Source: a virus. Taken from it: a stretch of DNA of 64,000 nt. Each line of letters begins with the position of its first letter. Position 1 is the first letter of the stretch. Both the position numbers and the translations under genes were made by a program. Under the pieces are notes generated by a model that saw only the letters and a program-made list of their open reading frames with translations, was not told the DNA's origin and ran no database searches. Where the stretch lies: the IMG/VR virus record IMGVR_UViG_3300031951_000060, positions 36,598 through 100,597 of that record. The stretch is one strand, 5' to 3'. Positions 1 to 64,000 of the stretch are shown piece by piece.

Positions 1-3000
1 CCATCCGATAGAGCAAAGAAATATCGTGGACTAATTACTGCTATATTCCAAGATAAAGTTCCAGGATTTATGGCTGGAAGGCTTCCGTGGGGAAATGCAC
101 ATCCAATAAAGCAATCTGGGGCTATAAATATTGGAATGCCAAAAAGTTTTAAAGATGTAACTCAATCAAGACAGATTGCAGATCAAATAGATAAAACGGT
201 CAAGTCTGGCAAATTTGGTTCCATGCCACCAACAGACTTTGGAACATTAATCCAGCCATTCTCTGGTAGAAGTTTCCCGATCCGTGGAGTTGGCGGGGTA
301 TATAGAAAGCCTAACGGAGAACTAGTAGTAGTAAAGCCTACAATGGATGAAAAGACTGCTTTAGCAGAATTAAGGGCTACCCAAATAGCAAGAGAGGCAC
401 ATGGATTAATTGCTCCAAAACAGTCAATAAAAACTATGATTGACCCAACAGATGCAACAGGAAAAAGAAAAATAATTGTTTTAGAATCTCCTTACGACCC
501 AAGAATTGCTGAAGCAACTGGCAAATTTACTAAAAAGGATATGATTTCTCAATTAGTTGCATCTACATTAAGAGCAGACAAAGACTTATCTCAGTCAAAC
601 GTGTCTGGCAAAGTGTTGGCAGATGTTGGTACTGCTGGTGTATTTGATAGAGCATCTGGATTTAGAGATTTTGCCAAAGCCCTACCATCTATGGAAGAGC
701 AGGCAATGATTAATCTCCTTGGCGTAAAAGGTGGGGCAAAGAAGTTTTTTGCACAACAGACATCTGGCATAGCAGCAAAAATGAGTCCTAAACAGTATAA
801 TGAAGAAATTATTAAGGAAATTGATAGAGTCCTTCCTAGACTAAAAAATACTATTGCAAAATTTGATTTAAATCCAGCAGAACAAATAGTTTATCAAAAT
901 ATGATAAAGAGGCTAGAGGATGGACGAAAGGTAGATTGGTCAAAACTACACTCAATTCATTCTAAGGCTGGAGAGTCAATTAAAAAACTTGAGGTCGGTC
1001 AAAATAAAAAAACATATCAAGATGTTATAGATGCTCAAACTAAAAAGTTTGCCTTGGGCAATTTTGAAGAATTAAAGTCAGATCCAACTTCTAAAAATCA
1101 AATAGATACAATTGTAAAAAGATTGGCAAAAGACTCAGTCGATGAATTAGAAAAATTAAAAACTTCTAATCCTAAACAGTATGACTTAATCACAGACTTA
1201 TTACGTAAAAAGAAAATAAATAATGTTACACAGCATGATTTGCTCAAATTTGTTAAAGATGAAATGGTATATAAAGATGGATTATATTATGATAAAAAGT
1301 CTATTGAGGCAGGAACTACTCCAGCATCTGCAGGAAAGACATACGAGCAAGTCAGGAAAAATGTTTTATACAGACTTGGGCTTTTAGAAAAAGATGGTCA
1401 ATTCTCTAATATTAAAAAAATGACTGTATCAAAACTTAGATTTGATATGAGTCCTACTGATAAAAAGAGTGGTGGATGGAAACAGTCTATACCAAAAGAT
1501 TCTTTATTGTATAAAGTTTTAAGTGCAGAAGAAAAAAGATTTAAAGAAGAAAATGCTGCACAAGGGAAAAAGACTGACCCACTAAGATCCGTTAAAGAAA
1601 CAATGAAGGCTCTTGGATACACAGATAAAGAGATTGCCTATCAGTTAAGACCAGAACTTTCTCATATATCAAAAACTGGTGAATCTGGAAGAGGTGCAGA
1701 AAAATGGCTTAAGGGTACTGCATTATTTGATGCCAGGTTATTAAATAACTACATGAATACTGAAAAACGAGCCACAAATATTTTAGATTGGAACGACCAA
1801 AATAAGAATCCGTTAGGATTAACAAGAGATCAAATTAAAACATTCAGAAGTGCTGCAGACTTTATGTCAACTCAAACTCATCCAACAACAGAAGCACAGG
1901 TTAGGCTTGTTCGTTCTGCAACACAACTTGATATGATTGCTGAAGATTATTTAAATAAGCAACCAAGAAAGCCAAAGAAGTTCCCAGACCTAGGACAGGT
2001 TAGACAGTCAAGAGCATTGGCACAATTAATTGATGATAGGCTTGGAACTAGATATTATGATAAATGGATACCTAAGTTTAATTTGCCAAGTGGTCCCGCA
2101 AAGTCTCAAAATGTTTTGGTTAATCCAAATAAAGAATATATGGTTGATACAAAAACTGGAGCAATTACTAAATTAAATATTTCAAACACAGGAAGTAGGC
2201 CTCTAGGCGCTGTTGCTGATACAGGTAATACAAATGATAGAAGAGTAGTTACAGAAACTGCTACAAGAAGAGTTGCTACTGCAGGACAGGCCCGTGCATT
2301 TGCAGGAAGAACTCCTTTTGTCATGCCTGGCAGGGAAGGTGGAGATCCTAGACTTAGTAAAAATGCTCAAGGTCGTGTACAGAAGGCTGTTCAGGATCAA
2401 CAAAGACTGTTGAGATCTCAAAATAAATTTACAGAGCAACAAATTAGAGATGCTCTAAAAAGATTTAGACAAGTAAAAATACAAGAAGAATTGGCTGCTG
2501 CTAATGCACGAAAGAAGGCTCAATTAGACAGGGAAGAAATACGTAATCGTCAAACAAAACAGATTAGCGAAAAGCAAAAAGCAAAACAAGAAAGAGCAGA
2601 GCGTAAAGCAATCAGGCAAGAAAAGGTAGGAAGGTTCTCTGGAGGGGCCTCAATGGCCCTAGGAACTGCTGGTATGGCTGCAATGATGTCTGGCAATGCT
2701 GGAATGGGTATGGGGCTTATGGGGGCTTCAGCAGTGGCTGGTATGGCTCCAATGCTTGCTGGCATGGGGCCAGTTGGATGGGCCGTCACTGGTGTAACTG
2801 CTGCTGCTGGAGCATTTTATTTAGCAGATAAGGCAGCACAAAAAGCAGCAGAGTCTCAATCTAAATATGTTGATTCTATAACCGCTACAACTGAAAAAAT
2901 GTCTCAGGTTGGACAACTTACAAATAAGGTCGGGGCCAGCGAAATATATTCTAGAAAGAGACAAACCTCTGCTGCGGATAGGTATACCACTGGTTTTGAA

Positions 3001-6000
3001 AGAGGAAAAGAGCAATTTGGCGAAACATTTATAGAAAGCGAAGTAGGAAAATCAGTTTTTGAAGGGTTTAAAAAGAATCTAACTTTGGGCGGTATAGATG
3101 CTGTTAAAGCAATATCGGTACAGTTAGCAGCATATGTGTCTGATGGAGTTATGACTGCAGAGCAAGCACATAGTGTTGCGTCACAAATTGGAATTGAACT
3201 AAATAATACAACACTAATTTCTCAAATTAGTGGCCAACTATTAGACCTTATTGGTCCAGAAGGGCAGAATTTAATTACAGATCCTTTAACAGTTAGAATG
3301 AACTTGGTTCAGGCACAAATGGATCTTGCACAATCTGGAAATAAGAATTTGATGGAAGAATTTGCTAAGAGTGGCATCAATGAAGATTCATGGGCGTGGA
3401 TTACAGATATGTTTGTTGAGACAGACTATGATAAAATGTCTTCTCAACTAGCAGCAATTAATACTCAAAATCTTGAATTAAATTTGGCTCAACAAGATTC
3501 ATTATCTAAGCAGTATGATACTGAACTTAAAAAGTTGCAGGCACAAAAGGCAGCAACTACAGATAAGGCAAAACAAAAGAAAATTGATGATGAAATAGAG
3601 AATGTAGAAAAAAGAAGGCAATCTGGGCTAGAGGCACTCAGGGCAAAAAATAAAGAAATTTTAGATGATCAACTTAAAACATATAATATTGCAAGTCAAA
3701 ATTCTTCTTTAAAGAATGCATTTTTTGATTCTCTAAATGCACAAGTAAAAACTAAATATGAGGGCAATCCTTTTCTTGATTCATTTTTAGATAAATCGGC
3801 AGGACTAAAGTCAGAAGAACTAGAAGTAAAGATTAAAACAATAGTTGCTGCAGGCGATCTTGGGGTAGAAAGTGGACAAAGAATAATTGAAATTTTTGGA
3901 GATGATGAAGAAGGTCTAGAAACAACTTTAGATCTTGCATTAACTAAACATGATCCAGGGTCGGTCACACAATTAATCAATGGTTTGGGTGGAGTTGAAA
4001 ATGAAGTAGCCAAAAAAGTTTTAGTTGATGTTATGAGTAAAGATCCTAAAGAATTTGACAAGACAGCATCAGCCATAGCATTGGTACAAAAAATGGCTGG
4101 AAAAGAAATAAACATTGACACATTTTTCTCTAATAAAGATGCAGATGGAAATGAGATTGATCCTCTTGCTAAACTTAATGATTTGACAAAATCTTTAGAG
4201 GCTGTTGAGCAAATTGAAACCCCTATTACAAAAACAGCCCTAATTCAAATGAAAGAGGTTGGTGGCGTATCTTTAGACGGAATTCTGCCATTATGGGATC
4301 AATGGGAAAATCTACCAGATGAAACTAAAAAGACTGTGCTACAAGAATATGTAACTGTATATAAGACTATTACAGAGGGTGACGTAGATGCTGAAATTAA
4401 AAAGAGGGTAGCAGCAGCAGGTGGCGGTGACACGGTTCAAAGATATTACTCAACTGAAGGAGCCAGAGAATCTGTAAGGCAGCAACTTGCTGGAGCAAGA
4501 ACTATGCAGCAGGTTAACCAAGATATTGCATCAGCAGAATCTAAAATAACAGACGATGACGGTGGTGGAGGCAAAAAAGAAGATCCATATGAATGGTTGC
4601 TTACAAGATTAAAGAATGTTAGAAATGCAGCAATAAATGCTGCTGGAGGACTTGGCGAATTAAATAAGGCATTAGCAAAATCAGGCTCTAAGTCAGTAAA
4701 AAATAAATTTATGGGTATAGAGCAGCAATTAATGGGTATGAATATGAATAGACAATTCATAGACTGGGTTACTGGCATGGATCCAAAAGAGCAGGCTAAG
4801 TATGTTAAAACTGCTACAAAGAAAAATGTTAATCCGTTTACTGGTAAAAAAGAAAAAGGCATTAAAGTTGGACAAACTGTTCTAAGTTCTCAGGCTAAGA
4901 AATATGAAAAAGGACTTGATGCTGCAATAGTTGGAGACTTTAATGTTGCACAACAAAGAACACTGGATAATATTAAATATCAAGAACAAGCATATAGAAA
5001 GTTAGTTGCTGCTGGATATGATAATTTAACAATTCAGAGAATTCTTGAAGATGAGTATATGACTCAGCAAATTGCAATAGGACAAATAACTAAGGAAGAA
5101 TTAACAACAAATGCAGAATTAACAAAGCAGGTTTCAATTAGACAAAGAATTAATGGGTTAATCTCAAACGGACGAGATGCTTTACAACAACAAGCAAACA
5201 TTAAACAAATACCAGATGTTGTAAAGTTTTTTGAAAAAATGTCTAAAGAAGGAATGACCCTTTCATCTGGAGCATTAACTAGTTTGATAGGAGATCCAGA
5301 GCAACTATCAGGAGCAATTGCTGCCATGGAAGATTATGAAAGTGGTGCAGAGGGGGCAAGAGATAGACTTAAAGAGATTGTAGATGGACTTAATGCTATT
5401 AAGGCAAATTCTGATATTAAGATAGTGATAGACTATGTGCAAAAAAATCTTGCAGAAAAGGCACAGGCTGGAAAAGAAGCAGCAGAAAGAGTTCTCTCTG
5501 CAAAACGCAGCATATACTCAAACTTAACAGTTGGAGAACTTGGTGCTCAAACTGTAAAAAATCCTCTAACTGGAAATATAACTCAGGTAGGCAAATTAGC
5601 GCAAGCAAAAGTTAATGCACGATTTGCTACTTCTGCTGGTGGCCCAGGAGTCCCAACTAATATTGCTGGTCAGACACTTTCTGGAGTTCAAAAGCAAAGA
5701 GAAGAACTCGCAAGAAGAATGCAGGCTGTTCAGTTAAAGACAAGAGATATTCAGTCAAGATATTCCTCAGCACAGGACGACTTATCAAAGGCTCAAGATA
5801 ATTTAGAAAAGGCATTAGATGCTGTCGATACCAAATATGATGGATTAATTGAAACTCAAAAAGATAAGATTGATTCTATAGAAGAGCAAATAAAAACTCA
5901 ATTTGATGATAAGATTACTGTACTAAATAAAGAAAGTGGTAAGTTAAGTAATGATCTTGCCATTATGGATAATTTAGCAGAAAAAATTAATACCAAATAT

Positions 6001-7239
6001 GACAAGCAAATTGAGGCTTTGCAAAAGGTTAGTGATATAAATCAAGATATTGCAAATAGCCAAAGACAGCAATTAGATTTAGCAGATGCCCTGTCTCAAG
6101 GCGATATTGCTGCTGCTGCCCGTGCAGCACAAGAAATGAGAGCAAGTTCATCGGAGTCTATGCTTAATGCTCAAATGTCTGGGCTTGATCAGGCTAGACA
6201 AAGAGAGTTAGGTGCACTTCGTGGCGCAGAATCTGGAATGACAAGAGAGCAAATATCTGAACGTCAATTCCAAATAACTCAAGAGATATATAGATTAGAA
6301 AATGATCCAGCACGTTTGTTATTAGAGCAACAACTACAGGCTGCTCAAGCAGAAATAACTAGACTAGAAAAAGAAAGAGTAGTAGAACTTGACAAAGCCA
6401 GAGTTTTAAATGAAAAAGCAATTGCTGATGCACAAGCATTAGTTGATAAGATTAAAATAGAATTAGAAGATCAAAATAAGATTTTGGCTACACTAGAAAA
6501 ACAAGACTTAGAGTTGGAGTCGCAAGAAACATACTTGCAATCAATAGTTGATGAGGCGATTGCATTAGATGATAGCACAGGAATGACTCTTGAAAAGTGG
6601 GAAGAGACGATAACTAAGTTAATTGACGTAGAGGCTTTGGCACAAGATTATGCAATTGCTTTGGCTGCAGCCGAAGATTCAGCAGCCGCAGCAGACGCAT
6701 CTTGGCAGAGTATTTTAACTACCATCAATTCTATACCAGAAAGTGTAACAACTACACATATCATTAATGAAATTAGAAACATTACTGAAAATATTACACA
6801 ATATGTTCATACTGTTTATACCAGCAGTGGGAATACTGGTGGCAATAACGGTGGCAATAACGGTGGTAATAATGGAAATAGCGGATCAACTGGAAACAAC
6901 TCTGGCGGAGGCGGAGGAGACTTTGGACTTACCTTCATGTCAACTGGTGGAATAGTTAAGGCAAAATACTTTGCAAATGGTGGAAGGCCATTAGGTAGTG
7001 ATATTGTTCCAGCAATGTTGACGCCAGGTGAATTCGTTATGAGCAGATATGCGGTTGAAAAGTATGGGCTAGACACTATGAAGGCAATAAATGGCGGAGA
7101 AATGTCAGGCGACTCAGTGTATAATTATAGTATTAACGTAAATGTTAAGTCTGATGCTAATCCTGATGAAATTGCTAGAGCAGTAATGACACAGATTAAA
7201 CAGGTAGATTCAAAGAAACTTAGGGGAGCACGTATATAA
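1..7239 (+). CDS. Tape measure protein, 5' partial, with kinase-like N-terminal segment
   Basis: The frame is open from base 1, so the first in-frame ATG at 70 is probably internal and the true start is outside the window. At least 2,389 residues follow. Tape measure identity rests on its size, position before the tail tip genes, long coiled-coil stretches (about residues 1850-2150), a Gly/Ala-rich hydrophobic segment near 850-920, and the C-terminal GG-x-(12)-SDIVPAMLTPGEFVM signature near 2300-2325 that is common in actinophage tape measures. It sets tail length and may aid DNA entry. Odd: residues 70-200 (counted from ATG 70) carry a Gly-rich loop, VVVK, DLSQSN and DVG in the order of a kinase-like fold; see findings. 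An Asn/Gly-repeat linker lies near 2260-2285. Confidence 0.9.
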   Translation, partial: PSDRAKKYRGLITAIFQDKVPGFMAGRLPWGNAHPIKQSGAINIGMPKSFKDVTQSRQIADQIDKTVKSGKFGSMPPTDFGTLIQPFSGRSFPIRGVGGVYRKPNGELVVVKPTMDEKTALAELRATQIAREAHGLIAPKQSIKTMIDPTDATGKRKIIVLESPYDPRIAEATGKFTKKDMISQLVASTLRADKDLSQSNVSGKVLADVGTAGVFDRASGFRDFAKALPSMEEQAMINLLGVKGGAKKFFAQQTSGIAAKMSPKQYNEEIIKEIDRVLPRLKNTIAKFDLNPAEQIVYQNMIKRLEDGRKVDWSKLHSIHSKAGESIKKLEVGQNKKTYQDVIDAQTKKFALGNFEELKSDPTSKNQIDTIVKRLAKDSVDELEKLKTSNPKQYDLITDLLRKKKINNVTQHDLLKFVKDEMVYKDGLYYDKKSIEAGTTPASAGKTYEQVRKNVLYRLGLLEKDGQFSNIKKMTVSKLRFDMSPTDKKSGGWKQSIPKDSLLYKVLSAEEKRFKEENAAQGKKTDPLRSVKETMKALGYTDKEIAYQLRPELSHISKTGESGRGAEKWLKGTALFDARLLNNYMNTEKRATNILDWNDQNKNPLGLTRDQIKTFRSAADFMSTQTHPTTEAQVRLVRSATQLDMIAEDYLNKQPRKPKKFPDLGQVRQSRALAQLIDDRLGTRYYDKWIPKFNLPSGPAKSQNVLVNPNKEYMVDTKTGAITKLNISNTGSRPLGAVADTGNTNDRRVVTETATRRVATAGQARAFAGRTPFVMPGREGGDPRLSKNAQGRVQKAVQDQQRLLRSQNKFTEQQIRDALKRFRQVKIQEELAAANARKKAQLDREEIRNRQTKQISEKQKAKQERAERKAIRQEKVGRFSGGASMALGTAGMAAMMSGNAGMGMGLMGASAVAGMAPMLAGMGPVGWAVTGVTAAAGAFYLADKAAQKAAESQSKYVDSITATTEKMSQVGQLTNKVGASEIYSRKRQTSAADRYTTGFERGKEQFGETFIESEVGKSVFEGFKKNLTLGGIDAVKAISVQLAAYVSDGVMTAEQAHSVASQIGIELNNTTLISQISGQLLDLIGPEGQNLITDPLTVRMNLVQAQMDLAQSGNKNLMEEFAKSGINEDSWAWITDMFVETDYDKMSSQLAAINTQNLELNLAQQDSLSKQYDTELKKLQAQKAATTDKAKQKKIDDEIENVEKRRQSGLEALRAKNKEILDDQLKTYNIASQNSSLKNAFFDSLNAQVKTKYEGNPFLDSFLDKSAGLKSEELEVKIKTIVAAGDLGVESGQRIIEIFGDDEEGLETTLDLALTKHDPGSVTQLINGLGGVENEVAKKVLVDVMSKDPKEFDKTASAIALVQKMAGKEINIDTFFSNKDADGNEIDPLAKLNDLTKSLEAVEQIETPITKTALIQMKEVGGVSLDGILPLWDQWENLPDETKKTVLQEYVTVYKTITEGDVDAEIKKRVAAAGGGDTVQRYYSTEGARESVRQQLAGARTMQQVNQDIASAESKITDDDGGGGKKEDPYEWLLTRLKNVRNAAINAAGGLGELNKALAKSGSKSVKNKFMGIEQQLMGMNMNRQFIDWVTGMDPKEQAKYVKTATKKNVNPFTGKKEKGIKVGQTVLSSQAKKYEKGLDAAIVGDFNVAQQRTLDNIKYQEQAYRKLVAAGYDNLTIQRILEDEYMTQQIAIGQITKEELTTNAELTKQVSIRQRINGLISNGRDALQQQANIKQIPDVVKFFEKMSKEGMTLSSGALTSLIGDPEQLSGAIAAMEDYESGAEGARDRLKEIVDGLNAIKANSDIKIVIDYVQKNLAEKAQAGKEAAERVLSAKRSIYSNLTVGELGAQTVKNPLTGNITQVGKLAQAKVNARFATSAGGPGVPTNIAGQTLSGVQKQREELARRMQAVQLKTRDIQSRYSSAQDDLSKAQDNLEKALDAVDTKYDGLIETQKDKIDSIEEQIKTQFDDKITVLNKESGKLSNDLAIMDNLAEKINTKYDKQIEALQKVSDINQDIANSQRQQLDLADALSQGDIAAAARAAQEMRASSSESMLNAQMSGLDQARQRELGALRGAESGMTREQISERQFQITQEIYRLENDPARLLLEQQLQAAQAEITRLEKERVVELDKARVLNEKAIADAQALVDKIKIELEDQNKILATLEKQDLELESQETYLQSIVDEAIALDDSTGMTLEKWEETITKLIDVEALAQDYAIALAAAEDSAAAADASWQSILTTINSIPESVTTTHIINEIRNITENITQYVHTVYTSSGNTGGNNGGNNGGNNGNSGSTGNNSGGGGGDFGLTFMSTGGIVKAKYFANGGRPLGSDIVPAMLTPGEFVMSRYAVEKYGLDTMKAINGGEMSGDSVYNYSINVNVKSDANPDEIARAVMTQIKQVDSKKLRGARI

Positions 7240-7895
7240 TGGCAACATCTCAATACATGTCTGGTAGGAAAAAGTATCAAAGACCGCAGGCAATGCTTTG
7301 GTCTGAGAATTCTGGTACCCTAATTAACGGTGTTTATGTACCAAATGGGCTAGAGATAGGTCAAGATCCAGGTTCTGAATCTGATCAGTCTGTTTATGAT
7401 CAATTTTTAATATTATCAGATGATAACAGGAGTTCTATTGACTTTACCCCAACAAGAATAGAAACAAGAGAAAGAATGATTAATGGTCGTATGAGATCAT
7501 ATCATGTTGCAGATAAATTAACTATTAATACATCTTGGAATATGCTTCCTTCAAGATCATATTTTACATCTCCAGATTTCAATGCAACTACTGGAATTTC
7601 TCCACATAATGGATATGGTAGCCCAACGGGGGCTGATTTGCAATACACTACAGATGGTGGAGCAGGAGGAGTTGAGATATTAGATTGGTATGAAAATCAC
7701 CAAGGCCCTTTTTGGGTATATCTTGCATATGATAAATATTCTAATTTTAATAAAGACTCTAATCCATATGCACATTTACCACAATACAATCAATTAATAC
7801 AAATGTATTTTTCTGATTTTAATTATAGTGTTGTAAAGCGTGGCGGAACTAATTTTGATTTCTGGAATATAAGTGTAACACTGGAAGAGGTATAA
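7239..7895 (+). CDS. Minor tail / distal-tail-like protein
   Basis: A 218-residue protein whose ATG overlaps the tape measure stop by one base (TAATG). It is followed with the same overlap by the large tail tip gene. The position between tape measure and tip protein is where siphophages carry the distal tail or first minor tail protein, which joins the tail tube to the tip. The sequence is rich in Tyr, Asn and Gly, without transmembrane segments, as expected for a beta-rich virion protein. The role comes from gene order rather than a recognised motif. Confidence 0.7.
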   Translation: MATSQYMSGRKKYQRPQAMLWSENSGTLINGVYVPNGLEIGQDPGSESDQSVYDQFLILSDDNRSSIDFTPTRIETRERMINGRMRSYHVADKLTINTSWNMLPSRSYFTSPDFNATTGISPHNGYGSPTGADLQYTTDGGAGGVEILDWYENHQGPFWVYLAYDKYSNFNKDSNPYAHLPQYNQLIQMYFSDFNYSVVKRGGTNFDFWNISVTLEEV

Positions 7896-10800
7896 TGTTT
7901 CAGGCTGAAGAATTAAAATTACATTTAGAGAGTTCTTCAACAATAAGAACTCAAACCGCCATTATCGCTGAATGGAATATGAATATAGCAAACAACATAT
8001 TCAGAATTGGCAACTATAGATATAGGCCATCATCAGACTCATCTGATAAATATAAAATAATTCCAAATACTTTTGACGTTAATGATCTTGGCAATTTCTA
8101 TACTGGTGCAACAGATGCCGATATCATAATAGATGGCGGAGTTAGTCCAGAAGACAATGATCAGCCATGGTTTTTATTTCCACAAAATAAAAAAAATAAA
8201 ATGTTGTATTCGCTAGAAGATTGTTTTAAAAAATTTAGACCAAGATCTGGAATTAATAAGGCTGTTTATTTTCCAGGAAGAAAACTACACCATTCTAATC
8301 TAAACATGTCTAATCGCCCCAGATACTACATGGCAGACAAAAATGATAACTTTAAATATTGGACATCTTTTAGAACAGATAGTGGTACATTAAGGGGCAT
8401 AGCAAACAAGCCTTTGAACGGGCAGCAGTATATAGATGATGCCGCACCATTTGTTGTGTATGATAACCCAGTACCATCTAATAGGGTCATTATAAAAATG
8501 CAAACAAATGTTGGCTCAGTTGACCTGGGTCCCTTCTCAAACTCCTCTGGTTCATTTTCAGATCCCTTGTATGGAGAGCAAAATAAGACAACTCCAGTTA
8601 AGTGGAAAGTTCAATCTCTACAAAATAATAATTGGGTGGATATTATTAGTTTTAATTCTGGCAGTAGAAGAAGAAATGGTACACCGATTATTAAAAGTGA
8701 CGGATATGTAGAACTATCTTATGGGCTAAAGGTTCCTGAAAAGTATCGTGATTATTTTGTTCGTGCTGAAGAATATACACATGAAGATTTTCTGCCAGAA
8801 AAATCAATAAACGGATATGCATATTTAATTAAGGAAAATGAAGAAGATCTTGGCGTTTATCATATATGGTTTAATAGCGCATGGGAAACTTTTACGCCAG
8901 AATATGGGTGGCTTTTAGAAGAAGAAACAGTAGATAGACTAACAAATTTTGTTACAAATTTTGTAGACCCATTTAAATTTATATCTGATTCAGATGGAAG
9001 ATCTATATTCCGTGAATTTGAATATATAAAAGGGCTAAGAATTGTAGTCGATACAATGAACAAAGTAGACTCTACTTTCGATCTTATTGAACTTTCTCCA
9101 AGACTTTCTGCCGATATTACAGATACTGTGGTTGGTTTCGATGTATCAAAGACTGCCTCTGATTTAGGGGCAAGTGGCTTGCCAGTTGGACAATTACTGG
9201 CATCAACTGGTACTATTAATATATTTGATTATAATAATTCATTTAATGAAAATAATACTAATAGCATAATTAGTCCTTATACCTCTCAAAACATCCAGAT
9301 TAAGTTTTATGATGTTGTTGTTAATGTAGATGGTTATGATTACTTTGTACCCATCAAAACCATGTATTCAGAAGGATTTCCCTCATATTCTCATTCTGAC
9401 AGGAAAGTAGATTTAACCCTTAGAGATTTATACTTTTATTTTGAATCATTAAAGGCACCAGAAATGTTAGTGACCAATGTTTCTTTGAGTTATGCTATCT
9501 CTTTGTTGTTAGATTCTGTAGGCTTTTCTAATTATGTTTTTAAGCGGATCAATGGAGAAAAAGAGTTAATTATTCCTTTTTTCTATATACCACCAGACAA
9601 AACAGTTGCAGAAATACTAAATGATTTAGCAATTTCTAGTCAAACTGCTATGTTTTTTGATGAATATAATAATTTTGTTATGATGAGTAAAAATTATATG
9701 TTGCCAGATGTATCACAAAGAGATATAGACATAACTTTGCGTGGTTCTGACGACTTTATAGACTCTGGAGTTATTGAGAATAAAAATAAAAATATTTCTT
9801 TGACTAACATTGTAGACATTTCATCTGAGGATAGGAATGTATATAATGATGGGGTAATTAACTATAGCACAAGATATATCCAAAGATCATACGGAAGCAT
9901 TAAGCAAGCCTCAATGATAGATAATGAGGTCGCTGCAAAAAATTGGATATATAAACCAGCCCTTCTATGGGAAGTTTCTGGAGATCAGAATATAAGATCA
10001 ATCAATAATGAGGTAAGTGATCAATCATCATATAACTTAGCGGCGATTCCGCTAAACTCAAATTTAACCTCTGCAGTTCCAGAGGTAGTTGGAAATAGAC
10101 TAACTAACAATGTAATAGACTTGGGCGAAGCAGTATATTGGCTTGGAAGATATAACGGATATCTTTACGCAAATGGTGAAATAATTAAATTTGATGCCGT
10201 TCAGTATAATATACCTGGAGCAGAAAAAAATATTATTAAAGAAGAATTAAATGGTACCATATCCTACACAACGCAAACTGTTGGGGCGGTAGGGAATGTC
10301 TGGATTAGTAGTAACCAAGAGTACCAAGACTATATGTCAAAATTAGTGTTTAATGGAAAGATTTATCCAACAGGTCTTGTTCGTATATATGCGGAGCCAA
10401 AGTATGAAGACATTAACGGTATAACTGTAATGAAAAATGGACCAGTTACAACACATGGTCGTGGACAATTTGGCACAGAGATTGTTGAGCACAGCGCTGG
10501 CTTATCCAATGAATGGAAGAGCGACTCTTTTGTTCGTGGTGTTAATATGGAAAGTAAGCATTTATTTGGTTTGACTAATGGAGATATTTTAGATAATTCT
10601 GCTATTGCGTCAAAGTCTTTGACAACGGGGGTTGCTGGAGCAAATAACACAAAAGCAAAAGATAATACTAGAAGTAGTATTATTAAAAACTTTTTGTCAT
10701 ATTCATATTTAAATGAGTCACAAAATAATACAAATAAATCGACACAGGCTGGATCAGTTCAATCTTCAGCATTAGTTATGGCTGGACCATCATTTAGTAC

Positions 10801-12289
10801 TACAGAGGCACCATTAAACTTTGTTTCATATCAATATAAGCCACTTAACAATAAGTATAAGCATTTTGGAACAAGGATGAGAGTTATAGGCAAAATTGAG
10901 GTTAGTGAGACAAAAGAGCAGACCCCAATAAATGCTACCCCTTATTATGTATTACCAGGAACTCAGCCTAACCAACAATTAAATATTGCTGGAGGGTCTG
11001 GCGGTATTGCAGTGATGCTTAATCCGAGTACTAACGTAGGATATTATTTTGAAATTGTTGCACTAACTGAAAAAAATGTTAGTGAATATTCGGCAGACAT
11101 AGATAATTTGCACAATGTTATTTTTTATAAAGTTTATGCAAACTCAGAGGGCAAGGCAATCCCTATTAAACTGTGGGGAGGACTCAGCAACATAATTGTT
11201 GATGACGGCAAATTTACTGGTCAGGCAAGAATGATGGGGGAACAAAATCCAACTGTATATGATCTTGCCGTAGAGTATCAGGATATTGGAAGCACGAGAA
11301 GGTTTTATCTGTATATTAATAATAATCTTGTTAAGGTTATTGATGACTCTTCTCCTTTGCCTGTTTATAACAATGTTGCTCTTTTTGTTCGTGGTGGGTC
11401 AAGGTGTATGTTTGAAAATATTTACGCATTGGCAAATAACTATAGCCAAAATACTTCTTTTTCTTTAGAAACACCAGTATCAGCAGCCTTTGGCGATGAC
11501 CACATAACAGCAAATGAATCATTTAGAAAGTATGCAATGTCTGGCATGGTTCAGTCAACCTATCTATCAGGAATTAATCCAGGACAGCCACCATCTTTTA
11601 ATATTTATTTTGATGAATTTGGTACAATAATGAGAGAAGCGGCTTATTTAAAGGTTAAATATGATAAGGCATATCCAGCATTATATGCTCAATTATCTCC
11701 AACCTTCAATAGAATAAAAGGATACACAGTTTCTGGATTTAGGGCAGGCTCATATGGGGCAGAATTTTTAGTATTTAATGCTACCGATACATCTTTAAAT
11801 TTAGACGAAACTAGTGGAAATTATTTAAGAATTCAAGGAATTACCTTTACGCAAGAATCAACTAATCAGTTAACAGTTGATGCCTATTTTGCAAAAAATG
11901 CTAATTTTTCTGATCCAGAATTAAGCAAAAGCGGAACCATAATATCTCCGATTCGTGCTGCACTTGATTATGATAAAATAAAAACAAGCAGATTAACATA
12001 TGGTAAAAAAGAATTTTCATTAGAGACTCCATATGTTCAATCTAACGATGATGCTAATGATTTAATGGCTTGGATGACCAATAAGATATTAAGACCAAGG
12101 AAAAACGTGGGGGTTAGAATTTTTGCTAATCCAATGATTCAGTTGGGTGATGTTGTAAACATTAATTATAAGGACGACCTTGGTAATGATATAATTGCAT
12201 CAAGCGATAAAAGGTTTGTGGTCTATCATATAGACTATAATAAAAAATATCAGGGACCAGAGATGGTTCTCTATTTGAGTGAGGTATAG
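7895..12289 (+). CDS. Large tail tip / minor tail protein with LamG-like region
   Basis: A 1,464-residue protein starting at an ATG that overlaps the previous stop. The first 650 residues look like a tail-associated (Tal/baseplate hub) scaffold with many short beta strands. Residues about 970-1190 (start MAGPSF, ending FENIYALANNY) have the layout of a concanavalin/LamG-like sandwich, a fold often used for glycan binding. The last 100 residues resemble the closing barrel of hub proteins, with GDVVNINY and a final KYQGPEMVLYL. Likely at the tail tip and involved in host recognition. Order after the tape measure supports this; the exact hub assignment is inferred. Confidence 0.75.
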   Translation: MFQAEELKLHLESSSTIRTQTAIIAEWNMNIANNIFRIGNYRYRPSSDSSDKYKIIPNTFDVNDLGNFYTGATDADIIIDGGVSPEDNDQPWFLFPQNKKNKMLYSLEDCFKKFRPRSGINKAVYFPGRKLHHSNLNMSNRPRYYMADKNDNFKYWTSFRTDSGTLRGIANKPLNGQQYIDDAAPFVVYDNPVPSNRVIIKMQTNVGSVDLGPFSNSSGSFSDPLYGEQNKTTPVKWKVQSLQNNNWVDIISFNSGSRRRNGTPIIKSDGYVELSYGLKVPEKYRDYFVRAEEYTHEDFLPEKSINGYAYLIKENEEDLGVYHIWFNSAWETFTPEYGWLLEEETVDRLTNFVTNFVDPFKFISDSDGRSIFREFEYIKGLRIVVDTMNKVDSTFDLIELSPRLSADITDTVVGFDVSKTASDLGASGLPVGQLLASTGTINIFDYNNSFNENNTNSIISPYTSQNIQIKFYDVVVNVDGYDYFVPIKTMYSEGFPSYSHSDRKVDLTLRDLYFYFESLKAPEMLVTNVSLSYAISLLLDSVGFSNYVFKRINGEKELIIPFFYIPPDKTVAEILNDLAISSQTAMFFDEYNNFVMMSKNYMLPDVSQRDIDITLRGSDDFIDSGVIENKNKNISLTNIVDISSEDRNVYNDGVINYSTRYIQRSYGSIKQASMIDNEVAAKNWIYKPALLWEVSGDQNIRSINNEVSDQSSYNLAAIPLNSNLTSAVPEVVGNRLTNNVIDLGEAVYWLGRYNGYLYANGEIIKFDAVQYNIPGAEKNIIKEELNGTISYTTQTVGAVGNVWISSNQEYQDYMSKLVFNGKIYPTGLVRIYAEPKYEDINGITVMKNGPVTTHGRGQFGTEIVEHSAGLSNEWKSDSFVRGVNMESKHLFGLTNGDILDNSAIASKSLTTGVAGANNTKAKDNTRSSIIKNFLSYSYLNESQNNTNKSTQAGSVQSSALVMAGPSFSTTEAPLNFVSYQYKPLNNKYKHFGTRMRVIGKIEVSETKEQTPINATPYYVLPGTQPNQQLNIAGGSGGIAVMLNPSTNVGYYFEIVALTEKNVSEYSADIDNLHNVIFYKVYANSEGKAIPIKLWGGLSNIIVDDGKFTGQARMMGEQNPTVYDLAVEYQDIGSTRRFYLYINNNLVKVIDDSSPLPVYNNVALFVRGGSRCMFENIYALANNYSQNTSFSLETPVSAAFGDDHITANESFRKYAMSGMVQSTYLSGINPGQPPSFNIYFDEFGTIMREAAYLKVKYDKAYPALYAQLSPTFNRIKGYTVSGFRAGSYGAEFLVFNATDTSLNLDETSGNYLRIQGITFTQESTNQLTVDAYFAKNANFSDPELSKSGTIISPIRAALDYDKIKTSRLTYGKKEFSLETPYVQSNDDANDLMAWMTNKILRPRKNVGVRIFANPMIQLGDVVNINYKDDLGNDIIASSDKRFVVYHIDYNKKYQGPEMVLYLSEV

Positions 12290-12291
12290 TA

Positions 12292-12795
12292 ATGTCAGTT
12301 AATAGTACTCCAAGTTTGCCACAAGGAACTGCATCACAGTCAGGATCTGCAACTTCTGCAATTAAGCCAGCAACTCCAGATATTATACTATTTGATGACG
12401 AATCCACTCCAATAGAAATAATGACAGACCTTATATTTGAAAATATAGGTGGTCAGGAGTTAGTTAACATATTAAGGTCTGATATTATAAATGGACAAAA
12501 TGTTGTGTATCAGCCAATTAAAAATCTAACAAACTTATACTTTCAATATAATCCCCAAAATATTTTAGCATTACAAGATGTAGATTATAATTATTTTAAA
12601 AAATTTCCAATTAATTTTTCTACCAAGGTACCAGAGTATGGGACTGGGCCAGAGGGGGCTATAGTTTATATTGACCCAGTCACTGGAGATTTAGTAATAA
12701 ATGTTGTTAATTTGGCAAGAGATGAGCAGGTAGAGGTATCAATAGTCGCAGATGGCTCGATACTTGATGATACAATATATGAGGTGAATCAATGA
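12292..12795 (+). CDS. Tail-associated protein, function unknown
   Basis: A 167-residue protein two bases after the tail tip gene, overlapping the next gene by four bases (ATGA). The N-terminal 35 residues are Ser/Thr/Pro/Ala-rich and probably flexible; the rest has alternating beta-type segments and acidic patches. No motif is recognised. Packed between tail genes, it is most likely a small baseplate or fibre component. Confidence 0.6.
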   Translation: MSVNSTPSLPQGTASQSGSATSAIKPATPDIILFDDESTPIEIMTDLIFENIGGQELVNILRSDIINGQNVVYQPIKNLTNLYFQYNPQNILALQDVDYNYFKKFPINFSTKVPEYGTGPEGAIVYIDPVTGDLVINVVNLARDEQVEVSIVADGSILDDTIYEVNQ

Positions 12796-13925
12796 TTACA
12801 AATATAGGCAAAGGTATATTGGCAAAGTATCTTATAGGGCAGGCGCCAGCATATGCGTCTTATCTTGCCATAGGCTGTGGAGCAAAGCCACTACCGTCTA
12901 ACCATAACTTTACAGAGGCCGAACTCGCTGCTTATTTTGCCAAACAGTCATTAGATTTTGAAATGTTTCGTGTTCCAATTACGTCAAGAGGGTATGTAAA
13001 TGAAAATGGAAGCAATAAGATAGTTTTAACGGCAGAATTGCCAACAGACGAAAGATACGAAATAACCGAGGTTGGAATTTACTCAGCAGGCGCAAATCCA
13101 TCTGCTGGTGCTTATGATAGTAGATCTCTTTTTGCATTTACAGTAAATGAAAACTGGGAATATCATAATGAGAGCACTGCAACAGAGTTACCAATTGTTT
13201 ATGAACCATTAGATGGCTCAAACAATGACAATATTATAAATCAAACATATAAGGCTTTTCAGACCAATTCAGACAATCGACTTTTTACTAACTCTGATAG
13301 AATTGCTAGATATGAAAGAGCAAGGTTTTATAATAACGTAGTAATGCTAAGAGGAGATCTTTCTAATCTGTCAGTGTCTGGCGATCATTTAGATTTTTCT
13401 ACAGGGTCAAACCACATTCATCTACTTGGAACTTCACTAGATTTTAATAAAAATGCACCAACAGATGAGGTTAAGTTAGCATTTTGTATCATCAATAAAG
13501 ATCCAGATCCATCAATTATTCCAGATGAGGTAAGAATACTTTTAGAATTTGCAGAAAGTGACTCACCAGGAAATGGTCAGTGGGCTAGATTTGAAATTGT
13601 GATGTCTGCTGACGATTATGATTTTTCAGAAAATCGATATTATGTAATTACAAAACAATTACAAGAACTTTATAAGAGTACTGGATTCACTTGGAATAAT
13701 GTCAGTATTATTAAATTTTACACTACAGTAATTAAAAATAATGTTGCATCATCTGATTTTTATATAGGTCTTGATGCCGTTAGGTTTGAAAATATATCAA
13801 CAACTAATCCAGTATATGGTTTGACTGGATATACTGTTTTAAAAAATACAAATGCTGAAACAGTAGTCAAGGCTGCGAACACAAGTAATTATGTTGAGTT
13901 TAGATTTGCAATGGATGTGCAATAA
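12792..13925 (+). CDS. Tail fibre / baseplate wedge-like protein
   Basis: A 377-residue protein. The N-terminus (ITNIGKGILAKYLIGQAPAYASYLAIGCGA) is the type seen at the start of phage tail fibre or baseplate proteins, with strand-like segments such as ITEVGIYSAG that also occur in tail fibre N-terminal domains. The centre holds a carbohydrate-binding-like beta-rich stretch around residues 190-340. Coupled by a four-base overlap upstream and a one-base overlap downstream. Assignment rests on gene order and sequence style. Confidence 0.65.
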   Translation: MITNIGKGILAKYLIGQAPAYASYLAIGCGAKPLPSNHNFTEAELAAYFAKQSLDFEMFRVPITSRGYVNENGSNKIVLTAELPTDERYEITEVGIYSAGANPSAGAYDSRSLFAFTVNENWEYHNESTATELPIVYEPLDGSNNDNIINQTYKAFQTNSDNRLFTNSDRIARYERARFYNNVVMLRGDLSNLSVSGDHLDFSTGSNHIHLLGTSLDFNKNAPTDEVKLAFCIINKDPDPSIIPDEVRILLEFAESDSPGNGQWARFEIVMSADDYDFSENRYYVITKQLQELYKSTGFTWNNVSIIKFYTTVIKNNVASSDFYIGLDAVRFENISTTNPVYGLTGYTVLKNTNAETVVKAANTSNYVEFRFAMDVQ

Positions 13926-14365
13926 TGCCAACACCAGATCAAGGCATTAAAAAAGTAATTATTCCTAAAGCCAAACTTCCTGGATTCTTTGGAGAAAACA
14001 GAAAATATATACTTAGATATAGACTTATATCAGAAGATAAAAATAGAACGTCTCATTGGTCCCCAGCATATAAAATAGTAACCGAAGATACTCCGTCAGA
14101 AATTTTAAATAGTATGGTTATAGATACTGCAAATAGGATAATTAACCTTACCTGGGAACCACAGAATAATATGGAAGAATATTTTATTTATGTTAAATGG
14201 AATAATGCTGGATGGCAATATTATGGTAAAACTTCACAAACAAACTACTCTATTGTATATAACTCAGAAAGAACATATGTTCATGTTGCTGTTCAAGCAA
14301 AAACTATCCCATTAGAAAGATTTGCAGATGCCATTTTATTTGAAAACGAAGGCGATCTGGTATAA
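13925..14365 (+). CDS. Fibronectin type III-like tail protein
   Basis: A 146-residue protein. Residues about 55-135 read like an Fn3 sandwich: INLTWEP near the start, WNNAGWQYYGKT in the middle and YVHVAVQAKT near the end. Such modules sit on phage tail fibres and may bind surface sugars. Starts at an ATG overlapping the previous stop; 16 bases to the next gene, in which a new promoter lies. Confidence 0.6.
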   Translation: MPTPDQGIKKVIIPKAKLPGFFGENRKYILRYRLISEDKNRTSHWSPAYKIVTEDTPSEILNSMVIDTANRIINLTWEPQNNMEEYFIYVKWNNAGWQYYGKTSQTNYSIVYNSERTYVHVAVQAKTIPLERFADAILFENEGDLV

Positions 14366-14366
14366 T
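14358..14366 (+). promoter_or_regulatory. Extended -10 promoter (TGGTATAAT)
   Basis: TGG followed by TATAAT is an exact extended -10 element. It overlaps the end of the Fn3-like gene and precedes a GGAG ribosome site (14373-14376) and the ATG at 14382, so it may add transcription for the last tail gene and the following regulators. A clear -35 box is not seen. Confidence 0.55.
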
Positions 14367-14381
14367 TAGATAGGAGAAATT

Positions 14382-14825
14382 ATGGCAAAAATACCATCAC
14401 CAGAACCAGGGCAACCAATAGACGTTGCGTATATAGATCAAATCGTTAGGTCAATTAATGATCTTTCTGTTCAAGTGTCTCCAGCAATCTATAAGTATGT
14501 TACAGTAGATGTTCCAAACTTCACATCTCAAAGTGCTAAGATTTCTGAAACAAGAGTTATTGCTGGATACGTTGATGTTGTAAAAAGTGGAAATCAAAGT
14601 GTAGGAAGTCAGCATCCATTTTCATATCCATTTAAACCAGAGTTTAAGTATCCTCCAATAGTTACAGCAACCCCAGTCAATATAGGTGGAACTGAGGCAG
14701 GACGAAATGTTCACGTTGTAATTAAATCTATCACTACTTCAAGAGTTGATGGTGTAGTTAATTTTAATTCTACTGGAGATGTTTCTATCGGCGTTAATTT
14801 AATTATCGTCGGCATACCTAATTAA
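14382..14825 (+). CDS. Small tail or baseplate protein
   Basis: A 147-residue protein with a good ribosome site (GGAG, six bases upstream). The opening (PSPEPGQPIDVAYIDQIVRSINDLS) resembles the start of phage receptor-binding or tail spike subunits that use a short N-terminal helix for attachment. The remainder is beta-rich with Val/Ile alternation and closes with a VGVNLIIVG strand. Last member of the tail operon. The precise role is unknown. Confidence 0.55.
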   Translation: MAKIPSPEPGQPIDVAYIDQIVRSINDLSVQVSPAIYKYVTVDVPNFTSQSAKISETRVIAGYVDVVKSGNQSVGSQHPFSYPFKPEFKYPPIVTATPVNIGGTEAGRNVHVVIKSITTSRVDGVVNFNSTGDVSIGVNLIIVGIPN

Positions 14826-15016
14826 TGATAAAATGCAAAAAGTGTTTACGAAATATGATGATAGACAGAGTCTACAGTTCCATATCTCATTTAGAAATAT
14901 ATTGTTTTATATGTGGATCAAGACGTTTTTTTCATCCACCATCTGATTCGGAGGAAGGAAGATGGCTACTAAAAAAGGAAATAGAACGAGCGAAGACTAC
15001 AACAGCGCCCCTATAA
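14825..15016 (+). CDS. Small zinc-ribbon protein
   Basis: A 63-residue protein beginning at an ATG that overlaps the previous stop. Two CxxC knuckles (CKKC at 4-7, CFIC at 27-30) make a four-cysteine zinc ribbon. The basic C-terminal tail overlaps the next gene by 55 bases. Probably a nucleic-acid or protein adaptor; no specific function recognised. Confidence 0.6.
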   Translation: MIKCKKCLRNMMIDRVYSSISHLEIYCFICGSRRFFHPPSDSEEGRWLLKKEIERAKTTTAPL

Positions 15017-15504
15017 TTTCAGGTAATAAAAAGGTATGGTTTTTAAATAATGATCTCATAAGGGTGGTTCATTATAACAGATCAAATGGCATTATGTCAA
15101 TTTATAATATAACCAAAGATAGGGTAGAAAGTTGTCTAATCAGCGATTTTAAAAATAAAAGAGAAAGAGCGTATACTGTCGGAGAAACTGCTGATTTAGT
15201 TAATCGTCATAAAAAATATATGCCTTCATTAATGAAACGTGGAATTATTCCGTTTCCAACAGGCTCACAAAAAGGTGGCGCAAGAGGGTGGCAAGTAAGA
15301 AGTTATTATTCGGAGTCGCAAGTTAGAGAGATCCGTGATATACTGGCTACATACCATATTGGTAGACCGAGAAAAGATAATTTAATAACAAATGATATTA
15401 CGCCCACAAAGGCTGAGTTGACACGCAGAATGGGCGATGGTATACTTACATATACAAAGACTGAAGATGGACGATTTATTCCTATTTGGTCAGAATCAAT
15501 TTAA
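14962..15504 (+). CDS. DNA-binding protein, MerR/helix-turn-helix-like
   Basis: A 180-residue protein. The start is set by GGAGGAAG directly before the ATG. After a beta-rich N-terminus, residues 72-125 read YTVGETADLVNRHKKYMPSL then an RGWQVRSYYSESQVREI stretch, the arrangement of a MerR-type winged helix (helix, recognition helix, wing with R-G-x-R-x-Y). Residues 125-135 continue as a regulator-like basic segment. It lies at the junction of tail and replication genes and is a candidate regulator of one of them. No effector domain is visible. Confidence 0.6.
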   Translation: MATKKGNRTSEDYNSAPIISGNKKVWFLNNDLIRVVHYNRSNGIMSIYNITKDRVESCLISDFKNKRERAYTVGETADLVNRHKKYMPSLMKRGIIPFPTGSQKGGARGWQVRSYYSESQVREIRDILATYHIGRPRKDNLITNDITPTKAELTRRMGDGILTYTKTEDGRFIPIWSESI

Positions 15505-15513
15505 CAGAAGGGT

Positions 15514-15726
15514 ATGAAAATGGAAGATACGAAAGTATCAGTAACGCTTGGATATACACTAAATCTTGGAAACTTTCAATCTTTAAGGCTTGACCTTGGG
15601 GTTGTAGACTCTAAGCGTGATGGCGAGAATACAGATCAAGCATTTGAGCGTGTTTATAAGTTTGTTGAAGATAAACTCGCAGCAAAAATCTCAGAAGCAA
15701 AGGCTGAACTAGAAGAAAGCAATTAG
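15514..15726 (+). CDS. Hypothetical small protein
   Basis: A 70-residue acidic protein preceded by AGAAGGG. It has a strand-rich N-terminus (VSVTLGYTLNLG, LRLDLGVVD) and a C-terminal helix ending AKAELEES. No motif recognised. It sits one base before the GTG of the next gene in the replication operon. Confidence 0.6.
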   Translation: MKMEDTKVSVTLGYTLNLGNFQSLRLDLGVVDSKRDGENTDQAFERVYKFVEDKLAAKISEAKAELEESN

Positions 15727-15727
15727 T

Positions 15728-16036
15728 GTGACAGACAAACAGAAGCGATTGGCTCTGTTGAGTAGGTTTGATAAACACTATCAGTTTAAACTAGGACAGA
15801 AGCCACAATATAATAAGTGGATTGAACAGTGGTCTGCTGATGCACTCATCGAGTCTTACGGCATGGATCTTTGCTACGAACTTCTTGAATATTATTTTGA
15901 GGTTACGGAAAATCCAACATGGAATCATTTTGCATATGTGGCACATGATATACTGGAAGCAAAAGAGCAATATGCTAAAGACATAAAAGAACGATCAGAA
16001 CGCAGACAAAAGGCTAAGGAGTGGTTGAGTGAATAA
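15728..16036 (+). CDS. Hypothetical protein upstream of helicase (possible loader)
   Basis: A 102-residue helical protein starting with GTG. Aromatic and charged residues dominate (Trp at several positions), ending in a basic helix with ERSERRQKAKEWL. It overlaps the helicase start by eight bases. A small helical protein directly upstream of a DnaB-like helicase is often a loader or inhibitor in phages, but no family motif is seen, so this is only a context guess. Confidence 0.6.
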   Translation: MTDKQKRLALLSRFDKHYQFKLGQKPQYNKWIEQWSADALIESYGMDLCYELLEYYFEVTENPTWNHFAYVAHDILEAKEQYAKDIKERSERRQKAKEWLSE

Positions 16037-17255
16037 TACAGAATCAAAATTAATCTCAGCCGTGCTAAAAGATAAGCAGGCTCATGTATTGCTTCAGGCC
16101 AATGTAGAAAATATTTTAACTACTCATGTCGATGTCTGGCAGTTTATTAGAAAATATTATGAGGCAAATGCTACTGTTCCACCAACAGAATTAGTTGTAG
16201 AGAAGTTTAGAGATTTTGAACCCATAGGCGGAGTTGGTGCAACTAAGCATCATCTTGAAGAATTACAGGCAGAATATTTAACCAATAGTCTAAAAGATAT
16301 TATTAGATCTGCAGCAACAGATGTTCAGGGTGGACAGGGTCTAGATGCTCTAGAGTCTCTAATTACTAAGACGGCAGAACTTAGAAAAAATACAGCAGCA
16401 ATTCGTGATATTGATGTGACAGATTTAGATTCTGCTGTTGCATATTTTGAAAACCTTAAAAAACAACAAGAGGCTGGAGCACTAGGAATCAAGACTGGCC
16501 TCCCAGGATTCGATAACTACCTACCCTCTGGGATCATGCCAGGGCAGTTAGGAGTCTTCCTTGCATATCCAGGCATAGGAAAGTCATGGCTGTCTCTCTA
16601 TTTTGCTGTACAGGCTTGGAAACAGGGTCGTAGCCCAATGATCATAAGCCTTGAAATGTCTGAGGTTGAAGTTCGTAACCGTGTATTTGCAATTATGGGA
16701 GAGGGAGTATGGTCCCATAGAAGGTTAAGCGCTGGCCAGGTTGAGATGGATATGCTAAAGTCTTGGCACACTAAACACGTTAGTGGTAAGCCAGAATTTC
16801 ATATTATCTCAAACGACACTGGTGGTGATATTACACCATTAGTATTGCGTGGAAAGATTGATCAATACAAGCCAGATTTTGTTATTGTTGACTATTTACA
16901 ATTGATGTCCCCTAATCAAAAGTCTGACAATGAAACTATTCGCATGAAGAACCTTTCTCGTGAATTAAAACTAATGGCAATTGCAGAAGAGGTGCCAATT
17001 ATTGCTATCTCATCTGCTACCCCTGATGATGTTACTAAACTTGAAACCGTGCCAACCCTTGGTCAAACTGCATGGTCTCGTCAGATTGCTTATGATGCGG
17101 ACTGGGTACTTGCGCTGGGTAGAGGAAATAATAGCGATATTATTGAATGTGTATTCCGCAAGAATCGTAACGGTTTTATGGGAGAATTCTTGGTTCAGGC
17201 TGATTTTGACAAGGGATACTATAGATATAAGGATTATGAAGATAAGTCAGTATAA
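16029..17255 (+). CDS. Replicative DNA helicase, DnaB-like
   Basis: A 408-residue protein with GTG start. Residues 1-140 form a helical N-terminal domain shorter than in bacterial DnaB. The RecA-like motor follows: Walker A AYPGIGKSW (about 179-187, Lys185), a MIISLEMSE segment that matches the DnaB H1a region, and Walker B with VIVDYLQLM near 280-288. It unwinds DNA 5' to 3' at the fork using ATP and should act with the primase encoded just downstream. Belongs to the DnaB/KaiC-like superfamily; the length is typical of phage versions. Confidence 0.9.
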   Translation: MNNTESKLISAVLKDKQAHVLLQANVENILTTHVDVWQFIRKYYEANATVPPTELVVEKFRDFEPIGGVGATKHHLEELQAEYLTNSLKDIIRSAATDVQGGQGLDALESLITKTAELRKNTAAIRDIDVTDLDSAVAYFENLKKQQEAGALGIKTGLPGFDNYLPSGIMPGQLGVFLAYPGIGKSWLSLYFAVQAWKQGRSPMIISLEMSEVEVRNRVFAIMGEGVWSHRRLSAGQVEMDMLKSWHTKHVSGKPEFHIISNDTGGDITPLVLRGKIDQYKPDFVIVDYLQLMSPNQKSDNETIRMKNLSRELKLMAIAEEVPIIAISSATPDDVTKLETVPTLGQTAWSRQIAYDADWVLALGRGNNSDIIECVFRKNRNGFMGEFLVQADFDKGYYRYKDYEDKSV

Positions 17256-17256
17256 T
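17251..17256 (+). promoter_or_regulatory. -10 hexamer TATAAT, start codon 8 bases on
   Basis: TATAAT overlaps the helicase stop and ends eight bases before the ATG at 17264, so transcription would begin at or next to the start codon. No TTGACA and no TG extension are seen, so promoter strength is uncertain. Confidence 0.4.
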
Positions 17257-17263
17257 ATGTCCC

Positions 17264-17590
17264 ATGGAGACATATCAGCACAAGCCAATAAAAAGGTTTG
17301 CCTTAGATGGAGTAATCAATGATGACTCTGCTATATACAGATTACAGCAGGAATATATCAGGTTACTCGTATCAGAGATGCGGTTATCAGGATATGCTCC
17401 ACGATTTGACATTGACCCACAATTTACATTATCATATAACGAAGCCAAAAACTATTTTGAATTTAAATTAAGCGTATACGGAATATATGTCGGGAGAAAA
17501 AAGAGCGAATGGATACTAGGAATAGACGGAGCCAAGCCAATATATACACAGCCAACCAAATTAAAAGAGTACTCGCAGGATCTGGCTTAA
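17264..17590 (+). CDS. Hypothetical protein
   Basis: A 108-residue protein between helicase and primase. It looks like a compact alpha/beta fold with LQQEYIRLLVSEMRLSGY helix and a FEFKLSVYGIYVG strand pair. No Shine-Dalgarno is evident; a TATAAT eight bases upstream suggests leaderless expression. Overlaps the primase start by 82 bases in another frame. Function not recognised. Confidence 0.6.
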   Translation: METYQHKPIKRFALDGVINDDSAIYRLQQEYIRLLVSEMRLSGYAPRFDIDPQFTLSYNEAKNYFEFKLSVYGIYVGRKKSEWILGIDGAKPIYTQPTKLKEYSQDLA

Positions 17591-18453
17591 ATATAGAAAA
17601 AGAGGCTGAGTCTGAATATATTGTCTTTTGTCCTTTTCATGCTAACCATAGAACTCCAGCAGGAGAAATAAATAAATTTAGTGGGCTTTTCTTTTGTTTT
17701 TCTTGCAGCAAGGTTGCAGATTTAGTAGAGTTAGTTATGCATTGTTCAAATAGAACCTATTTCGAGTCTGTTAGATTTATTAAGAGTAAAGAAATAGAAA
17801 CAGATATTTTATCTGACGTTACTCAAAAATTAATAGATAAAGAAGAGTGGAAGGAGTTTGACCACTCTCTTATAGATAAACTTAATAGCCAGGCATTGTC
17901 GGATAATCGTGCTATTGAATATTTTAATAAAAGAAAATTAACCAAAGAGTCTATAGTAAAATTTAAATTGGGATATTCGTTGTCTCAAGATATGGTAACT
18001 ATTCCAGTTCACAATCATGAGAACCTCTGCGTTGGCTTTGTTGCTAGATCTATAGAGGGTAAAGATTTTAAAAATACCCCAGGTCTCCCAAAGTCAAAAC
18101 TACTATTTAATTTAAATAGAATAAAAACAGCAAGCCGTGTCTATGTTGTAGAATCATCTTTTGATGCCATTAGGCTTGATCAGGTCGGAATGCCAGCAGT
18201 CGCAACATTAGGGGCAAATATTTCCACAAAGCAGGTCGACTTATTGAAAAAATATTTTACTGATATAATGGTTATAGCAGATAACGATGATGCTGGAGAC
18301 AACATGAAAGATAAATTATTATCCAGATTTGGATCTAGCATTACATTTATTGCTTTAGATAAAAGATATAAGGACATAGGAGAAATGGAGGATGAAGAGA
18401 TAAAAATGCTTGATTACTCTTTTGATAAAAGCATAATGTCTCTTTTACAATAA
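17509..18453 (+). CDS. DNA primase, DnaG-like (CHC2 zinc finger and TOPRIM)
   Basis: A 314-residue protein, short for DnaG because no helicase-binding C-terminal domain is seen. The CHC2 zinc finger has C41-x2-H44 and C63-x2-C66. The TOPRIM core shows VVESSFDAIRL (Glu215), TLGAN and VIADNDDAGD (Asp258, Asp260), the metal-binding acid set. It makes RNA primers for lagging strand synthesis and works with the helicase encoded upstream. The ATG at 17509 gives an 82-base overlap with the previous gene; no better start is visible before the zinc finger. Confidence 0.9.
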   Translation: MDTRNRRSQANIYTANQIKRVLAGSGLNIEKEAESEYIVFCPFHANHRTPAGEINKFSGLFFCFSCSKVADLVELVMHCSNRTYFESVRFIKSKEIETDILSDVTQKLIDKEEWKEFDHSLIDKLNSQALSDNRAIEYFNKRKLTKESIVKFKLGYSLSQDMVTIPVHNHENLCVGFVARSIEGKDFKNTPGLPKSKLLFNLNRIKTASRVYVVESSFDAIRLDQVGMPAVATLGANISTKQVDLLKKYFTDIMVIADNDDAGDNMKDKLLSRFGSSITFIALDKRYKDIGEMEDEEIKMLDYSFDKSIMSLLQ

Positions 18454-18454
18454 T

Positions 18455-18979
18455 ATGTTATTAGAATCAGTTCCAAGTGGTCATACAATTATAAATGTTT
18501 TCATGCAAAATCCAAAAAGATTTATGCCGCTACTTTCATTTGCACAAAACATTTTAAGGGAAGACTCTTTTTTAAGTTCTACAGATAGAGAAATAATTGC
18601 TACGTTTACATCCAGTTTAAATAAATGTAAGTTCTGTACTGGATCACACCGAATTTTTGCTATTTCTGTAGGGGCAGATGAAAGTCAGATAGATAAGATA
18701 ATCAATCAAGACTATCAAGATTTAAAGTTGGCTCCAATATTAGACTATGTTAAAAAATTAACACTAGAGCCATCTGAACTTAGCCAAGAGGATGTTTCTC
18801 GTGTTTATAATGCTGGATATTCTGAAGATGAATTAAAAGATGCAATAACAGTTTGTGCAGCATTTAATCTTTTTAATAGAATTGTTGAGGGGCATGGAGT
18901 AGAAGAAAATTCAGAAACATGGCTACCTTCAGCAGAAGAAATTAATAAGTTTGGCTATGATAGGAGTAAGGCTAATTAG
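18455..18979 (+). CDS. AhpD/carboxymuconolactone decarboxylase-like protein
   Basis: A 174-residue helical protein, one base after the primase. It carries the CKFCTGSHRIFA motif (Cys-x-x-Cys followed by His four residues on, about 59-66) diagnostic of the AhpD/CMD fold, in which the cysteine pair reduces peroxiredoxins or peroxides through a proton relay. Length and the single-domain layout match peroxidase-related CMD proteins. It stands immediately before the flavin-dependent halogenase and is probably co-transcribed with it, so it may handle peroxide leaked from reduced flavin. This link is inference. Confidence 0.8.
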   Translation: MLLESVPSGHTIINVFMQNPKRFMPLLSFAQNILREDSFLSSTDREIIATFTSSLNKCKFCTGSHRIFAISVGADESQIDKIINQDYQDLKLAPILDYVKKLTLEPSELSQEDVSRVYNAGYSEDELKDAITVCAAFNLFNRIVEGHGVEENSETWLPSAEEINKFGYDRSKAN

Positions 18980-18994
18980 TTTAGCATATAAACT

Positions 18995-20440
18995 ATGAAT
19001 ATAATTATTGCAGGCGGAGGTACGGCTGGTTGGATTGCTGCTTATTTTATTAATAATGCTCAACCAAATATGCATAACATTACAGTCATTGAATCTTCTC
19101 AGATAGGCATTGTCGGTGCAGGAGAGGCTGCTGCTGGATCTTTGTTTGAATTATTGGATGGTGGATTTTTTAATAAAAAAATACCTATTCAGGATTTTAT
19201 TAATAGCACAGATGCAACTACAAAGATGGGGATTAGACATACAAATTGGGCTGGTAAAAATGAATCTTATTTTGCTCCTATTGACCTAAGTCCTACAACA
19301 CAAAAAAATATAGATTATATTTTTAACTATGTACTACATAAGTATGGTCCATCTAAAATTCATCTCGCCTCTAGACTTGGAATTCGTTATGAAAATAACC
19401 AATTCGATAGAGGCAATGGATTACATTTTGACGGCCACAAAGTTGGCAAGTTTTTTAAAGAACATACGATAGGAAAGAATGTTTCTGTCATAGATGCAAA
19501 AATATTAAAGGTTAATATAGGTGCAGATGGCAGGATTGAATCTTTATTCCTAGATAACGACCAAACCATTGAAGGCGATCTTTTTATAGATTGCACTGGT
19601 TTTAGGCGTGTATTAATTAGCGAAACAGATGCAAAGTGGAAATCAGTTTCAGATATTTTAACAGTTAATTCCGCAATGCCGTTTATTGAACCATATGCTG
19701 ATAATAATAATTTTATTCCAGAAACTGGGGCAACCGCTTTAAGTTCTGGCTGGATGTTTGATATTCCACTAAAAACACGCAGAGGTATGGGATATATATA
19801 TGATAATAACTTTATATCTGATGATGATGCTAAACTTGAATTAGAAGAGAAAATTGGACATGAGGTAGAGCCAATTAAAATTATTAGGTTCGACACTGGA
19901 TATTTCGAAAAATCATGGAATAAAAATGTTTTGTCTTTAGGACTTGCCTCTTCATTTTTAGAGCCATTAGAGGCTACATCAATTCATAATACTATTGCTC
20001 AGTTGCATGTTTTTGTCAATCACTTTTTTAATGGTCATCTTCAGTCAATTAACAATGAACTAAGTCAACAGATGTACAATAAGTTAATATCAAGACTAAA
20101 CGAAACAAGTATTGATTTTATTTCTTTGCACTATCAAGGCAAAAGAAATGATTCAGAATTTTGGCAAAATATATATCATAACAATCTTGCAACAGATACT
20201 GTAAAAGAGATAGTTAATGTTTGTCAGTATAGAATCCCCACTATAGCAATATATGATGGAGTTATAGGATCCTACGGAATACCTCTTGCAAAATGGAATA
20301 TGGTTGGTCTTGGGCTAATCAATGAAGAGCAGGCATTGACAGAATTAATGATGTCTGATACACTAGATATTGCTAAGACTGAATACGATATTTTTAGAAA
20401 TACAGTATTAAGTAAAATGCAAATTCTAAAGTCTACTTGA
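18995..20440 (+). CDS. Flavin-dependent (tryptophan-type) halogenase
   Basis: A 481-residue protein of typical length for the PrnA/RebH family. Seen in order: FAD-binding GGGTAGW (7-13); the Lys77 region ATTKMGIRHTNW, matching the halogenase lysine that carries the haloamine or guides hypohalous acid; IDCTGFRR near 198-205; GWMFDIP at 252-258, in the place of the family motif WxWxIP with Phe for the second Trp; and SSFLEPLEATSIH near 315-327, containing the conserved Glu. Such enzymes use FADH2, oxygen and halide to halogenate aromatic carbons. Substrate is unknown. Flanked by replication genes; no flavin reductase is recognised nearby. Confidence 0.88.
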   Translation: MNIIIAGGGTAGWIAAYFINNAQPNMHNITVIESSQIGIVGAGEAAAGSLFELLDGGFFNKKIPIQDFINSTDATTKMGIRHTNWAGKNESYFAPIDLSPTTQKNIDYIFNYVLHKYGPSKIHLASRLGIRYENNQFDRGNGLHFDGHKVGKFFKEHTIGKNVSVIDAKILKVNIGADGRIESLFLDNDQTIEGDLFIDCTGFRRVLISETDAKWKSVSDILTVNSAMPFIEPYADNNNFIPETGATALSSGWMFDIPLKTRRGMGYIYDNNFISDDDAKLELEEKIGHEVEPIKIIRFDTGYFEKSWNKNVLSLGLASSFLEPLEATSIHNTIAQLHVFVNHFFNGHLQSINNELSQQMYNKLISRLNETSIDFISLHYQGKRNDSEFWQNIYHNNLATDTVKEIVNVCQYRIPTIAIYDGVIGSYGIPLAKWNMVGLGLINEEQALTELMMSDTLDIAKTEYDIFRNTVLSKMQILKST

Positions 20441-20465
20441 CAAACAAGTAATTCTTTAGTATACT
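20437..20465 (+). promoter_or_regulatory. Consensus sigma70-type promoter for SSB-polymerase operon
   Basis: TTGACA (20437-20442), 17-base spacer, TATACT (20460-20465). It overlaps the halogenase stop and lies 29 bases before the SSB start, with AAGGAG (20482-20487) as ribosome site. This near-perfect promoter likely drives strong expression of SSB, polymerase and RecA. Confidence 0.8.
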
Positions 20466-20493
20466 TAAGTATAAAATAGATAAGGAGAAAACT

Positions 20494-21153
20494 ATGAGCG
20501 TTATTAAGGGACTAAAAAATATCAATGCCCTGCTCGACAAACCAAAAGAAGACTCACCAAAGGTACGTTGGCTAAAATTGGCTGATGGACAGGCAGTAAA
20601 GGTTCGTTTCATTGAAGAGTTGGACGAAGATTCTGCACACTATGAAGAAAAGCGTGGCCTTGCACTAGTTGTCAAGGAACACACAAATCCAAAGGACTAT
20701 AAGCGTAAGGCAGTAGACACCATGGATACTGAAGGCCGTGACTGGGCTGAAGAGATGTATCGAAAAGATCCAAAGGGCAATAGCGGATGGCGTGGTCGTC
20801 TTCGTTTTTATTGTAATGTACTTGTAGATGATGGTATTGAGGACAAGCCTTATGTCGCCATTTGGTCTATGGGTGTAAGCAAGCAATCTGCCTTTAACAC
20901 AATTCGTGAGTATGCTCTTGAAACAGGTAGCATTTCAAATATCACATGGAAGTTAAAGCGTAATGGTCAGGGTACTGAAACATCTTATACTTTGATTCCT
21001 TCGGCTCCAGATAAGGAACCGTTTAACTGGGAAGGCGTTGAGCCGTACCCATTGGAGAAGGCACTACGACGTGTACCATATGCAGAGCAAGAGGCTTTCT
21101 ATCTTGGCTTTGATTCTCCATCTACAACATCAGCGACGAATATCGACTGGTAG
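20494..21153 (+). CDS. Single-stranded DNA-binding protein (phage type)
   Basis: A 219-residue protein with a strong ribosome site and its own consensus promoter. Layout fits a gp32-like phage SSB: a basic/OB-like middle with KVRWLKLADGQAVKVRFIEE near 23-43 and strand-rich YVAIWSMGVSKQSAF, and a C-terminal tail of polar residues ending in IDW. It sits directly before the DNA polymerase, the usual place. It would coat single-stranded DNA during replication. The family is diverse, so assignment leans on position and style. Confidence 0.7.
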   Translation: MSVIKGLKNINALLDKPKEDSPKVRWLKLADGQAVKVRFIEELDEDSAHYEEKRGLALVVKEHTNPKDYKRKAVDTMDTEGRDWAEEMYRKDPKGNSGWRGRLRFYCNVLVDDGIEDKPYVAIWSMGVSKQSAFNTIREYALETGSISNITWKLKRNGQGTETSYTLIPSAPDKEPFNWEGVEPYPLEKALRRVPYAEQEAFYLGFDSPSTTSATNIDW

Positions 21154-21156
21154 TAG

Positions 21157-24100
21157 ATGAATTACGTACCACTACACTTACATACCCACTTTTCACTATT
21201 CGACGGAATTGGGTTGCCGTCTGAATATGTAGATCGTGCTACAAAATTGGGAATGCCTGCAATTGCGATTACAGACCATGGCTCCCTTTCTGGCCACAGA
21301 GAAATGTATCGTGTTGCTAAAGCAAGTGGTATCAAGCCTATTCTTGGCATAGAAGGATATATGTGTGAGAACCGATTTGACCAAAGGGACAAAGAGGACA
21401 GAACAACTCCACTAGATATGGTGTATAACCATATTATCCTTCTAGCCAAGAATAAGGTAGGCTTAGAAAATCTAAACAAGTTAAATGAAATTGCATGGAC
21501 AGAGGGCTACTATAAAAAGCCACGAATTGACTTTGAAGTTTTGTCTAAATATAAAGAAGGAATTATAGTTTCATCTGCATGTCCAAGTGGTATTATTGCT
21601 AAGTCTATAGAACTTGGCGAACTGGGGATGGCAAAAAGATATATTAAGTGGTTTAAGGATGAGTTTAAGGATGACTACTATCTTGAAGTGATGCCACATA
21701 ATCCCGAATCAATAAATAATGTAATTCTTCAGTTAGCAGATGAGTTTGGAGTAAAGCCTATTGTCACTCCAGACTGCCATCATGTTGACTCATCACAAAA
21801 AGAAATTCAAGAACTAAAACTTATTCTTAATACATATTCAAATAAGATTCAGAAAGATGCTACATACGAGAAGTCCAAAAAGCAAGGGGACTTAATGAAG
21901 CGTCTTGATTACCTATATGGCGCAGATAGACAAATGTCATTTAATAAGTTTGATATACACCTTCTGTCATACGAAGAGATTCAGGCTGCTATGGAAAAGC
22001 AAGCAATCTATAGAACTGATATTTATGAAAATACAATCGAACTTGCAAATAAAGTTGAAGACTATGATATTAAGGATGGACTAAACCTCCTTCCAGTTCA
22101 ATATAAGGATCCAGACAAACAACTAAAAGAATTGGCAATATCTGGTTTGGTAGAAAAGGGTCTTGACAAAGATCAGGAATATCTTGATAGACTTGATGAA
22201 GAATTAAAAGTAATTCAAGATAAAAAGTTTGGACCTTACTTCCTTGTCGTGCAGAGTATGATTTCTTGGGCAAAGAAAGAAGGCATTATGGTTGGTCCAG
22301 GTCGTGGATCTTCTGCTGGCTCATTACTTTGCTATGCTCTTGGCATTACCGATATCGATCCCCTCAAGCATGGACTTTTGTTCTTCCGCTTTATTAATCC
22401 AGAACGTAATGACTTTCCAGATATTGATACAGATATTCAAGACTCTCGCCGTGATGAGGTCAAAGATTATCTTGTTAGACAATATAAACATGTTGCTTCG
22501 ATTGCAACATTCTTAGAGTTTAAAGATAAGGGTGTGGTACGAGATGTTGCTCGTGCATTAAATATTCCATTGGCAGATGTAAACAAAGTTTTGAAGTTGG
22601 TAGATACTTGGGATGAGTATTGCACTTCAAAAACTACTGCATGGTTTAGAGAGAAATATCCAGAGGTAGAGCAATATGGCGAACAACTTCGTGGTCGTAT
22701 TAGAGGTACTGGCATACACGCTGCTGGTGTTGTCACTAGTAAAAATCCTATTTTTAGGTACGCACCGATGGAGACACGTAATTCTCCTGGTTCCGATGAG
22801 CGTATTCCTGTTGTGGCAGTGGATATGGAAGAGGCTGAAAAAATCGGGCTTATCAAAATCGACGCACTTGGACTAAAAACCTTAAGTGTAATTAATGATA
22901 CAGTTAATATTATTAAAGAACGAGAAGGAACGGAAATAGATCTTTTAAATATTGACATGTCTGATTCAAAGGTATACCAGATGCTTTCTGAGGGATTCAC
23001 AAAGGGTGTATTTCAGTGTGAAGCAACCCCATATACCAATCTTCTAATAAAGATGGGTGTAAAAAATCTAGCAGAACTTGCTGCTTCAAACGCTCTTGTT
23101 CGTCCAGGTGCAATGAATACTATTGGAAAAGACTATATTGAGCGCAAGCACGGTAGGCAGTCAGTAAATTATTTACATCAAACGATGAAGCCTTTCACAG
23201 AAGAAACATATGGGTGTATCCTATACCAAGAGCAGGTCATGCAGGCCTGCGTTCAACTTGGAGGTATGTCTTGGTCTGAGGCTGATAAGGTTCGCAAGAT
23301 CATTGGTAAAAAGAAAGATGCTAGAGAGTTTGATGCGTTTCGTGATCGTTTCGTTGACGGTGCTTCTAAGTTTATTAGTCCTAATCAGGCTCGTGATTTA
23401 TGGCATGACTTTGAGGCGCATGCGGGTTATTCGTTCAACAAGTCTCATGCGGTTGCTTACTCTACGCTCTCGTATTGGACGGCATGGCTAAAGTATTACT
23501 ATCCACTAGAGTTTATGTACTCTTTACTTAAAAATGAAAAGGACAAAGATGCGAGAACTGAATATCTTATTGAAGCGAAAAGAATGGGTATCAGCGTTAA
23601 ATTACCTCATATTAACGATTCGGATATTGATTTTAAAATTGAGGGTAAGGGTATTCGGTTTGGATTGTCGGGGATCAAGTTTATCTCTGATAAGATTGCA
23701 GAACGATATATATCGGCACGACCTTTTAAGTCTTTCGAGGAAGTTAAAGCCTTTACATTTACGAAAGGTAATGGAGTCAACAGTAGAGCGTTAGAGGCAT
23801 TACGAATAATTGGCGCTGCAACATTTTTAGATAATCCTAGAAATGATAATGAGATTCGTGAAAACCTTTATGAATATTTAGGTTTGCCAGAGTTTACCCA
23901 AACAGTTCCCTCACACTTTCATGCGTTTATTAACCCTGTAGAAGATTTTGAGGAAAAGGGATCTTTTATTTTAATGGGAATGGTAAAGGGGATCAAGCGT
24001 GGCAAAGGTTGGAGTCGTGTAGAAATATTAGATAAGACTGGAAGTATCGGTATTTTTGATGAAGAACAGACCACAATTGAGGCTGGTAGAAGTTATATTC

Positions 24101-24432
24101 TTTTATGTAGTGATAATAGAATTGTTAGCGCTGTTCCAGTTGATGAAATTAAAAAGTCAGACTCGGCATTAGTTAAATTTTTAAATTATAGAATGCTACC
24201 ATACAAGGATGATGAGTTGTTTGTTGTTTCGTTTAGGCCAAGAGTGACGAAGGCAGGGAAAAAGATGGCATCATTAACTTTAGCAGATACATCGAGAGAA
24301 TTGCATCCAGTAACGGTTTTCCCAACGGCTTTTGCAAAGGCTTATATGAAAATTGAGGAAGGCAATGCTTATAAATTTGAATTAGGTAAAACTAAAGACG
24401 GGACAGTAATATTGGAGGACATAAATGTTTGA
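21157..24432 (+). CDS. dnaE: DNA polymerase III alpha subunit (DnaE)
   Basis: A 1,091-residue replicative polymerase, a little shorter than bacterial DnaE. The PHP domain opens with HLHTH (residues 7-11), then ITDHGSLSG and TPDCHHVD, so metal-binding histidines appear intact. The palm carries GPGRGSSAGSLL, PDIDTDIQDSRRDEV near 421-435 with the two catalytic Asp, and KIDALGLKTL near 566 with the third. Fingers (YQEQVM, AGYSFNKSHAVAY) and a C-terminal OB-like part (ILMGMVKGIKRG) follow. It copies the phage genome with the helicase, primase and SSB encoded beside it. Overlaps mazG by eight bases. Confidence 0.95.
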   Translation: MNYVPLHLHTHFSLFDGIGLPSEYVDRATKLGMPAIAITDHGSLSGHREMYRVAKASGIKPILGIEGYMCENRFDQRDKEDRTTPLDMVYNHIILLAKNKVGLENLNKLNEIAWTEGYYKKPRIDFEVLSKYKEGIIVSSACPSGIIAKSIELGELGMAKRYIKWFKDEFKDDYYLEVMPHNPESINNVILQLADEFGVKPIVTPDCHHVDSSQKEIQELKLILNTYSNKIQKDATYEKSKKQGDLMKRLDYLYGADRQMSFNKFDIHLLSYEEIQAAMEKQAIYRTDIYENTIELANKVEDYDIKDGLNLLPVQYKDPDKQLKELAISGLVEKGLDKDQEYLDRLDEELKVIQDKKFGPYFLVVQSMISWAKKEGIMVGPGRGSSAGSLLCYALGITDIDPLKHGLLFFRFINPERNDFPDIDTDIQDSRRDEVKDYLVRQYKHVASIATFLEFKDKGVVRDVARALNIPLADVNKVLKLVDTWDEYCTSKTTAWFREKYPEVEQYGEQLRGRIRGTGIHAAGVVTSKNPIFRYAPMETRNSPGSDERIPVVAVDMEEAEKIGLIKIDALGLKTLSVINDTVNIIKEREGTEIDLLNIDMSDSKVYQMLSEGFTKGVFQCEATPYTNLLIKMGVKNLAELAASNALVRPGAMNTIGKDYIERKHGRQSVNYLHQTMKPFTEETYGCILYQEQVMQACVQLGGMSWSEADKVRKIIGKKKDAREFDAFRDRFVDGASKFISPNQARDLWHDFEAHAGYSFNKSHAVAYSTLSYWTAWLKYYYPLEFMYSLLKNEKDKDARTEYLIEAKRMGISVKLPHINDSDIDFKIEGKGIRFGLSGIKFISDKIAERYISARPFKSFEEVKAFTFTKGNGVNSRALEALRIIGAATFLDNPRNDNEIRENLYEYLGLPEFTQTVPSHFHAFINPVEDFEEKGSFILMGMVKGIKRGKGWSRVEILDKTGSIGIFDEEQTTIEAGRSYILLCSDNRIVSAVPVDEIKKSDSALVKFLNYRMLPYKDDELFVVSFRPRVTKAGKKMASLTLADTSRELHPVTVFPTAFAKAYMKIEEGNAYKFELGKTKDGTVILEDINV

Positions 24433-24742
24433 TGATTTAGCAGAACAAATACATAGTACAGCAGTAGAAAAAGGTTTTTGGGATAGAACAGTAGACCCGA
24501 TTTTTATAGCCAAACAAATGATGATGATTGTTTCAGAGGTATCAGAGGCTATGGAAGCCCTTCGTAAAGATATGGATCCCGATCAAATATCAGATGAGTT
24601 TGCAGATATTATTATTCGTACACTTGACTTGTATGCAGGAATTGCAGAGGCAGGGTATGTAAAGAAATCTCTTGATTATGCTATTAAAGAAAAGATGGAA
24701 CGCAATATACATAGACCAAAGAAGCATGGAGTAAGATTCTAA
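24425..24742 (+). CDS. MazG-like nucleotide pyrophosphohydrolase
   Basis: A 105-residue all-helical protein. The MazG/dUTPase metal site is visible as EVSEAMEALR (about 38-47) and DEFADIIIRTLDL (about 57-69). These enzymes hydrolyse NTPs or dNTPs to the monophosphate and pyrophosphate; phage versions may tune nucleotide pools or alarmone levels. Overlaps the polymerase end and shares its stop-start junction with recA (TAATG). Confidence 0.85.
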   Translation: MFDDLAEQIHSTAVEKGFWDRTVDPIFIAKQMMMIVSEVSEAMEALRKDMDPDQISDEFADIIIRTLDLYAGIAEAGYVKKSLDYAIKEKMERNIHRPKKHGVRF

Positions 24743-25755
24743 TGACAGTAACAGTTGAAGAAGTTTTAGCACAACTAAATCCCAAATTAAGAAAAAATAT
24801 ATTGGTTGGAGATGCAATACCAGAAACACAGTTTGCAAAAACTCCAAGTTATGGACTAAATCGTGCACTTGGTGGTGGCCTCCCATACGGAAGACAAGTT
24901 TTAATTTGGGGCAGTAAGTCATCAGCCAAATCCTCTATGTGTCTTCAAATGGTTTCACTTGCACAACAAGAGGGAAAAATCTGTGCATGGATTGATGCAG
25001 AGATGTCATATGATAAAACTTGGGCAGAGAAACTTGGAGTAGACACTTCTAAACTAATAGTGTCTCAAGTTAGAACAATCAATGAGATGGTAGATGTTGG
25101 AGTTCAACTAATGGAGGCTGGTGTAGATATTATTGTGGTTGATAGTATTACATCATTGCTTCCAGCAATTTATTTTGAAAAAGATTCGGATGAATTAAAA
25201 GCATTGGAAAATACAAAACAAATAGGTGCAGAATCTCGTGATTTTAGCAATGCTTGGAAGATGATTAACTATGCAAATAATAAAGTAAAGCCAACTCTAT
25301 TTGTGTTAATTAGCCAATCTCGTAATAATATAAATGCAATGTATACAAGTCAACAGCCAACTGGTGGACAGGCTACAAAATTTTATTCCTCAACAGTTAT
25401 AAAGTTATTCTCATCTGAATCAGATAATCAAGCCCTGAAAGGCAAGATCTACGTTGGAGATAAGGCAATAGAGGAAAAGGTTGGAAGAAAGGTTCGTTGG
25501 GAAGTTCAATTTTCCAAAACCTCTCCTGCTTTTCAATCTGGAGAGTATGATTTTTACTTTAGAGGAAATCATATTGGCGTAGACTTTATTGCTGATCTTG
25601 TAGATACGGCAGAATTAATGGGTATCGTAGAAAGAACTGGAGCCTGGTATCTTTTGCCAGATGGTTCAAAAGTTCAAGGAAGAGAGGGCTTTATCAATAG
25701 AGTACGAGAGGATCTTGATCTACAGGATATGATTAAGAATAAAATAAGTGGCTAA
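24742..25755 (+). CDS. RecA-like recombinase
   Basis: A 337-residue RecA/UvsX-type ATPase. The P-loop reads GSKSSAKS (57-64), with Ala in place of the usual Gly before the Lys. WIDAEMSYD matches the catalytic Glu segment of RecA, VVDSITSL is Walker B, and ISQSRNNI plus TGGQATKFYSS cover the L1/L2 DNA-binding loops. The C-terminus is shorter than in bacterial RecA. It should form filaments on single-stranded DNA for recombination-dependent replication and repair, together with the nucleases encoded next. Confidence 0.93.
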   Translation: MTVTVEEVLAQLNPKLRKNILVGDAIPETQFAKTPSYGLNRALGGGLPYGRQVLIWGSKSSAKSSMCLQMVSLAQQEGKICAWIDAEMSYDKTWAEKLGVDTSKLIVSQVRTINEMVDVGVQLMEAGVDIIVVDSITSLLPAIYFEKDSDELKALENTKQIGAESRDFSNAWKMINYANNKVKPTLFVLISQSRNNINAMYTSQQPTGGQATKFYSSTVIKLFSSESDNQALKGKIYVGDKAIEEKVGRKVRWEVQFSKTSPAFQSGEYDFYFRGNHIGVDFIADLVDTAELMGIVERTGAWYLLPDGSKVQGREGFINRVREDLDLQDMIKNKISG

Positions 25756-25933
25756 ATACTCTATCTATGAAGGCAAGTTCCCATGTAGAACTTGTCGTGA
25801 AGAAGTTAAAACTATGAGAGTGTATCCCGAAACGGGCAAAGCCTCATGGATGTGTTCTAAAAAACATTTGTCAGAATCACAACTTTATCAAGTAGGATAT
25901 AAAAAGAAAAAGGACTATGAGCGAGAAGAGTGA
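25748..25933 (+). CDS. Small zinc-ribbon protein
   Basis: A 61-residue basic protein with GTG start inside the recA end. CRTC (13-16) and CSKKH form a C-x2-C plus C-x3-H metal site. The tail is rich in Lys and Tyr. Similar short C2CH proteins occur elsewhere in this window. Function not recognised. Confidence 0.6.
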   Translation: MAKYSIYEGKFPCRTCREEVKTMRVYPETGKASWMCSKKHLSESQLYQVGYKKKKDYEREE

Positions 25934-26207
25934 AAGTAAAAGAATAGGTGCCAAGCAGCATAAGAATTCTGGTAGAAATACTAAGAAAGGTGATGCCACA
26001 TGGAACAACTTCACTGTAGATTTCAAGGAAGTAGGAAAGTCCTTTACCTTGAATCAGGATGTATGGGCTAAGGCTACTACAGATGCAATTAGAAATGGCA
26101 GTGATCCAGCCATAGTTGTTGTAATTGGCGAGGGCAACAAGAAGGTCAGACTTGCTATAATAGAGTTAGAACTACTAGAACAGATGGTGAATAATGGAAC
26201 AAAATAA
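25917..26207 (+). CDS. PD-(D/E)xK nuclease, putative Holliday junction resolvase
   Basis: A 96-residue protein. The opening QHKNSGRNTKKGDA followed by FTVDFKEVGKSFTL fits the compact resolvase-like nucleases of actinophages, with Asp in GDA and D-x-K in VDFKE as the metal-binding core, then a helix WAKATTDAIRNG and a PAIVVVIGEG strand. It would cut branched DNA made by the phage recombinase. Packed between recA and the Cas4-like exonuclease. Confidence 0.65.
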   Translation: MSEKSESKRIGAKQHKNSGRNTKKGDATWNNFTVDFKEVGKSFTLNQDVWAKATTDAIRNGSDPAIVVVIGEGNKKVRLAIIELELLEQMVNNGTK

Positions 26208-26499
26208 TACAACGCTTGAGATGGTTAATGGTTTGTCAGAAATAGCAGAATATATGGAGGATGAGGAATTAACCACAGCCCTTACCTTTATTGCTAAAAT
26301 AATTATTAAGCCAGACATACCTATGAATGTTGCAACTGTAGAAATTGTTCGACTTCAGGCAATAGCAGCAAAGATGGCTCTCAAGGCTACCTGGATGGCT
26401 AATGTCGATAAGTCAAACAGAGGAAAGAAAAATCTATACTATACAGCAGCAGAGTCAATTAATAATCTTGTGTCTGCTCTCAAATATATCACTCGATGA
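26194..26499 (+). CDS. Hypothetical helical protein
   Basis: A 101-residue protein predicted mainly helical, with an acidic N-terminus and a basic end (NRGKKNLYYTAAESINNLV). Overlaps the previous gene by 14 bases. No motif recognised; the position in the recombination cluster suggests a DNA-related accessory role. Confidence 0.55.
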   Translation: MEQNNTTLEMVNGLSEIAEYMEDEELTTALTFIAKIIIKPDIPMNVATVEIVRLQAIAAKMALKATWMANVDKSNRGKKNLYYTAAESINNLVSALKYITR

Positions 26500-26503
26500 T
26501 ATC

Positions 26504-26512
26504 TGATATAAT
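26504..26512 (+). promoter_or_regulatory. Extended -10 promoter (TGATATAAT)
   Basis: TG-A-TATAAT lies 22 bases before the ATG of the Cas4-like gene, leaving room for the AAAGGA ribosome site at about 26523-26528. No good -35 is visible, as is usual for extended -10 promoters. Confidence 0.55.
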
Positions 26513-26533
26513 TGACTTAAACAAAGGATAATA

Positions 26534-27394
26534 ATGGCAAAAAATTTATTGCAACAAGTAATGTTAAAGGGTTCGGATAAAGTTAAGGGCGTCAAAGAAG
26601 ACGAAGGCAATTTTGTAGAAGGATTAATAGAAAAAATAGAATCTGGATACATGACAAAAACTAAACCTAAATTTACCAAGAAGACAAATTTCTCTGCTTC
26701 TGGATTGACATATGGTGCTGGAGAGTGCCCAAGATATTGGTATTTGGCTTTTGATGGTCAAGTTCACTACGACAACTCAGATGCGTATGGGGTAGCAAAT
26801 AGAACAAATGGAACTCTCGGTCATGAAAGAATTCAAGAGGCAATTCAAGCATCTGGAATTCTAGACGAATCGATGGAATTTGATTCTCTCCCAAGAAAAT
26901 ATAATAAGCAAACTCATCCAGCAATGGAATTTAGAGTTAAGTCAGAAGATCCTCCACTAGATGGCTACGGAGATGTAATGCTTAATTATAACGGAGAACG
27001 TCTTGTGGGTGAAATTAAGACTATGCCAAATGAAGGCTTTGAGTATAAAAAGAATAGCCGAAAGCCTAAAATGGCACACTTAATGCAAATTTTAATTTAC
27101 ATGAAGGTTTGGAAAGTTGGTAAAGGTGTAATAATTTATGAAAACAAAAATAATCATGAGTTACTAACTTTACCTGTAGTAGTAAACGATCATTACCGTC
27201 GGTGGGTAGACCAGGCATTTGATTGGATGAGGGCAGTTCATAAATCTTGGAAAAATAGAGAGTTACCGCAAAAGCCGTATCGATCAAACTCTAAGATTTG
27301 TAAGGTGTGTCCAATTCAAAAAGCATGTGCTGAAGCAGAGACAGGGGTAATTAAAATTAAACCTCTGGAGTTGCTAGAAGATGAAAAATTGTAG
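26534..27394 (+). CDS. Cas4/RecB-like exonuclease with iron-sulfur cysteines
   Basis: A 286-residue PD-(D/E)xK nuclease. Seen: AGECPRYWY with the first Cys (near 59), GTLGHERIQEAI, DGYGDVML with the metal-binding Asp, and LVGEIKT giving the E-x-K pair; the QILIYMKVW helix is the Q-x-x-x-Y motif. The C-terminal CKVCPIQKAC supplies three more Cys for a 4Fe-4S cluster. This is the lone Cas4-like exonuclease common in actinophages, where it prepares DNA ends for recombination. No cas1 or repeats are present. Confidence 0.85.
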   Translation: MAKNLLQQVMLKGSDKVKGVKEDEGNFVEGLIEKIESGYMTKTKPKFTKKTNFSASGLTYGAGECPRYWYLAFDGQVHYDNSDAYGVANRTNGTLGHERIQEAIQASGILDESMEFDSLPRKYNKQTHPAMEFRVKSEDPPLDGYGDVMLNYNGERLVGEIKTMPNEGFEYKKNSRKPKMAHLMQILIYMKVWKVGKGVIIYENKNNHELLTLPVVVNDHYRRWVDQAFDWMRAVHKSWKNRELPQKPYRSNSKICKVCPIQKACAEAETGVIKIKPLELLEDEKL

Positions 27395-27668
27395 ATGGTG
27401 TGATAAAACATTTGAAAGCAATATCTCTTATCAGATCTATTGTTCTGAAGAGTGTAGGGACGCTGCAACAAAAGAAAAAATTGCACAAAGATACATTCAG
27501 ACTAGAAGACAAAAAAGAAAAGGGAAAAAACGTGTTTGCAAGATGTGCGGAGAAAAGTTATCAATTTATAACGATGATGTCTTATGCATTAAATGCAACA
27601 TTAATCCAAATGATGTTAAAAAAGCGCTAAAGGATATAAAGGGTTTATCTAATGATAGAAAAAAGTGA
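27381..27668 (+). CDS. Zinc-finger protein with two metal sites
   Basis: A 95-residue very basic protein. The first site CRWC...YCSEEC resembles the FCS/MYM-type finger of DUF2116-like proteins; the second has CKMC and CIKC. The middle is a Lys/Arg-rich helix. Likely binds DNA or RNA. It overlaps the nuclease before and RuvC after. Confidence 0.6.
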   Translation: MKNCRWCDKTFESNISYQIYCSEECRDAATKEKIAQRYIQTRRQKRKGKKRVCKMCGEKLSIYNDDVLCIKCNINPNDVKKALKDIKGLSNDRKK

Positions 27669-28221
27669 TATTCCAAAAGTTATTTGTTCTATTGATGCTA
27701 GTACAAATAATTTCGCTTTTGCTTTATTTGATACTGAAAAAAAATCTTTAAACGCAATTGGCAAAATTAATTTTGTAGGGTCAGATATTTATGATAAGGT
27801 CATGGATGCTGGGAAAAAATGTAAGGCCTTTTTTGATTTCTATCAAGGGTTTGAGGCAATAATTATTGAGCATACTGTTTTTATGAATAGTCCCAAAACT
27901 GCATCTGATCTTGCCCTGGTTCAGGGAGCAATTTTAGGTGCTGCTGGTCAGTCTGGAACTAAGTTTATAGGCAAAGTATCCCCAATAACATGGCAAAATT
28001 ATCTTGGCAATAAAAGGCTTACAAAAGAAGAGCAGATACAGATTAGGTCTGCCAACCCAGGAAGATCAGATTCTTGGTATAAATCATACGAACGAGAATT
28101 TAGAAAACAAAGAACAATAAGATTGTTGGATGTTATTTATGATAAAAAAATAATAGATAATGATGTTGCGGATGCTTGTGGTATAGGTCACTGGGCAATT
28201 AATAATTGGGAAAAAGCATGA
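27652..28221 (+). CDS. RuvC-like Holliday junction resolvase
   Basis: A 189-residue RNase H-fold nuclease. Metal-binding acids appear in the expected order: CSIDAST (Asp near 14), IIIEHTVF (Glu near 73) and NDVADACGIGHWAI (Asp near 174). The A-x-D-A helix at the end is typical of RuvC. It would resolve recombination intermediates before packaging by the terminase encoded downstream. Confidence 0.85.
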   Translation: MIEKSDIPKVICSIDASTNNFAFALFDTEKKSLNAIGKINFVGSDIYDKVMDAGKKCKAFFDFYQGFEAIIIEHTVFMNSPKTASDLALVQGAILGAAGQSGTKFIGKVSPITWQNYLGNKRLTKEEQIQIRSANPGRSDSWYKSYEREFRKQRTIRLLDVIYDKKIIDNDVADACGIGHWAINNWEKA

Positions 28222-28460
28222 TTGATAAAGAATCTTTGCAGGCAGAAATGATGATTGAGCATTTAATATTACAAAATGCTATAGAAATTGATGGGGTTGA
28301 CTCAGATACTGGAGAAATGATATACTCTATTACTGATAAACTGAAGGAGGTAAACCCACAATTATATAGTGGACTTAAGAAAGACTTTGAGCAACATATG
28401 TTTACTCTTATCGATCAAGGTCCAAAAGTAATGAAGTGGAAACTAAATAATGGCTTCTAA
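28218..28460 (+). CDS. Hypothetical protein, paralogue of the gene at 45477
   Basis: An 80-residue protein; ATG at 28218 overlaps the RuvC stop, and is preferred to a TTG at 28206. The segment IEHLILQ...DSDTGEMIYSITDKLKEVNPQLY matches the protein at 45477-45800 (DHLILN...DQETGEMLYNFTSKLEKIYPELH) residue by residue over about 55 positions. Such proteins are common in actinophages but have no known function. Confidence 0.65.
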   Translation: MIDKESLQAEMMIEHLILQNAIEIDGVDSDTGEMIYSITDKLKEVNPQLYSGLKKDFEQHMFTLIDQGPKVMKWKLNNGF

Positions 28461-28605
28461 ATTTTACACTAACGAAGTATGGCTTAAAAAAAGATATCAT
28501 TTGGATAAAAAGACTCCAGAAGATATTGCAAAAGAATGTGGAGTTACTGTAGAAACTATATATGTTTATTTGGCTAAATTTGGATTAAGGAAATCAAAAA
28601 GATGA
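28450..28605 (+). CDS. Small helix-turn-helix protein
   Basis: A 51-residue protein, ATG overlapping the previous gene and its TGA overlapping the next ATG. EVWLKKRYHLDKKTPEDIAKECG then VTVETIYVYLAKFGLRK reads as a helix-turn-helix of the type found in phage regulators and homing-enzyme tails. A likely DNA-binding peptide just before the terminase genes. Confidence 0.6.
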   Translation: MASKFYTNEVWLKKRYHLDKKTPEDIAKECGVTVETIYVYLAKFGLRKSKR

Positions 28606-28937
28606 GTTTGCAACCAGTATTTACAGATTCAAAAAATTTTAATTGTGAAGATCTATATCTACTAACAGTTGGCACAGAGGCAGGTAAAGAAATTTGGCAG
28701 ACCTGTCACGAAATTGCACACATGTTAGTCAAGAAGAATATTGCCTATGGGAATTCAGCCCTTGATCCTGTACGTATATTTTCGAAGGCGGGACCAAGAG
28801 AGCAACTACATGTACGCATTGATGATAAATTAAATAGATTAATGAAGGGTACAGAATATCCAGGGGATAATGATATTGATGATTTAATTGGATACTTAGT
28901 ATTATTAAAGATAGCAAAGGCCAAAGATGTCAACTGA
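28602..28937 (+). CDS. DUF1599-like (nucleotide modification associated) protein
   Basis: A 111-residue protein. The run MLVKKNIAYGNSALDPVRIFS followed by LHVRIDDKLNRLMKG and DDLIGYLVLLKIAK is characteristic of the DUF1599/Nmad1-like family, which has a helical MazG-like fold. Its biochemical role is not established; links with nucleotide metabolism have been suggested. Starts at ATGA overlapping the previous stop. Confidence 0.7.
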   Translation: MSLQPVFTDSKNFNCEDLYLLTVGTEAGKEIWQTCHEIAHMLVKKNIAYGNSALDPVRIFSKAGPREQLHVRIDDKLNRLMKGTEYPGDNDIDDLIGYLVLLKIAKAKDVN

Positions 28938-29463
28938 AGAAGATTTAATAAATCATTTAGATCAATTAAACACCGTTGTTGGTGAATACCTAAAGGGTAG
29001 CGATGCAACAAAAATATCTAAAGAGTTATCGATACCACGCAATCGTGTAGTTCAATTAATTAACGAGTGGAAGGTGATGGCCTCTGCTAATGATGCCATT
29101 CGTGCTCGTGCCAAAGAGGCGTTGGCAATTGCCGATACCCACTATAATAAACTTATTGCAAAATCTTACGAAGTTATTGACGAGGCATCTTTAACTAACA
29201 ATTTAGGTGCTAAAACCCAAGCAATCAAATTAGTAATGGATATTGAGTCTAAAAGAATTGACATGCTACAAAAAGCAGGACTATTAGAAAATAAAGAACT
29301 AGCAGAAGAAATGCTACAAATAGAAAAGAAACAAGAAATTCTAATGGGTATATTGCGTGATATAGCCTCAGAATATCCGCAGGTTCGTGATGAGATTATG
29401 CGTAGACTTTCAGAGGTTGCTAAGAAAGATGAAGTGATTACAATTGTCCACGATGTTCAATGA
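28927..29463 (+). CDS. Terminase small subunit
   Basis: A 178-residue protein directly before the large terminase. An N-terminal helix-turn-helix (YLKGSDATKISKELSIPRNRVVQLINEWK, about 18-46) is followed by long helices suited to oligomerisation. Small terminases bind the packaging site and present DNA to the large subunit. Assignment rests on the HTH, the helical body and the position. Confidence 0.75.
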   Translation: MSTEEDLINHLDQLNTVVGEYLKGSDATKISKELSIPRNRVVQLINEWKVMASANDAIRARAKEALAIADTHYNKLIAKSYEVIDEASLTNNLGAKTQAIKLVMDIESKRIDMLQKAGLLENKELAEEMLQIEKKQEILMGILRDIASEYPQVRDEIMRRLSEVAKKDEVITIVHDVQ

Positions 29464-31225
29464 TTTTTTAGAGGCTCTTGCTGACAATCATTTTGAAGAA
29501 ACTCCAGTTGATGCAAAGACGTTCGTTGAATCTTCAGACTATCTAGGTCAGCCAGGGTTGTCTACAATTCAATATGACATTGTTGAGGCAATGAGTCAAA
29601 TATATCGTAAAGAAGATTTACAACAATTAATGGGAGAAGAGGATGGTGCAAAGTATTATGAAAAATACACAAAGAACGAAATTATTCTTCAACTTGGGAA
29701 GGGTAGTGGGAAGGACTTCACCTCTACTGTTGCTTGTGCTTATATTGTCTATAAGTTATTATGTCTTAAAGACCCTGCAAGATATTTCGGAAAACCAAGT
29801 GGAGATGCAATAGATCTAATCAATGTTGCTATTAACGCACAACAGGCTAAAAATGTTTTCTTTAAAGGCTTTAAGTCTAAGATTGAACGGTCTCCGTGGT
29901 TTGCTGGAAAGTATGAGGCAAAAGTAGACTCGATAAGTTTTGATAAATCAATCACAGTTTATTCTGGACACTCAGAGCGTGAGTCTCATGAGGGTTTGAA
30001 TCTTTTGCTTGCAGTTCTTGATGAGATTTCTGGATTTGCTACTGAAGTCGGAACTGGAAATGAGCAGGGAAAGACTGCAGACAACATCTATAAAGCATTC
30101 CGTGGATCAGTAGACTCTCGTTTCCCAGACCTTGGCAAGGTAGTTCTTCTATCGTTTCCCCGCTATAACGGTGACTTTATTTCTGAGCGGTATGAAGCAG
30201 TAATTGCTGATAAAGAAGTAGTTACAAAAACACATAGGTTTATTATTAACCCCTTGTTGCCAGAAGATGATAAGGATAATTGGTTTGAGATATCTTGGGA
30301 TGAAGACCATATTCAATCTTATAAATATCCTGGAGTTTTCGCACTTAAAAGGCCAACATGGGAAGTAAATCCTACTCGTAAGATTGATGATTTTAAAATT
30401 GCTTTTATGACAGATCTTGGCGATGCTATGATGCGTTTTGCCTGTGTTCCAACATTTGCGTCTGATGCATTCTTTAAACAAGCAGACAAAGTAAGAGCAT
30501 GTATGACATTAAGAAATCCATTAGATTTATTTAGAAGATTTGAAGAAAATTTTAAGCCAGATCCAGAAAAGGTTTATTATGTTCACGCTGACCTTGCACA
30601 AAAACACGACAAGTGTGCGATTGCAATTGCACATGTTGAAAAATGGGTAAATGTTCAAGTAATTAAAGATTATGAACAGATATCTCCAATAGTTGTTGTA
30701 GATGCCGTTGCGTGGTGGGAGCCTAAAGTAGAGGGTCCAGTTAACCTATCTGAAGTAAAACAATGGATACAAAATTTAAGAAGGGTTGGCTTTAATATAG
30801 GCCTAGTAACATTTGACCGATGGCAATCATTTGATATTCAAAACGAATTGCAGGCGGTGGGTATAAAAACAGAAACAGTATCAGTAGCCAAAAAACATTA
30901 TGAAGATATGGCGATGTTGGTATATGAACAAAGACTTGCAATGCCTGCAATTGAGTTATTGTTTGAAGAACTTACTGAATTAAAAATAATGAAAAATGAT
31001 AGGGTGGACCATCCTCGTAAAAAATCTAAGGACCTCGCAGACGCTGTATGTGGTTCTATTTTTGGTGCTATTTCTCATACACCCAGAGATCAAAACCTTG
31101 AAGTTGAGGTTCATACTTATCGTGGACAGCCCCGTAGAGTTGACACGCTCCCTGAGAACGTGATACAATATAAACCTATTCCGAAAGAAGTCGAAGACTA
31201 TTTGGGTAGATTTAATTTACTATAA
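29453..31225 (+). CDS. Terminase large subunit
   Basis: A 590-residue packaging motor and nuclease. I prefer ATG 29453 over TTG 29444. The ATPase has LQLGKGSGKDFTS (Lys near 87) as Walker A and LLLAVLDEISGF as Walker B with the catalytic Glu. The nuclease half shows YVHADLAQKHDKCAIA, LVTFDRWQSFD and KSKDLADAVCGSI, the three acid positions of the RNase H-like domain. It cuts concatemers and pumps DNA into the head. No strong terminator follows, but the next gene has its own strong ribosome site. Confidence 0.93.
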   Translation: MFNDFLEALADNHFEETPVDAKTFVESSDYLGQPGLSTIQYDIVEAMSQIYRKEDLQQLMGEEDGAKYYEKYTKNEIILQLGKGSGKDFTSTVACAYIVYKLLCLKDPARYFGKPSGDAIDLINVAINAQQAKNVFFKGFKSKIERSPWFAGKYEAKVDSISFDKSITVYSGHSERESHEGLNLLLAVLDEISGFATEVGTGNEQGKTADNIYKAFRGSVDSRFPDLGKVVLLSFPRYNGDFISERYEAVIADKEVVTKTHRFIINPLLPEDDKDNWFEISWDEDHIQSYKYPGVFALKRPTWEVNPTRKIDDFKIAFMTDLGDAMMRFACVPTFASDAFFKQADKVRACMTLRNPLDLFRRFEENFKPDPEKVYYVHADLAQKHDKCAIAIAHVEKWVNVQVIKDYEQISPIVVVDAVAWWEPKVEGPVNLSEVKQWIQNLRRVGFNIGLVTFDRWQSFDIQNELQAVGIKTETVSVAKKHYEDMAMLVYEQRLAMPAIELLFEELTELKIMKNDRVDHPRKKSKDLADAVCGSIFGAISHTPRDQNLEVEVHTYRGQPRRVDTLPENVIQYKPIPKEVEDYLGRFNLL

Positions 31226-31254
31226 AAAACAAAATGAATAACAAAGGAGAAAAA

Positions 31255-32382
31255 ATGAATTCATTTAAGAAGATCGCTCTTGGCATGGTTGCAGCCATGA
31301 CACTGAGCACACTCGTAGTGACACCTGCAAGTGCCAATACCGTTTCTGTAGACGTAACAACAGAAATTTCTGGCGCAGGTACTGCAGCCTCACCATTCAC
31401 AGTTAAGGTTCCATCTGATAACGTAGTAAGCGTTGCAGATACCTCAACTGTTACAAACAACGAAGCACTTCTTATCACCGCTACAGTTGTTGCTGGAACA
31501 CCAGTAACATTTACTGCAGTTGGTGCTGGAACACGCCTCGTCTCTGCAATTGGTTCAACAGTTAATGCATCTGCTGGATCATCATCAATCACAGTCACAC
31601 CTGCTTCAACAACAGCGACTGTATATGCATATACAACAACTACTGCTGCATCTGCGGTTACAGTTTCTGTAACTGGTGCAAGCACAACAATTTATCTTAA
31701 GGGTGTTGCAGGTCCTGCATATGAACTTAAGATGTCAATCCCTGCTTCAGGAAATATTTCTGGCAAGGTAACTGCAACTCTTGATGTAGCAGATATTTTC
31801 GGCAACGCTGTTGCTGATACAGTAACTGTTACTACTCTTGGTGGCGCAACTGCTGGAACTGTAACTGCTGATGCTCTTGTAACAGGTCGTTACACATCAG
31901 AGATTTCGCTTCCTGCTGCTGCTGGAACTGTTGCTGTTGGAGCATCTATTGTTGCACCAACCTCTGTTCCAACAATTAAGTTGGCAACAACTTCTCAGAC
32001 TGCAATCGTAACAGTATCTGATCTTGCAACTGCACTTGCTGCAGAACGAGCAGGTCGTGCTGCTGATAAGGCTGCTGCTGATCAAGCACTCTCTGCTGCT
32101 CTAGCAAAGGCTGCTGCTGATGCTGCAACTGCTAAGGCTGCTGCTGATGCTGCTGCTATTACTGCTGCTGCTGAAATTGCTAAGTTGAAGGCTGATGCTG
32201 TAACTGCTAAGGTTGCTGCAGATAAGGCTCTCGCTGATGCACAGGCTGCTGCTAAGGCAGAACTTGATAAGGTCAAGGCAGATAATGCTAAGGCTCTTGC
32301 TGACTTGAAGAAGGCTTTCAATGCACTCGCTAAGAAGTGGAATGCAAAGAATCCAAAGGCAAAGGTTACACTTGTTAAGTAA
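31255..32382 (+). CDS. Secreted Ala-rich surface protein, host S-layer-like
   Basis: A 375-residue protein; ATG 31255 follows AAAGGAG. Residues 1-27 are a Sec signal peptide (FKK, hydrophobic core, PASA cleavage site). Residues 30-250 are Thr/Val/Ala-rich beta repeats; 260-345 are an Ala-rich coiled coil with repeated KAAAD-type units; the end KKWNAKNPKAKVTLVK resembles termini of cell-surface proteins in small freshwater Actinobacteria (family memory, not searched). Codon use is richer in GC and in GCT repeats than neighbours, hinting at a recent host origin and high expression. Possible roles: receptor mimic or exclusion of other phages. Confidence 0.7.
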   Translation: MNSFKKIALGMVAAMTLSTLVVTPASANTVSVDVTTEISGAGTAASPFTVKVPSDNVVSVADTSTVTNNEALLITATVVAGTPVTFTAVGAGTRLVSAIGSTVNASAGSSSITVTPASTTATVYAYTTTTAASAVTVSVTGASTTIYLKGVAGPAYELKMSIPASGNISGKVTATLDVADIFGNAVADTVTVTTLGGATAGTVTADALVTGRYTSEISLPAAAGTVAVGASIVAPTSVPTIKLATTSQTAIVTVSDLATALAAERAGRAADKAAADQALSAALAKAAADAATAKAAADAAAITAAAEIAKLKADAVTAKVAADKALADAQAAAKAELDKVKADNAKALADLKKAFNALAKKWNAKNPKAKVTLVK

Positions 32383-32404
32383 TTAACTTAAATAGTGTTA
32401 AGAT

Positions 32405-32432
32405 AGGGGGAGAGGGGAAACCTTCTCCCTCT
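32405..32432 (+). terminator. Strong hairpin with GAAA tetraloop
   Basis: A 12-pair stem (AGGGGGAGAGGG with CCTTCTCCCTCT, including two G-T pairs) closed by a GAAA loop lies just after the surface protein. No long T-run follows, so it may end transcription weakly or protect the mRNA 3' end. Confidence 0.6.
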
Positions 32433-32455
32433 AACTATTTAAGGAAGTGATTAAA

Positions 32456-32872
32456 TTGGTTAACCCAGTTCCAGGTAAAAAAATTACCACAAAGTATCGT
32501 ATTCCAGGAAAGCATTGGTCTTGCGGATATCACACTGGAGTAGACTATGCAGCACCTGCAGGTACAGAGGTTGTTGCTTGCAAAGGAGGCAAAGTTTTAG
32601 AAGCCAAAGACGGAGTATCTTTTGGTGGCTCGTATGGTCTCTCAGTTATTATAGATCATGGCAAAGGTATGAAAGCAGTATATGCACATCTATCAAAAAT
32701 TTCTGTAAAGTCTGGAGATAAAATAAAGGCTGGACAAAAAATAGGTGAGATTGGTTCAACAGGAAATAGTACTGGACCACATTTACATCTTGAAGTAAGA
32801 ACTTCTCCGTGGAGATATGCTAATAAAGACATTGATCCTGAAGTTATAATTAATTTTGAACCTAATGTTTAA
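32456..32872 (+). CDS. M23 peptidase (endolysin-type, LytM domain)
   Basis: A 138-residue single-domain zinc endopeptidase. TTG 32456 is spaced eight bases from AAGGAAG and is preferred; GTG 32447 lies within that ribosome site. The LytM/M23 metal site is complete: H26-x3-D30 in HTGVDYAAPAG and H109-x-H111 in GPHLHLEV, with VYAHLS giving the additional His78. It cuts peptide cross-bridges of peptidoglycan. No signal peptide, so it needs a holin or acts as virion lysin. Lysis genes continue downstream. Confidence 0.88.
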   Translation: MVNPVPGKKITTKYRIPGKHWSCGYHTGVDYAAPAGTEVVACKGGKVLEAKDGVSFGGSYGLSVIIDHGKGMKAVYAHLSKISVKSGDKIKAGQKIGEIGSTGNSTGPHLHLEVRTSPWRYANKDIDPEVIINFEPNV

Positions 32873-32878
32873 ATAAAA

Positions 32879-32887
32879 TGTTATAAT
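32879..32887 (+). promoter_or_regulatory. Extended -10 promoter (TGTTATAAT)
   Basis: TG-T-TATAAT follows the M23 stop. GGAGG at 32910-32914 and the predicted start at 32922 give a leader of about 27 bases. Confidence 0.6.
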
Positions 32888-32921
32888 AAGCCTATCAAGC
32901 ATTGCTTGCGGAGGTCAGGAG

Positions 32922-34553
32922 ATTAAAAAATTAATAAGAATATTGTCAGCGTCACTACTGGCTCTTGGCTTCAACTTATGGATTCCAGAAAACGCTAACG
33001 CAACCTGTGTAAATTTTATACAATCACAAACCATATCAGCAGCATATAATGGTGATGCCGAACCTACAGTGCATCATATGGATACTTGCTCAGGTGACGA
33101 TGTATCTTATCAAATACCAATTGCAACTACCGTGACTTTTGACGGGGTACAATATGAAAACATTTACGCTACAACTAACTCAGTAATTACCTTTGGTCAA
33201 CCTGATCCCACATACTGGGCATATCCTAATACACCATCTATCTCCCTATACTCAATGGACTGGTTTCCAGGAGTAAGCAATACATCTGGTTTGGATATAT
33301 ATTATTCAGAGGGCGGATTTCAATTAAATCTAAATATGGTCCCTTTTGGTAACTATGGGGCACAACCAAGTACAGTAAATATATTAGTGGCTATTACTAA
33401 TACTGGCGGTTTAGCGGTGTCCTATAGTTATCAAGGTCCTGAATATCAAAATCTTAGAACAGGGGTAAGGCTTCACAATGGAGATATTGTTTCTCTTGAG
33501 GCCTGGGGTGCCACACAGGTTTCTCCTAATTCACCTGCCCCTATATTGCAGGCAGAGCCTATTCCAGAGCCTTCCCCTACACCTACTCAGCAGCCATCTC
33601 CAGAACCCTCTCCAACGCCCACAGAAGCCCCTATAACGCCCGAAGAACAGCAAGAGCAGGTAGCAGAGGCAGCGCAACTCGCTAATGAAATATCAGACTT
33701 AAATAATCTTATTGCTTCGATAAATGGTGATGAACCAGCAGAAGAAGTTACTCCAGAACCAGACCCTACACCAACACCTGACTCTACAGAAGAACCAGAT
33801 TTACCTGAACCTGATGTTGAAGTTGATCCAGAGATTATTACTCCAGAGGATCCAAGATTCCCTGATGATGAGCAAACTGAACCAGAAGATCCTACTCCTT
33901 CTCCAAGCCCTGATACCACAGATGGTGGCAGCGAAGAGACTGATCCAACTCCAGAGCCTTCAGAAGAGCCAACATCTCAGCCAGAGGAAACAGATCAAGG
34001 TCAAGAGCCTGAACCTGAGCAACCTGTTGAGGAAGAGCCTATAGTGCCAGCACCAGATAATAATGACACAGATGATAGTAATCCAATTTCAGCAGATGAA
34101 CTTAATAAGTTAAATAAACTAATTGGACAAAACGATGCTAAGTTGGCTGCCGAATTATCAAACATGCTAACCGAATTATCTCCAAAAGAGGAAGAAGCAG
34201 TAGCAGAAAGTCTTGGAATTAAGGCAGAAGAAATAGCAATAATTGCAGAAGCAATTAAAGACAACCCAGCAATAGCAGTAGCATTTGTAGAGTTTGCGGG
34301 TAGAGCAGAAGAAAACGCAGATTTCCTAATGCCTTACACATTAGCGGATGCTATTACTGAAGTACAAACAGAAGCATTTTTAGCAGACCCACTTGGGGTA
34401 TTAACAGATATAGATTTTGAAACATTGCTAAGTCCTACAGAATGGGGTAAAGATATGACAGATGACCAAAGAGAAAAGGTTCAAGAGGTAGTTATTCCTG
34501 TCATTTTGGTAGGAAATATTGTTAGTTCGGTTATGTCACTAAGGAGGTTATAA
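32922..34553 (+). CDS. Secreted Pro/Glu-rich surface protein with C-terminal anchor
   Basis: About 543 residues if the start is the ATT at 32922, seven bases after GGAGG; the alternative is TTG 32943. The ATT start gives a full signal peptide (KKLIRIL, hydrophobic core, NANA cleavage site), while TTG would lack the basic end. A beta-rich N-terminal domain with two Cys (about 27-195) is followed by a long Pro/Glu/Thr/Asp stalk (about 205-400), a helical part, and a closing hydrophobic helix VIPVILVGNIVSSVMS then RR. The design is of a wall-spanning, membrane-anchored surface protein. Function unknown. Confidence 0.65.
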   Translation: MKKLIRILSASLLALGFNLWIPENANATCVNFIQSQTISAAYNGDAEPTVHHMDTCSGDDVSYQIPIATTVTFDGVQYENIYATTNSVITFGQPDPTYWAYPNTPSISLYSMDWFPGVSNTSGLDIYYSEGGFQLNLNMVPFGNYGAQPSTVNILVAITNTGGLAVSYSYQGPEYQNLRTGVRLHNGDIVSLEAWGATQVSPNSPAPILQAEPIPEPSPTPTQQPSPEPSPTPTEAPITPEEQQEQVAEAAQLANEISDLNNLIASINGDEPAEEVTPEPDPTPTPDSTEEPDLPEPDVEVDPEIITPEDPRFPDDEQTEPEDPTPSPSPDTTDGGSEETDPTPEPSEEPTSQPEETDQGQEPEPEQPVEEEPIVPAPDNNDTDDSNPISADELNKLNKLIGQNDAKLAAELSNMLTELSPKEEEAVAESLGIKAEEIAIIAEAIKDNPAIAVAFVEFAGRAEENADFLMPYTLADAITEVQTEAFLADPLGVLTDIDFETLLSPTEWGKDMTDDQREKVQEVVIPVILVGNIVSSVMSLRRL

Positions 34554-34554
34554 T

Positions 34555-34764
34555 ATGAACATGATTAAGAAGGTACTTAAAGGACTCTTAAAGTGGTTTA
34601 AGGCTGCTATTATTGAGAGCATAGCCCAAGTATTTACTATCCTTGGCTTCTTTATTGCTTGGCTTACTCTTACAGGTACCGCCCAGCAGGTAGTGGGAAT
34701 AGCCACATTAATATCAATAGTCCTATGGCTTGTTACTATCCCGCTTCGTGAAGAGAAAGAATAA
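34555..34764 (+). CDS. Small two-helix membrane protein, possible holin
   Basis: A 69-residue protein with an amphipathic basic N-terminus (IKKVLKGLLKWFKAA) and two hydrophobic helices (about 24-42 and 46-62), ending in charged RE-rich residues. This is holin-like in size and layout and lies between the M23 and CHAP lysins. Holin function is inferred from position only. Confidence 0.55.
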   Translation: MNMIKKVLKGLLKWFKAAIIESIAQVFTILGFFIAWLTLTGTAQQVVGIATLISIVLWLVTIPLREEKE

Positions 34765-34766
34765 CT

Positions 34767-34775
34767 TGGTATAAT
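34767..34775 (+). promoter_or_regulatory. Extended -10 promoter, leaderless start
   Basis: TGG-TATAAT ends exactly seven bases before the ATG at 34782, placing the expected transcription start on the A of the start codon. Confidence 0.65.
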
Positions 34776-34781
34776 ATAGAT

Positions 34782-34967
34782 ATGAAGATTCGTCATACTT
34801 TACTATCGTGTATACTTGTATTAGGCCTTGGTGGCTGTGGGTATGACGGTCATTATCGCTATCCATGCCAAGACCCAGCCAACTGGGAAAAGGCAGAATG
34901 TAACCCACCTATATGTGAGGCTACAGGAACTTGTACAAAAGACTTGATAGGAAAACAGGATGAGTAA
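34782..34967 (+). CDS. Small lipoprotein
   Basis: A 61-residue protein with a type II signal peptide: KIR n-region, hydrophobic core and lipobox LGGC with the modified Cys near residue 19. The mature part has five more Cys and an acidic tail. Phage lipoproteins can block superinfection or take part in lysis; which applies here is unknown. No Shine-Dalgarno; expected to be leaderless. Confidence 0.65.
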   Translation: MKIRHTLLSCILVLGLGGCGYDGHYRYPCQDPANWEKAECNPPICEATGTCTKDLIGKQDE

Positions 34968-35370
34968 AAAAGAAAGATTAACACCGCAGGATCTTGACGC
35001 ACGACTTAAGTTTATTCTTGGCATAACGCTTGGAACAATTTTATTAGCGACATCATTAGGAATTTTGTACGCTCTTATATTTGTAACCCAACCAATTGGA
35101 GCACAGTCAGAAAATGATAAGATGTTCTTCAATGTGTTGGGATCAGTAGCGACATTTATCACAGGAACACTTGCTGGTTTATTGATTGGACAAAGCGGTG
35201 CTAAAGATATTATGCAGGCACAGGTAGATAACAAAAAAGTAGATTCAGAAATTAGAATGGCAGAAGAAAAATTAGATGTAGAACTTGACGAAGTTAGAGC
35301 AAGACTTTCTGCCAAGCCAGATGGCGCAATGCCAGCAGAACAACCAGTAGATGAGGAATGGGATAAATAA
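34960..35370 (+). CDS. Membrane protein with C-terminal coiled coil, possible holin
   Basis: A 136-residue protein. Two transmembrane helices (about 17-43 and 58-80) are joined by a short outer loop; a charged coiled coil (about 85-115) and an acidic Pro-containing tail follow. This layout occurs in actinophage holin or holin-like genes next to the endolysin, here the CHAP gene two bases downstream. It overlaps the lipoprotein by eight bases. Confidence 0.6.
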   Translation: MSKKERLTPQDLDARLKFILGITLGTILLATSLGILYALIFVTQPIGAQSENDKMFFNVLGSVATFITGTLAGLLIGQSGAKDIMQAQVDNKKVDSEIRMAEEKLDVELDEVRARLSAKPDGAMPAEQPVDEEWDK

Positions 35371-35372
35371 TT

Positions 35373-36047
35373 ATGAAGGATGAATTTCCAGTACCACCAG
35401 AAACAGATAAGGCGCCAGCAGGAACGGCTGCTCGTTTAATACAAGTTGCAAAGTCTCAGGTAGGATATATTGAAGGCCCAAAGGATAATGAAACAAAGTA
35501 TGGGGCCTATACAAAGGCTAACTTTCAGCCATGGTGTGGATCTTTCGTAAATTGGTGTGCTAATGAGGCAGGCGTAAAAGTACCCAATACCGTTTACACC
35601 CCTGGGGGTGCTGCTGCATTTAAGAAAGCAGGGTCGTGGATTGATGGAGATTTAGCAGATCCAGAGCCAGGAGATATCGCCTATTTTGATTTCCCATCGG
35701 ACGGTGTCGATAGGATTAGTCACGTAGGAATTGTTATTGAGGACAACGAAGATGGAACAGTTTGGTGCATTGAAGGTAATACAACTGGAGATGGCAAAAA
35801 GGGAAGCCAAAGAAATGGCGGAGAAGCCTGTAAGAAACTCCGTGCATTTAAGAAAAACAAAAAAGGCGTACAAATATCAATAGTAGGATTTGGTCGTCCT
35901 AAATTTAAGGGATCTGGAGCAGTAAAATCTCAGGAGCCTGAAAAATCAAATAAAACTACTAAAAAGGTAAAACTATGTCCAACATGTGGACAAAATATGC
36001 CTAAAGGTTTGACAGGCGGAGGCGGTTCTGGTACACTTATTCAATAG
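35373..36047 (+). CDS. CHAP-domain endolysin
   Basis: A 224-residue lysin. The CHAP domain spans about 15-175: WCGSFVNWC with catalytic Cys55, PGDIAYFDF, SHVGIV with His117, and WCIEGNT with Glu134. It would act as amidase or endopeptidase on peptidoglycan. The C-terminus (VKLCPTCGQNMP, then Gly-rich) has one CxxC, perhaps a dimerising zinc site or wall-binding tag. No signal peptide. With the M23 enzyme it gives the phage two lysins of different chemistry. Confidence 0.85.
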   Translation: MKDEFPVPPETDKAPAGTAARLIQVAKSQVGYIEGPKDNETKYGAYTKANFQPWCGSFVNWCANEAGVKVPNTVYTPGGAAAFKKAGSWIDGDLADPEPGDIAYFDFPSDGVDRISHVGIVIEDNEDGTVWCIEGNTTGDGKKGSQRNGGEACKKLRAFKKNKKGVQISIVGFGRPKFKGSGAVKSQEPEKSNKTTKKVKLCPTCGQNMPKGLTGGGGSGTLIQ

Positions 36048-36064
36048 CACAGAAAGGCTATTCG

Positions 36065-36598
36065 ATGACCTGTATTGCAGTAGTTCGTGATAAAGTAAAT
36101 AATAAAATTTGGATGGCTGGCGATAGAGGCGTATCCGATGATAATACTATTAATGTATGCTCAAGTTCCAAGATATGGAAAAAAGACGGGTATTTATTTG
36201 GGTATGCTGGCTCTATGGATGGCGATAGGTTAAAGCATCTATTTGTTCCCCCAACATTTGATGGCAGGGGCAGCATAGACAAATTTATGTATAGTAAATT
36301 CCTTAAAGCACTTAGAAAATTTTATGAGGAGTGGTGGGTTGATACCTCATCGTCATCAGATTTTGGCATGCTGATTTGTGTCAGAGGTAAAATATATGAA
36401 CATAATGCAGGAGATATGTCTTTAACACAATATGATCAAGACTATTTAGCAATGGGTTCTGGTGGGGATTTAGCATTAGGCTCTTTATATTCAACACAAA
36501 AGCAAAAGGATGCAAGAAAAAGAGCAGTATTAGCAGTTAACGCTGCCCTTGCACATTCTATGTCTTGCAAAGGCCCTATTGACATTCTAAGCATTTAG
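36065..36598 (+). CDS. Ntn hydrolase, HslV/proteasome beta-like
   Basis: A 177-residue protein. The N-terminus MTCIAVVRDK then AGDRGVSDDN and SSSKIWKKDGYLFGYAGSMDGDRL follows the HslV pattern: nucleophilic Thr2 exposed after Met removal, the Asp of GD, Lys near 38, and the GYAG strand. The end GPIDILSI is proteasome-like. HslV forms ring proteases with HslU, which is not encoded here. A small family of such genes exists in phages; role may be prohead or host protein cleavage. Confidence 0.75.
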   Translation: MTCIAVVRDKVNNKIWMAGDRGVSDDNTINVCSSSKIWKKDGYLFGYAGSMDGDRLKHLFVPPTFDGRGSIDKFMYSKFLKALRKFYEEWWVDTSSSSDFGMLICVRGKIYEHNAGDMSLTQYDQDYLAMGSGGDLALGSLYSTQKQKDARKRAVLAVNAALAHSMSCKGPIDILSI

Positions 36599-36607
36599 GG
36601 GTATACT
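36579..36607 (+). promoter_or_regulatory. Consensus promoter, leaderless start
   Basis: TTGACA (36579-36584), 17-base spacer, TATACT (36602-36607); the ATG at 36614 is exactly at the predicted +1. One of the clearest leaderless promoters in the window. Confidence 0.8.
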
Positions 36608-36613
36608 AAATAT

Positions 36614-36817
36614 ATGAATCATATGGGTATGGAAGACTTGTCTCCAGACGAGCAAGAGTTTGGTATTTGGCTGCAAAGCGGTATTGAAAGAGGATGGATA
36701 AGCAATCCTTATTGTCACACGCACGACGGTGGCTATGAATACATGAGTGAAGAAGAATTGTCAGAGTGGGAAGATGGCGGAGACCCATGTGAGCATGTAG
36801 TTAGGATTTTTATATAA
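36614..36817 (+). CDS. Hypothetical acidic protein
   Basis: A 67-residue protein with acidic, Trp-containing composition (DLSPDEQEFGIWLQSG, EEELSEWEDGGDP) and Cys/His that could bind metal. Driven by its own strong leaderless promoter; stop overlaps the next start. Similar short acidic proteins are frequent in actinophages. Function unknown. Confidence 0.6.
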   Translation: MNHMGMEDLSPDEQEFGIWLQSGIERGWISNPYCHTHDGGYEYMSEEELSEWEDGGDPCEHVVRIFI

Positions 36818-37815
36818 TGAAAAAACTTTTTGTTTTAGCAATTGCATTATTACTATTTCCTGTAAATGCTCATGCCACTGGAAATATAGTTGATGCTACT
36901 GGAAATATTTTTCTTGCTCCATTAAGATATCAAGAATTAAATACAAAATATGAAGATTGGGAAAATCCCCCATGTGGAGCATCGCTTATTACCCCACAAA
37001 TTGCAGTAACTGCTGCACACTGTGTTCTTTATGTTGGACAGGGTACTGGCTTTAAGAGCGGGGAAGTTTGGATTCAAGAGCCTGGCAAGAATAAGTCTAA
37101 TCAATCTGCAAATAGGGCTAAAGTTACTAAAATTATTTATCCAAAAGATCTGTCTGCAAATCAGTGGAAGGTCCCATACCACGATATTGCATTTTTAATT
37201 TTGTCTAAGCCATTAGTTGATAAAGTTCAGTTTGAAGTGGCAACTCTTGAAGAGGTTAGGTCATTAATTGATAACTCCTCAACATTATATGGATATGGTC
37301 ATTTTTTTGGAGATCTTTCAGCATTAGAGTCATGGAGAACAAGTTCTAATAAGTTTCCTCATGCTGATCCAAGAAGAGGTACTGTGACTGCTGTTAAAAA
37401 TGGTCCACACAATAAAGATATTTGGATAGGATTTCCATATACAATATATTATAAGGTACCACCATGCCGTGGTAATCATGGTTCTGGGACACCAATTACT
37501 GCAATAATTGATGGTAAGGAAAAATTAGTTGGTATTGAGGGGTCGTCTTCTGGATGGTCTTGCGATAATAATCCTTACTCTAACATTGTACGTGCTATGG
37601 TTGTGGCTAATTATTTAGAATTAATTAAAGATATTGTTGATAATACAAAGACAAATAGTGTTGAATCAGAAATTAAAAAAGAGAGTACAAATATAAAAAC
37701 AAATAAAGAAAAAATTGTTTTTGTTTGTCAAAATAAAAAAGGCAATAAGATAACATCATACAGGTATAGTGCAAACAATATTAAATGTCCTAGAGGTTAT
37801 TCTTTAATTAAATAA
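36817..37815 (+). CDS. Secreted trypsin-like serine protease
   Basis: A 332-residue S1-family protein. Residues 1-20 form a signal peptide (MKK, hydrophobic core, AHA). The triad is visible as TAAHC (His68), HDIAFL (Asp123) and CRGNHGSGTPI (Ser223). The last differs from the usual GDSGGP. After the protease domain, a Lys/Asn linker leads to a small C-terminal domain with two Cys (VFVCQNKKGNKI...KCPRGYSLI). Exported from the infected cell, it could trim surface proteins or serve in lysis. No Shine-Dalgarno is obvious. Confidence 0.82.
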   Translation: MKKLFVLAIALLLFPVNAHATGNIVDATGNIFLAPLRYQELNTKYEDWENPPCGASLITPQIAVTAAHCVLYVGQGTGFKSGEVWIQEPGKNKSNQSANRAKVTKIIYPKDLSANQWKVPYHDIAFLILSKPLVDKVQFEVATLEEVRSLIDNSSTLYGYGHFFGDLSALESWRTSSNKFPHADPRRGTVTAVKNGPHNKDIWIGFPYTIYYKVPPCRGNHGSGTPITAIIDGKEKLVGIEGSSSGWSCDNNPYSNIVRAMVVANYLELIKDIVDNTKTNSVESEIKKESTNIKTNKEKIVFVCQNKKGNKITSYRYSANNIKCPRGYSLIK

Positions 37816-37818
37816 CTA

Positions 37819-37890
37819 TGGTCTGTGGCGCAATGGCAGCGCAATCGGCTGTTAACCGATGGGTTGTAGGTTCGAATCCTACCAGACCAG
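37819..37890 (+). tRNA. tRNA-Asn (GTT)
   Basis: Full cloverleaf: acceptor TGGTCTG with CAGACCA, anticodon loop CTGTTAA giving GTT, T-arm GTAGG-TTCGAAT-CCTAC. No CCA encoded. First of four tandem tRNAs. Confidence 0.93.
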
Positions 37891-37893
37891 CAA

Positions 37894-37967
37894 GGTCCGT
37901 TAGTTCAGTTGGTTAGAACGCTACCCTGTCACGGTAGAGGTCACGAGTTCAAGTCTCGTACGGATCG
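37894..37967 (+). tRNA. tRNA-Asp (GTC)
   Basis: Acceptor GGTCCGT with ACGGATC, anticodon GTC in the loop CTGTCAC, T-arm ACGAG-TTCAAGT-CTCGT. Three bases after tRNA-Asn. No CCA encoded. Confidence 0.93.
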
Positions 37968-37971
37968 CTTT

Positions 37972-38043
37972 GGCACTATCGTCTATCGGTTAGGACATCG
38001 CCCTTTCACGGCGGAAAGACGGGTTCGATTCCCGTTAGTGCTA
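37972..38043 (+). tRNA. tRNA-Glu (TTC)
   Basis: Acceptor GGCACTA with TAGTGCT, anticodon stem CGCCC/GGCGG-type around TTC, T-arm ACGGG-TTCGATT-CCCGT. Typical actinobacterial tRNA-Glu shape (TCGTCTATCGGTTAGGA D-arm). Confidence 0.93.
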
Positions 38044-38044
38044 C

Positions 38045-38116
38045 GCCTTCGTAACTCAGTGGTAGAGTATCCGCCTTGTAAGCGGAAAGTCGTCAGTTCA
38101 ATCCTGACCGAAGGCT
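38045..38116 (+). tRNA. tRNA-Thr (TGT)
   Basis: Acceptor GCCTTCG with CGAAGGC, anticodon loop CTTGTAA giving TGT, T-arm GTCAG-TTCAATC-CTGAC. One base after tRNA-Glu. A promoter begins directly after it. Confidence 0.93.
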
Positions 38117-38117
38117 C

Positions 38118-38126
38118 TGGTATAAT
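38118..38126 (+). promoter_or_regulatory. Extended -10 promoter (TGGTATAAT)
   Basis: Starts two bases after tRNA-Thr and ends ten bases before the carbamoyltransferase ATG, so the leader would be about three bases. Confidence 0.6.
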
Positions 38127-38135
38127 GGAAAACAT

Positions 38136-39587
38136 ATGCGTATATTAGGTATTAATGAAACAACACATGATGCATCTATAACATTAATTGATGATGCAAA
38201 GATAATTTTTGCTGGGCATGCTGAAAGATTTAGTAAACAAAAAAATGATTGGTTTACTAATGATGAGTTAATAGATTATGCGTTGTCATTTGGAAAACCA
38301 GACACAATAGCATATTATGAAAATAGATGGTTAAAAAAGGCCAGAATCTTGACTCGTGGAGGTTTCGGTGGCAATAAGCCATACTATCTAGAACGAAAAG
38401 ATCTTAGGTGGATTCCTCGTGAATCTTTTAGCCATCATTATTCTCATGCTTCAGCAGGTTACTATACAAGTAAATTTAATGATGCAGTTATAGTAGTTCT
38501 TGATGCCATTGGAGAATATAACACTTCTACTATTTGGGTTGGCGAAGGCACAAAAATTAGACAGGTATATAAAAAGAATTATCCGTATAGTTTTGGATTA
38601 TTCTATTCTGCTTTTACGCAGTTGGTTGGACTAAAGCCAAACGAAGAAGAATACATATTCATGGGAATGGCTGCTTATGGAGACTGGACAAGATATTATT
38701 CAAAAATTAAAGAATATTTTCCACATGTAGATATTCAAAAATATAATTTTCATAAAGGAATATATGATTGGGATGAGATAATAGATGATCAAGCAAAATT
38801 TGATATTGCTGCTGCTGTACAAAAGGTATATGAAGATAGGCTTGTAAACTTTATGGCAAAAGCACAACAACTAACTGGAAAAAGGAATTTGGTTTTTATG
38901 GGCGGATGCGCCTTAAACTGTGCAGCGAACACAATGCTTTGGAGAATGTTTGATGATGTTTGGATTATGCCAAACCCAGGCGATGCAGGATCTTCTCTTG
39001 GCGCTGCAGCCGCAGCCTATGGAAAACATTTAGATTGGAATCATCCATATCTAGGATATGATTTAGGTGGAAAATATCCAGTAACAGAAATAATTACTGG
39101 CTTGGTTAGGGATAAAATTGTAGCAGTGGCAACTGGAAAAGCAGAATATGGCCCAAGAGCATTGGGAAATAGAAGTATACTAGCAGACCCCAGGGATCCA
39201 AGCATTAAGGATAAAGTAAACCTAATTAAGAAGAGAGAACTTTTTAGACCATTTGCTCCAGTAGTTATGGAGGAATATGCACACAAATGGTTTAAAATGA
39301 ATTTTACAAGCCCTTATATGCAATATGCTGTTGAGTGTTTGCAACCAGACAAGATACCTGCCGTTATACATAAAGATGGAACTTCAAGGGTACAGACAGT
39401 AAATAAAGATCAGCATCCAGGTCTGTATGAAGTTTTGTCAAATTGGTATGCTATGACTGGAGTTCCTATATTACTTAACACTAGTTTAAATATAAAGGGG
39501 CAGCCATTAATTAATGATGAACAAGATATAATTAATTGGGAAAATCAGTATAATTTTAAAATTATTGGTGGTGGTAATAATGTTTAA
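38136..39587 (+). CDS. Carbamoyltransferase, NodU/CmcH family
   Basis: A 483-residue protein. The N-terminal Kae1/YrdC-type ATPase fold shows LGINETTHDASI, HAERFSKQKND, HHYSHASAGYY (metal-binding His), VLDAIGEYNTST and MGGCALNC near 254-262. The C-terminal part has GPRALGNRSILADPRD and LFRPFAPVV. The family moves a carbamoyl group from carbamoyl phosphate to a hydroxyl via carbamoyl-adenylate, as on Nod factors, antibiotics and some modified phage bases. Acceptor unknown; neighbours (SGNH hydrolases, dioxygenase, glycosyltransferase) suggest a sugar-containing product. Near-leaderless promoter upstream. Confidence 0.88.
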   Translation: MRILGINETTHDASITLIDDAKIIFAGHAERFSKQKNDWFTNDELIDYALSFGKPDTIAYYENRWLKKARILTRGGFGGNKPYYLERKDLRWIPRESFSHHYSHASAGYYTSKFNDAVIVVLDAIGEYNTSTIWVGEGTKIRQVYKKNYPYSFGLFYSAFTQLVGLKPNEEEYIFMGMAAYGDWTRYYSKIKEYFPHVDIQKYNFHKGIYDWDEIIDDQAKFDIAAAVQKVYEDRLVNFMAKAQQLTGKRNLVFMGGCALNCAANTMLWRMFDDVWIMPNPGDAGSSLGAAAAAYGKHLDWNHPYLGYDLGGKYPVTEIITGLVRDKIVAVATGKAEYGPRALGNRSILADPRDPSIKDKVNLIKKRELFRPFAPVVMEEYAHKWFKMNFTSPYMQYAVECLQPDKIPAVIHKDGTSRVQTVNKDQHPGLYEVLSNWYAMTGVPILLNTSLNIKGQPLINDEQDIINWENQYNFKIIGGGNNV

Positions 39588-39669
39588 AAAAATAAAAACA
39601 TGGATATTGAGGTATAGAGCAAAAAAGGCAATAAAAAAAATAAATAATGACAGAAATTGGATATATTGA
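39580..39669 (+). CDS. Short basic peptide
   Basis: A 29-residue open frame starting inside the end of the carbamoyltransferase gene and ending with TGATG overlap into the next ATG. It is Lys/Arg/Ile-rich with the look of an amphipathic helix. The tight overlaps at both ends favour a real coupled gene. Confidence 0.4.
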   Translation: MFKKIKTWILRYRAKKAIKKINNDRNWIY

Positions 39670-40592
39670 TGAACGATAAAGAAGAATACTTTAAAAAACA
39701 AAAAAAGTCATTATTAAAAACAAATCAGGTAAAACGATTTTGGACTATAGATGAGTATGGTCATGGATTTTTTTTACCAATGACAAGAACAAGAGACTTC
39801 GAGCCTATTTATAATGGTAAGTTAGACAGCCTAAAGCCTAACGAAACCTACACCTCTATGTGGGCAGAATTTGATACAAATCCAAATATGGTAGATGATT
39901 ATTCAATATCATATAAAATGAACAAAGATGGTTTTAGGTCTGATAACTTTATTAAAAAACATGAAGGGCTTCACATCTTGTTTGCGGGGTGCTCAGAAAC
40001 TTTTGGCTCTGCTGCAAATCTAAATGATGTTTGGGCAAAGATGTGCTATGATAAAATTAGTTCTTATAAGAGGGTTTCTGGATATTTTAATATAGGTCAT
40101 CCTGGCGCCAGTATGTTCACTATATTAAACCAAATATTAGTTTATATAGAAAATTATGGCAGTCCAGACTTGCTTTTATTAAATGTACCTAATTTTGAAA
40201 GAACATACGGATGGAGTTTTGATCATAATCAAATAATGCAAGAAACAGATCAAGGCATTCACTCTAATAAGAAAAAATATTTTGATCGAATATTTCAAAA
40301 CGCATACTTGTATTGGACGTTAGAAAGAATGTGCAAGATCATGAATATAAAACTAATCTGGTCATGTTGGCAGCAGGTAGATGCCTTTAATATTGAATTT
40401 CTTGATATTTTTAATAATTATATTTCTATTACCAATGCAGAGGACTTTGGCAAGTATCATATGGAAAATTGGGATAAATATAAAGACATACCTTATTCCT
40501 TAGTTAGAAGAGATGCCCAGCACCACGGTACATTTATTCATAGATATTGGGCAGACAAATTTATTGAAGCAGTGAACAATTATGAAATTTGA
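39669..40592 (+). CDS. SGNH/GDSL-type hydrolase-like protein A
   Basis: A 307-residue protein; ATG 39669 is preferred to the TTG 12 bases before. Block I is FAGCSETFGS (Ser near 107), a glycine block NIGHPGAS follows, then PDLLLLNVPN, and RRDAQHHGTFIHRYWAD near the C-terminus supplies the Asp-x-x-His pair. SGNH enzymes are esterases or acyltransferases acting on sugar O-acyl groups. Paralogous to the next gene. Probably modifies the same product as the carbamoyltransferase. Confidence 0.7.
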   Translation: MNDKEEYFKKQKKSLLKTNQVKRFWTIDEYGHGFFLPMTRTRDFEPIYNGKLDSLKPNETYTSMWAEFDTNPNMVDDYSISYKMNKDGFRSDNFIKKHEGLHILFAGCSETFGSAANLNDVWAKMCYDKISSYKRVSGYFNIGHPGASMFTILNQILVYIENYGSPDLLLLNVPNFERTYGWSFDHNQIMQETDQGIHSNKKKYFDRIFQNAYLYWTLERMCKIMNIKLIWSCWQQVDAFNIEFLDIFNNYISITNAEDFGKYHMENWDKYKDIPYSLVRRDAQHHGTFIHRYWADKFIEAVNNYEI

Positions 40593-41547
40593 TTTGTATA
40601 CAGAATACTTATCTAAACTTAAGGCTAATGATGACTTTGTTAGTATAATGGAGGCAAGGGTTGAGTCAATCCTAAAAAATTTTCAACAGTCTGCAATGAA
40701 TCACCCGTTTGCTAGTAAGGGAAAAAATTTTTTACCTATATACGATATAGATAGGATTTTGGAAAGTAATCAAAAATATTATTCACTAAATTCTGAAAGG
40801 CTGGACAGTTCTTATTTAAACAACAAAGACATTGAATACAGTTTAAACAATGAAGGATTTCGTGGAGATGATTTTAAAAGCAATCATGAAGGCTTGCATG
40901 TTTTATTTGCAGGATGTTCAGAAACTTTCGGAAACTCATCAAGAATAGAAGATAACTGGTCTCATATTGTTTATGAATATTTAAAAGAAAAAAATAAAAT
41001 GTCTGGATATTTTAATGTAGGATTTCCAGGTGGAAACATAGAGATAATAATTCATCAAATTATGAACTATATCTTGAGATATGGGGCACCCGATATTTTA
41101 TTAATTATTTTTCCCAATATAGAAAGAAAAATTTGTTGGGTAGACAATAAGTTTAAATTAAAAAATAAAAAAACTGAAATAGAATTAAATACAAATTTGT
41201 CAGACGATCAAAAACAATATTTTGAGGATTTATATAGTGCATGTTTGACCTATATGCAACTATCCTTGTTTTGTAAAATATTAAAAATTAAACTTCTATT
41301 TTCTACTTATGATAGCGTAGACTCTCTTGGAATTAAAACTTTGTTTAATTTCCCCGAATTTATCTCTATCAATAATAGTAATGATTTTATGAAATATGCA
41401 CAAACCTTAACCGAATATGAAAAAAGAGAAGATTTATTCATACGCAGAGATAATAGTCATAGAGGAGTTGCCTTTCATAAATTTTGGGCAAAAAGGTTTA
41501 TTGACAAATTAGAGGATGATGGTATAATATATAAGGAGGAGAAATAA
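40582..41547 (+). CDS. SGNH/GDSL-type hydrolase-like protein B
   Basis: A 321-residue paralogue of the preceding gene, overlapping it by 11 bases. Shared blocks: LHVLFAGCSETFGNSS, GYFNVGFPGGNIE, PDILLIIFPNIERK and RRDNSHRGVAFHKFWAKRF with Asp-x-x-His. The tandem pair suggests duplication and either a heteromer or two acyl specificities. It ends at the ribosome site of the next gene. Confidence 0.7.
   Translation: MKFDLYTEYLSKLKANDDFVSIMEARVESILKNFQQSAMNHPFASKGKNFLPIYDIDRILESNQKYYSLNSERLDSSYLNNKDIEYSLNNEGFRGDDFKSNHEGLHVLFAGCSETFGNSSRIEDNWSHIVYEYLKEKNKMSGYFNVGFPGGNIEIIIHQIMNYILRYGAPDILLIIFPNIERKICWVDNKFKLKNKKTEIELNTNLSDDQKQYFEDLYSACLTYMQLSLFCKILKIKLLFSTYDSVDSLGIKTLFNFPEFISINNSNDFMKYAQTLTEYEKREDLFIRRDNSHRGVAFHKFWAKRFIDKLEDDGIIYKEEK
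41520..41528 (+). promoter_or_regulatory. Extended -10 promoter (TGGTATAAT)
   Basis: Located inside the end of SGNH gene B, followed by AAGGAGGA and the ATG at 41547. It may start a second transcript for the dioxygenase-ferredoxin group. Confidence 0.55.
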
Positions 41548-42434
41548 TGGAACTTATTGGACACCCGCTTTTAAGAAACTACCCTGGAAATATTGACACA
41601 GATATTGAGTGGCACTATATATCTAAAGAAGATTATATGGAGATGGAGTCAATACTTACTGAAGGTGTTACCTTTTTTGATCCATTTATTATTGATAATT
41701 TTTATCCTCAAGACATGTTTGATGAATTAGTGTCAATTTGTAATTCTTTTGATCTTTCCAAAATAGATTATTCTAATCAAATGAATAAATGGGAACAGGT
41801 TGTTAATATACCTCAAAAATTTATCGATTATGCAGTAAATAAAATAAGAGATGCTTTAGGCACATCAGATATTCACTATGCCTATCATATGTATGCACAT
41901 CATCAAATAACTTCAGAGGGCAGAGTTCCAAAACTTCCATTACATATAGACTGGGCACCAGGCGCATATATGGTAGATCTTCATATTGGAGGCAATCGTG
42001 ATTGGGGCTTTGTTGCAAGATATGAAAACTTTATCACTAAGCCAAATCAGGCTGTCATTTGTCAACCACAGTTTGACTTTCACTATAGACCCAAGTGGAA
42101 CTCTCAAGATACAAATGAATATTATCAGGCACTATTTTTTCATCTTGTTAATAGAAATAACTGGTCTATTCCAAATGAGTCTATTAAGCAGAACAGATCA
42201 GACTATCTAAATTCTAAATATAATTTTGGAATAGACTTTAGAGAAACTGAAATTTTTAAAAATTTTCAAGAGCAAAGAAATTTAATTTTTAACAGATTGT
42301 ATACAAGATCTATGATGGCAAAAGGATTGCCCCTGCCTCCGTGGGACGAAATTCCTTCTGAGCAAGACACCAATATACATCAAAGAAAGGGAGTAATCCC
42401 TGCAAACAATATAAATCAGAATGAGGAGAAGTGA
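41547..42434 (+). CDS. 2OG-Fe(II) dioxygenase-like protein
   Basis: A 295-residue protein with strong ribosome site. LPLHIDWAPGAYMVDLHIGG gives H133-x-D135, and ICQPQFDFHYRPKW gives distal His179 and Arg181, the iron and 2-oxoglutarate ligands of the jelly-roll dioxygenases. The N-terminus has FFDPFIIDNFYPQDMFDELV, the entry pattern of prolyl-hydroxylase-like proteins. It probably hydroxylates a protein, lipid or sugar component made by this gene group. A ferredoxin is encoded shortly after, though 2OG enzymes do not need one. Confidence 0.65.
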   Translation: MELIGHPLLRNYPGNIDTDIEWHYISKEDYMEMESILTEGVTFFDPFIIDNFYPQDMFDELVSICNSFDLSKIDYSNQMNKWEQVVNIPQKFIDYAVNKIRDALGTSDIHYAYHMYAHHQITSEGRVPKLPLHIDWAPGAYMVDLHIGGNRDWGFVARYENFITKPNQAVICQPQFDFHYRPKWNSQDTNEYYQALFFHLVNRNNWSIPNESIKQNRSDYLNSKYNFGIDFRETEIFKNFQEQRNLIFNRLYTRSMMAKGLPLPPWDEIPSEQDTNIHQRKGVIPANNINQNEEK

Positions 42435-42437
42435 TTG

Positions 42438-42638
42438 ATGGAATCAAGTAAAAAAAGTTTAATAAAAACTATAAGTTGGGAATCTTTCCATTTAATAGGA
42501 GTTGCTGGAGTAATTTATTTATTTACAGGTGAATGGGAATATGCAAGCCTAGGAGCACTAATATATATAGGATGGGAAGCAATTGGTTACTATATTCATG
42601 AAAGAGTATGGGCAAAGTTTGGGAATAGGGTAAAATAA
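42438..42638 (+). CDS. DUF2061 membrane protein A
   Basis: A 66-residue protein; ATG 42438 follows GAGGAG. SLIKTISWESFHLIGVAGVIYLFTG then YYIHERVWAKFG fits DUF2061, a two-helix membrane family often found in bacteria next to sulfate activation genes (cysN/cysC). A second copy lies at 48081, beside an APS kinase-type gene. Possibly related to sulfate or PAPS handling. Confidence 0.75.
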   Translation: MESSKKSLIKTISWESFHLIGVAGVIYLFTGEWEYASLGALIYIGWEAIGYYIHERVWAKFGNRVK

Positions 42639-42748
42639 TGAGAATTAAAATTATTAAATTTGTTGTAAAACTATTGGGATACGAATGGTCTGGTGATAAT
42701 CTTAATTTGCCAGTTTGGCAGGTAAAGGCTAAGAAGAAGGGCAAGTAA
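42638..42748 (+). CDS. Short basic peptide
   Basis: A 36-residue open frame, with its ATG overlapping the stop of DUF2061 A and its TAA overlapping the ferredoxin ATG. Hydrophobic-basic N-terminus and KAKKKGK tail. Coupling at both ends supports expression; function unknown. Confidence 0.5.
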   Translation: MRIKIIKFVVKLLGYEWSGDNLNLPVWQVKAKKKGK

Positions 42749-43053
42749 TGCCCTACGTTATTTCTAGCGCATGCATAGATATAAAGGATAAGTCCTGTAT
42801 CGAAGAGTGTCCTGTTGATTGCATTTATGAGGGTAACAGGATGATGTATATAAATCAGGATGAGTGTATTGATTGTGGGGCATGTATGCCAGTGTGCCCA
42901 ACAGAAGCAATATATTGGGAAGACGACCTTCCTGAATCTGAAAAAAAATTCAAACGAATTAATACTGAATTTTTTATACCAATAGGAAATTTGCAGGGAG
43001 CAAGAAATCAAATTGACAAAGATATGGATCATCCAGAAGTAAAGGATACATAA
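42748..43053 (+). CDS. fdxA: FdxA-type 7Fe/8Fe ferredoxin
   Basis: A 101-residue ferredoxin. Eight Cys are arranged as C9-x7-C17-x3-C21-x3-C25 and C40-x2-C43-x2-C46-x3-C50, the pattern of actinobacterial FdxA with one 3Fe-4S and one 4Fe-4S cluster. The phrases CIEECPVDCIYEG and DECIDCGACMPVCP are nearly those of mycobacterial FdxA. It carries low-potential electrons, perhaps for an oxygenase, or substitutes for a host ferredoxin during infection. The C-terminal half is the usual FdxA tail. Confidence 0.93.
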   Translation: MPYVISSACIDIKDKSCIEECPVDCIYEGNRMMYINQDECIDCGACMPVCPTEAIYWEDDLPESEKKFKRINTEFFIPIGNLQGARNQIDKDMDHPEVKDT

Positions 43054-43054
43054 A

Positions 43055-43237
43055 GTGCCGAAGTATGAGTATTGCTGTAATAGATGTGAAAAATTTTATA
43101 TCATAGAACGATCAATCAATGAAGACGACCCTGGATATAAGTGTACACTGTGTCAAGAAAATTTAATAAGGGTTTATAGTTCTGTGGGGGTGATTTTTAA
43201 TGGTTCTGGATTTTACAAAACAGATAACAAAAAATAA
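43055..43237 (+). CDS. FmdB-type zinc ribbon protein
   Basis: A 60-residue protein with GTG start one base after ferredoxin. PKYEYCCNRC, CTLC and the closing GVIFNGSGFYKTD match the FmdB family of small zinc ribbons, usually proposed as regulators. Overlaps the glycosyltransferase by 38 bases. Confidence 0.78.
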   Translation: MPKYEYCCNRCEKFYIIERSINEDDPGYKCTLCQENLIRVYSSVGVIFNGSGFYKTDNKK

Positions 43238-44264
43238 AGAAAAAAGAATATACGTTATGATTCCAACACTTTTTGATGACTCTATTTATGGAACTGTGCT
43301 TGACGCAATAGACAAGGCTACTTATCCAGAAAGATTGACTTTTGGCCTATCTATTCAAGGGGTAAGCAATATAGATTTTTCAACTATAAAAAATGAAAAA
43401 CGTATTCTATTTCTTGATAAAAATATTGCCTATGGAGTTGGAAAAACAAGATATCATTTGCAGCAACTACATAATGATGAGGACTATATTCTAAGTATTG
43501 ACTGCCATACAGGATTTCAGGATGGATGGGACGTTTCTTTAATAGAAGAGCATTCTAAGTTGGGCAGCGACAAGGCAGTAATAACACAATTTTTGTATGA
43601 TACCTTTGCAGATAAAAAATATGCAAAATCTAAATATGTATACTCTGAAACAGATAATTGGTGTGTTATGTATTTGCCACATGCTGATCTTAAAAATGTT
43701 TCTTTTGTTACTGGAAGTAATAAAACACAACGGGCAGCGCCACACTTTTTATTTGCCACAAAAGAATTCGCAAAAATACCATATCCATATATGTATTTTT
43801 GGGGGGACGAAGACTCTATGCTTTCTATAAAATTATATTGCAATGGTTTTGATATGTATGAATTAGAAAGCACTTTTTTAACTACAGTTTCTAAGGATAA
43901 GTGGTCTTGCATTAGAAGAACTCAGTGGTTTTGGACTGCAGCCTCAAAATATACAACACAATATAATATTAAAAATTTACCAAATCATATACATGATGAA
44001 GCATTAGGGGAAAAGGCGCTATTTGAATATGATTATCATGACTTAGAGTATTCCTATCATTTACTAAATTCTGAAAAAAATGATGGGGTAAACCTTTCAT
44101 TTGAATTTGCTAATTTGCTTGAAAACGGCTATAATGATATACTAAAGGAAGACTGGAGGGGTCCAGTCCGTTCCCTGTGGGACTATTTAAAATTTCATAA
44201 CATAACAACAGAACAATTAAATAATACAATTAGTCTATTGAGAAAAAGGTCGGGTAAAATATGA
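43200..44264 (+). CDS. Glycosyltransferase, GT60/GlcNAc-transferase-like (copy 1)
   Basis: A 354-residue GT-A-type protein. KRIYVMIPTLFDDSIYGTVLDAI starts the Rossmann-like core, YILSIDCHTGFQDGWD near 99-114 supplies the Asp-x-His metal motif, and YFWGDEDSMLSIKLYCNGFDMY near 200-222 the acceptor-site acids. This matches the [Skp1-type] GlcNAc transferase family (PF11397). A paralogue lies on the opposite strand at 50094. The likely product is a sugar-decorated surface or virion protein. Confidence 0.78.
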   Translation: MVLDFTKQITKNKEKRIYVMIPTLFDDSIYGTVLDAIDKATYPERLTFGLSIQGVSNIDFSTIKNEKRILFLDKNIAYGVGKTRYHLQQLHNDEDYILSIDCHTGFQDGWDVSLIEEHSKLGSDKAVITQFLYDTFADKKYAKSKYVYSETDNWCVMYLPHADLKNVSFVTGSNKTQRAAPHFLFATKEFAKIPYPYMYFWGDEDSMLSIKLYCNGFDMYELESTFLTTVSKDKWSCIRRTQWFWTAASKYTTQYNIKNLPNHIHDEALGEKALFEYDYHDLEYSYHLLNSEKNDGVNLSFEFANLLENGYNDILKEDWRGPVRSLWDYLKFHNITTEQLNNTISLLRKRSGKI

Positions 44265-44515
44265 TAAGAATGAAGACAAAAGAGCAAGAGCCACAGTGGA
44301 TTCTACAGGTGGCGGACAGATGCGATAGTTGTGGGGCACAGGCTTTGGTGAAAGTTACTGGCGTAACTGGAGAATTATATTTTTGTGGTCATCATTATAA
44401 TAAAATTATGGATAATGCCGTTGGGTATGACAAGATGATGAAGTTTGCCTATGAGATTGTAGATGAAAGACACAAACTTGACGAGAATAGACAACAAGGA
44501 GAGTCTTATTCGTGA
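44261..44515 (+). CDS. DUF7455-like zinc ribbon
   Basis: An 84-residue protein. ADRCDSCGAQALVKVTGVTGELYFCGHHYNKI is the pattern of DUF7455, a small actinobacterial and actinophage family (C-x2-C, then C-x2-H). Related ribbons in this window are at 47081 and 58184. Function unknown; probably protein or RNA binding. Confidence 0.72.
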   Translation: MIRMKTKEQEPQWILQVADRCDSCGAQALVKVTGVTGELYFCGHHYNKIMDNAVGYDKMMKFAYEIVDERHKLDENRQQGESYS

Positions 44516-45081
44516 GCAAAGACTCTGAAAACTTTAAGTTTATATTTCATGGGAATTATGACGTATTGCCGATAAAAAAATATTTAGACAAGTATCACTC
44601 TGAATGGCTTACGGACACAAGTAGACAAGATACATATTCGGCACATAGACATACTAACTCTATCTTTATCTATGATATAGACGCTTCTTGGAATCCAGGG
44701 GATATGTATAAGATAGAGACTAAGACCAATGATCAAGATTTAATAGAATTATCATTGCCAATAATTAATAACTTAGAGAAAATTCATAAAGGAAAAGTCG
44801 GAAAGGCTGTATTTATTAAATTACCCCCATTTAAAAATGTAGACAAGCACAAAGATGTTGGTGGATACTTGGAGTCAGTTAGAAGGCATCACATTCCAAT
44901 AATTACCAATGAGAATGTATCGTTTGTTATAGATGGTGAAAAAAAATTTATGGATGTTGGTGAAATTTGGGAAGTAAACAACAACAAAATGCATCAGGTA
45001 TGGAACGAAGGAGATACGGATAGGATTCACCTTTTAATAGACATAATACCTAATGATATAATAGGAGATCATCATGTATGA
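44512..45081 (+). CDS. Aspartyl/asparaginyl beta-hydroxylase-like protein
   Basis: A 189-residue protein with GTG start overlapping the previous gene. DKHKDVGGYLESVRRHHIPI has His113, Asp115 and the RRHH segment; NNNKMHQVWNEGDTDRIHLLIDII has His161 and Arg171/His173. The order fits the Asp/Asn beta-hydroxylase branch of the 2OG-Fe(II) oxygenases. It may hydroxylate a phage or host protein. Neighbouring glycosyltransferase and SNase are separate genes. Confidence 0.72.
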   Translation: MSKDSENFKFIFHGNYDVLPIKKYLDKYHSEWLTDTSRQDTYSAHRHTNSIFIYDIDASWNPGDMYKIETKTNDQDLIELSLPIINNLEKIHKGKVGKAVFIKLPPFKNVDKHKDVGGYLESVRRHHIPIITNENVSFVIDGEKKFMDVGEIWEVNNNKMHQVWNEGDTDRIHLLIDIIPNDIIGDHHV

Positions 45082-45487
45082 ATATAGAGTAAAAAAAATA
45101 ACGGGAGTTGTGGATGGAGACACTGTTGATGTTGACATTGACCTTGGCTTCAATGTGTCCTACTCCCAGCGAGTACGCCTTGCTGGTATTGACACTCCAG
45201 AATCACGGACCAAAGACAAGTTTGAAAAAACTCTCGGACTTGAGGCAAAAGAGTATTTGAAATCTAAACTGAAAGATGCTACACTTATAGTTATTAAGAC
45301 AGAAAAGCCAGACTCGTCTGAGAAGTATGGACGTATTCTGGGATGGCTTTATGTTGATGGTGATACCGTCTCAATCAATGATCATATGATTGAGGACGGC
45401 TATGCCTGGGGCTACCTTGGAGATACCAAGGTTAAAGATTTTAGCGCTTTGGCAAAGCAGCGAGAGAAAGCAAAAAATGCAAAATAA
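45074..45487 (+). CDS. SNase-type thermonuclease
   Basis: A 137-residue staphylococcal nuclease-like protein. VVDGDTVDVDIDLGF supplies the Ca-binding Asp, VRLAGIDTPESR the first catalytic Arg and Asp/Glu, and EKYGRILGWLYVDG the second Arg. It cleaves DNA or RNA 3' phosphodiesters. No signal peptide, so it acts in the cell, perhaps on host nucleic acid. Confidence 0.88.
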   Translation: MYEYRVKKITGVVDGDTVDVDIDLGFNVSYSQRVRLAGIDTPESRTKDKFEKTLGLEAKEYLKSKLKDATLIVIKTEKPDSSEKYGRILGWLYVDGDTVSINDHMIEDGYAWGYLGDTKVKDFSALAKQREKAKNAK

Positions 45488-45800
45488 TATTGATATCGAC
45501 CATCTAATTTTAAATGGTGTGCTCGAACCAGTGGGGCTAGATCAGGAAACTGGTGAAATGTTGTATAACTTTACTAGTAAACTAGAAAAGATTTATCCAG
45601 AGTTGCATAGAGAAGCAATGAATATGGTAAATCAAAAAGTAATGCGACTTTGGGAGCAAGGTTTTGTAGAAATAGACCTTACTTCAGAAAATCCACTTGT
45701 TAAATTAACATTAAAATCTTTTGATGATGCTGAAGTAAGTCGCTTAGATAGCGACGATCAATATAGTCTAAAAGAGATAAAAAGAATATGCTCTAATTAG
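45477..45800 (+). CDS. Hypothetical protein, paralogue of the gene at 28218
   Basis: A 107-residue protein from ATG 45477, overlapping the SNase end. The core DHLILN...GLDQETGEMLYNFTSKLEKIYPELH matches the protein at 28218-28460. This copy has an extra C-terminal 30 residues (acidic then Lys-rich). No known function. Confidence 0.62.
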   Translation: MQNNIDIDHLILNGVLEPVGLDQETGEMLYNFTSKLEKIYPELHREAMNMVNQKVMRLWEQGFVEIDLTSENPLVKLTLKSFDDAEVSRLDSDDQYSLKEIKRICSN

Positions 45801-45818
45801 TAGTATAATGGTTGCATT

Positions 45819-46259
45819 ATGGAGTATCTCGTAGGCTTCTTTAGTTCTTTTATTTTAATATATTTTGTTGCTAAAGTAAGCAAAATAATGGGGCATCTAA
45901 ATAATCAGCCAATAAGAACTATTAAAAAACGTCAAAGTGATATTCATGCAATTGTATACCCTTTACTTCAGGTATATCATGCCTCTGTGGGTAGTAATAG
46001 GCCAAGAAAAAAAACACAATCTATGGTTCATGAAGAAAAAAATAGCATTAAGGTAATAATAATGGACAACAATGCCTATTGGATCAAGGATAATGTTTTT
46101 TATACAGCAGAAATATCAATTGATGGAAATGTTAATAAAGATACGACCAGGGTGGTTGACATCATGACCATGAATAGGGTACAATTGGATAAGATGCTGT
46201 TTATTGTAGATAAATTACGAGAAGGGATTGCAAATGATAGTGGGGGTAAAGGGAACTAG
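45819..46259 (+). CDS. Membrane-anchored hypothetical protein
   Basis: A 146-residue protein with one N-terminal membrane helix (about 3-20) and a soluble alpha/beta part. A TATAAT hexamer (45804-45809) ends ten bases before the ATG and there is no Shine-Dalgarno, so expression is probably near-leaderless. Overlaps the next gene. Function unknown. Confidence 0.6.
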   Translation: MEYLVGFFSSFILIYFVAKVSKIMGHLNNQPIRTIKKRQSDIHAIVYPLLQVYHASVGSNRPRKKTQSMVHEEKNSIKVIIMDNNAYWIKDNVFYTAEISIDGNVNKDTTRVVDIMTMNRVQLDKMLFIVDKLREGIANDSGGKGN

Positions 46260-46584
46260 TAGTTTTGACGACTACCACGTTTTCCTTCGTGCTATTGGGG
46301 TTGCGCTTTCTAGTTTACCAGAAAACGATTCGCACTTTTATATTTATTCTGCTGGCCCAGCGCCAGTAAATAAAATGGTTATGGAATTTGTAAATATATC
46401 AGAACGTGGGATGAAGTCTAGAAATAAAAAAATAAAGATGTACAAGGTCGCTCCATCTTGGATAGAAGAAAATATGAAAGACGTGGATTATTTTATATTT
46501 TTATCCAAAGAAAACGAGCCAGTGTCACGCCTTGTTCGTGAAGCAGAACTTAATAATGTCGAAGTAGGAGTATTTAGATACTAA
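46234..46584 (+). CDS. SLOG/DUF2493-like Rossmann protein
   Basis: A 116-residue protein (ATG 46234 preferred over TTG 46228). IVGVKGTSSFDDYHVFLRAIGVALSSLP opens like the SLOG/YspA fold: a G-x-R/K-x-F-x-D-Y-type loop and helix. Then FYIYSAGPAP, YKVAPSWIEEN, and VDYFIFLSKENEP complete the alternating strands. SLOG proteins bind nucleotides and appear in nucleotide signalling and phage defence. The precise ligand is unknown. Confidence 0.55.
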   Translation: MIVGVKGTSSFDDYHVFLRAIGVALSSLPENDSHFYIYSAGPAPVNKMVMEFVNISERGMKSRNKKIKMYKVAPSWIEENMKDVDYFIFLSKENEPVSRLVREAELNNVEVGVFRY

Positions 46585-46592
46585 GGGAATAT

Positions 46593-46811
46593 ATGAATAT
46601 ACAATCATTAGAACAAATGGAACAAATTGTAAAAAATAGCAAATCACTTTCATGGGATGGGTGGGATGTTATAAATAGATATAAGTCTGAAAAGGCCAGG
46701 ACGTCGAAGTATGGACAATATATTAATGGTAGATGGTATATGGTAAAAAGATTTAAGCCTACACGTAATGGCTGGGATATACCAGAAAGTTTAATAAATG
46801 CACAAACTTAA
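46593..46811 (+). CDS. Hypothetical small basic protein
   Basis: A 72-residue protein rich in Trp, Arg and Lys (SWDGWDVINRYKSEKARTS; RWYMVKRFKPTRNGWDIP). It precedes the WhiB gene and overlaps it by 14 bases. Function unknown; nucleic acid binding is possible from the composition. Confidence 0.55.
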   Translation: MNIQSLEQMEQIVKNSKSLSWDGWDVINRYKSEKARTSKYGQYINGRWYMVKRFKPTRNGWDIPESLINAQT

Positions 46812-47088
46812 ATGGAAAGATAGTGCAGCCTGCATAGATTATGACACTAACATATTTTTTGATAAATATGAAGAAGAAGAGCCACTGAGATTAGCGGTTG
46901 ATAAGTTATGCATGAAATGTCCTGTTGTAAAAACTTGTTTTGCTGTTGGTGTTTCCACAAAAGAGTGGGGAGTTTGGGGCGGGATTTATTTAGAAAGTGG
47001 AACAATATCTAAAGAGTTTAATAATCATAAAACCGCACAAGATTGGGCAGATATATGGCAAAACCTAACAATGGGAAAAGATGAATAA
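46798..47088 (+). CDS. WhiB-family transcription regulator
   Basis: A 96-residue protein with four Cys (C12, C38, C41, C47) for the 4Fe-4S cluster, spaced as in WhiB (C-x25-C-x2-C-x5-C), followed by WGVWGGIY (57-64), the G[V/I]WGG turn. WhiB proteins are restricted to Actinobacteria and their phages and bind the main sigma factor. The phage copy may redirect host transcription or block WhiB-dependent control. The usual basic tail is weak. Confidence 0.9.
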   Translation: MHKLKWKDSAACIDYDTNIFFDKYEEEEPLRLAVDKLCMKCPVVKTCFAVGVSTKEWGVWGGIYLESGTISKEFNNHKTAQDWADIWQNLTMGKDE

Positions 47089-47257
47089 TAAAGAGTATTT
47101 AGAATTTTTAAGAAAAAAAAATAAAGATATTTTATCAAAATGCTATTACTGCGATGGTTTTGCATTAACAATAATTGCTGATGGATATGCAATAAAACCA
47201 GTATGCAAAGATCATGATATTAGATCGCTTGAAGAAATTGAGGAGGAAATAGAATGA
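47081..47257 (+). CDS. Small C2CH zinc ribbon
   Basis: A 58-residue protein starting inside the end of whiB and overlapping the next gene by four bases (ATGA). KCYYCDGFALTIIADGYAIKPVCKDHD has the C-x2-C...C-x2-H layout shared with the genes at 44261 and 58184. Acidic C-terminal helix. Function unknown. Confidence 0.6.
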   Translation: MNNKEYLEFLRKKNKDILSKCYYCDGFALTIIADGYAIKPVCKDHDIRSLEEIEEEIE

Positions 47258-48012
47258 TAATTCAGATAATCGGTTTACCTGGATCTGGTAAGACTGCATT
47301 AGCGGTAGCACTTAGGGAAAGAATAAATGCAATTCACCTTAATGCCGATGAGGTGAGGTCTACAGTTAATTCTGATCTTGGGTTTACCTCAGAAGATAGG
47401 GTTGAGCAGGCTCGGCGCATGGGAGAGATGGCGAGACTAATTGGAAGCCAGGGCGTTGCTCCTGTCATTGTTGATTTTGTTTGTCCTACCACAGAAACAA
47501 GAGAAGCCTTTGGCCCAGCAGATGTTGTTATTTGGGTAGACAGGATTAAGCAAGGCAGATTCGAAGATACAAACAAAATGTGGCAAGATCCAGAAAGATT
47601 TGATATTAGAATTTTGGATGGATACACCCTAGAAGAAGAGGTAAACACAGTCATACAGGTAGGTGGATTGTTTGATTGGTCTGCCCCAACCACTTTACAG
47701 TTAGGTAGATACCAGCCTTGGCATGAGGGTCATCAGGCTCTTAAAAAAGAGGCTCACAAAAGAACTAAGCAGGTATTGGTTGGTGTTCGCAACACATACA
47801 AGACATCAGAGAAAGATCCACTAAAGTATAATGAAGTCGCAACATATATCAAACAAGATAATCCATTTAAAGATACATTAGTCTTACGACTACCAAACAT
47901 TACTAATATTGTTTATGGTCGTGATGTTGGTTATAAGATTGAACAAGTAGATTTGGGGGCAGATATTCATGCTATTAGCGCTACTGAAAAGCGTAAGCAA
48001 ATGGGCATTTAG
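47254..48012 (+). CDS. APS kinase-like / HxGH nucleotidyltransferase fusion
   Basis: A 252-residue two-domain protein. Residues 1-135 resemble adenylylsulfate kinase: P-loop GLPGSGKT (7-14), LNADEVRSTVNSDLGFTSEDR (29-49) and VAPVIVDFVCPTTETREAF, corresponding to CysC motifs. Residues 148-252 form a nucleotidyltransferase: GRYQPWHEGH (H157-x-x-H160), VGVRNTYKTSEKDPL and ISATEKR (241-247), which looks NMN-adenylyltransferase/NadM-like. Together the protein could make PAPS and a second nucleotide, or activate sulfate differently. A DUF2061 gene follows and two sulfotransferases lie at 57093-58180. Confidence 0.78.
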   Translation: MIIQIIGLPGSGKTALAVALRERINAIHLNADEVRSTVNSDLGFTSEDRVEQARRMGEMARLIGSQGVAPVIVDFVCPTTETREAFGPADVVIWVDRIKQGRFEDTNKMWQDPERFDIRILDGYTLEEEVNTVIQVGGLFDWSAPTTLQLGRYQPWHEGHQALKKEAHKRTKQVLVGVRNTYKTSEKDPLKYNEVATYIKQDNPFKDTLVLRLPNITNIVYGRDVGYKIEQVDLGADIHAISATEKRKQMGI

Positions 48013-48080
48013 TATTATAGAAAATGCTGGTAAAGCAATAAATGATGCAGACGAAAGAATATACTTTGGGGAAAAGATAG

Positions 48081-48284
48081 ATGAGAGTAACGAAGAGTAG
48101 ATCTTTTGCAAAGGCTTGGAGTTACAGAGTTTTTGGTACCTTGACTTCTTTTATAGTTGTGTATATAATTACTGGTGAGGCTGTTTTGGCTACTGCAATT
48201 GCATTATGGGAAACCGTGCTAAAAATAGGAGTTTATTATTGGCATGAAAGAATTTGGGACAGGATACAGTGGGGTAGAAAATAA
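48081..48284 (+). CDS. DUF2061 membrane protein B
   Basis: A 67-residue protein. SFAKAWSYRVFGTLTSFIVVYIITGEAVLATAIALWETVLKIGVYYWHERIWDRIQWG is a textbook DUF2061 chain with two membrane helices. Its place 68 bases after the APS-kinase fusion repeats the bacterial association of DUF2061 with sulfate activation genes. May be a membrane partner for sulfate or PAPS use. Confidence 0.85.
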   Translation: MRVTKSRSFAKAWSYRVFGTLTSFIVVYIITGEAVLATAIALWETVLKIGVYYWHERIWDRIQWGRK

Positions 48285-48523
48285 TGTATACAGATGCTAT
48301 GCGTAGGGCTTTTAGATCTCTTGATCATTTTGCACCTAAAGGGTTTCAGTTAGAGTTAGTCGATAATGATAGTTTTATTACTGTTCGTGCCTCAGAAAAA
48401 TCTTTTATGTCCCTACTTGACGAAGATAAGCGTCGTGCTGTAGAATATATGGTGAGAGTCAAAAAGGCTCTTGAGGATAATGGAGCAATTGTCCTTTTAG
48501 TTCGTGAAGGCGGTAAAGAGTAA
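48284..48523 (+). CDS. Hypothetical protein
   Basis: A 79-residue alpha/beta protein (YTDAMRRAFRSLDHF helix; FQLELVDNDSFITVRASEKSFMSLL strands; VKKALEDNGAIVLLVREGG). Stop overlaps the next ATG. No motif recognised. Confidence 0.58.
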   Translation: MYTDAMRRAFRSLDHFAPKGFQLELVDNDSFITVRASEKSFMSLLDEDKRRAVEYMVRVKKALEDNGAIVLLVREGGKE

Positions 48524-49008
48524 TGCAAACATTTCTACCATCCCCAAACCCAATGTCTTCTGCAAGATTTTTAGATAGCAAACGACTTAATAAGCAAATA
48601 CTTGAGTGCTATCAAATTCTTAATGTGCTATCTGGCAAGTCTCCAACAGGTGGATGGCGCAATCATCCTGCCGTTCTAATGTGGAAAGGTTATGAGCGAG
48701 GTTTATGGCAATATGTACAAGCAATGATCTTTGAAGCACGTAAGCGTGGTATTCGTACAGAAAACAACGAGGCTAACCTTAACCGACTTAAGGATCAATG
48801 CTGGAACGAATGGGGAAATAATGTTCCTCAATTTTGGAATGATAGTACAAAACTTATGCGTGTAGTTACAACTCACCGTGCTAATTTATTTGACAAGGAT
48901 CCACTATATTATGCACGTTTTGGTTATGCAAAACATAGTTTATACAATCAGCCATGCTGCTCTGGATGCAAATACTATTGGGTAACACATGAGGGTAGAA
49001 ATGCTTGA
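48523..49008 (+). CDS. Pyrimidine-dimer DNA glycosylase-like (MSMEG_6728 type)
   Basis: A 161-residue protein. MQTFLPSPNPMSSARFLDSKRLNKQILECYQIL and GGWRNHPAVLMWKGYERGLWQYVQAM match the actinobacterial MSMEG_6728 family related to T4 endonuclease V (DenV). C-terminal Cys (CCSGCKYYW) may bind metal. It would remove UV photoproducts, useful for a phage of sunlit water. Overlaps the next gene by eight bases. Confidence 0.82.
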   Translation: MQTFLPSPNPMSSARFLDSKRLNKQILECYQILNVLSGKSPTGGWRNHPAVLMWKGYERGLWQYVQAMIFEARKRGIRTENNEANLNRLKDQCWNEWGNNVPQFWNDSTKLMRVVTTHRANLFDKDPLYYARFGYAKHSLYNQPCCSGCKYYWVTHEGRNA

Positions 49009-49399
49009 TCTATTGATTTTTATTTTAGTAGTTATTTCTATTGGCTTCCTTTCAATAGAAAATATTAGATTAAAAAATAAAGTTAACGAGTTAAATTTTT
49101 CTCTTATTCAATCGTATCTTGACATTGAAGCAATTAAAAAAATAAATAATAAAAAAGAACAAATTGAAAAAGATCACCTAATAGCCTTTTTAGATGATAG
49201 TAGAGACTCTGCCTATTCTTACATATCAGAAGCCCAAGAAAAAATTAATATTTTTATTAATGAACTTGAATCTGATGTAAATTATTTTAATAGTTTTGAA
49301 AATATTGCAAAACAAGATATGCACTATGAGTTAATTAAAAAATTTATCAAGCATTATAATTCACTTAAAGATTTGTTGCCAAAAGATGATAAACGCTAG
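49001..49399 (+). CDS. Membrane-anchored coiled-coil protein
   Basis: A 132-residue protein; ATG 49001 follows GAGGG by five bases and is preferred to 48989. One N-terminal membrane helix (LLIFILVVISIGFLS) is followed by a Lys/Glu/Ile-rich coiled coil over about 100 residues. The topology is like a phage spanin or Rz-like factor, but nothing confirms that. Confidence 0.52.
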   Translation: MLDLLIFILVVISIGFLSIENIRLKNKVNELNFSLIQSYLDIEAIKKINNKKEQIEKDHLIAFLDDSRDSAYSYISEAQEKINIFINELESDVNYFNSFENIAKQDMHYELIKKFIKHYNSLKDLLPKDDKR

Positions 49400-49583
49400 A
49401 GGTATTCCAACGAGCACGTGTCCGAGTTGTAGTTCGGACTTGTTTAAAGTAGTGGTTAAGTTTGATCCTGTAGATTACGAGATAGGGTTATACTATCTCG
49501 ATGGAGAGTGTGCAAAGTGTGGCACATTAGTGACAGTACCAACACCATTAGATCATCCAGAGAACCATAGGAGAGCGGAATGA
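49386..49583 (+). CDS. Zinc ribbon protein
   Basis: A 65-residue protein with CPSC (12-15) and CAKC (42-45), a complete four-Cys zinc ribbon with a beta hairpin between the knuckles (FKVVVKFD, GLYYLDGE). Overlaps neighbours on both ends. Similar to small actinobacterial proteins of unknown role. Confidence 0.6.
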   Translation: MINARGIPTSTCPSCSSDLFKVVVKFDPVDYEIGLYYLDGECAKCGTLVTVPTPLDHPENHRRAE

Positions 49584-49738
49584 AGGAAATATTATTATCT
49601 ACATTAACAGGATTTGGATGCGGAGTTATATTTGCTGCATTCAAACTACCAGTACCTGCACCACCAGTATTTGCTGGGGTTGCTGGTATAATTGGTTTAT
49701 GGCTAGGCTACGATGCCATAACCAAGTTCATATCCTAG
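49580..49738 (+). CDS. XapX-domain membrane protein
   Basis: A 52-residue protein, ATG overlapping the previous stop. KEILLSTLTGFGCGVIFAAFKLPVPAPPVFAGVAGIIGLWLGY matches the XapX family, a short two-helix membrane protein with the conserved LPVPAPP turn. Function of XapX is poorly known. Finding it on a phage is unusual. Confidence 0.78.
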   Translation: MKEILLSTLTGFGCGVIFAAFKLPVPAPPVFAGVAGIIGLWLGYDAITKFIS

Positions 49739-49747
49739 GAGGAAATA

Positions 49748-50050
49748 ATGAATGAACAAATGAAAGCAATGCTTGCATCATATGGAAGATCTGTTCTCGG
49801 TGCTGCTCTTGCTCTTTATATGTCTGGCGTAACAGATCCTAAGACGCTTGCATACTCACTATTGGCTGCAATCGCACCAGTGGCATTGAGAGCAATCAAT
49901 CCTAATGACAAGGCTTTTGGAAGAATGCCTGCTGTTGAGGAAATTGCAGAAGTTTTAAGTGCCGTAAAGGTAAAGAAGGCTCCTGTAAAGAAAACTGAAA
50001 AGAAGCCCGTAAAGGGTGGCGGTGGCGGAAAGCCACATCAAGTTAAGTAA
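49748..50050 (+). CDS. Small membrane protein, possible holin-like
   Basis: A 100-residue protein preceded by AGGAGG. Hydrophobic helices lie at about 10-25 and 34-50 (YSLLAAIAPVALRAI), followed by a Pro/Lys/Gly-rich tail ending KPHQVK. Structure and style resemble actinophage membrane proteins from structural or lysis regions. Last gene of the long plus-strand run; a terminator follows. Confidence 0.5.
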   Translation: MNEQMKAMLASYGRSVLGAALALYMSGVTDPKTLAYSLLAAIAPVALRAINPNDKAFGRMPAVEEIAEVLSAVKVKKAPVKKTEKKPVKGGGGGKPHQVK

Positions 50051-50059
50051 TTAACTTTT

Positions 50060-50087
50060 GGGCGGGGAGATAATTTTCTTCCCGCCC
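50060..50087. terminator. Convergent hairpin terminator
   Basis: An 11-pair stem (GGGCGGGGAGA with TCTTCCCGCCC, one G-T pair) with a six-base loop between the plus-strand membrane gene and the minus-strand glycosyltransferase. Its position suggests a shared bidirectional terminator. Confidence 0.75.
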
Positions 50088-50093
50088 TTAAAC

Positions 50094-51155
50094 TTACTGT
50101 CTTTCTTTGATTTGATTCTCTAAATATTCTTCAGAATATATATCATGTCCAGGCTTGTCTGTGTATTTATTATAGTCAATAGGATCGCTAAATCCTTCTG
50201 GCAAATTCCAAATTCTTCTTTTTTCAGCAATTAAATGAAAATCAAAAAAGTCTTTGACTGTTCTTTCTTTATTGGTTAAATCAATAAAATGGTTTTTCCC
50301 ATATCTAAATAAATTTTCAACTTCTTTGTATGGATTATATTTAGAGTAATCTAAAACATATTTTTCTTTTTTAATATTTACTATTTCGTGATATTGCGTA
50401 TGATGAAATGATCTTGTGTTATCATGAATAATAATTGCTCTATCATAATAATTATATATATTATATCCATCACAAAATAGTCTCAACGAAAACTCTGGCT
50501 CCTCTCCAAAAAATGTTATATAGGTAGACATTTGAAAATGATCAATAAAATGCTTTCCAGAAAAAACAAAATGTGCTGATAAAAAGTTTGTACAAAGTAA
50601 ATGATCTACTTTGTTTTTATCAAAATCAGACTTTAGGGTATGATAGTAGGGCGCTATATCTACAACTGGAATGCCATTGGACCAGTTTAGGTTATGAAAC
50701 CAAACTGGAATATCTTTGTCATCGTAATAATGATAGGTTATCTCCTTACCATAAACATCATATTTCATCATGTGTTTAGAAGACAAGATTACTTTTTTAT
50801 TATTTGTTTTTTCAACAACTGTTTCATAATCTTTAATTACATAAAAATCCCAGTCTTTGATGGCATCACTATGAGAATCTATTTGCAAAAAATAATCTTC
50901 TTCAACGCACATACTTTTAAGTATACTTCTTGCTCTGGTTACTCCAAACACTTGATCTAAGTCTACACAAACTATGTCTATAGTCGTATTTGGAAATTTT
51001 GACTTCAATTCTGGGTATGTGTCATTTTGCATGCAAACCCCAAATCTCAATCTTTCAGGATGTCTTGCTTTTGATATTAGATTATTTATAGTTTCTTCTA
51101 CTGAAAAAACATCTCCACGATAAGCAGCAATTGATACAAATATTTTTTTATGCAT
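50094..51155 (-). CDS. Glycosyltransferase, GT60/GlcNAc-transferase-like (copy 2)
   Basis: A 353-residue protein from the ATG at 51155 (the longer frame to 51179 lacks support). KKIFVSIAAYRGDVFSVEETI starts the GT-A fold; YFLQIDSHSDAIKDWDFY is the Asp-x-His metal motif, and FFGEEPEFSLRLFCDGYNIY the second acidic motif. Clear paralogue of the gene at 43200. TACAAT eight bases upstream of the start, with TGG before it, predicts a leaderless mRNA. Isolated minus-strand gene amid plus-strand genes, so perhaps independently acquired. Confidence 0.8.
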   Translation of the reverse strand: MHKKIFVSIAAYRGDVFSVEETINNLISKARHPERLRFGVCMQNDTYPELKSKFPNTTIDIVCVDLDQVFGVTRARSILKSMCVEEDYFLQIDSHSDAIKDWDFYVIKDYETVVEKTNNKKVILSSKHMMKYDVYGKEITYHYYDDKDIPVWFHNLNWSNGIPVVDIAPYYHTLKSDFDKNKVDHLLCTNFLSAHFVFSGKHFIDHFQMSTYITFFGEEPEFSLRLFCDGYNIYNYYDRAIIIHDNTRSFHHTQYHEIVNIKKEKYVLDYSKYNPYKEVENLFRYGKNHFIDLTNKERTVKDFFDFHLIAEKRRIWNLPEGFSDPIDYNKYTDKPGHDIYSEEYLENQIKERQ

Positions 51156-51162
51156 AACTTTA

Positions 51163-51171
51163 ATTGTACCA
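51163..51171 (-). promoter_or_regulatory. Extended -10 promoter (TGGTACAAT), leaderless
   Basis: On the minus strand TGG-TACAAT ends eight bases before the ATG at 51155. It sits back to back with the Hsp20 promoter about 20 bases away. Confidence 0.6.
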
Positions 51172-51183
51172 CAAGACAACTTA

Positions 51184-51192
51184 TGATATAAT
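51184..51192 (+). promoter_or_regulatory. Extended -10 promoter for hsp20 (TGATATAAT)
   Basis: TG-A-TATAAT predicts a start near 51199 and a 5' leader of about 52 bases before the ATG at 51251, much longer than for most genes here. AAGGAGG is the ribosome site. Confidence 0.6.
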
Positions 51193-51250
51193 TAATGTGT
51201 ACCTGCCCAAAGGGGGGTATAAACTGAACTCGCTTAACAAGGAGGAAATA

Positions 51251-51670
51251 ATGGTAAGTTCATTTGCATTGGATCTATTTAAGGATCCATTTTTTATTGG
51301 TTTCAACCGTGAGTTGGACCGTCTTTCAAATATCCATCGTGAGGCAACTCGTCAATCTTATCCACCATATGATGTGGTAAAACTTGATGAGGACACTTAC
51401 AAACTATCTTTAGCCCTTGCTGGTTTTAGCAAGGACGAGGTAGAGGTTTCTGTGGATAATGGAAGTTTAGTTATCAAGGGTGAGAAAACCGAAGAGGACT
51501 CCACAAATGTCCTACATAAGGGTATCGCAACCAGAAAATTCACACGCACCTTTGCTCTTGGAGAGTATATGGAGGTTGATCGTGCTGAAATGGCAGACGG
51601 TATTCTTAGCGTCTTTGTGGAAAGAAACATTCCCGAAGAAAAGAAACCAAAAACTATCAAAATCAAGTAA
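51251..51670 (+). CDS. Hsp20 family small heat shock protein
   Basis: A 139-residue protein with strong ribosome site. The alpha-crystallin domain runs about 40-125: PYDVVKLDEDTYKLSLALAGFSKDEVEVSVDNGSLVIKGEK then RKFTRTFALGEYMEVDRAEMADGILSVFVE. The closing PEEKKPKTIKIK carries the I-x-I motif for oligomer docking. It holds unfolding proteins; phage Hsp20 is common in cyanophages and may support assembly. Confidence 0.92.
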   Translation: MVSSFALDLFKDPFFIGFNRELDRLSNIHREATRQSYPPYDVVKLDEDTYKLSLALAGFSKDEVEVSVDNGSLVIKGEKTEEDSTNVLHKGIATRKFTRTFALGEYMEVDRAEMADGILSVFVERNIPEEKKPKTIKIK

Positions 51671-51689
51671 ATAGTGATATGATATAGTC

Positions 51690-51773
51690 AGTCCCTCACA
51701 GGACCTTGGGATGGAATAGTTACCATTTCCTTTATATTCGGCCTTCGTGCTTGAATTCCTGTGAGGGATTTTA
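51690..51773 (+). ncRNA. Predicted structured RNA (three-way junction)
   Basis: A perfect 12-pair stem joins 51692-51703 (TCCCTCACAGGA) to 51757-51768 (TCCTGTGAGGGA). Inside are two hairpins: GGATGG...CCATTTCC (about 51709-51730) and ATTCGGC...GCTTGAAT (about 51736-51756). TTTT follows the closing strand, as in a terminator. A TATAGT-like -10 lies near 51682-51687. The size and layout fit a small RNA of about 80 bases rather than a simple terminator for hsp20. Confidence 0.6.
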
Positions 51774-51782
51774 ATTGGTAGG

Positions 51783-51788
51783 TATAAT
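51783..51788 (+). promoter_or_regulatory. -10 hexamer TATAAT, near-leaderless
   Basis: Ends 11 bases before the ATG at 51799 and lies directly after the structured RNA. Expected leader about four bases. Confidence 0.5.
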
Positions 51789-51798
51789 AATCCTATCT

Positions 51799-52071
51799 AT
51801 GACTGACAAAGAACTTCATAGGCAAAAGCAGGCTTATAAAAAAAGGCTGACAGAAATAAAACAGTCTAATGGGTGTGCAGACTGCGGAGAGAACAATCCA
51901 ATAGTTTTAGACTTTGATCACTTAAAAGATAAAAAATACAATATATCAAGAATGATACATGATGGGTTTTCCTGGAGATCTATCAAAAAAGAGATAGAAA
52001 AATGTCAGGTAGTATGTGCTAACTGCCATAGAATAAGGACGTATAATAGACTTATAGAAAAGGCCTGCTAA
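51799..52071 (+). CDS. HNH endonuclease
   Basis: A 90-residue protein (ATG 51799). CADCGEN, VLDFDHLKDKKYNIS and CANCHRIRTYNR give the HNH beta-beta-alpha metal site with its zinc-binding Cys pairs. Basic helical N-terminus. It may be a free-standing homing-type nuclease or cleave host DNA. Placed just after the structured RNA. Confidence 0.85.
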   Translation: MTDKELHRQKQAYKKRLTEIKQSNGCADCGENNPIVLDFDHLKDKKYNISRMIHDGFSWRSIKKEIEKCQVVCANCHRIRTYNRLIEKAC

Positions 52072-52090
52072 GGTCTACAAGCAGAAGGTA

Positions 52091-52099
52091 TGGTATACT
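52091..52099 (+). promoter_or_regulatory. Extended -10 promoter (TGGTATACT), leaderless
   Basis: TGG-TATACT ends exactly seven bases before the ATG at 52106, so transcription should begin on the start codon. Confidence 0.65.
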
Positions 52100-52105
52100 T
52101 TAACT

Positions 52106-52666
52106 ATGATTATTTTTGATGACCTGTCTATCAATAAAGAAGACTTGCTGAGAATTAAGGCTTACATCTCAAATCTACAAAATTGGATATCCGATGAAAA
52201 CGATCCTTTAATAGAAAAGGTAGAAATTCTCGGATCTGGTGTTCCAACTTATGATATTTCTGATCAGATAGTTTCTTGGCTAAAGTCTTTTGCACAACGC
52301 AACAGATTAGATGTAAATAATGTTGTTAATATTTATGCTATTAAACTAAACAAAAAAGACAACAAAGAAGATATTGACTATGAACAACCAAAATATTTCA
52401 ACAATGAGTTATTGTCTGTAATATTCTTTTTAGATGACTCTGATGCCCACATGTTTATTTTTAATGAAGGCGAAGAGTCAAAAGAGGAAGATCTAACTGT
52501 TTATACAATGTTTTCTCCAGTATCTGGAAGAGGCTTTGTATTAGACACCACCAAGTGGCATGCCTATTCTTTGCCATCTGGAATTGATGCTCAATATTTA
52601 ATTAAAGTTGATTTTGAAGGAAAGATTGTAAGCAATCAGGCTTCTACAGTCTACGACTTGGAGTAA
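52106..52666 (+). CDS. Hypothetical protein, possibly oxygenase-like
   Basis: A 186-residue protein with leaderless-type promoter. The C-terminal part (VIFFLDDSDAHMFIFNEG; FSPVSGRGFVLDTTKWHAYSLPSGIDAQYLIKVDF) resembles a double-stranded beta helix with a His that could bind metal, but the partner ligands are not clear. Function unknown. Confidence 0.5.
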   Translation: MIIFDDLSINKEDLLRIKAYISNLQNWISDENDPLIEKVEILGSGVPTYDISDQIVSWLKSFAQRNRLDVNNVVNIYAIKLNKKDNKEDIDYEQPKYFNNELLSVIFFLDDSDAHMFIFNEGEESKEEDLTVYTMFSPVSGRGFVLDTTKWHAYSLPSGIDAQYLIKVDFEGKIVSNQASTVYDLE

Positions 52667-52669
52667 TTT

Positions 52670-53824
52670 ATGCCGTACAAGATTGGTGCTAAAGGGTCAT
52701 ATGGTTGTGATGGATATCCAGCCCTAAAAGAAGGCACCAACGAGGTTATGGGATGTCATAAGACTCGTTCTGAGGCTGCAGCACAGATTTACGCTATAAA
52801 CCGCTCTGAGGGCAATATAGGCAAAGCAATGGTCAAAGAGGGCGACATGGTTATGGCCCCACATGAAGAAGAAATGTATGTTGGTCGTGTTGTTCATGTT
52901 ATGACAGAAGGAATGTTAGGAACTCCAGGATCAGAATATTCCATTGAGGCAAGCCCCACTGAGCCAGCAATATTAATACAATTATTTGAAATGGAAGAAG
53001 GCGGTCTTGAAGAGACTGAGTATTTTGTTGGAGCAAAAGCATCAGAAGTAATGGTTATGCCTTCATTAGAATCAAACATAGGAATGGATAAATCTGTATC
53101 TGGCAGTCCTTCTGATGATGAAGAGGATGACGAAGACGAAGAGGATGATGTTGAAAAAGCATATGAAGGATGTGGTTGTCCAATGTGTAAAGAATTAGAT
53201 GTAACCTGTGACCAATGTCCTCAATGTCAATCTGGTGAAATGAAGTCAGACTGCTGCGCCAATGTAAACAAAAAGGCCCCATGCTGGGATGGGTACGTGC
53301 AAAGAGGGATGAAGCCTGGTGATGGCGGACGCATGGTTCCCAATTGTGTTCCCGCAGAAAAAGCAGACGATCTTTGGGAAGATGATGACACGGTAGTTTA
53401 TGAAACAGATTCAGTATCCAAGGCTGAGGGGTATTCTCCACCAGCAGGTGCTCGTGCAGCAGCACGTAAAGCAATTAAATTCAAAGAGCAGGGTAAAGCA
53501 AAAGGCGCAGGTACATCAGTAGGGTGGACTCGTGCAGGACAACTTGCAAGAGGTGAAACACTTTCACTAAGCACAGTTAAAAGAATGTATTCTTATTTTT
53601 CTCGTCATGAGGTAGATAAAAAGGGGAAGGATTGGGCGAATCAATCTAATCCGTCTAATGGGTACATTATGTGGTTAGCATGGGGTGGGGATGCTGGCTT
53701 TGCATGGTCACGTCGTATCGTGAATGCAGAAAAGGATAAGGCTTTATTTGCTGATACCTTTAATTCAATAGAAAAACAAAGCAAGAAAGTCCGTGGTAGC
53801 GGTAATGTCGTCTGGGAAATTTAA
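52670..53824 (+). CDS. Phage protein with Cys-rich centre and conserved C-terminal domain
   Basis: A 384-residue protein. The N-terminus (KGSYGCDGYPALKEG...MGCHKTRSEAAAQIYAIN) is the short domain often fused to phage portal or protease modules. The acidic middle (EEDDEDEEDD) and Cys cluster (CGCPMC, CDQCPQC, DCCANV) follow. The end GWTRAGQLARGETLSLSTVKRM and GYIMWLAWGGDAGFAWSRR is a recurrent phage domain of unknown role. Could be a minor virion or head-associated protein; no protease motif seen. Confidence 0.6.
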   Translation: MPYKIGAKGSYGCDGYPALKEGTNEVMGCHKTRSEAAAQIYAINRSEGNIGKAMVKEGDMVMAPHEEEMYVGRVVHVMTEGMLGTPGSEYSIEASPTEPAILIQLFEMEEGGLEETEYFVGAKASEVMVMPSLESNIGMDKSVSGSPSDDEEDDEDEEDDVEKAYEGCGCPMCKELDVTCDQCPQCQSGEMKSDCCANVNKKAPCWDGYVQRGMKPGDGGRMVPNCVPAEKADDLWEDDDTVVYETDSVSKAEGYSPPAGARAAARKAIKFKEQGKAKGAGTSVGWTRAGQLARGETLSLSTVKRMYSYFSRHEVDKKGKDWANQSNPSNGYIMWLAWGGDAGFAWSRRIVNAEKDKALFADTFNSIEKQSKKVRGSGNVVWEI

Positions 53825-53945
53825 AAGACACGACAAGTTTAATCCTATTCAAATTAAAGATGGGATGATTGTTCGTCTTAGAAAAGATGGGACAATAAAA
53901 GCAGTCCTCGGCAAATTCGGTGAATATAAGAAGGATAAAAAATAA
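53805..53945 (+). CDS. Small basic protein
   Basis: A 46-residue Lys-rich open frame starting within the end of the previous gene and overlapping the SAM decarboxylase start (TAATG). MIVRLRKDGTIKAVLGKFGEY forms a likely beta hairpin. Coupled placement supports it. Function unknown. Confidence 0.5.
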   Translation: MSSGKFKRHDKFNPIQIKDGMIVRLRKDGTIKAVLGKFGEYKKDKK

Positions 53946-54337
53946 TGGCACTACATAATCAATTATTAGTAAATGGATACTCAATCAATCCAATCAAAAT
54001 AGAAAAAGATGCTATAGATTGGATGACAGATCTTGTTAATAGTATAGATATGAAAATCATCCAAGGTCCATATGCCTCATACGTTAGCAAAGAGGGAAAC
54101 AGAGGTTTAACATGTGTAGTTATGATAGAGACTTCACATATAGCATTACACATATGGGATGAGCCATCTCCTGGAGAAATTCAGTTCGATCTTTATACCT
54201 GTGGTGAACTTAATATCGATTTAGTTCTTAAAAAATTAGAAAATGGATTAGGATTATTTGATTATAAGTATATCGTGTTAGAAAGAGAAACTGGCTTTAA
54301 TGTTTTAAATATAAATGGCAAGGACCAAACAAAATAA
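53945..54337 (+). CDS. S-adenosylmethionine decarboxylase-like
   Basis: A 130-residue protein. VVMIETSHIALHIWDEPSPGEIQFDLYTCGELNIDLVL matches the AdoMetDC/SpeH-type core: the Ser that becomes the pyruvoyl group, the His, and the DLYTCG segment with the catalytic Cys. It would make decarboxylated SAM for polyamines, which package and stabilise phage DNA. The first part lacks clear landmarks; self-cleavage at the Thr-Ser bond is predicted, not shown. Confidence 0.8.
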   Translation: MALHNQLLVNGYSINPIKIEKDAIDWMTDLVNSIDMKIIQGPYASYVSKEGNRGLTCVVMIETSHIALHIWDEPSPGEIQFDLYTCGELNIDLVLKKLENGLGLFDYKYIVLERETGFNVLNINGKDQTK

Positions 54338-54338
54338 A

Positions 54339-54434
54339 ATGGGGTCCGTTGTCAAGAAGCGTCGCAAGCGCATGGCCAAGAAGAAGCACAGAAAGAGATT
54401 AAAAAGACAACGATGGGCAAGACGGAACAAGTAA
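54339..54434 (+). CDS. Ribosomal protein bS22-like peptide
   Basis: A 31-residue, extremely basic peptide from the internal ATG at 54339 (a longer frame begins at 54315). MGSVVKKRRKRMAKKKHRK is nearly the start of actinobacterial 30S protein bS22 (MGSVIKKRRKRMSKKKHRK...), a short peptide bound in the small subunit near the decoding region. The C-terminus differs. It overlaps the SAM decarboxylase end from 54315 only and the thioredoxin start. AAGGA lies at 54320-54324. Recognition of the family is strong, but bS22 is very short. Confidence 0.8.
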   Translation: MGSVVKKRRKRMAKKKHRKRLKRQRWARRNK

Positions 54435-54694
54435 AAGAACTAATTCATTTCACAGCAGACTGGTGTGTTCCATGCAAAAAAATGGAACCAATAATAAATC
54501 AGTTTATTTTAGATAATCCTGAAATAAAATATTCTAAAATAAATATAGAAAAGGATAAGGCTGATTTTGATTTTTTTAATAAAAAGTATAACATTATGTC
54601 TGTTCCAACCTTTATGGGGTTTGTTGATCAAAAACTAATAGATACTCATTCTGGAGTTGCATCTGCCTTTACATTAAAATCTTTATTCGGATAA
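54413..54694 (+). CDS. Thioredoxin-like protein
   Basis: A 93-residue thioredoxin fold with the active site DWCVPCKK, and cis-Pro in SVPTFMGF. Similar in length to phage thioredoxins. It could reduce phage ribonucleotide reductase or other enzymes; no reductase is in the window. Starts inside the bS22-like gene; its end overlaps the convergent minus gene. Confidence 0.88.
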   Translation: MGKTEQVKELIHFTADWCVPCKKMEPIINQFILDNPEIKYSKINIEKDKADFDFFNKKYNIMSVPTFMGFVDQKLIDTHSGVASAFTLKSLFG

Positions 54695-54838
54695 AAAGTT
54701 TTTAAATAACTCCATAATCTCTGCAGTATATTTATCATAATCTATATCCAAAATTAAATGGCCATCTGGCAATTTATGAACTTTAATTTCTTGTCCTATT
54801 TTGAACAAAATGTCTTTTAACTGATGTTGTAGTTCCAT
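54683..54838 (-). CDS. Small hypothetical protein
   Basis: A 51-residue protein on the minus strand, preceded by AGGA. Helix (ELQHQLKDILFKIGQE) then two strands and a final helix. Convergent with thioredoxin, overlapping by 12 bases. Function unknown. Confidence 0.55.
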   Translation of the reverse strand: MELQHQLKDILFKIGQEIKVHKLPDGHLILDIDYDKYTAEIMELFKNFLSE

Positions 54839-54851
54839 GATCCTATTTTAG

Positions 54852-54924
54852 CACCCCTGGTTGGATTCGAACCAACGACAAACGGATTAGAAGTCCGCTA
54901 CTCTATCCACTGAGTTACAGGGGT
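54852..54924 (-). tRNA. tRNA-Arg (TCT)
   Basis: Minus-strand cloverleaf: acceptor ACCCCTG with CAGGGGT, anticodon loop CTTCTAA giving TCT, T-arm GTTGG-TTCGAAT-CCAAC. No CCA encoded. Confidence 0.93.
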
Positions 54925-54930
54925 ATATTG

Positions 54931-55308
54931 TTATGTATATACTATCTTACTGATGCCAGACTTAACAATTACATCATAACAAAATTCACAAGGTCTTGAT
55001 AGTCTTGTTTGGCCAGATCTATTAACTCTTGCAATGTATATTTTTGCACCCTTTAGCCCAGAAACCTTTTTAATAGCATCAACTTCGGCATGAATATGAG
55101 CATCTGCAATGATATCTTCTTTATTATTATTCAATACTTGAGGATGGTTCCTTACCTTATTTATACCAGTAGATATAATTCTTCCGCCACGAACAATGAT
55201 TGCTCCGTGCTTGTATCTTCTAACCTGTGATGATCTTGCCAGATTAGCAGCAATAGCCAGATATCTTTCTTCTGACTTAGAGAAATTACTTACAACTTCC
55301 TTCGGCAT
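54931..55308 (-). CDS. Zinc-dependent deaminase, dCMP/cytidine-type
   Basis: A 125-residue protein. HAEVDAIKK contains the His and catalytic Glu and RPCEFCYDVIVKSGI the PCxxC zinc site of the cytidine/dCMP deaminase superfamily. Also RYKHGAIIVRGGRIISTGINK at the N-terminus, the usual substrate-side strand. It probably supplies dUMP or edits bases. Lies between two tRNA genes on the same strand. Confidence 0.85.
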   Translation of the reverse strand: MPKEVVSNFSKSEERYLAIAANLARSSQVRRYKHGAIIVRGGRIISTGINKVRNHPQVLNNNKEDIIADAHIHAEVDAIKKVSGLKGAKIYIARVNRSGQTRLSRPCEFCYDVIVKSGISKIVYT

Positions 55309-55343
55309 TTACAACACTTACCTTATCTTTTAAATAACTTACG

Positions 55344-55416
55344 TACCCCTGGTTGGATTCGAACCAACGCTTGCACAATTTTAAGTCGTGTGCCTCTACC
55401 ACTGGGCTACAAGGGC
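55344..55416 (-). tRNA. tRNA-Leu (TAA) with short variable loop
   Basis: Acceptor GCCCTTG with CAGGGGT (two wobble pairs), anticodon stem CACGA/TTGTG around CTTAAAA giving TAA, variable loop of only five bases (CAAGC), T-arm GTTGG-TTCGAAT-CCAAC, discriminator A. Leucine tRNAs normally have a long variable arm. Confidence 0.85.
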
Positions 55417-55584
55417 TTGGGTGCCAGTCACGAAGTCCGTTTCTACGGAAGAATCAACTACTGGCTCTGCTCCTTAGATGCTGTCTGCTTGGGCCTGTTC
55501 GACACAGGTTATTCAACGACTACCACCAGCGTAATTTTCAGGGCAGTTGTACTCATCGAGAGGTCGAATTCCTGATGAGCCTTG
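55417..55584. ncRNA. Structured segment between tRNA genes
   Basis: 168 bases without a convincing gene. Several stems can form: GCCAGT with ACTGGC enclosing CCGT-TTCT-ACGG (55423-55464), CCTGT-TCGAC-ACAGG (about 55494-55508), and CTCATC with GATGAG enclosing AGG/CCT (about 55552-55579). It may be a small RNA or decayed tRNA-like sequence. Strand unknown; flanking tRNAs are minus. Confidence 0.4.
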
Positions 55585-55658
55585 TAGAGCAGGTAGGACT
55601 TGAACCTACGATAACCGAATTATGAGTTCGGGGCCTTGACCAACTTGGCTACTGCTCC
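55585..55658 (-). tRNA. tRNA-Met or tRNA-Ile2 (CAT)
   Basis: Acceptor GGAGCAG with CTGCTCT, anticodon stem CCGAA/TTCGG around CTCATAA giving CAT, T-arm GTAGG-TTCAAGT-CCTAC. Elongator Met or lysidine-modified Ile2 cannot be separated by eye. Confidence 0.9.
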
Positions 55659-55667
55659 TTAAACCTA

Positions 55668-55829
55668 CTATTCGTAATCTTCTTCTATACCGTCTTCGTT
55701 CCAATCATCATGAAAACGAGGGGAGTCTTGAAACATCCCCCAGGTAGGCTGATCTTCTACCATATCTTGTCCAAACATAGATGAATATGTGTCGTTATAC
55801 ATAACTGCTTCTGCAAATGATCTGCTCAT
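55668..55829 (-). CDS. Small acidic protein
   Basis: A 53-residue protein from the ATG at 55829 with AAAGG upstream (a longer frame to 55877 is not needed). Strongly acidic at the end (DDWNEDGIEEDYE). Consensus promoter upstream. Could be an early anti-host peptide; function unknown. Confidence 0.55.
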   Translation of the reverse strand: MSRSFAEAVMYNDTYSSMFGQDMVEDQPTWGMFQDSPRFHDDWNEDGIEEDYE

Positions 55830-55860
55830 TTTACTGCCTTTCTGTTTAGGTTGTATACTA

Positions 55861-55890
55861 ATTATAGAACAAGGCAAGGTAGATTGTCAA
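55861..55890 (-). promoter_or_regulatory. Consensus promoter (minus)
   Basis: TTGACA (55885-55890), 18-base spacer, TATAAT (55861-55866). About 32 bases before the ATG at 55829. May also feed the tRNA-Met, Leu and Arg genes and the deaminase. Confidence 0.75.
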
Positions 55891-56189
55891 ATACCGTCGT
55901 CTTCAAGCCTTCGCAATATTTCTGCGGTATTTGGATCAGCAAGCATTTCATCAAGAGCCTGTTTAACTGCAGGCCTCATTTCTGGCAGGGTATATAAATC
56001 ATTCTTCGTAATATTATATAATAACTGCCTTATTCTTTCACAATCATCATGTCTATACCATGTAGAACAGTATAGTTTTTCATCATACTCAACAATATTC
56101 GGACAAGACTTATAGTCTTCAACGATCTGGTCTATAATGACTTTTTGAGCCTTTTTACAGCCATTACAGGGACAGGCCCAATTAGACAC
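55887..56189 (-). CDS. Cys-rich hypothetical protein
   Basis: A 100-residue protein. CPCNGC near the start with further Cys (C29, C41, C50) and a helical acidic tail (EMLADPNTAEILRRLEDDG) suggests a metal-bound N-terminus. Overlaps the CDGSH gene by eight bases. Confidence 0.55.
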   Translation of the reverse strand: MSNWACPCNGCKKAQKVIIDQIVEDYKSCPNIVEYDEKLYCSTWYRHDDCERIRQLLYNITKNDLYTLPEMRPAVKQALDEMLADPNTAEILRRLEDDGI

Positions 56190-56367
56190 CCTTGACCTTC
56201 TTAACAGCCTCTATCGCAAGCATCTTCATTCCAAGGGCATTTGAATGGCTAACCTCTATATCAATAGCCTCAATTTCTGCAATAATCTTATCTTTTACAG
56301 CCTTAACAACTTTATGTGTACCGTTGCACTCAGGATATTCAGTTGAAAATCCACATCCACAGGGCAT
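56182..56367 (-). CDS. CDGSH iron-sulfur domain protein (mitoNEET-like)
   Basis: A 61-residue protein. C3-G-C5-G-F-S8-x3-P12-x-C14-N-G-T-H18 fits the CDGSH motif (C-x-C-x2-S-x3-P-x-C-[D/N]-G-T-H) with three Cys and one His for a 2Fe-2S cluster. The rest is a helix, so it is one motif, where family members often have one or two. ATG overlaps the stop of the next gene upstream. Role could be redox or cluster transfer. Confidence 0.75.
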   Translation of the reverse strand: MPCGCGFSTEYPECNGTHKVVKAVKDKIIAEIEAIDIEVSHSNALGMKMLAIEAVKKVKGV

Positions 56368-56627
56368 TATACTAACTCCTCTTTGTTGTAAATTGTATCG
56401 AATATATCTCCAAAAGATTTTTCTGGAAAATCATTAAAATGATATGTTCCATCATCCTTTATATGCCAACCACGCCAGCCATCTGGTTCGCACCACATAG
56501 CAGAAGCAACCTTCATACTCTCAGGATCGTCAAGTGTTCGTGAGATAGAGTTATAAAAATCAACCTCTGCAAAGATAGCAAGGCGAAGTTTTTCCCACGA
56601 GAAAATTAATCTTATTAATCTATCCAT
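56367..56627 (-). CDS. Hypothetical protein
   Basis: An 86-residue protein from ATG 56627 (GTG 56642 is an alternative). Trp-rich centre (WCEPDGWRGWHIKDDGTYHF) and acidic C-terminus. No motif recognised. Overlaps neighbours in a minus-strand operon. Confidence 0.55.
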   Translation of the reverse strand: MDRLIRLIFSWEKLRLAIFAEVDFYNSISRTLDDPESMKVASAMWCEPDGWRGWHIKDDGTYHFNDFPEKSFGDIFDTIYNKEELV

Positions 56628-56793
56628 GCCTATGTGGTCCACCCCTTACTAACTCCCACTCACCTGTTTCTTTAGCAACAAAAACATCCCCTGTTTGTCT
56701 ATCAACAAGCATATACTTTTCGGGGCATTTAGTCTTAAGTGTAACTATGACAGACTTCTCTAACTCCGCAAACTCAATTGCTGATCTACTCAT
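56620..56793 (-). CDS. Small hypothetical protein
   Basis: A 57-residue protein; ATG 56793 follows AGGAG. Beta-rich (VIVTLKTKC, YMLVDRQTGDVFVAKETGEW). The longer frame to 56829 is unlikely as it lies in the previous gene. Confidence 0.55.
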   Translation of the reverse strand: MSRSAIEFAELEKSVIVTLKTKCPEKYMLVDRQTGDVFVAKETGEWELVRGGPHRHG

Positions 56794-56954
56794 GCTATTA
56801 CTCCTAACAAAAATCCTATAATTATACATAGCAATCCAACAGACCAGTAATAAGTTCCCTGTATATAGTCTCGTGTTATCTCTTTAATGATATGAGATGG
56901 CACTTCAATTAGTTCATCTTCATTATTAACATCTTCAAAATAATATTTTTTCAT
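56790..56954 (-). CDS. Small single-pass membrane protein
   Basis: A 54-residue protein with acidic N-terminal half (YYFEDVNNEDELIEVPSH) and a C-terminal membrane helix (about 37-54, GLLCIIIGFLLGVIA). AAGGA upstream; ATGA overlap with the next gene. Function unknown. Confidence 0.6.
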   Translation of the reverse strand: MKKYYFEDVNNEDELIEVPSHIIKEITRDYIQGTYYWSVGLLCIIIGFLLGVIA

Positions 56955-57061
56955 GAATGTTCCTTTTTAATATGTCTAGAAAGTGTATCATGTGCAAATA
57001 TGCCCCATCGTAACTCTATTTCTTTTTTACACAAATCACATATCACAAGTCTTTGGCTCAT
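56951..57061 (-). CDS. C2H2-like mini zinc finger
   Basis: A 36-residue peptide. CDLC (8-11) and His at 25, 30 and 35 (RHIKKEH) give a C2H2-type finger. First gene after a perfect promoter whose +1 falls on the start codon. Probably a DNA-binding early protein. Confidence 0.6.
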   Translation of the reverse strand: MSQRLVICDLCKKEIELRWGIFAHDTLSRHIKKEHS

Positions 57062-57067
57062 GTATCA

Positions 57068-57096
57068 ATTGTACCCTATTGCCAACAATATGTCAA
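57068..57096 (-). promoter_or_regulatory. Consensus promoter (minus), leaderless
   Basis: TTGACA (57091-57096), 17-base spacer, TACAAT (57068-57073); the hexamer ends seven bases before the ATG at 57061. It lies inside the end of the sulfotransferase gene. Confidence 0.75.
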
Positions 57097-57623
57097 TTAT
57101 CGAAAGAAATACTGATATTAAGAATTTCTTTATATATTTTTTCTTCTTCTGTTAAATCAACATCTTTCATAATTTCCTTGCACATATTATAATGTTTTGA
57201 GGTTTTTGATGTTTTTAAAAATCTTGTGCCTGGTCTATCATGAATATTATCAACAAAAGAATCTGATATTTTTTCTATATTTAATTTATTGCAAAGATAA
57301 TTTATGATATTGTCTACATTATCTAAATCTTCATATTTAAAAATAAGATCTACATGTTTTTTAGCATAATTAAAAAAAGAAATATATTCTTTTTTACATA
57401 TTAAAATTAAATTATATATAGATTTTGGGTTTGGCTCATACTCCAGTTCCATAGCAAGCCTTGATACTATACAATCTCTTGGATTTCGTACTATTGTCAA
57501 AACCAAATCATAATTACCCACCAATTCAACGTGAGTCTTATTCAAAACAATTCCAGTTTTTTGAAGAAAATGTTCAACTAAGAAATGTGTTCCAGATCTT
57601 GGATATGAGGGCAAGAGAATCAT
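57093..57623 (-). CDS. Sulfotransferase-like protein A
   Basis: A 176-residue protein. LLPSYPRSGTHFLVEHFL (4-21) is the 5'-phosphosulfate-binding loop of PAPS sulfotransferases, and VLTIVRNPRDCIVSRLA (around 41-57) the 3'-phosphate-binding strand and helix. KYEDLDN follows as in the family. Shorter than typical, with a compact substrate part. It would move sulfate from PAPS to a hydroxyl or amine. Tandem paralogue upstream. Confidence 0.82.
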   Translation of the reverse strand: MILLPSYPRSGTHFLVEHFLQKTGIVLNKTHVELVGNYDLVLTIVRNPRDCIVSRLAMELEYEPNPKSIYNLILICKKEYISFFNYAKKHVDLIFKYEDLDNVDNIINYLCNKLNIEKISDSFVDNIHDRPGTRFLKTSKTSKHYNMCKEIMKDVDLTEEEKIYKEILNISISFDN

Positions 57624-58180
57624 ATTTTAACCGATAGGGCTTCTGCTTCTTTGTAAAGTTCTATACAATCTGTCAAATCGAAATCTTTGTAATATTTAAA
57701 TACTTCATCGTATAATGGATTATCAACAAAACTTTTTCTAAAATAGTCTTTTTTCATAGACGTTTCAATTACTTTTAATTGGTGGTTCACTATTTCTAAA
57801 TTTACAGAACCATAGAAATGATCCCCAGTCTTGTCGCACATGAATTTAACAATTTTATTAATATTTTTAAAATCTTCAAGTTTAAAAATAATGTTGTTAT
57901 TTTTTAATATTGAGGCGTAATTATTTTTATATGCTTCTATAGGATATAGCAAATCTTTAAAATCAGCAATTGTCTTATTATTTTCATTATAGTTATACGC
58001 AATTGAAAAAGAAACAATGCTATCAAGTGGATTTCTTATTGGAGAAAATACATTGCCATAACTATTTCCAGAAAATAACTCTAAGTCATGAACATTGTGA
58101 ACTTTGCCATTGGACCCATTGTTATATGACAAAGTTAAAAAATTAGTGCCACTTCTTGGATATCCAAATACACAATTCAC
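57620..58180 (-). CDS. Sulfotransferase-like protein B
   Basis: A 186-residue paralogue of the next gene. VFGYPRSGTNFLTLSYN is the PAPS loop and FSPIRNPLDSIVSFSIA the 3'-phosphate site; FKLEDFKN matches KYEDLDN. GTG start at 58180. No Shine-Dalgarno is clear. The pair may sulfate two positions or form a dimer. Confidence 0.82.
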   Translation of the reverse strand: MNCVFGYPRSGTNFLTLSYNNGSNGKVHNVHDLELFSGNSYGNVFSPIRNPLDSIVSFSIAYNYNENNKTIADFKDLLYPIEAYKNNYASILKNNNIIFKLEDFKNINKIVKFMCDKTGDHFYGSVNLEIVNHQLKVIETSMKKDYFRKSFVDNPLYDEVFKYYKDFDLTDCIELYKEAEALSVKI

Positions 58181-58183
58181 AAT

Positions 58184-58318
58184 CTACCCCATATACATAA
58201 ATAAAAAGTGTTTTTTACACACGTCAATAATTATGCCCGTACCCTTCTCTGGCTGGGTAAATTCTGCTTCATTTTCGCAGTAATGGCATTTCGATTTTTC
58301 TCTGGGCATATTTTTCAT
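58184..58318 (-). CDS. Small C2CH zinc ribbon
   Basis: A 44-residue protein (ATG 58318; a second ATG at 58309). KCHYCENEAEFTQPEKGTGIIIDVCKKHF has C-x2-C and C-x2-H as in the genes at 44261 and 47081. Three bases before the sulfotransferase pair. Function unknown. Confidence 0.55.
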   Translation of the reverse strand: MKNMPREKSKCHYCENEAEFTQPEKGTGIIIDVCKKHFLFMYMG

Positions 58319-58411
58319 TATATCACCTTGGTTTAAAGTTCGGCGGTAAATAGAAATATCAAACCCCCTCTGACCTATACGGTCAATATGGTTTAGTATT
58401 CTAAATACTGC

Positions 58412-58528
58412 CTATTTATTATAGCACCTTGGACATTGTTCTAGTAGGTTTGGTGTATTTGTAGAGACATAAAACATTACCCCACATTTATGACACAATA
58501 TACTTAACTCTATCTTTTTAATCTGCAT
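58412..58528 (-). CDS. Zinc ribbon peptide
   Basis: A 38-residue peptide with CHKC (11-14) and CPRC (32-35), a four-Cys ribbon. Overlaps the next gene by 11 bases. Function unknown. Confidence 0.5.
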   Translation of the reverse strand: MQIKKIELSILCHKCGVMFYVSTNTPNLLEQCPRCYNK

Positions 58529-58652
58529 ATTCGGAAAGTTCCTCTACGATCTGTGTGGCAAGATCTATGGACAACTTGTCCTTATGCTTGCCTTTTAAAT
58601 GATCGTGTATTATTTCTGCAATAATATCAATCTGGCTTTGTTTAGATAACAT
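58518..58652 (-). CDS. Small helical protein
   Basis: A 44-residue helical protein (ATG 58652). TATAAT (58661-58666) ends nine bases upstream and GAGGAA precedes the ATG. Acidic C-terminus. Function unknown. Confidence 0.5.
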   Translation of the reverse strand: MLSKQSQIDIIAEIIHDHLKGKHKDKLSIDLATQIVEELSEYAD

Positions 58653-58661
58653 TATTCCTCA

Positions 58662-58823
58662 TTATAGGGGGTCTTTTGAAAAAGCCTCTGAGATTATTCG
58701 TAATCTTTCTCGTAACTCCCATTTTTCCTGTTTAGAAAGATGTGGCTTATCCAGAATTCGATCCTTATTTTTCTGGTATCTCTTCTGTTTATACTGAGAA
58801 ATATCATCATTGGCTTTTTTCAT
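58662..58823 (-). CDS. Small basic protein
   Basis: A 53-residue Lys/Arg-rich helical protein from ATG 58823 (longer frame to 58865 not supported). TGC-TATACT ends seven bases upstream, so leaderless. Likely nucleic acid-binding. Confidence 0.55.
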   Translation of the reverse strand: MKKANDDISQYKQKRYQKNKDRILDKPHLSKQEKWELRERLRIISEAFSKDPL

Positions 58824-58829
58824 ACTACC

Positions 58830-58848
58830 AGTATAGCAGGGGTATAAT
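58830..58848. promoter_or_regulatory. Divergent pair of leaderless -10 elements
   Basis: Minus-strand TGC-TATACT (58830-58838, hexamer 58830-58835) for the gene at 58823 and plus-strand TATAAT (58843-58848) for the gene at 58855. Each ends seven bases before its start codon (ATG and GTG). Confidence 0.65.
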
Positions 58849-58854
58849 TGTGAC

Positions 58855-59169
58855 GTGGACCACACTATTTTATATATTCTTTATCACCCAGAATACGATG
58901 CTATAAAGGTAGGGATAGGGGATATAACTGGAAGAAGGTTTAAAGCCCATAGGACCAAGGGGTGGGGCTTGGTTTGTTATTGGTATTTCCAAAATCGGGC
59001 GGGAGCCAGAAGAGTAGAATCTATAGTACTACAAACCCTAAGAGAGAGATATGGACATTATCTGGATAAGGGTGATATGCCATATGGGGGATATACGGAG
59101 ACATTTAATGCCAAGAAGATAACCAAGAGAAGGTTGATTGGTTTGGTCAATAGGGCTATAAAGGGTTGA
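58855..59169 (+). CDS. GIY-YIG-like / T5orf172-type protein
   Basis: A 104-residue protein with GTG start exactly at the predicted +1. ILYILYHPEYDAIKVGIGDITGRRFKAHRTKGWGLV then ARRVESIVLQTLRERYG resembles the T5orf172/MUG113 branch of GIY-YIG nucleases (K-V-G-I, R, H, E). Catalytic Tyr-Ile-Gly pattern is altered. The only plus-strand gene in this minus-strand block. Confidence 0.65.
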   Translation: MDHTILYILYHPEYDAIKVGIGDITGRRFKAHRTKGWGLVCYWYFQNRAGARRVESIVLQTLRERYGHYLDKGDMPYGGYTETFNAKKITKRRLIGLVNRAIKG

Positions 59170-59347
59170 CTTCTTTATACCGTCGCTCTACAGGAAAATC
59201 ATATTTGGTTTGGTTTGTAGGTGCTGCAGAAACTCTTCTACCGCCTACCCTCATAACAGGTTTGGACTTACGAGGTTTTCTATAACCCTTAATCTTACCT
59301 TTAGTCTCTCGTCTTGGTTTAAAGTCATGTACGAAAATGTTGATCAT
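59156..59347 (-). CDS. Small very basic protein
   Basis: A 63-residue Arg/Lys-rich protein; ATG 59347 follows GGGGAG. KPRRETKGKIKGYRKPRKSKP is likely unstructured and may bind DNA or RNA. Tail-to-tail overlap of 14 bases with the GIY-YIG-like gene. Confidence 0.5.
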   Translation of the reverse strand: MINIFVHDFKPRRETKGKIKGYRKPRKSKPVMRVGGRRVSAAPTNQTKYDFPVERRYKEVNPL

Positions 59348-59348
59348 G

Positions 59349-59759
59349 CTACTCCCCAAAAGATACCTGAGAAGACCATAAAATATCATTGGTCAAATCT
59401 ACTGGATCGATAGATTTAATACCATATGATTCATAGATAGCCCTTACATCTGGGTTGTCGTCTATGGCAAGATCTATTTTGCCTTGGAGATTGTTGGCAA
59501 TACCGTCCTTGAAATCGTTAGCCTTTTCGTAATGTTCTGGATTCATCAATAGGGCATCGTATTTAATGCCAAGAGACTCCAGAAGAGTTACTGTGACATC
59601 TCTCATAGTATCTTGTCTACCCGTTACAATGATGACATTTTCAATGTTATTTTTTACAAAATCTACTACCGCCAGGTTAGGGGTCATAGCCTCATCATGC
59701 CAAAAACCAGATACAAGGGTGTCGTCGATATCTACAATTGCTGTGTTATATTTTTTCAT
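59349..59759 (-). CDS. HAD-superfamily phosphatase
   Basis: A 136-residue protein from ATG 59759. AIVDIDDTLVSG holds the nucleophilic and proton-donor Asp, VIIVTGRQDTMRD motif II, and DLAIDDNPDVR motif IV Asp pair. It looks like the polynucleotide 3'-phosphatase/HAD-type domain found in phages without the kinase part. It may repair RNA or DNA ends. TACAAT ends eight bases before the ATG. Confidence 0.82.
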   Translation of the reverse strand: MKKYNTAIVDIDDTLVSGFWHDEAMTPNLAVVDFVKNNIENVIIVTGRQDTMRDVTVTLLESLGIKYDALLMNPEHYEKANDFKDGIANNLQGKIDLAIDDNPDVRAIYESYGIKSIDPVDLTNDILWSSQVSFGE

Positions 59760-59766
59760 ATAATCT

Positions 59767-59772
59767 ATTGTA
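59767..59772 (-). promoter_or_regulatory. -10 hexamer TACAAT (minus), leaderless
   Basis: Ends eight bases before the HAD gene ATG. Faces away from the DnaA-box region that begins 25 bases further on. Confidence 0.5.
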
Positions 59773-59796
59773 CAGTATAGTGGTTTGATATGCAAG

Positions 59797-59871
59797 TTAT
59801 CCACAGACTTGTGTGTAAAAGTATACATGTGATGGATGGTTTTGGCATAGTTATCCACAAGGTTATCCACA
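59797..59871 (+). other. Three DnaA boxes, putative replication origin
   Basis: TTATCCACA occurs exactly at 59797-59805, 59851-59859 and 59863-59871, all in one orientation; the last two are 12 bases apart. This is the high-affinity DnaA box. The surrounding 570 bases (59760-60333) have no gene and carry direct repeats, so this region is a good candidate origin. Confidence 0.7.
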
Positions 59872-60005
59872 GATAAATCTTACTGATATTTTCATGTATA
59901 GGGTTAAAGTGGAGTGAAGTGGAGGATAGTGGGGATTGGAACGTTTTTAACGATGGCGCCGTAATCTTTGGCGGGAAAAAGAGATCCCTATCAAACCCTA
60001 TATCC

Positions 60006-60078
60006 CAAACCATCATATCTAACAAACCATCATATCCGCTTATACCATATATCCGCATATCTGTCAAACCATCATATC
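60006..60078 (+). repeat. Direct repeats CAAACCATCATATC
   Basis: Three exact 14-base copies at 60006-60019, 60023-60036 and 60065-60078, with a variant at 59992-60005. Iteron-like, beside the DnaA boxes. Inverted partial copies (ATGGTTTGATATG) follow near 60207. Confidence 0.75.
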
Positions 60079-60186
60079 AAGGTTTGGGCATTATACATCC
60101 AAAACCATGGTTTGTCAATAGGGTTCGTAATCTATTTTGGATGAAAATTGCCAAATATTCTGGGATATTTGAGATTATTTCGTAAT

Positions 60187-60246
60187 ATGTTTTAAAACCA
60201 GGAAATATGGTTTGATATGCTTTAAAAACCAGAAAACAATGGTTTG
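60187..60246 (+). repeat. Imperfect tandem repeat, about 30 bases
   Basis: Two copies of ATG-x-TTTAAAA-x-CCAG-x-AAA...ATGGTTTG follow each other. Part of the repeat-rich gene-free region right of the DnaA boxes. Confidence 0.5.
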
Positions 60247-60333
60247 TTATTGATTATAGGGGGGGGATATGGTGTATGATCGTAATCTTTTTTAAATTCC
60301 CCGCCTTCGGCGGCGCCCTAGGATCGGGCGGTA

Positions 60334-60576
60334 TTACATAAGGGGTTCGTAATACTCTTTCTCTACATTGCTGAAGTTAAGGGTGATGTCCTTGATGCCA
60401 CGTTTAAAAAAGCGGCGGGTATAAAAGAGTTTCAAACCACTATAGGTATATACAAACCTACCTATATAAGATACTCCATTACCAAATGCAATGGCTAATT
60501 GGTTTTGACCAGTATGATATGAACTTGGTGAATGTATATTCGATCCATTAAATCTAGCATGGTTATGTGGAGACAT
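60334..60576 (-). CDS. Small hypothetical protein, KTSC-like
   Basis: An 80-residue protein from ATG 60576; TGT-TATAAT (60584-60592) ends eight bases upstream. GSNIHSPSSYHTGQNQLAIAFGNGVSYIG resembles the KTSC domain (small beta protein), and the second half is basic. Assignment tentative. Confidence 0.45.
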   Translation of the reverse strand: MSPHNHARFNGSNIHSPSSYHTGQNQLAIAFGNGVSYIGRFVYTYSGLKLFYTRRFFKRGIKDITLNFSNVEKEYYEPLM

Positions 60577-60738
60577 CATTACTATTATAACATGGTTTGA
60601 TGGTTTGGGAAAAATATGGTTTGGATCGTAATAACTTTCTGGGAATTTTTTGATATCGTTCGTAATACCGTAAAATTATGGTTTTGTGGTTTGTCTATAT
60701 ACAGTGCCTAGGCGCCCCAGTAGGGGGTTATGAGATTT

Positions 60739-61029
60739 TTAGTCTTCCTTAGCGATTTTCATTTCTACATAGGCGAGGAGAGTTTCTAAACTATCAAACT
60801 CCTCAACCTCTTCTTCGGTTACTTCAAGAGCAGCGAGAAATAGATTAAATGTTTCGTTAATGTAGTCTTCTGCCATTGGTAGGGGCTGAACCACACCTGT
60901 AGCAATAAACCATGCCAAAGGTAAGCCTACATCATTGTACTCAATAAAATCTTCGAGTTTTTCGTCTTGTCTGAATTCAAACCAGAACTGACCTAAAATA
61001 CCACACTTATCCGAAAAGGCTACTGACAT
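60739..61029 (-). CDS. Hypothetical acidic protein
   Basis: A 96-residue protein with aromatic N-terminus (GQFWFEFRQDEKLEDFIEYND) and a C-terminal helical acidic tail. Overlaps the upstream gene by 23 bases. Common style of early actinophage proteins; function unknown. Confidence 0.55.
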   Translation of the reverse strand: MSVAFSDKCGILGQFWFEFRQDEKLEDFIEYNDVGLPLAWFIATGVVQPLPMAEDYINETFNLFLAALEVTEEEVEEFDSLETLLAYVEMKIAKED

Positions 61030-61252
61030 GTTGTTCTCCTAAATAGTCTACCATAAGTTTATCATACTCTTCCCCTGCTGTCAAGGCAAGAACCTCAAGG
61101 CGGTGCCACACAATAGGTGGGTGATTACGAACAAGGTGATATCCTACTGCCTCCAGATTTATGCCCATATCCTCATTGATAATCTTAGCAATCCGTGCAG
61201 CAGCCTGTATCTCCTTGGTGTTTTGCGGTTGTCGTCGTACGCTGTAAGCCAT
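61007..61252 (-). CDS. Hypothetical protein
   Basis: An 81-residue protein from ATG 61252, with AAGGAG and an extended -10 (TGG-TACAAT, about 61268-61276 on the minus strand). Helical, His-rich centre (YHLVRNHPPIVWHRLEVLALTAG). Function unknown. Confidence 0.55.
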   Translation of the reverse strand: MAYSVRRQPQNTKEIQAAARIAKIINEDMGINLEAVGYHLVRNHPPIVWHRLEVLALTAGEEYDKLMVDYLGEQHVSSLFG

Positions 61253-61350
61253 AGTTCTCCTTATATCGATTGTACCAAAAAAGTAGAGGGGGTGCAAGAG
61301 GCAAGAAAGGGGACCTCTCACACCCCATGAAGGGGGGACCCAACCCCCTT

Positions 61351-61713
61351 TTAGGAAGTGGCAGACGCCACAAGACCGTGATATCTAATAAAATCTACAA
61401 TTGAGTGCCAGTTCTCTCCATTGCCAACCATACCGTCTGTAAAGTCGATTGTAATAGGATTATCCATAAATGCTTGGTCCGACGGGTCGCAGGCATAGAT
61501 ACCAAAGCCAGTCTCTGACAGGGCCTCATCCTGAATTAAATAACTGATAGCCATACGAGTCGCATATGGAGCGTCATTCATCTGGATACGTGGCAGCGCA
61601 TGCTGCAGGGCAGCAGCAAGGTCTTCATGCATTGTATACTCACCGAAGTGGCTGTACAAGGCCACAGCGTGGTCCTCTGATTGTTTAAATACGAATGTGC
61701 AACGTGCTCCCAT
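61351..61713 (-). CDS. Hypothetical protein
   Basis: A 120-residue protein from ATG 61713 (AAAGG upstream). RCTFVFKQSEDHAVALYSHFGEY starts a mixed alpha/beta chain with several aromatic residues. A consensus-type promoter lies 33 bases upstream. Function unknown. Confidence 0.55.
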   Translation of the reverse strand: MGARCTFVFKQSEDHAVALYSHFGEYTMHEDLAAALQHALPRIQMNDAPYATRMAISYLIQDEALSETGFGIYACDPSDQAFMDNPITIDFTDGMVGNGENWHSIVDFIRYHGLVASATS

Positions 61714-61745
61714 GTTAGGGCCTTTCTGTAGTAGGGTTTTTATTA

Positions 61746-61774
61746 ATTGTATCAAATTCCAAGGGCAGCGTCAA
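61746..61774 (-). promoter_or_regulatory. Promoter (minus): TTGACG-17-TACAAT
   Basis: TTGACG (61769-61774), 17-base spacer, TACAAT (61746-61751) upstream of the gene at 61713. Confidence 0.65.
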
Positions 61775-61784
61775 CTGGATCCAA

Positions 61785-62147
61785 TCATTCATCATCTTCA
61801 ACACCCTCCAGGTAATCACCAGTAAAGTCTACAACAATCATTCCTACTCTCCCGTCCTCATTGATATGAGCAAATACAGGGTATAGGCCATCGCCATAGC
61901 CAGTTGAAAAAACAACAGAACTTGCAAGTCCGAGTTGACCAAAGCCCTTTTCGATAGTTGCATTACAGGCACCGAGATATCCGTATTCGCCACTTCTATT
62001 TTTGCGTTCGTCAAATGGGACATCAGAATCTGAATCCCAAGGCTTCCATTCATCTAAATAACATGGGTCGCCAATCATTGCCTGACCACTGTCAACAGCG
62101 AACTGGCCGATTAGAGTTAGTTTATCTGTCTTATCGATATTTATCAT
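61785..62147 (-). CDS. DUF4241-like protein
   Basis: A 120-residue protein. FAVDSGQAMIGDPCYLDEWKPW, CNAT and VVFSTGYGDGLYPVFAHINEDGRVGMIVVDF match the DUF4241 layout (GDP-C-Y, TGYGDG, YPV, GRV). Function unknown; often in actinobacterial and phage genomes. Overlaps the upstream gene by four bases. Confidence 0.7.
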   Translation of the reverse strand: MINIDKTDKLTLIGQFAVDSGQAMIGDPCYLDEWKPWDSDSDVPFDERKNRSGEYGYLGACNATIEKGFGQLGLASSVVFSTGYGDGLYPVFAHINEDGRVGMIVVDFTGDYLEGVEDDE

Positions 62148-62422
62148 TCTTTCTCCTTTGCTGATATTGCGAAAGATATATCATACGTCAAACCATAGCA
62201 AAGTGCAAGTGCGTCGGTATATCCCTCCCAATATTTACGTTCCATAGATTCCATGGCGTCTGAGTAATCATTTTCCTCCTCAATACGCTGTGCTTCTGCA
62301 AACTCTGCTTCAGCCTCAAGCATTTTGATTTTGAGTTCGCCATGCATAATATCAATACCGTCAACACCAAGATTGACAAGTTTTTGTAGACGTGCGTCTA
62401 AGGTTGTAGGGGTCACTTCCAT
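62144..62422 (-). CDS. Hypothetical helical protein
   Basis: A 92-residue acidic helical protein, coiled-coil-like in the middle (KIKMLEAEAEFAEAQRIEEEND). Two bases after the end of the Api92-like gene. Function unknown. Confidence 0.55.
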   Translation of the reverse strand: MEVTPTTLDARLQKLVNLGVDGIDIMHGELKIKMLEAEAEFAEAQRIEEENDYSDAMESMERKYWEGYTDALALCYGLTYDISFAISAKEKE

Positions 62423-62424
62423 TA

Positions 62425-63153
62425 TTATTCCTTTCTATAAGTGGGTACGTGGGCGTCATCTAAGTATACCTTATGGACATCACATTCTGCAACATAGTCA
62501 AGGTCCGCTTCACCAAGATAGTTACATTCACTGCAGATTTCTCCACAATCATTATCGCAGTATTCCATAGTATTATTAGCATCACAGTCACGACACTTGC
62601 TTTCATATGATTCTATTTCATTTATGTTGCCTGCCTCAAATTGGACAAGACCGCCCCATCCTGTTTCTTCTTCATAAGATAGTTCAAAGTCAAGGTCAGG
62701 ATACTGTTCAGATAGTTTAGTTATAGCCTCAGTAGGTGGAGACCACGCAGTGTTGAAGCGGTATGCAAGAGAAGTCTTAGTCTCTTCCATTAGTTCTGTA
62801 TCAGGATACTTATCCTCATCATGAATAGCAACATCCCACTTAGTACCCCAGTTACGAACATTCCAATCGTACCAGTGATTACCCTTGAACATAAAGGCTT
62901 CTTCCAGAGGTTGCTTATGGTCTGGTTGCTTTAGATATTCTTCATCAGATACGCCGTCTTGAATATGATTCCAAATATTATGGAATGCAAAGATAGGATT
63001 AGAATATGCGGTTTGTGATAGTTCCATATTTCCAGTTGTAGCATTCCATGAGTCATGGGTTTGAACAAATGGCTTGTTGAGTTGTCGCTTGACATCTGCA
63101 ATGAGAGCAGAGTCACCCTCTATAGTTAGAGAGTTATAGCACCAATTTGGCAT
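62425..63153 (-). CDS. Api92-like ferredoxin-fold protein with Cys-rich tail
   Basis: A 242-residue protein. MPNWCYNSLTIEGD at the start and WYDWNVRNWGTKWDV in the middle identify the Api92-like ferredoxin-fold family (also DUF1281). The C-terminal third adds CRDCDANN, CDNDC and CSEC, probably a zinc module. Function unknown. Consensus promoter upstream at 63185-63213. Confidence 0.75.
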   Translation of the reverse strand: MPNWCYNSLTIEGDSALIADVKRQLNKPFVQTHDSWNATTGNMELSQTAYSNPIFAFHNIWNHIQDGVSDEEYLKQPDHKQPLEEAFMFKGNHWYDWNVRNWGTKWDVAIHDEDKYPDTELMEETKTSLAYRFNTAWSPPTEAITKLSEQYPDLDFELSYEEETGWGGLVQFEAGNINEIESYESKCRDCDANNTMEYCDNDCGEICSECNYLGEADLDYVAECDVHKVYLDDAHVPTYRKE

Positions 63154-63184
63154 TGGGCGGTCCTTTCTGTTGGGTCGTAATACA

Positions 63185-63213
63185 ATTTTAGCAAAATCTC
63201 AGGGGGATGTCAA
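63185..63213 (-). promoter_or_regulatory. Promoter (minus): TTGACA-17-TAAAAT
   Basis: TTGACA (63208-63213), 17-base spacer, TAAAAT (63185-63190), then GAAAGGA before the ATG at 63153. Confidence 0.75.
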
Positions 63214-63214
63214 G

Positions 63215-63364
63215 TCACTCCCAATACCTTATAATGGTATGCATAGTATTATGTAATGCACAGTCACAATCCCCACCGTTCATATTTTCCATGAATTCAA
63301 AGTGGGATAGATTATCCTCATAGATCTCAGTAACCAGTTCATCTATTGTGTACAATTTGCTCAT
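63215..63364 (-). CDS. Small hypothetical protein
   Basis: A 49-residue protein (ATG 63364) with acidic composition and a DCDC pair. Its LYTIDELVTEIY start resembles MTIDELTTHIF of the gene just upstream, so the two may be diverged duplicates. Confidence 0.5.
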   Translation of the reverse strand: MSKLYTIDELVTEIYEDNLSHFEFMENMNGGDCDCALHNTMHTIIRYWE

Positions 63365-63558
63365 TGTAAGCCTATCTTAGTTAATACATAATTGAATGCC
63401 GCTACCTGGCCATTGATAAAGTTATACTCAAAGTCTAATTCCTTACATGCTTTAGATTCGGGGTCAAGTGTTTCCATTTCATCAGCAAGATTGCGTAGGT
63501 CTTCATTCAAACCATTACGCATGTTAAATATATGGGTTGTTAGTTCATCTATTGTCAT
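63361..63558 (-). CDS. Small helical protein
   Basis: A 65-residue protein with acidic helices. Overlaps neighbours by four bases on each side. Function unknown. Confidence 0.55.
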   Translation of the reverse strand: MTIDELTTHIFNMRNGLNEDLRNLADEMETLDPESKACKELDFEYNFINGQVAAFNYVLTKIGLQ

Positions 63559-63755
63559 TTTAATTCCTTAGTTAGTTTATTATGATGTGCCGTGCTAAAA
63601 ATACCAACATTCAGCCTCTCAGCAGGGTATACAGACAACAAATGATTAATAGCATCACCTGCAGTCTTATAGTTAGAATAGTTAATGCTTTTCCCAATAC
63701 TTGGAAATACGTCTGCTTCCCAAATACCGTTTTCTTCAAATAGGTCTACTCTCAT
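63555..63755 (-). CDS. Hypothetical protein
   Basis: A 66-residue protein from ATG 63755 (the frame to 63863 is unlikely). VDLFEENGIWEADVFPSIGKS looks like a two-strand start. A weak hexamer GACAAT ends seven bases upstream with TTGATT 17 bases before it. Confidence 0.5.
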   Translation of the reverse strand: MRVDLFEENGIWEADVFPSIGKSINYSNYKTAGDAINHLLSVYPAERLNVGIFSTAHHNKLTKELK

Positions 63756-63932
63756 GTATTTATTGTCCCACAATCCAGCAAAAAAATCAAGTGCTACGTA
63801 ATAAAAAAAATACAAAAATACAATGTCCGTTTTGTCCGTTTGCCTAGGCATTTTTTTTTGCAACTAATGATCTGCAATTGCAAAATAAAAAGTGAGCAGT
63901 TTATACTCATGCTCAGGAGTTGCGATTACTTT

Positions 63933-64000
63933 TTACGCAATCGCTAAGACATTGCGAACAACGCCAAGCAGACGATTCTTTTCTGCTGTAATCATCGGGT
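63933..64000 (-). CDS. C-terminal end of a gene, partial
   Basis: On the minus strand an open frame enters from beyond the right edge and ends at a TAA (63933-63935); last residues read MITAEKNRLLGVVRNVLAIA. Only about 21 codons are visible, so identity and reality are uncertain. Confidence 0.35.
   Translation of the reverse strand, partial: PMITAEKNRLLGVVRNVLAIA

Follow-up and report, generated by a model that had tools for sequence, protein, structure and literature searches.

A flavin-dependent halogenase gene and an AhpD-like gene in a variable primase–SSB slot of a phage related to Stanwilliamsviridae

The window analyzed here, a 64,000-nt stretch of viral DNA, carries a flavin-dependent halogenase (FDH) gene, FDH-A, next to a gene for an AhpD-like protein of the carboxymuconolactone-decarboxylase family (CMD). 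We consider it likely that FDH-A is a working two-component halogenase, carried in an exchangeable slot as an accessory gene of an actinobacteriophage and acting on an aromatic substrate other than free tryptophan, with the CMD as part of the same kit. The identity of the gene, its fold and catalytic residues, the variability of the slot, and the recurrence of its neighbors are direct observations. The features concerned, in window positions, are:

17509–18453, + strand: DNA primase, left edge of the slot (PF13155/PF01807; phrog_47, 6.8e-50)
18455–18979, + strand: AhpD-like/carboxymuconolactone-decarboxylase-family protein (CMD), 174 aa (PF02627, 2.3e-9)
18995–20440, + strand: flavin-dependent halogenase FDH-A, 481 aa (PF04820, E 1.1e-87; AlphaFold2 model; PrnA residue mapping)
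20437–20465, + strand: promoter-like site for SSB, TTGACA-17-TATACT (11/12 consensus match; known from sequence match alone)
20494–21153, + strand: SSB, right edge of the slot (phrog_9721, 3.6e-40)
21157–24432, + strand: DnaE-type DNA polymerase (55% identity, full length, to Streptomyces phage BillNye)
46798–47088, + strand: WhiB-like regulator (PF02467, 1.4e-11)

The pair thus lies between primase and SSB, where the original prediction had placed it. The AhpD-like ORF starts one base past the primase stop codon, and both slot ORFs are co-directional. At the other end, the FDH-A stop codon, TGA (20438–20440), falls inside the TTGACA of the SSB promoter-like site. This right edge is sharp: FDH-A and FDH-B, a non-orthologous halogenase of related phages, both terminate at ACTTGACA, whose TTGACA opens the promoter-like site and which is kept 3′ of FDH-B in loci L011, L096, and L104. 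The pair may be co-expressed with the primase, as judged only from the distances between the genes and from the promoter-like site that follows them, and may act during replication, as judged only from its position.

The primase–SSB junction is an accessory slot, the cargo of which varies among relatives. Between the window and L011, the FDHs are 29% identical, whereas the flanking proteins are 72–96% identical and the AhpD-like proteins 78%. The viral scans covered the best 80 loci and were pattern-limited, and their counts are samples, not natural frequencies. The slot contents observed, including a small membrane protein, TM102, that is described below, were:

window, L001–L008: AhpD-like gene and FDH-A
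L009–L011: AhpD-like gene, TM102, and FDH-B
L095–L104: TM102 and FDH-B
L014–L016: AhpD-like gene alone
L079, L090, L092, and many more: TM102 alone
L175, L191, L202: AhpD-like gene and TM102, in either order
L086–L088 and BillNye: empty, with SSB directly 3′ of primase and no cargo in BillNye

The pair had been described as inserted in the replication operon. Relative to BillNye, it is indeed an insertion, but the site is better described as an accessory slot of varying content, bounded by the SSB promoter-like site. There was no sign of recent import with a foreign base composition: the GC content is 32–33%, like that of the primase. An assembly accident or chimera was also rejected, since the same AhpD-like/FDH-A order occurs, 99–100% identical to the window, in four further IMG/VR contigs (L001–L004).

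Could the FDH-A gene be a passenger without benefit, lying at a junction that just tolerates cargo? The slot may be empty or carry only CMD or only TM102, as noted above. On the other hand, the ORF is intact, its catalytic residues are complete, and FDHs have been independently placed at at least three sites in the phage clade. Furthermore, dN/dS is low in the FDH-B and CMD comparisons (~0.08–0.25, with dS near saturation). We regard a passenger gene as very improbable.

Judging from the likeness of its DnaE to that of BillNye, the window phage is a relative of Stanwilliamsviridae. This likeness, together with the WhiB-like protein, points to an actinobacterial host. The record from which the window was taken (G000) is linear, 100.6 kb long, and may be incomplete.

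FDH-A scored 295.2 bits against PF04820 in the profile search (cut-off 21) and matched phrog_2928 with an E of 5e-97. Its FAD motif, GGGTAG, is intact (G7–G9/G12), and alignment to PrnA equates K77 with PrnA K79 and E326 with PrnA E346. The equivalent of WxWxIP reads W253-M-F255-D-I-P (WMFDIP), in which the second Trp is replaced by Phe. These results bear out the earlier reading of a full-length halogenase with the FAD motif, Lys77, the Glu, and WMFDIP. The AlphaFold2 model (pLDDT 94.2, pTM 0.92) found its best PDB fold matches in PrnA, PyrH, and Thal (TM ~0.8–0.86; PrnA 4z44, TM 0.86). A decayed enzyme was rejected on the basis of the complete ORF, the intact catalytic residues, and the high-confidence fold. 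A LodB-type maturase flavoprotein was rejected at 18.4 bits against the NF038171 cut-off of 400. No second FDH was found elsewhere in the 100.6-kb record in a search with profile A3.

Does Phe255 hint at a lost halogenase? The WxWxIP motif, treated here as typical of FDHs but not defining, has been suggested to block monooxygenation and is reported missing from some FDHs, e.g., Bmp5 (PMC8407142). Of 175 non-redundant phage FDHs, all have K77, W253, and E323 (175/175). At position 255, 158 of them carry Trp and 15 carry Phe; at position 326, 158 carry Glu, 11 Gln, and 4 His. The nearest relatives of FDH-A keep Trp255, and Phe255 occurs on several other branches; it therefore appears to be a recurrent, conservative change, and in a protein with a standard FDH fold it does not suggest inactivation.

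The Fx.Px.Sx.G tunnel motif, which we took as the FLEPLESTG stretch of PrnA and which bears on activity, not on family membership, is said to occur in active FDHs (PMC8407142). In FDH-A, it is altered to FLEPLEATS (F..P..A.S; Ser to Ala327 and Gly to Ser329). This alteration, seen in most phage FDHs examined, counts against an active FDH-A, as do the Phe in WxWxIP and the optional nature of the CMD. Through Phe255 and Ala327/Ser329, FDH-A might instead be a non-halogenating flavin monooxygenase that hydroxylates, or a generator of diffusible HOX/H2O2, beside which the CMD, a neighbor of thiol peroxidase type, would be protective; the altered Fx.Px.Sx.G and the loss of a motif suggested to prevent monooxygenation (PMC8407142) agree with this. 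However, FDH-A keeps K77 and E326, and the occurrence of Phe255 in 15 and of Ser at the Gly position (329) in 123 of the 175 phage FDHs marks these as family-level variants, not decay. Such a function is, in our judgment, decidedly unlikely.

Most of the phage halogenases known so far come from marine cyanophages; 20 of 153 cyanophages have a PF04820-type FDH. FDH-A belongs to a phage clade in which its best phage relative is 52% identical; the comparison with viral halogenases that had been proposed as a check placed it, in our trees, outside the clade of VirX1 from cyanophage Syn10 (PDB 6QGM). Like FDH-A, VirX1 is a phage PF04820 FDH with GxGxxG, the Lys, and the Glu, and without free-Trp motifs, but it is only 27.8% identical, lies in another genomic context, and has WVWNIP, FIEPLESTG, and YPFGP where FDH-A has WMFDIP, FLEPLEATS, and APIDL. 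The PF04820 genes of S-RIM44, HTVC008M, and P-SSM2 are likewise accessory FDHs, of cyanophages or a pelagiphage, and are 29–36% identical to FDH-A; the S-RIM44-type FDH has Gln for the catalytic Glu, whereas FDH-A keeps Glu326, and no AhpD-like neighbor is annotated beside the S-RIM44 FDH, whereas the window has one. The tryptophan halogenase gene of the Actinomycetia phage DSL-LC01, an actinobacterial lake phage, is also of the PF04820 type, but it is 25% identical, falls in another clade, has WVSKIP, and adjoins a glycosyltransferase gene, whereas FDH-A lies in the replication block. Among the cellular proteins of 399 genomes of one bacterial phylum, the best relative is ~37–38% identical, and a genome scan for cellular relatives with narrow patterns returned two sphingomonad loci only.

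Could free tryptophan be the substrate of FDH-A? PrnA, RebH, and PyrH share its fold (TM up to 0.86) and have Lys79/Glu346 equivalents, but FDH-A is shorter, lacks Trp4, and has altered Trp1 and Trp2 in addition to the Phe in WxWxIP. In the study that defined these tryptophan-contact motifs, the tested FDHs without Trp4 converted indole, not tryptophan (PMC8269204). FDH-A has AAAGSL at Trp1; at Trp2, where groups A/B of that study have HxFxx (HLFGN or YPFGP in other enzymes), it has APIDL. No Trp4-like motif was found in the 481 aa, the C-terminus being short. The APxx-type signature at Trp2 is common to the relatives of FDH-A. A non-tryptophan aromatic substrate is therefore expected, free tryptophan is unlikely, and calling the enzyme a "tryptophan halogenase" probably misnames its substrate.

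FDH-A could instead modify an aromatic residue in a protein of the phage or its host, in the manner of SrpI and MibH, which modify Trp in RiPP precursors (PMC10858898). A pocket signature unlike those of free-Trp enzymes is consistent with such a target, as is the finding of FDH-A relatives among 2OG oxygenase and tail/structural-type genes. However, no precursor-peptide gene lies beside FDH-A in the window, and the 2OG and tail-type neighbors are absent from the window locus, so protein-directed halogenation seems doubtful to us. More generally, no substrate gene adjoins FDH-A.

For the working halogenase that we favor, we infer the activity, halide, substrate, timing, and benefit to the phage as follows. 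A profile search of the 100.6-kb record, which may be incomplete, found no PF01613 flavin reductase; therefore, a host reductase would supply the FADH2. With FADH2, O2, and Br− or Cl−, FDH-A would form hypohalite, which Lys77 would pass on to the aromatic bound in the APIDL-type pocket. The target would be electron-rich: a small molecule of the indole or phenol type, or the side chain of an aromatic residue. The CMD would clear peroxide from uncoupled flavin or reduce the halogenated product.

Which of these two roles fits the CMD better? The CxxC-xxx-H AhpD-like protein said to precede the halogenase is there: it matches PF02627 with 37.5 bits (cut-off 23; E 2.3e-9) and keeps an intact thiol site, E46-x11-C58-xx-C61-xxx-H65, the four residues of which we take, on AhpD numbering, to be the AhpD site. 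The E-x11-CxxC-xxx-H pattern was present in all 11 full-length phage CMD homologues collected (11/11). The nearest curated family is TIGR01926 (peroxidase-related AhpD), at 79.9 bits slightly under the cut-off of 81.8, and the nearest solved relatives are of AhpD type (PDB 6k40 AhpD, sequence match 3e-15). The best folds for the CMD model are also the peroxidase-related AhpDs 6k40, 3c1l, and 2prr (E 2e-6), with which, as with Bmp8, it shares the all-helical AhpD/CMD fold. Two reviews present Bmp8 as a carboxymuconolactone-decarboxylase homologue that debrominates reductively via cysteine oxidation and is clustered with FDH brominases (PMC5577590, PMC7918430).

By analogy with Bmp8, FDH-A might over-halogenate an aromatic and the CMD strip one halogen by thiol chemistry. 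The fold matches to the CMD model include Bmp8 (6ohj and 6ohi), which stands beside Bmp2, an FDH, and Bmp5, a brominase, in the bmp pathway; the thiol site is intact; and a CMD recurs near an FDH in the separate contexts L176, L259, and L261. On the other hand, Bmp8 ranks only 32nd (E 0.0086, TM 0.62), behind the peroxidase-related AhpDs; the CMD profile has no sequence match to it at E<=10, so that the CMD resembles the former in sequence and Bmp8 at the fold level only; and in several lineages, a CMD occurs without an FDH. We consider a halogenation–dehalogenation pair unlikely. The context permits a dehalogenase role for the CMD itself, a rival that we take seriously but hold only tentatively. 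The sequence comparisons favor peroxide or redox support, ranked ahead of dehalogenation. The suggestion that the CMD handles flavin-derived peroxide therefore stands as one possible role, though not the sole one, given the precedent of an AhpD-fold debrominase.

An obligatory CMD–FDH pair was rejected, as each occurs without the other among relatives: CMD without FDH in L014–L016, L175, L191, and L202, and slot FDH without CMD in L095–L104. Outside the slot, a CMD is found near an FDH or beside TM102 in L176, L231, L259, and L261. The gene order in L259 and L261 is FDH, small ORF, phrog_7084 protein, AhpD-like, and WhiB-like ORF; that in L176 is phrog_7084-type protein, two FDHs, two ORFs, and AhpD-like. 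The TM102 match that overlaps an FDH in L176 is one long ORF and is poor evidence of adjacency. Among 73 FDH-A scan loci, the neighbor near the FDH was a CMD in 5 (three near-identical to the window), TM102 in 11, and a phrog_7084 protein in 13; the CMD is the weakest of the three partner links. Because a CMD occurs near FDHs outside the slot and the partners recur, the association of CMD with FDH appears to exceed mere inheritance, yet it is optional.

TM102 is a hydrophobic membrane protein of ~100 residues (e.g., L011 10497–10805 and L096 9708–10004) with no match in Pfam or PHROG. In a TM102-seeded scan that was blind to FDH, an FDH lay <=2.3 kb away in 37 of the best 80 loci. The phrog_7084 protein (~235 aa, function not assigned) has the motif PDWYKK..KxCxPFLDSLTSGY; its gene adjoins VirX1 in cyanophage Syn10 and adjoins FDH, TM102, or AhpD-like genes at the following loci:

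L146 4430–5218
L259 9654–10358
L261 2046–2765
L254 6292–7718

The window phage gave no match to a TM102 homologue, and the window holds no phrog_7084-type protein. FDH, TM102, CMD, and the phrog_7084 protein might form an interchangeable halogen-chemistry kit in which the CMD dehalogenates or edits the FDH product and the module acts on a host metabolite or protein during infection, which we think quite unlikely. The recurrent partners (the AhpD-like enzyme with its Bmp8 debrominase precedent, the 100-aa TM102, and phrog_7084) offer handles for finding the substrate.

Relatives also carry FDHs outside the slot, downstream of a RecB-like exonuclease. In G400, G401, and G403, an FDH lies beside homologues of window ORFs 48989–49399 and 49386–49583, a site at which the window phage has no FDH. 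Between homologues of these two ORFs, sister phages carry a second halogenase:

L166 6411–7958
L167 6636–8180
L168 1145–2683

The FDHs in the slot and at these other sites indicate repeated halogenase acquisition by this phage lineage. This one lineage swaps non-orthologous halogenases at a fixed position and gains more at separate positions. Such swapping and gain would reflect selection for halogenation as such and suggest that halogenation serves the phage while it infects its host.

Several further enzymes were observed in the relatives. In FDH-B (L011 10802–12253, L096, L099, and L104), the catalytic Glu is replaced by His (EPLHATS, EPLHGTS) and dN/dS is still low; the chemistry of FDH-B, and of the S-RIM44-type FDHs with Gln, may be different. 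An FDH subgroup with GWYWEA[GA] for GWxWxIP, a candidate for altered chemistry, adjoins other FDHs (L038 7099–8652, L039 10001–11548, and L040 10001–11545). Three or four halogenase genes cluster with several 2OG-Fe(II) oxygenase-like genes in L089 (7105–13409), L018, L036, and L084, an arrangement like that of a tailoring cluster. In the RecA region of the FDH-B phages, three tandem HxD...HWR proteins (L011 17682–19717) appear 2OG-oxygenase-like by eye; two of the three match phrog_2954 weakly, the tandem is missing at that place in the window, and the third ORF has no homologue matched in the window phage.

The window itself has a possible glycan-tailoring block at 38136–44264. It comprises a NodU-type carbamoyltransferase (38136–39587), two paralogous ORFs (from 39657 and 40582), a protein with HxD...HYR that may be of the 2OG type (41547–42434), and a GlcNAc-type glycosyltransferase (43200–44264).
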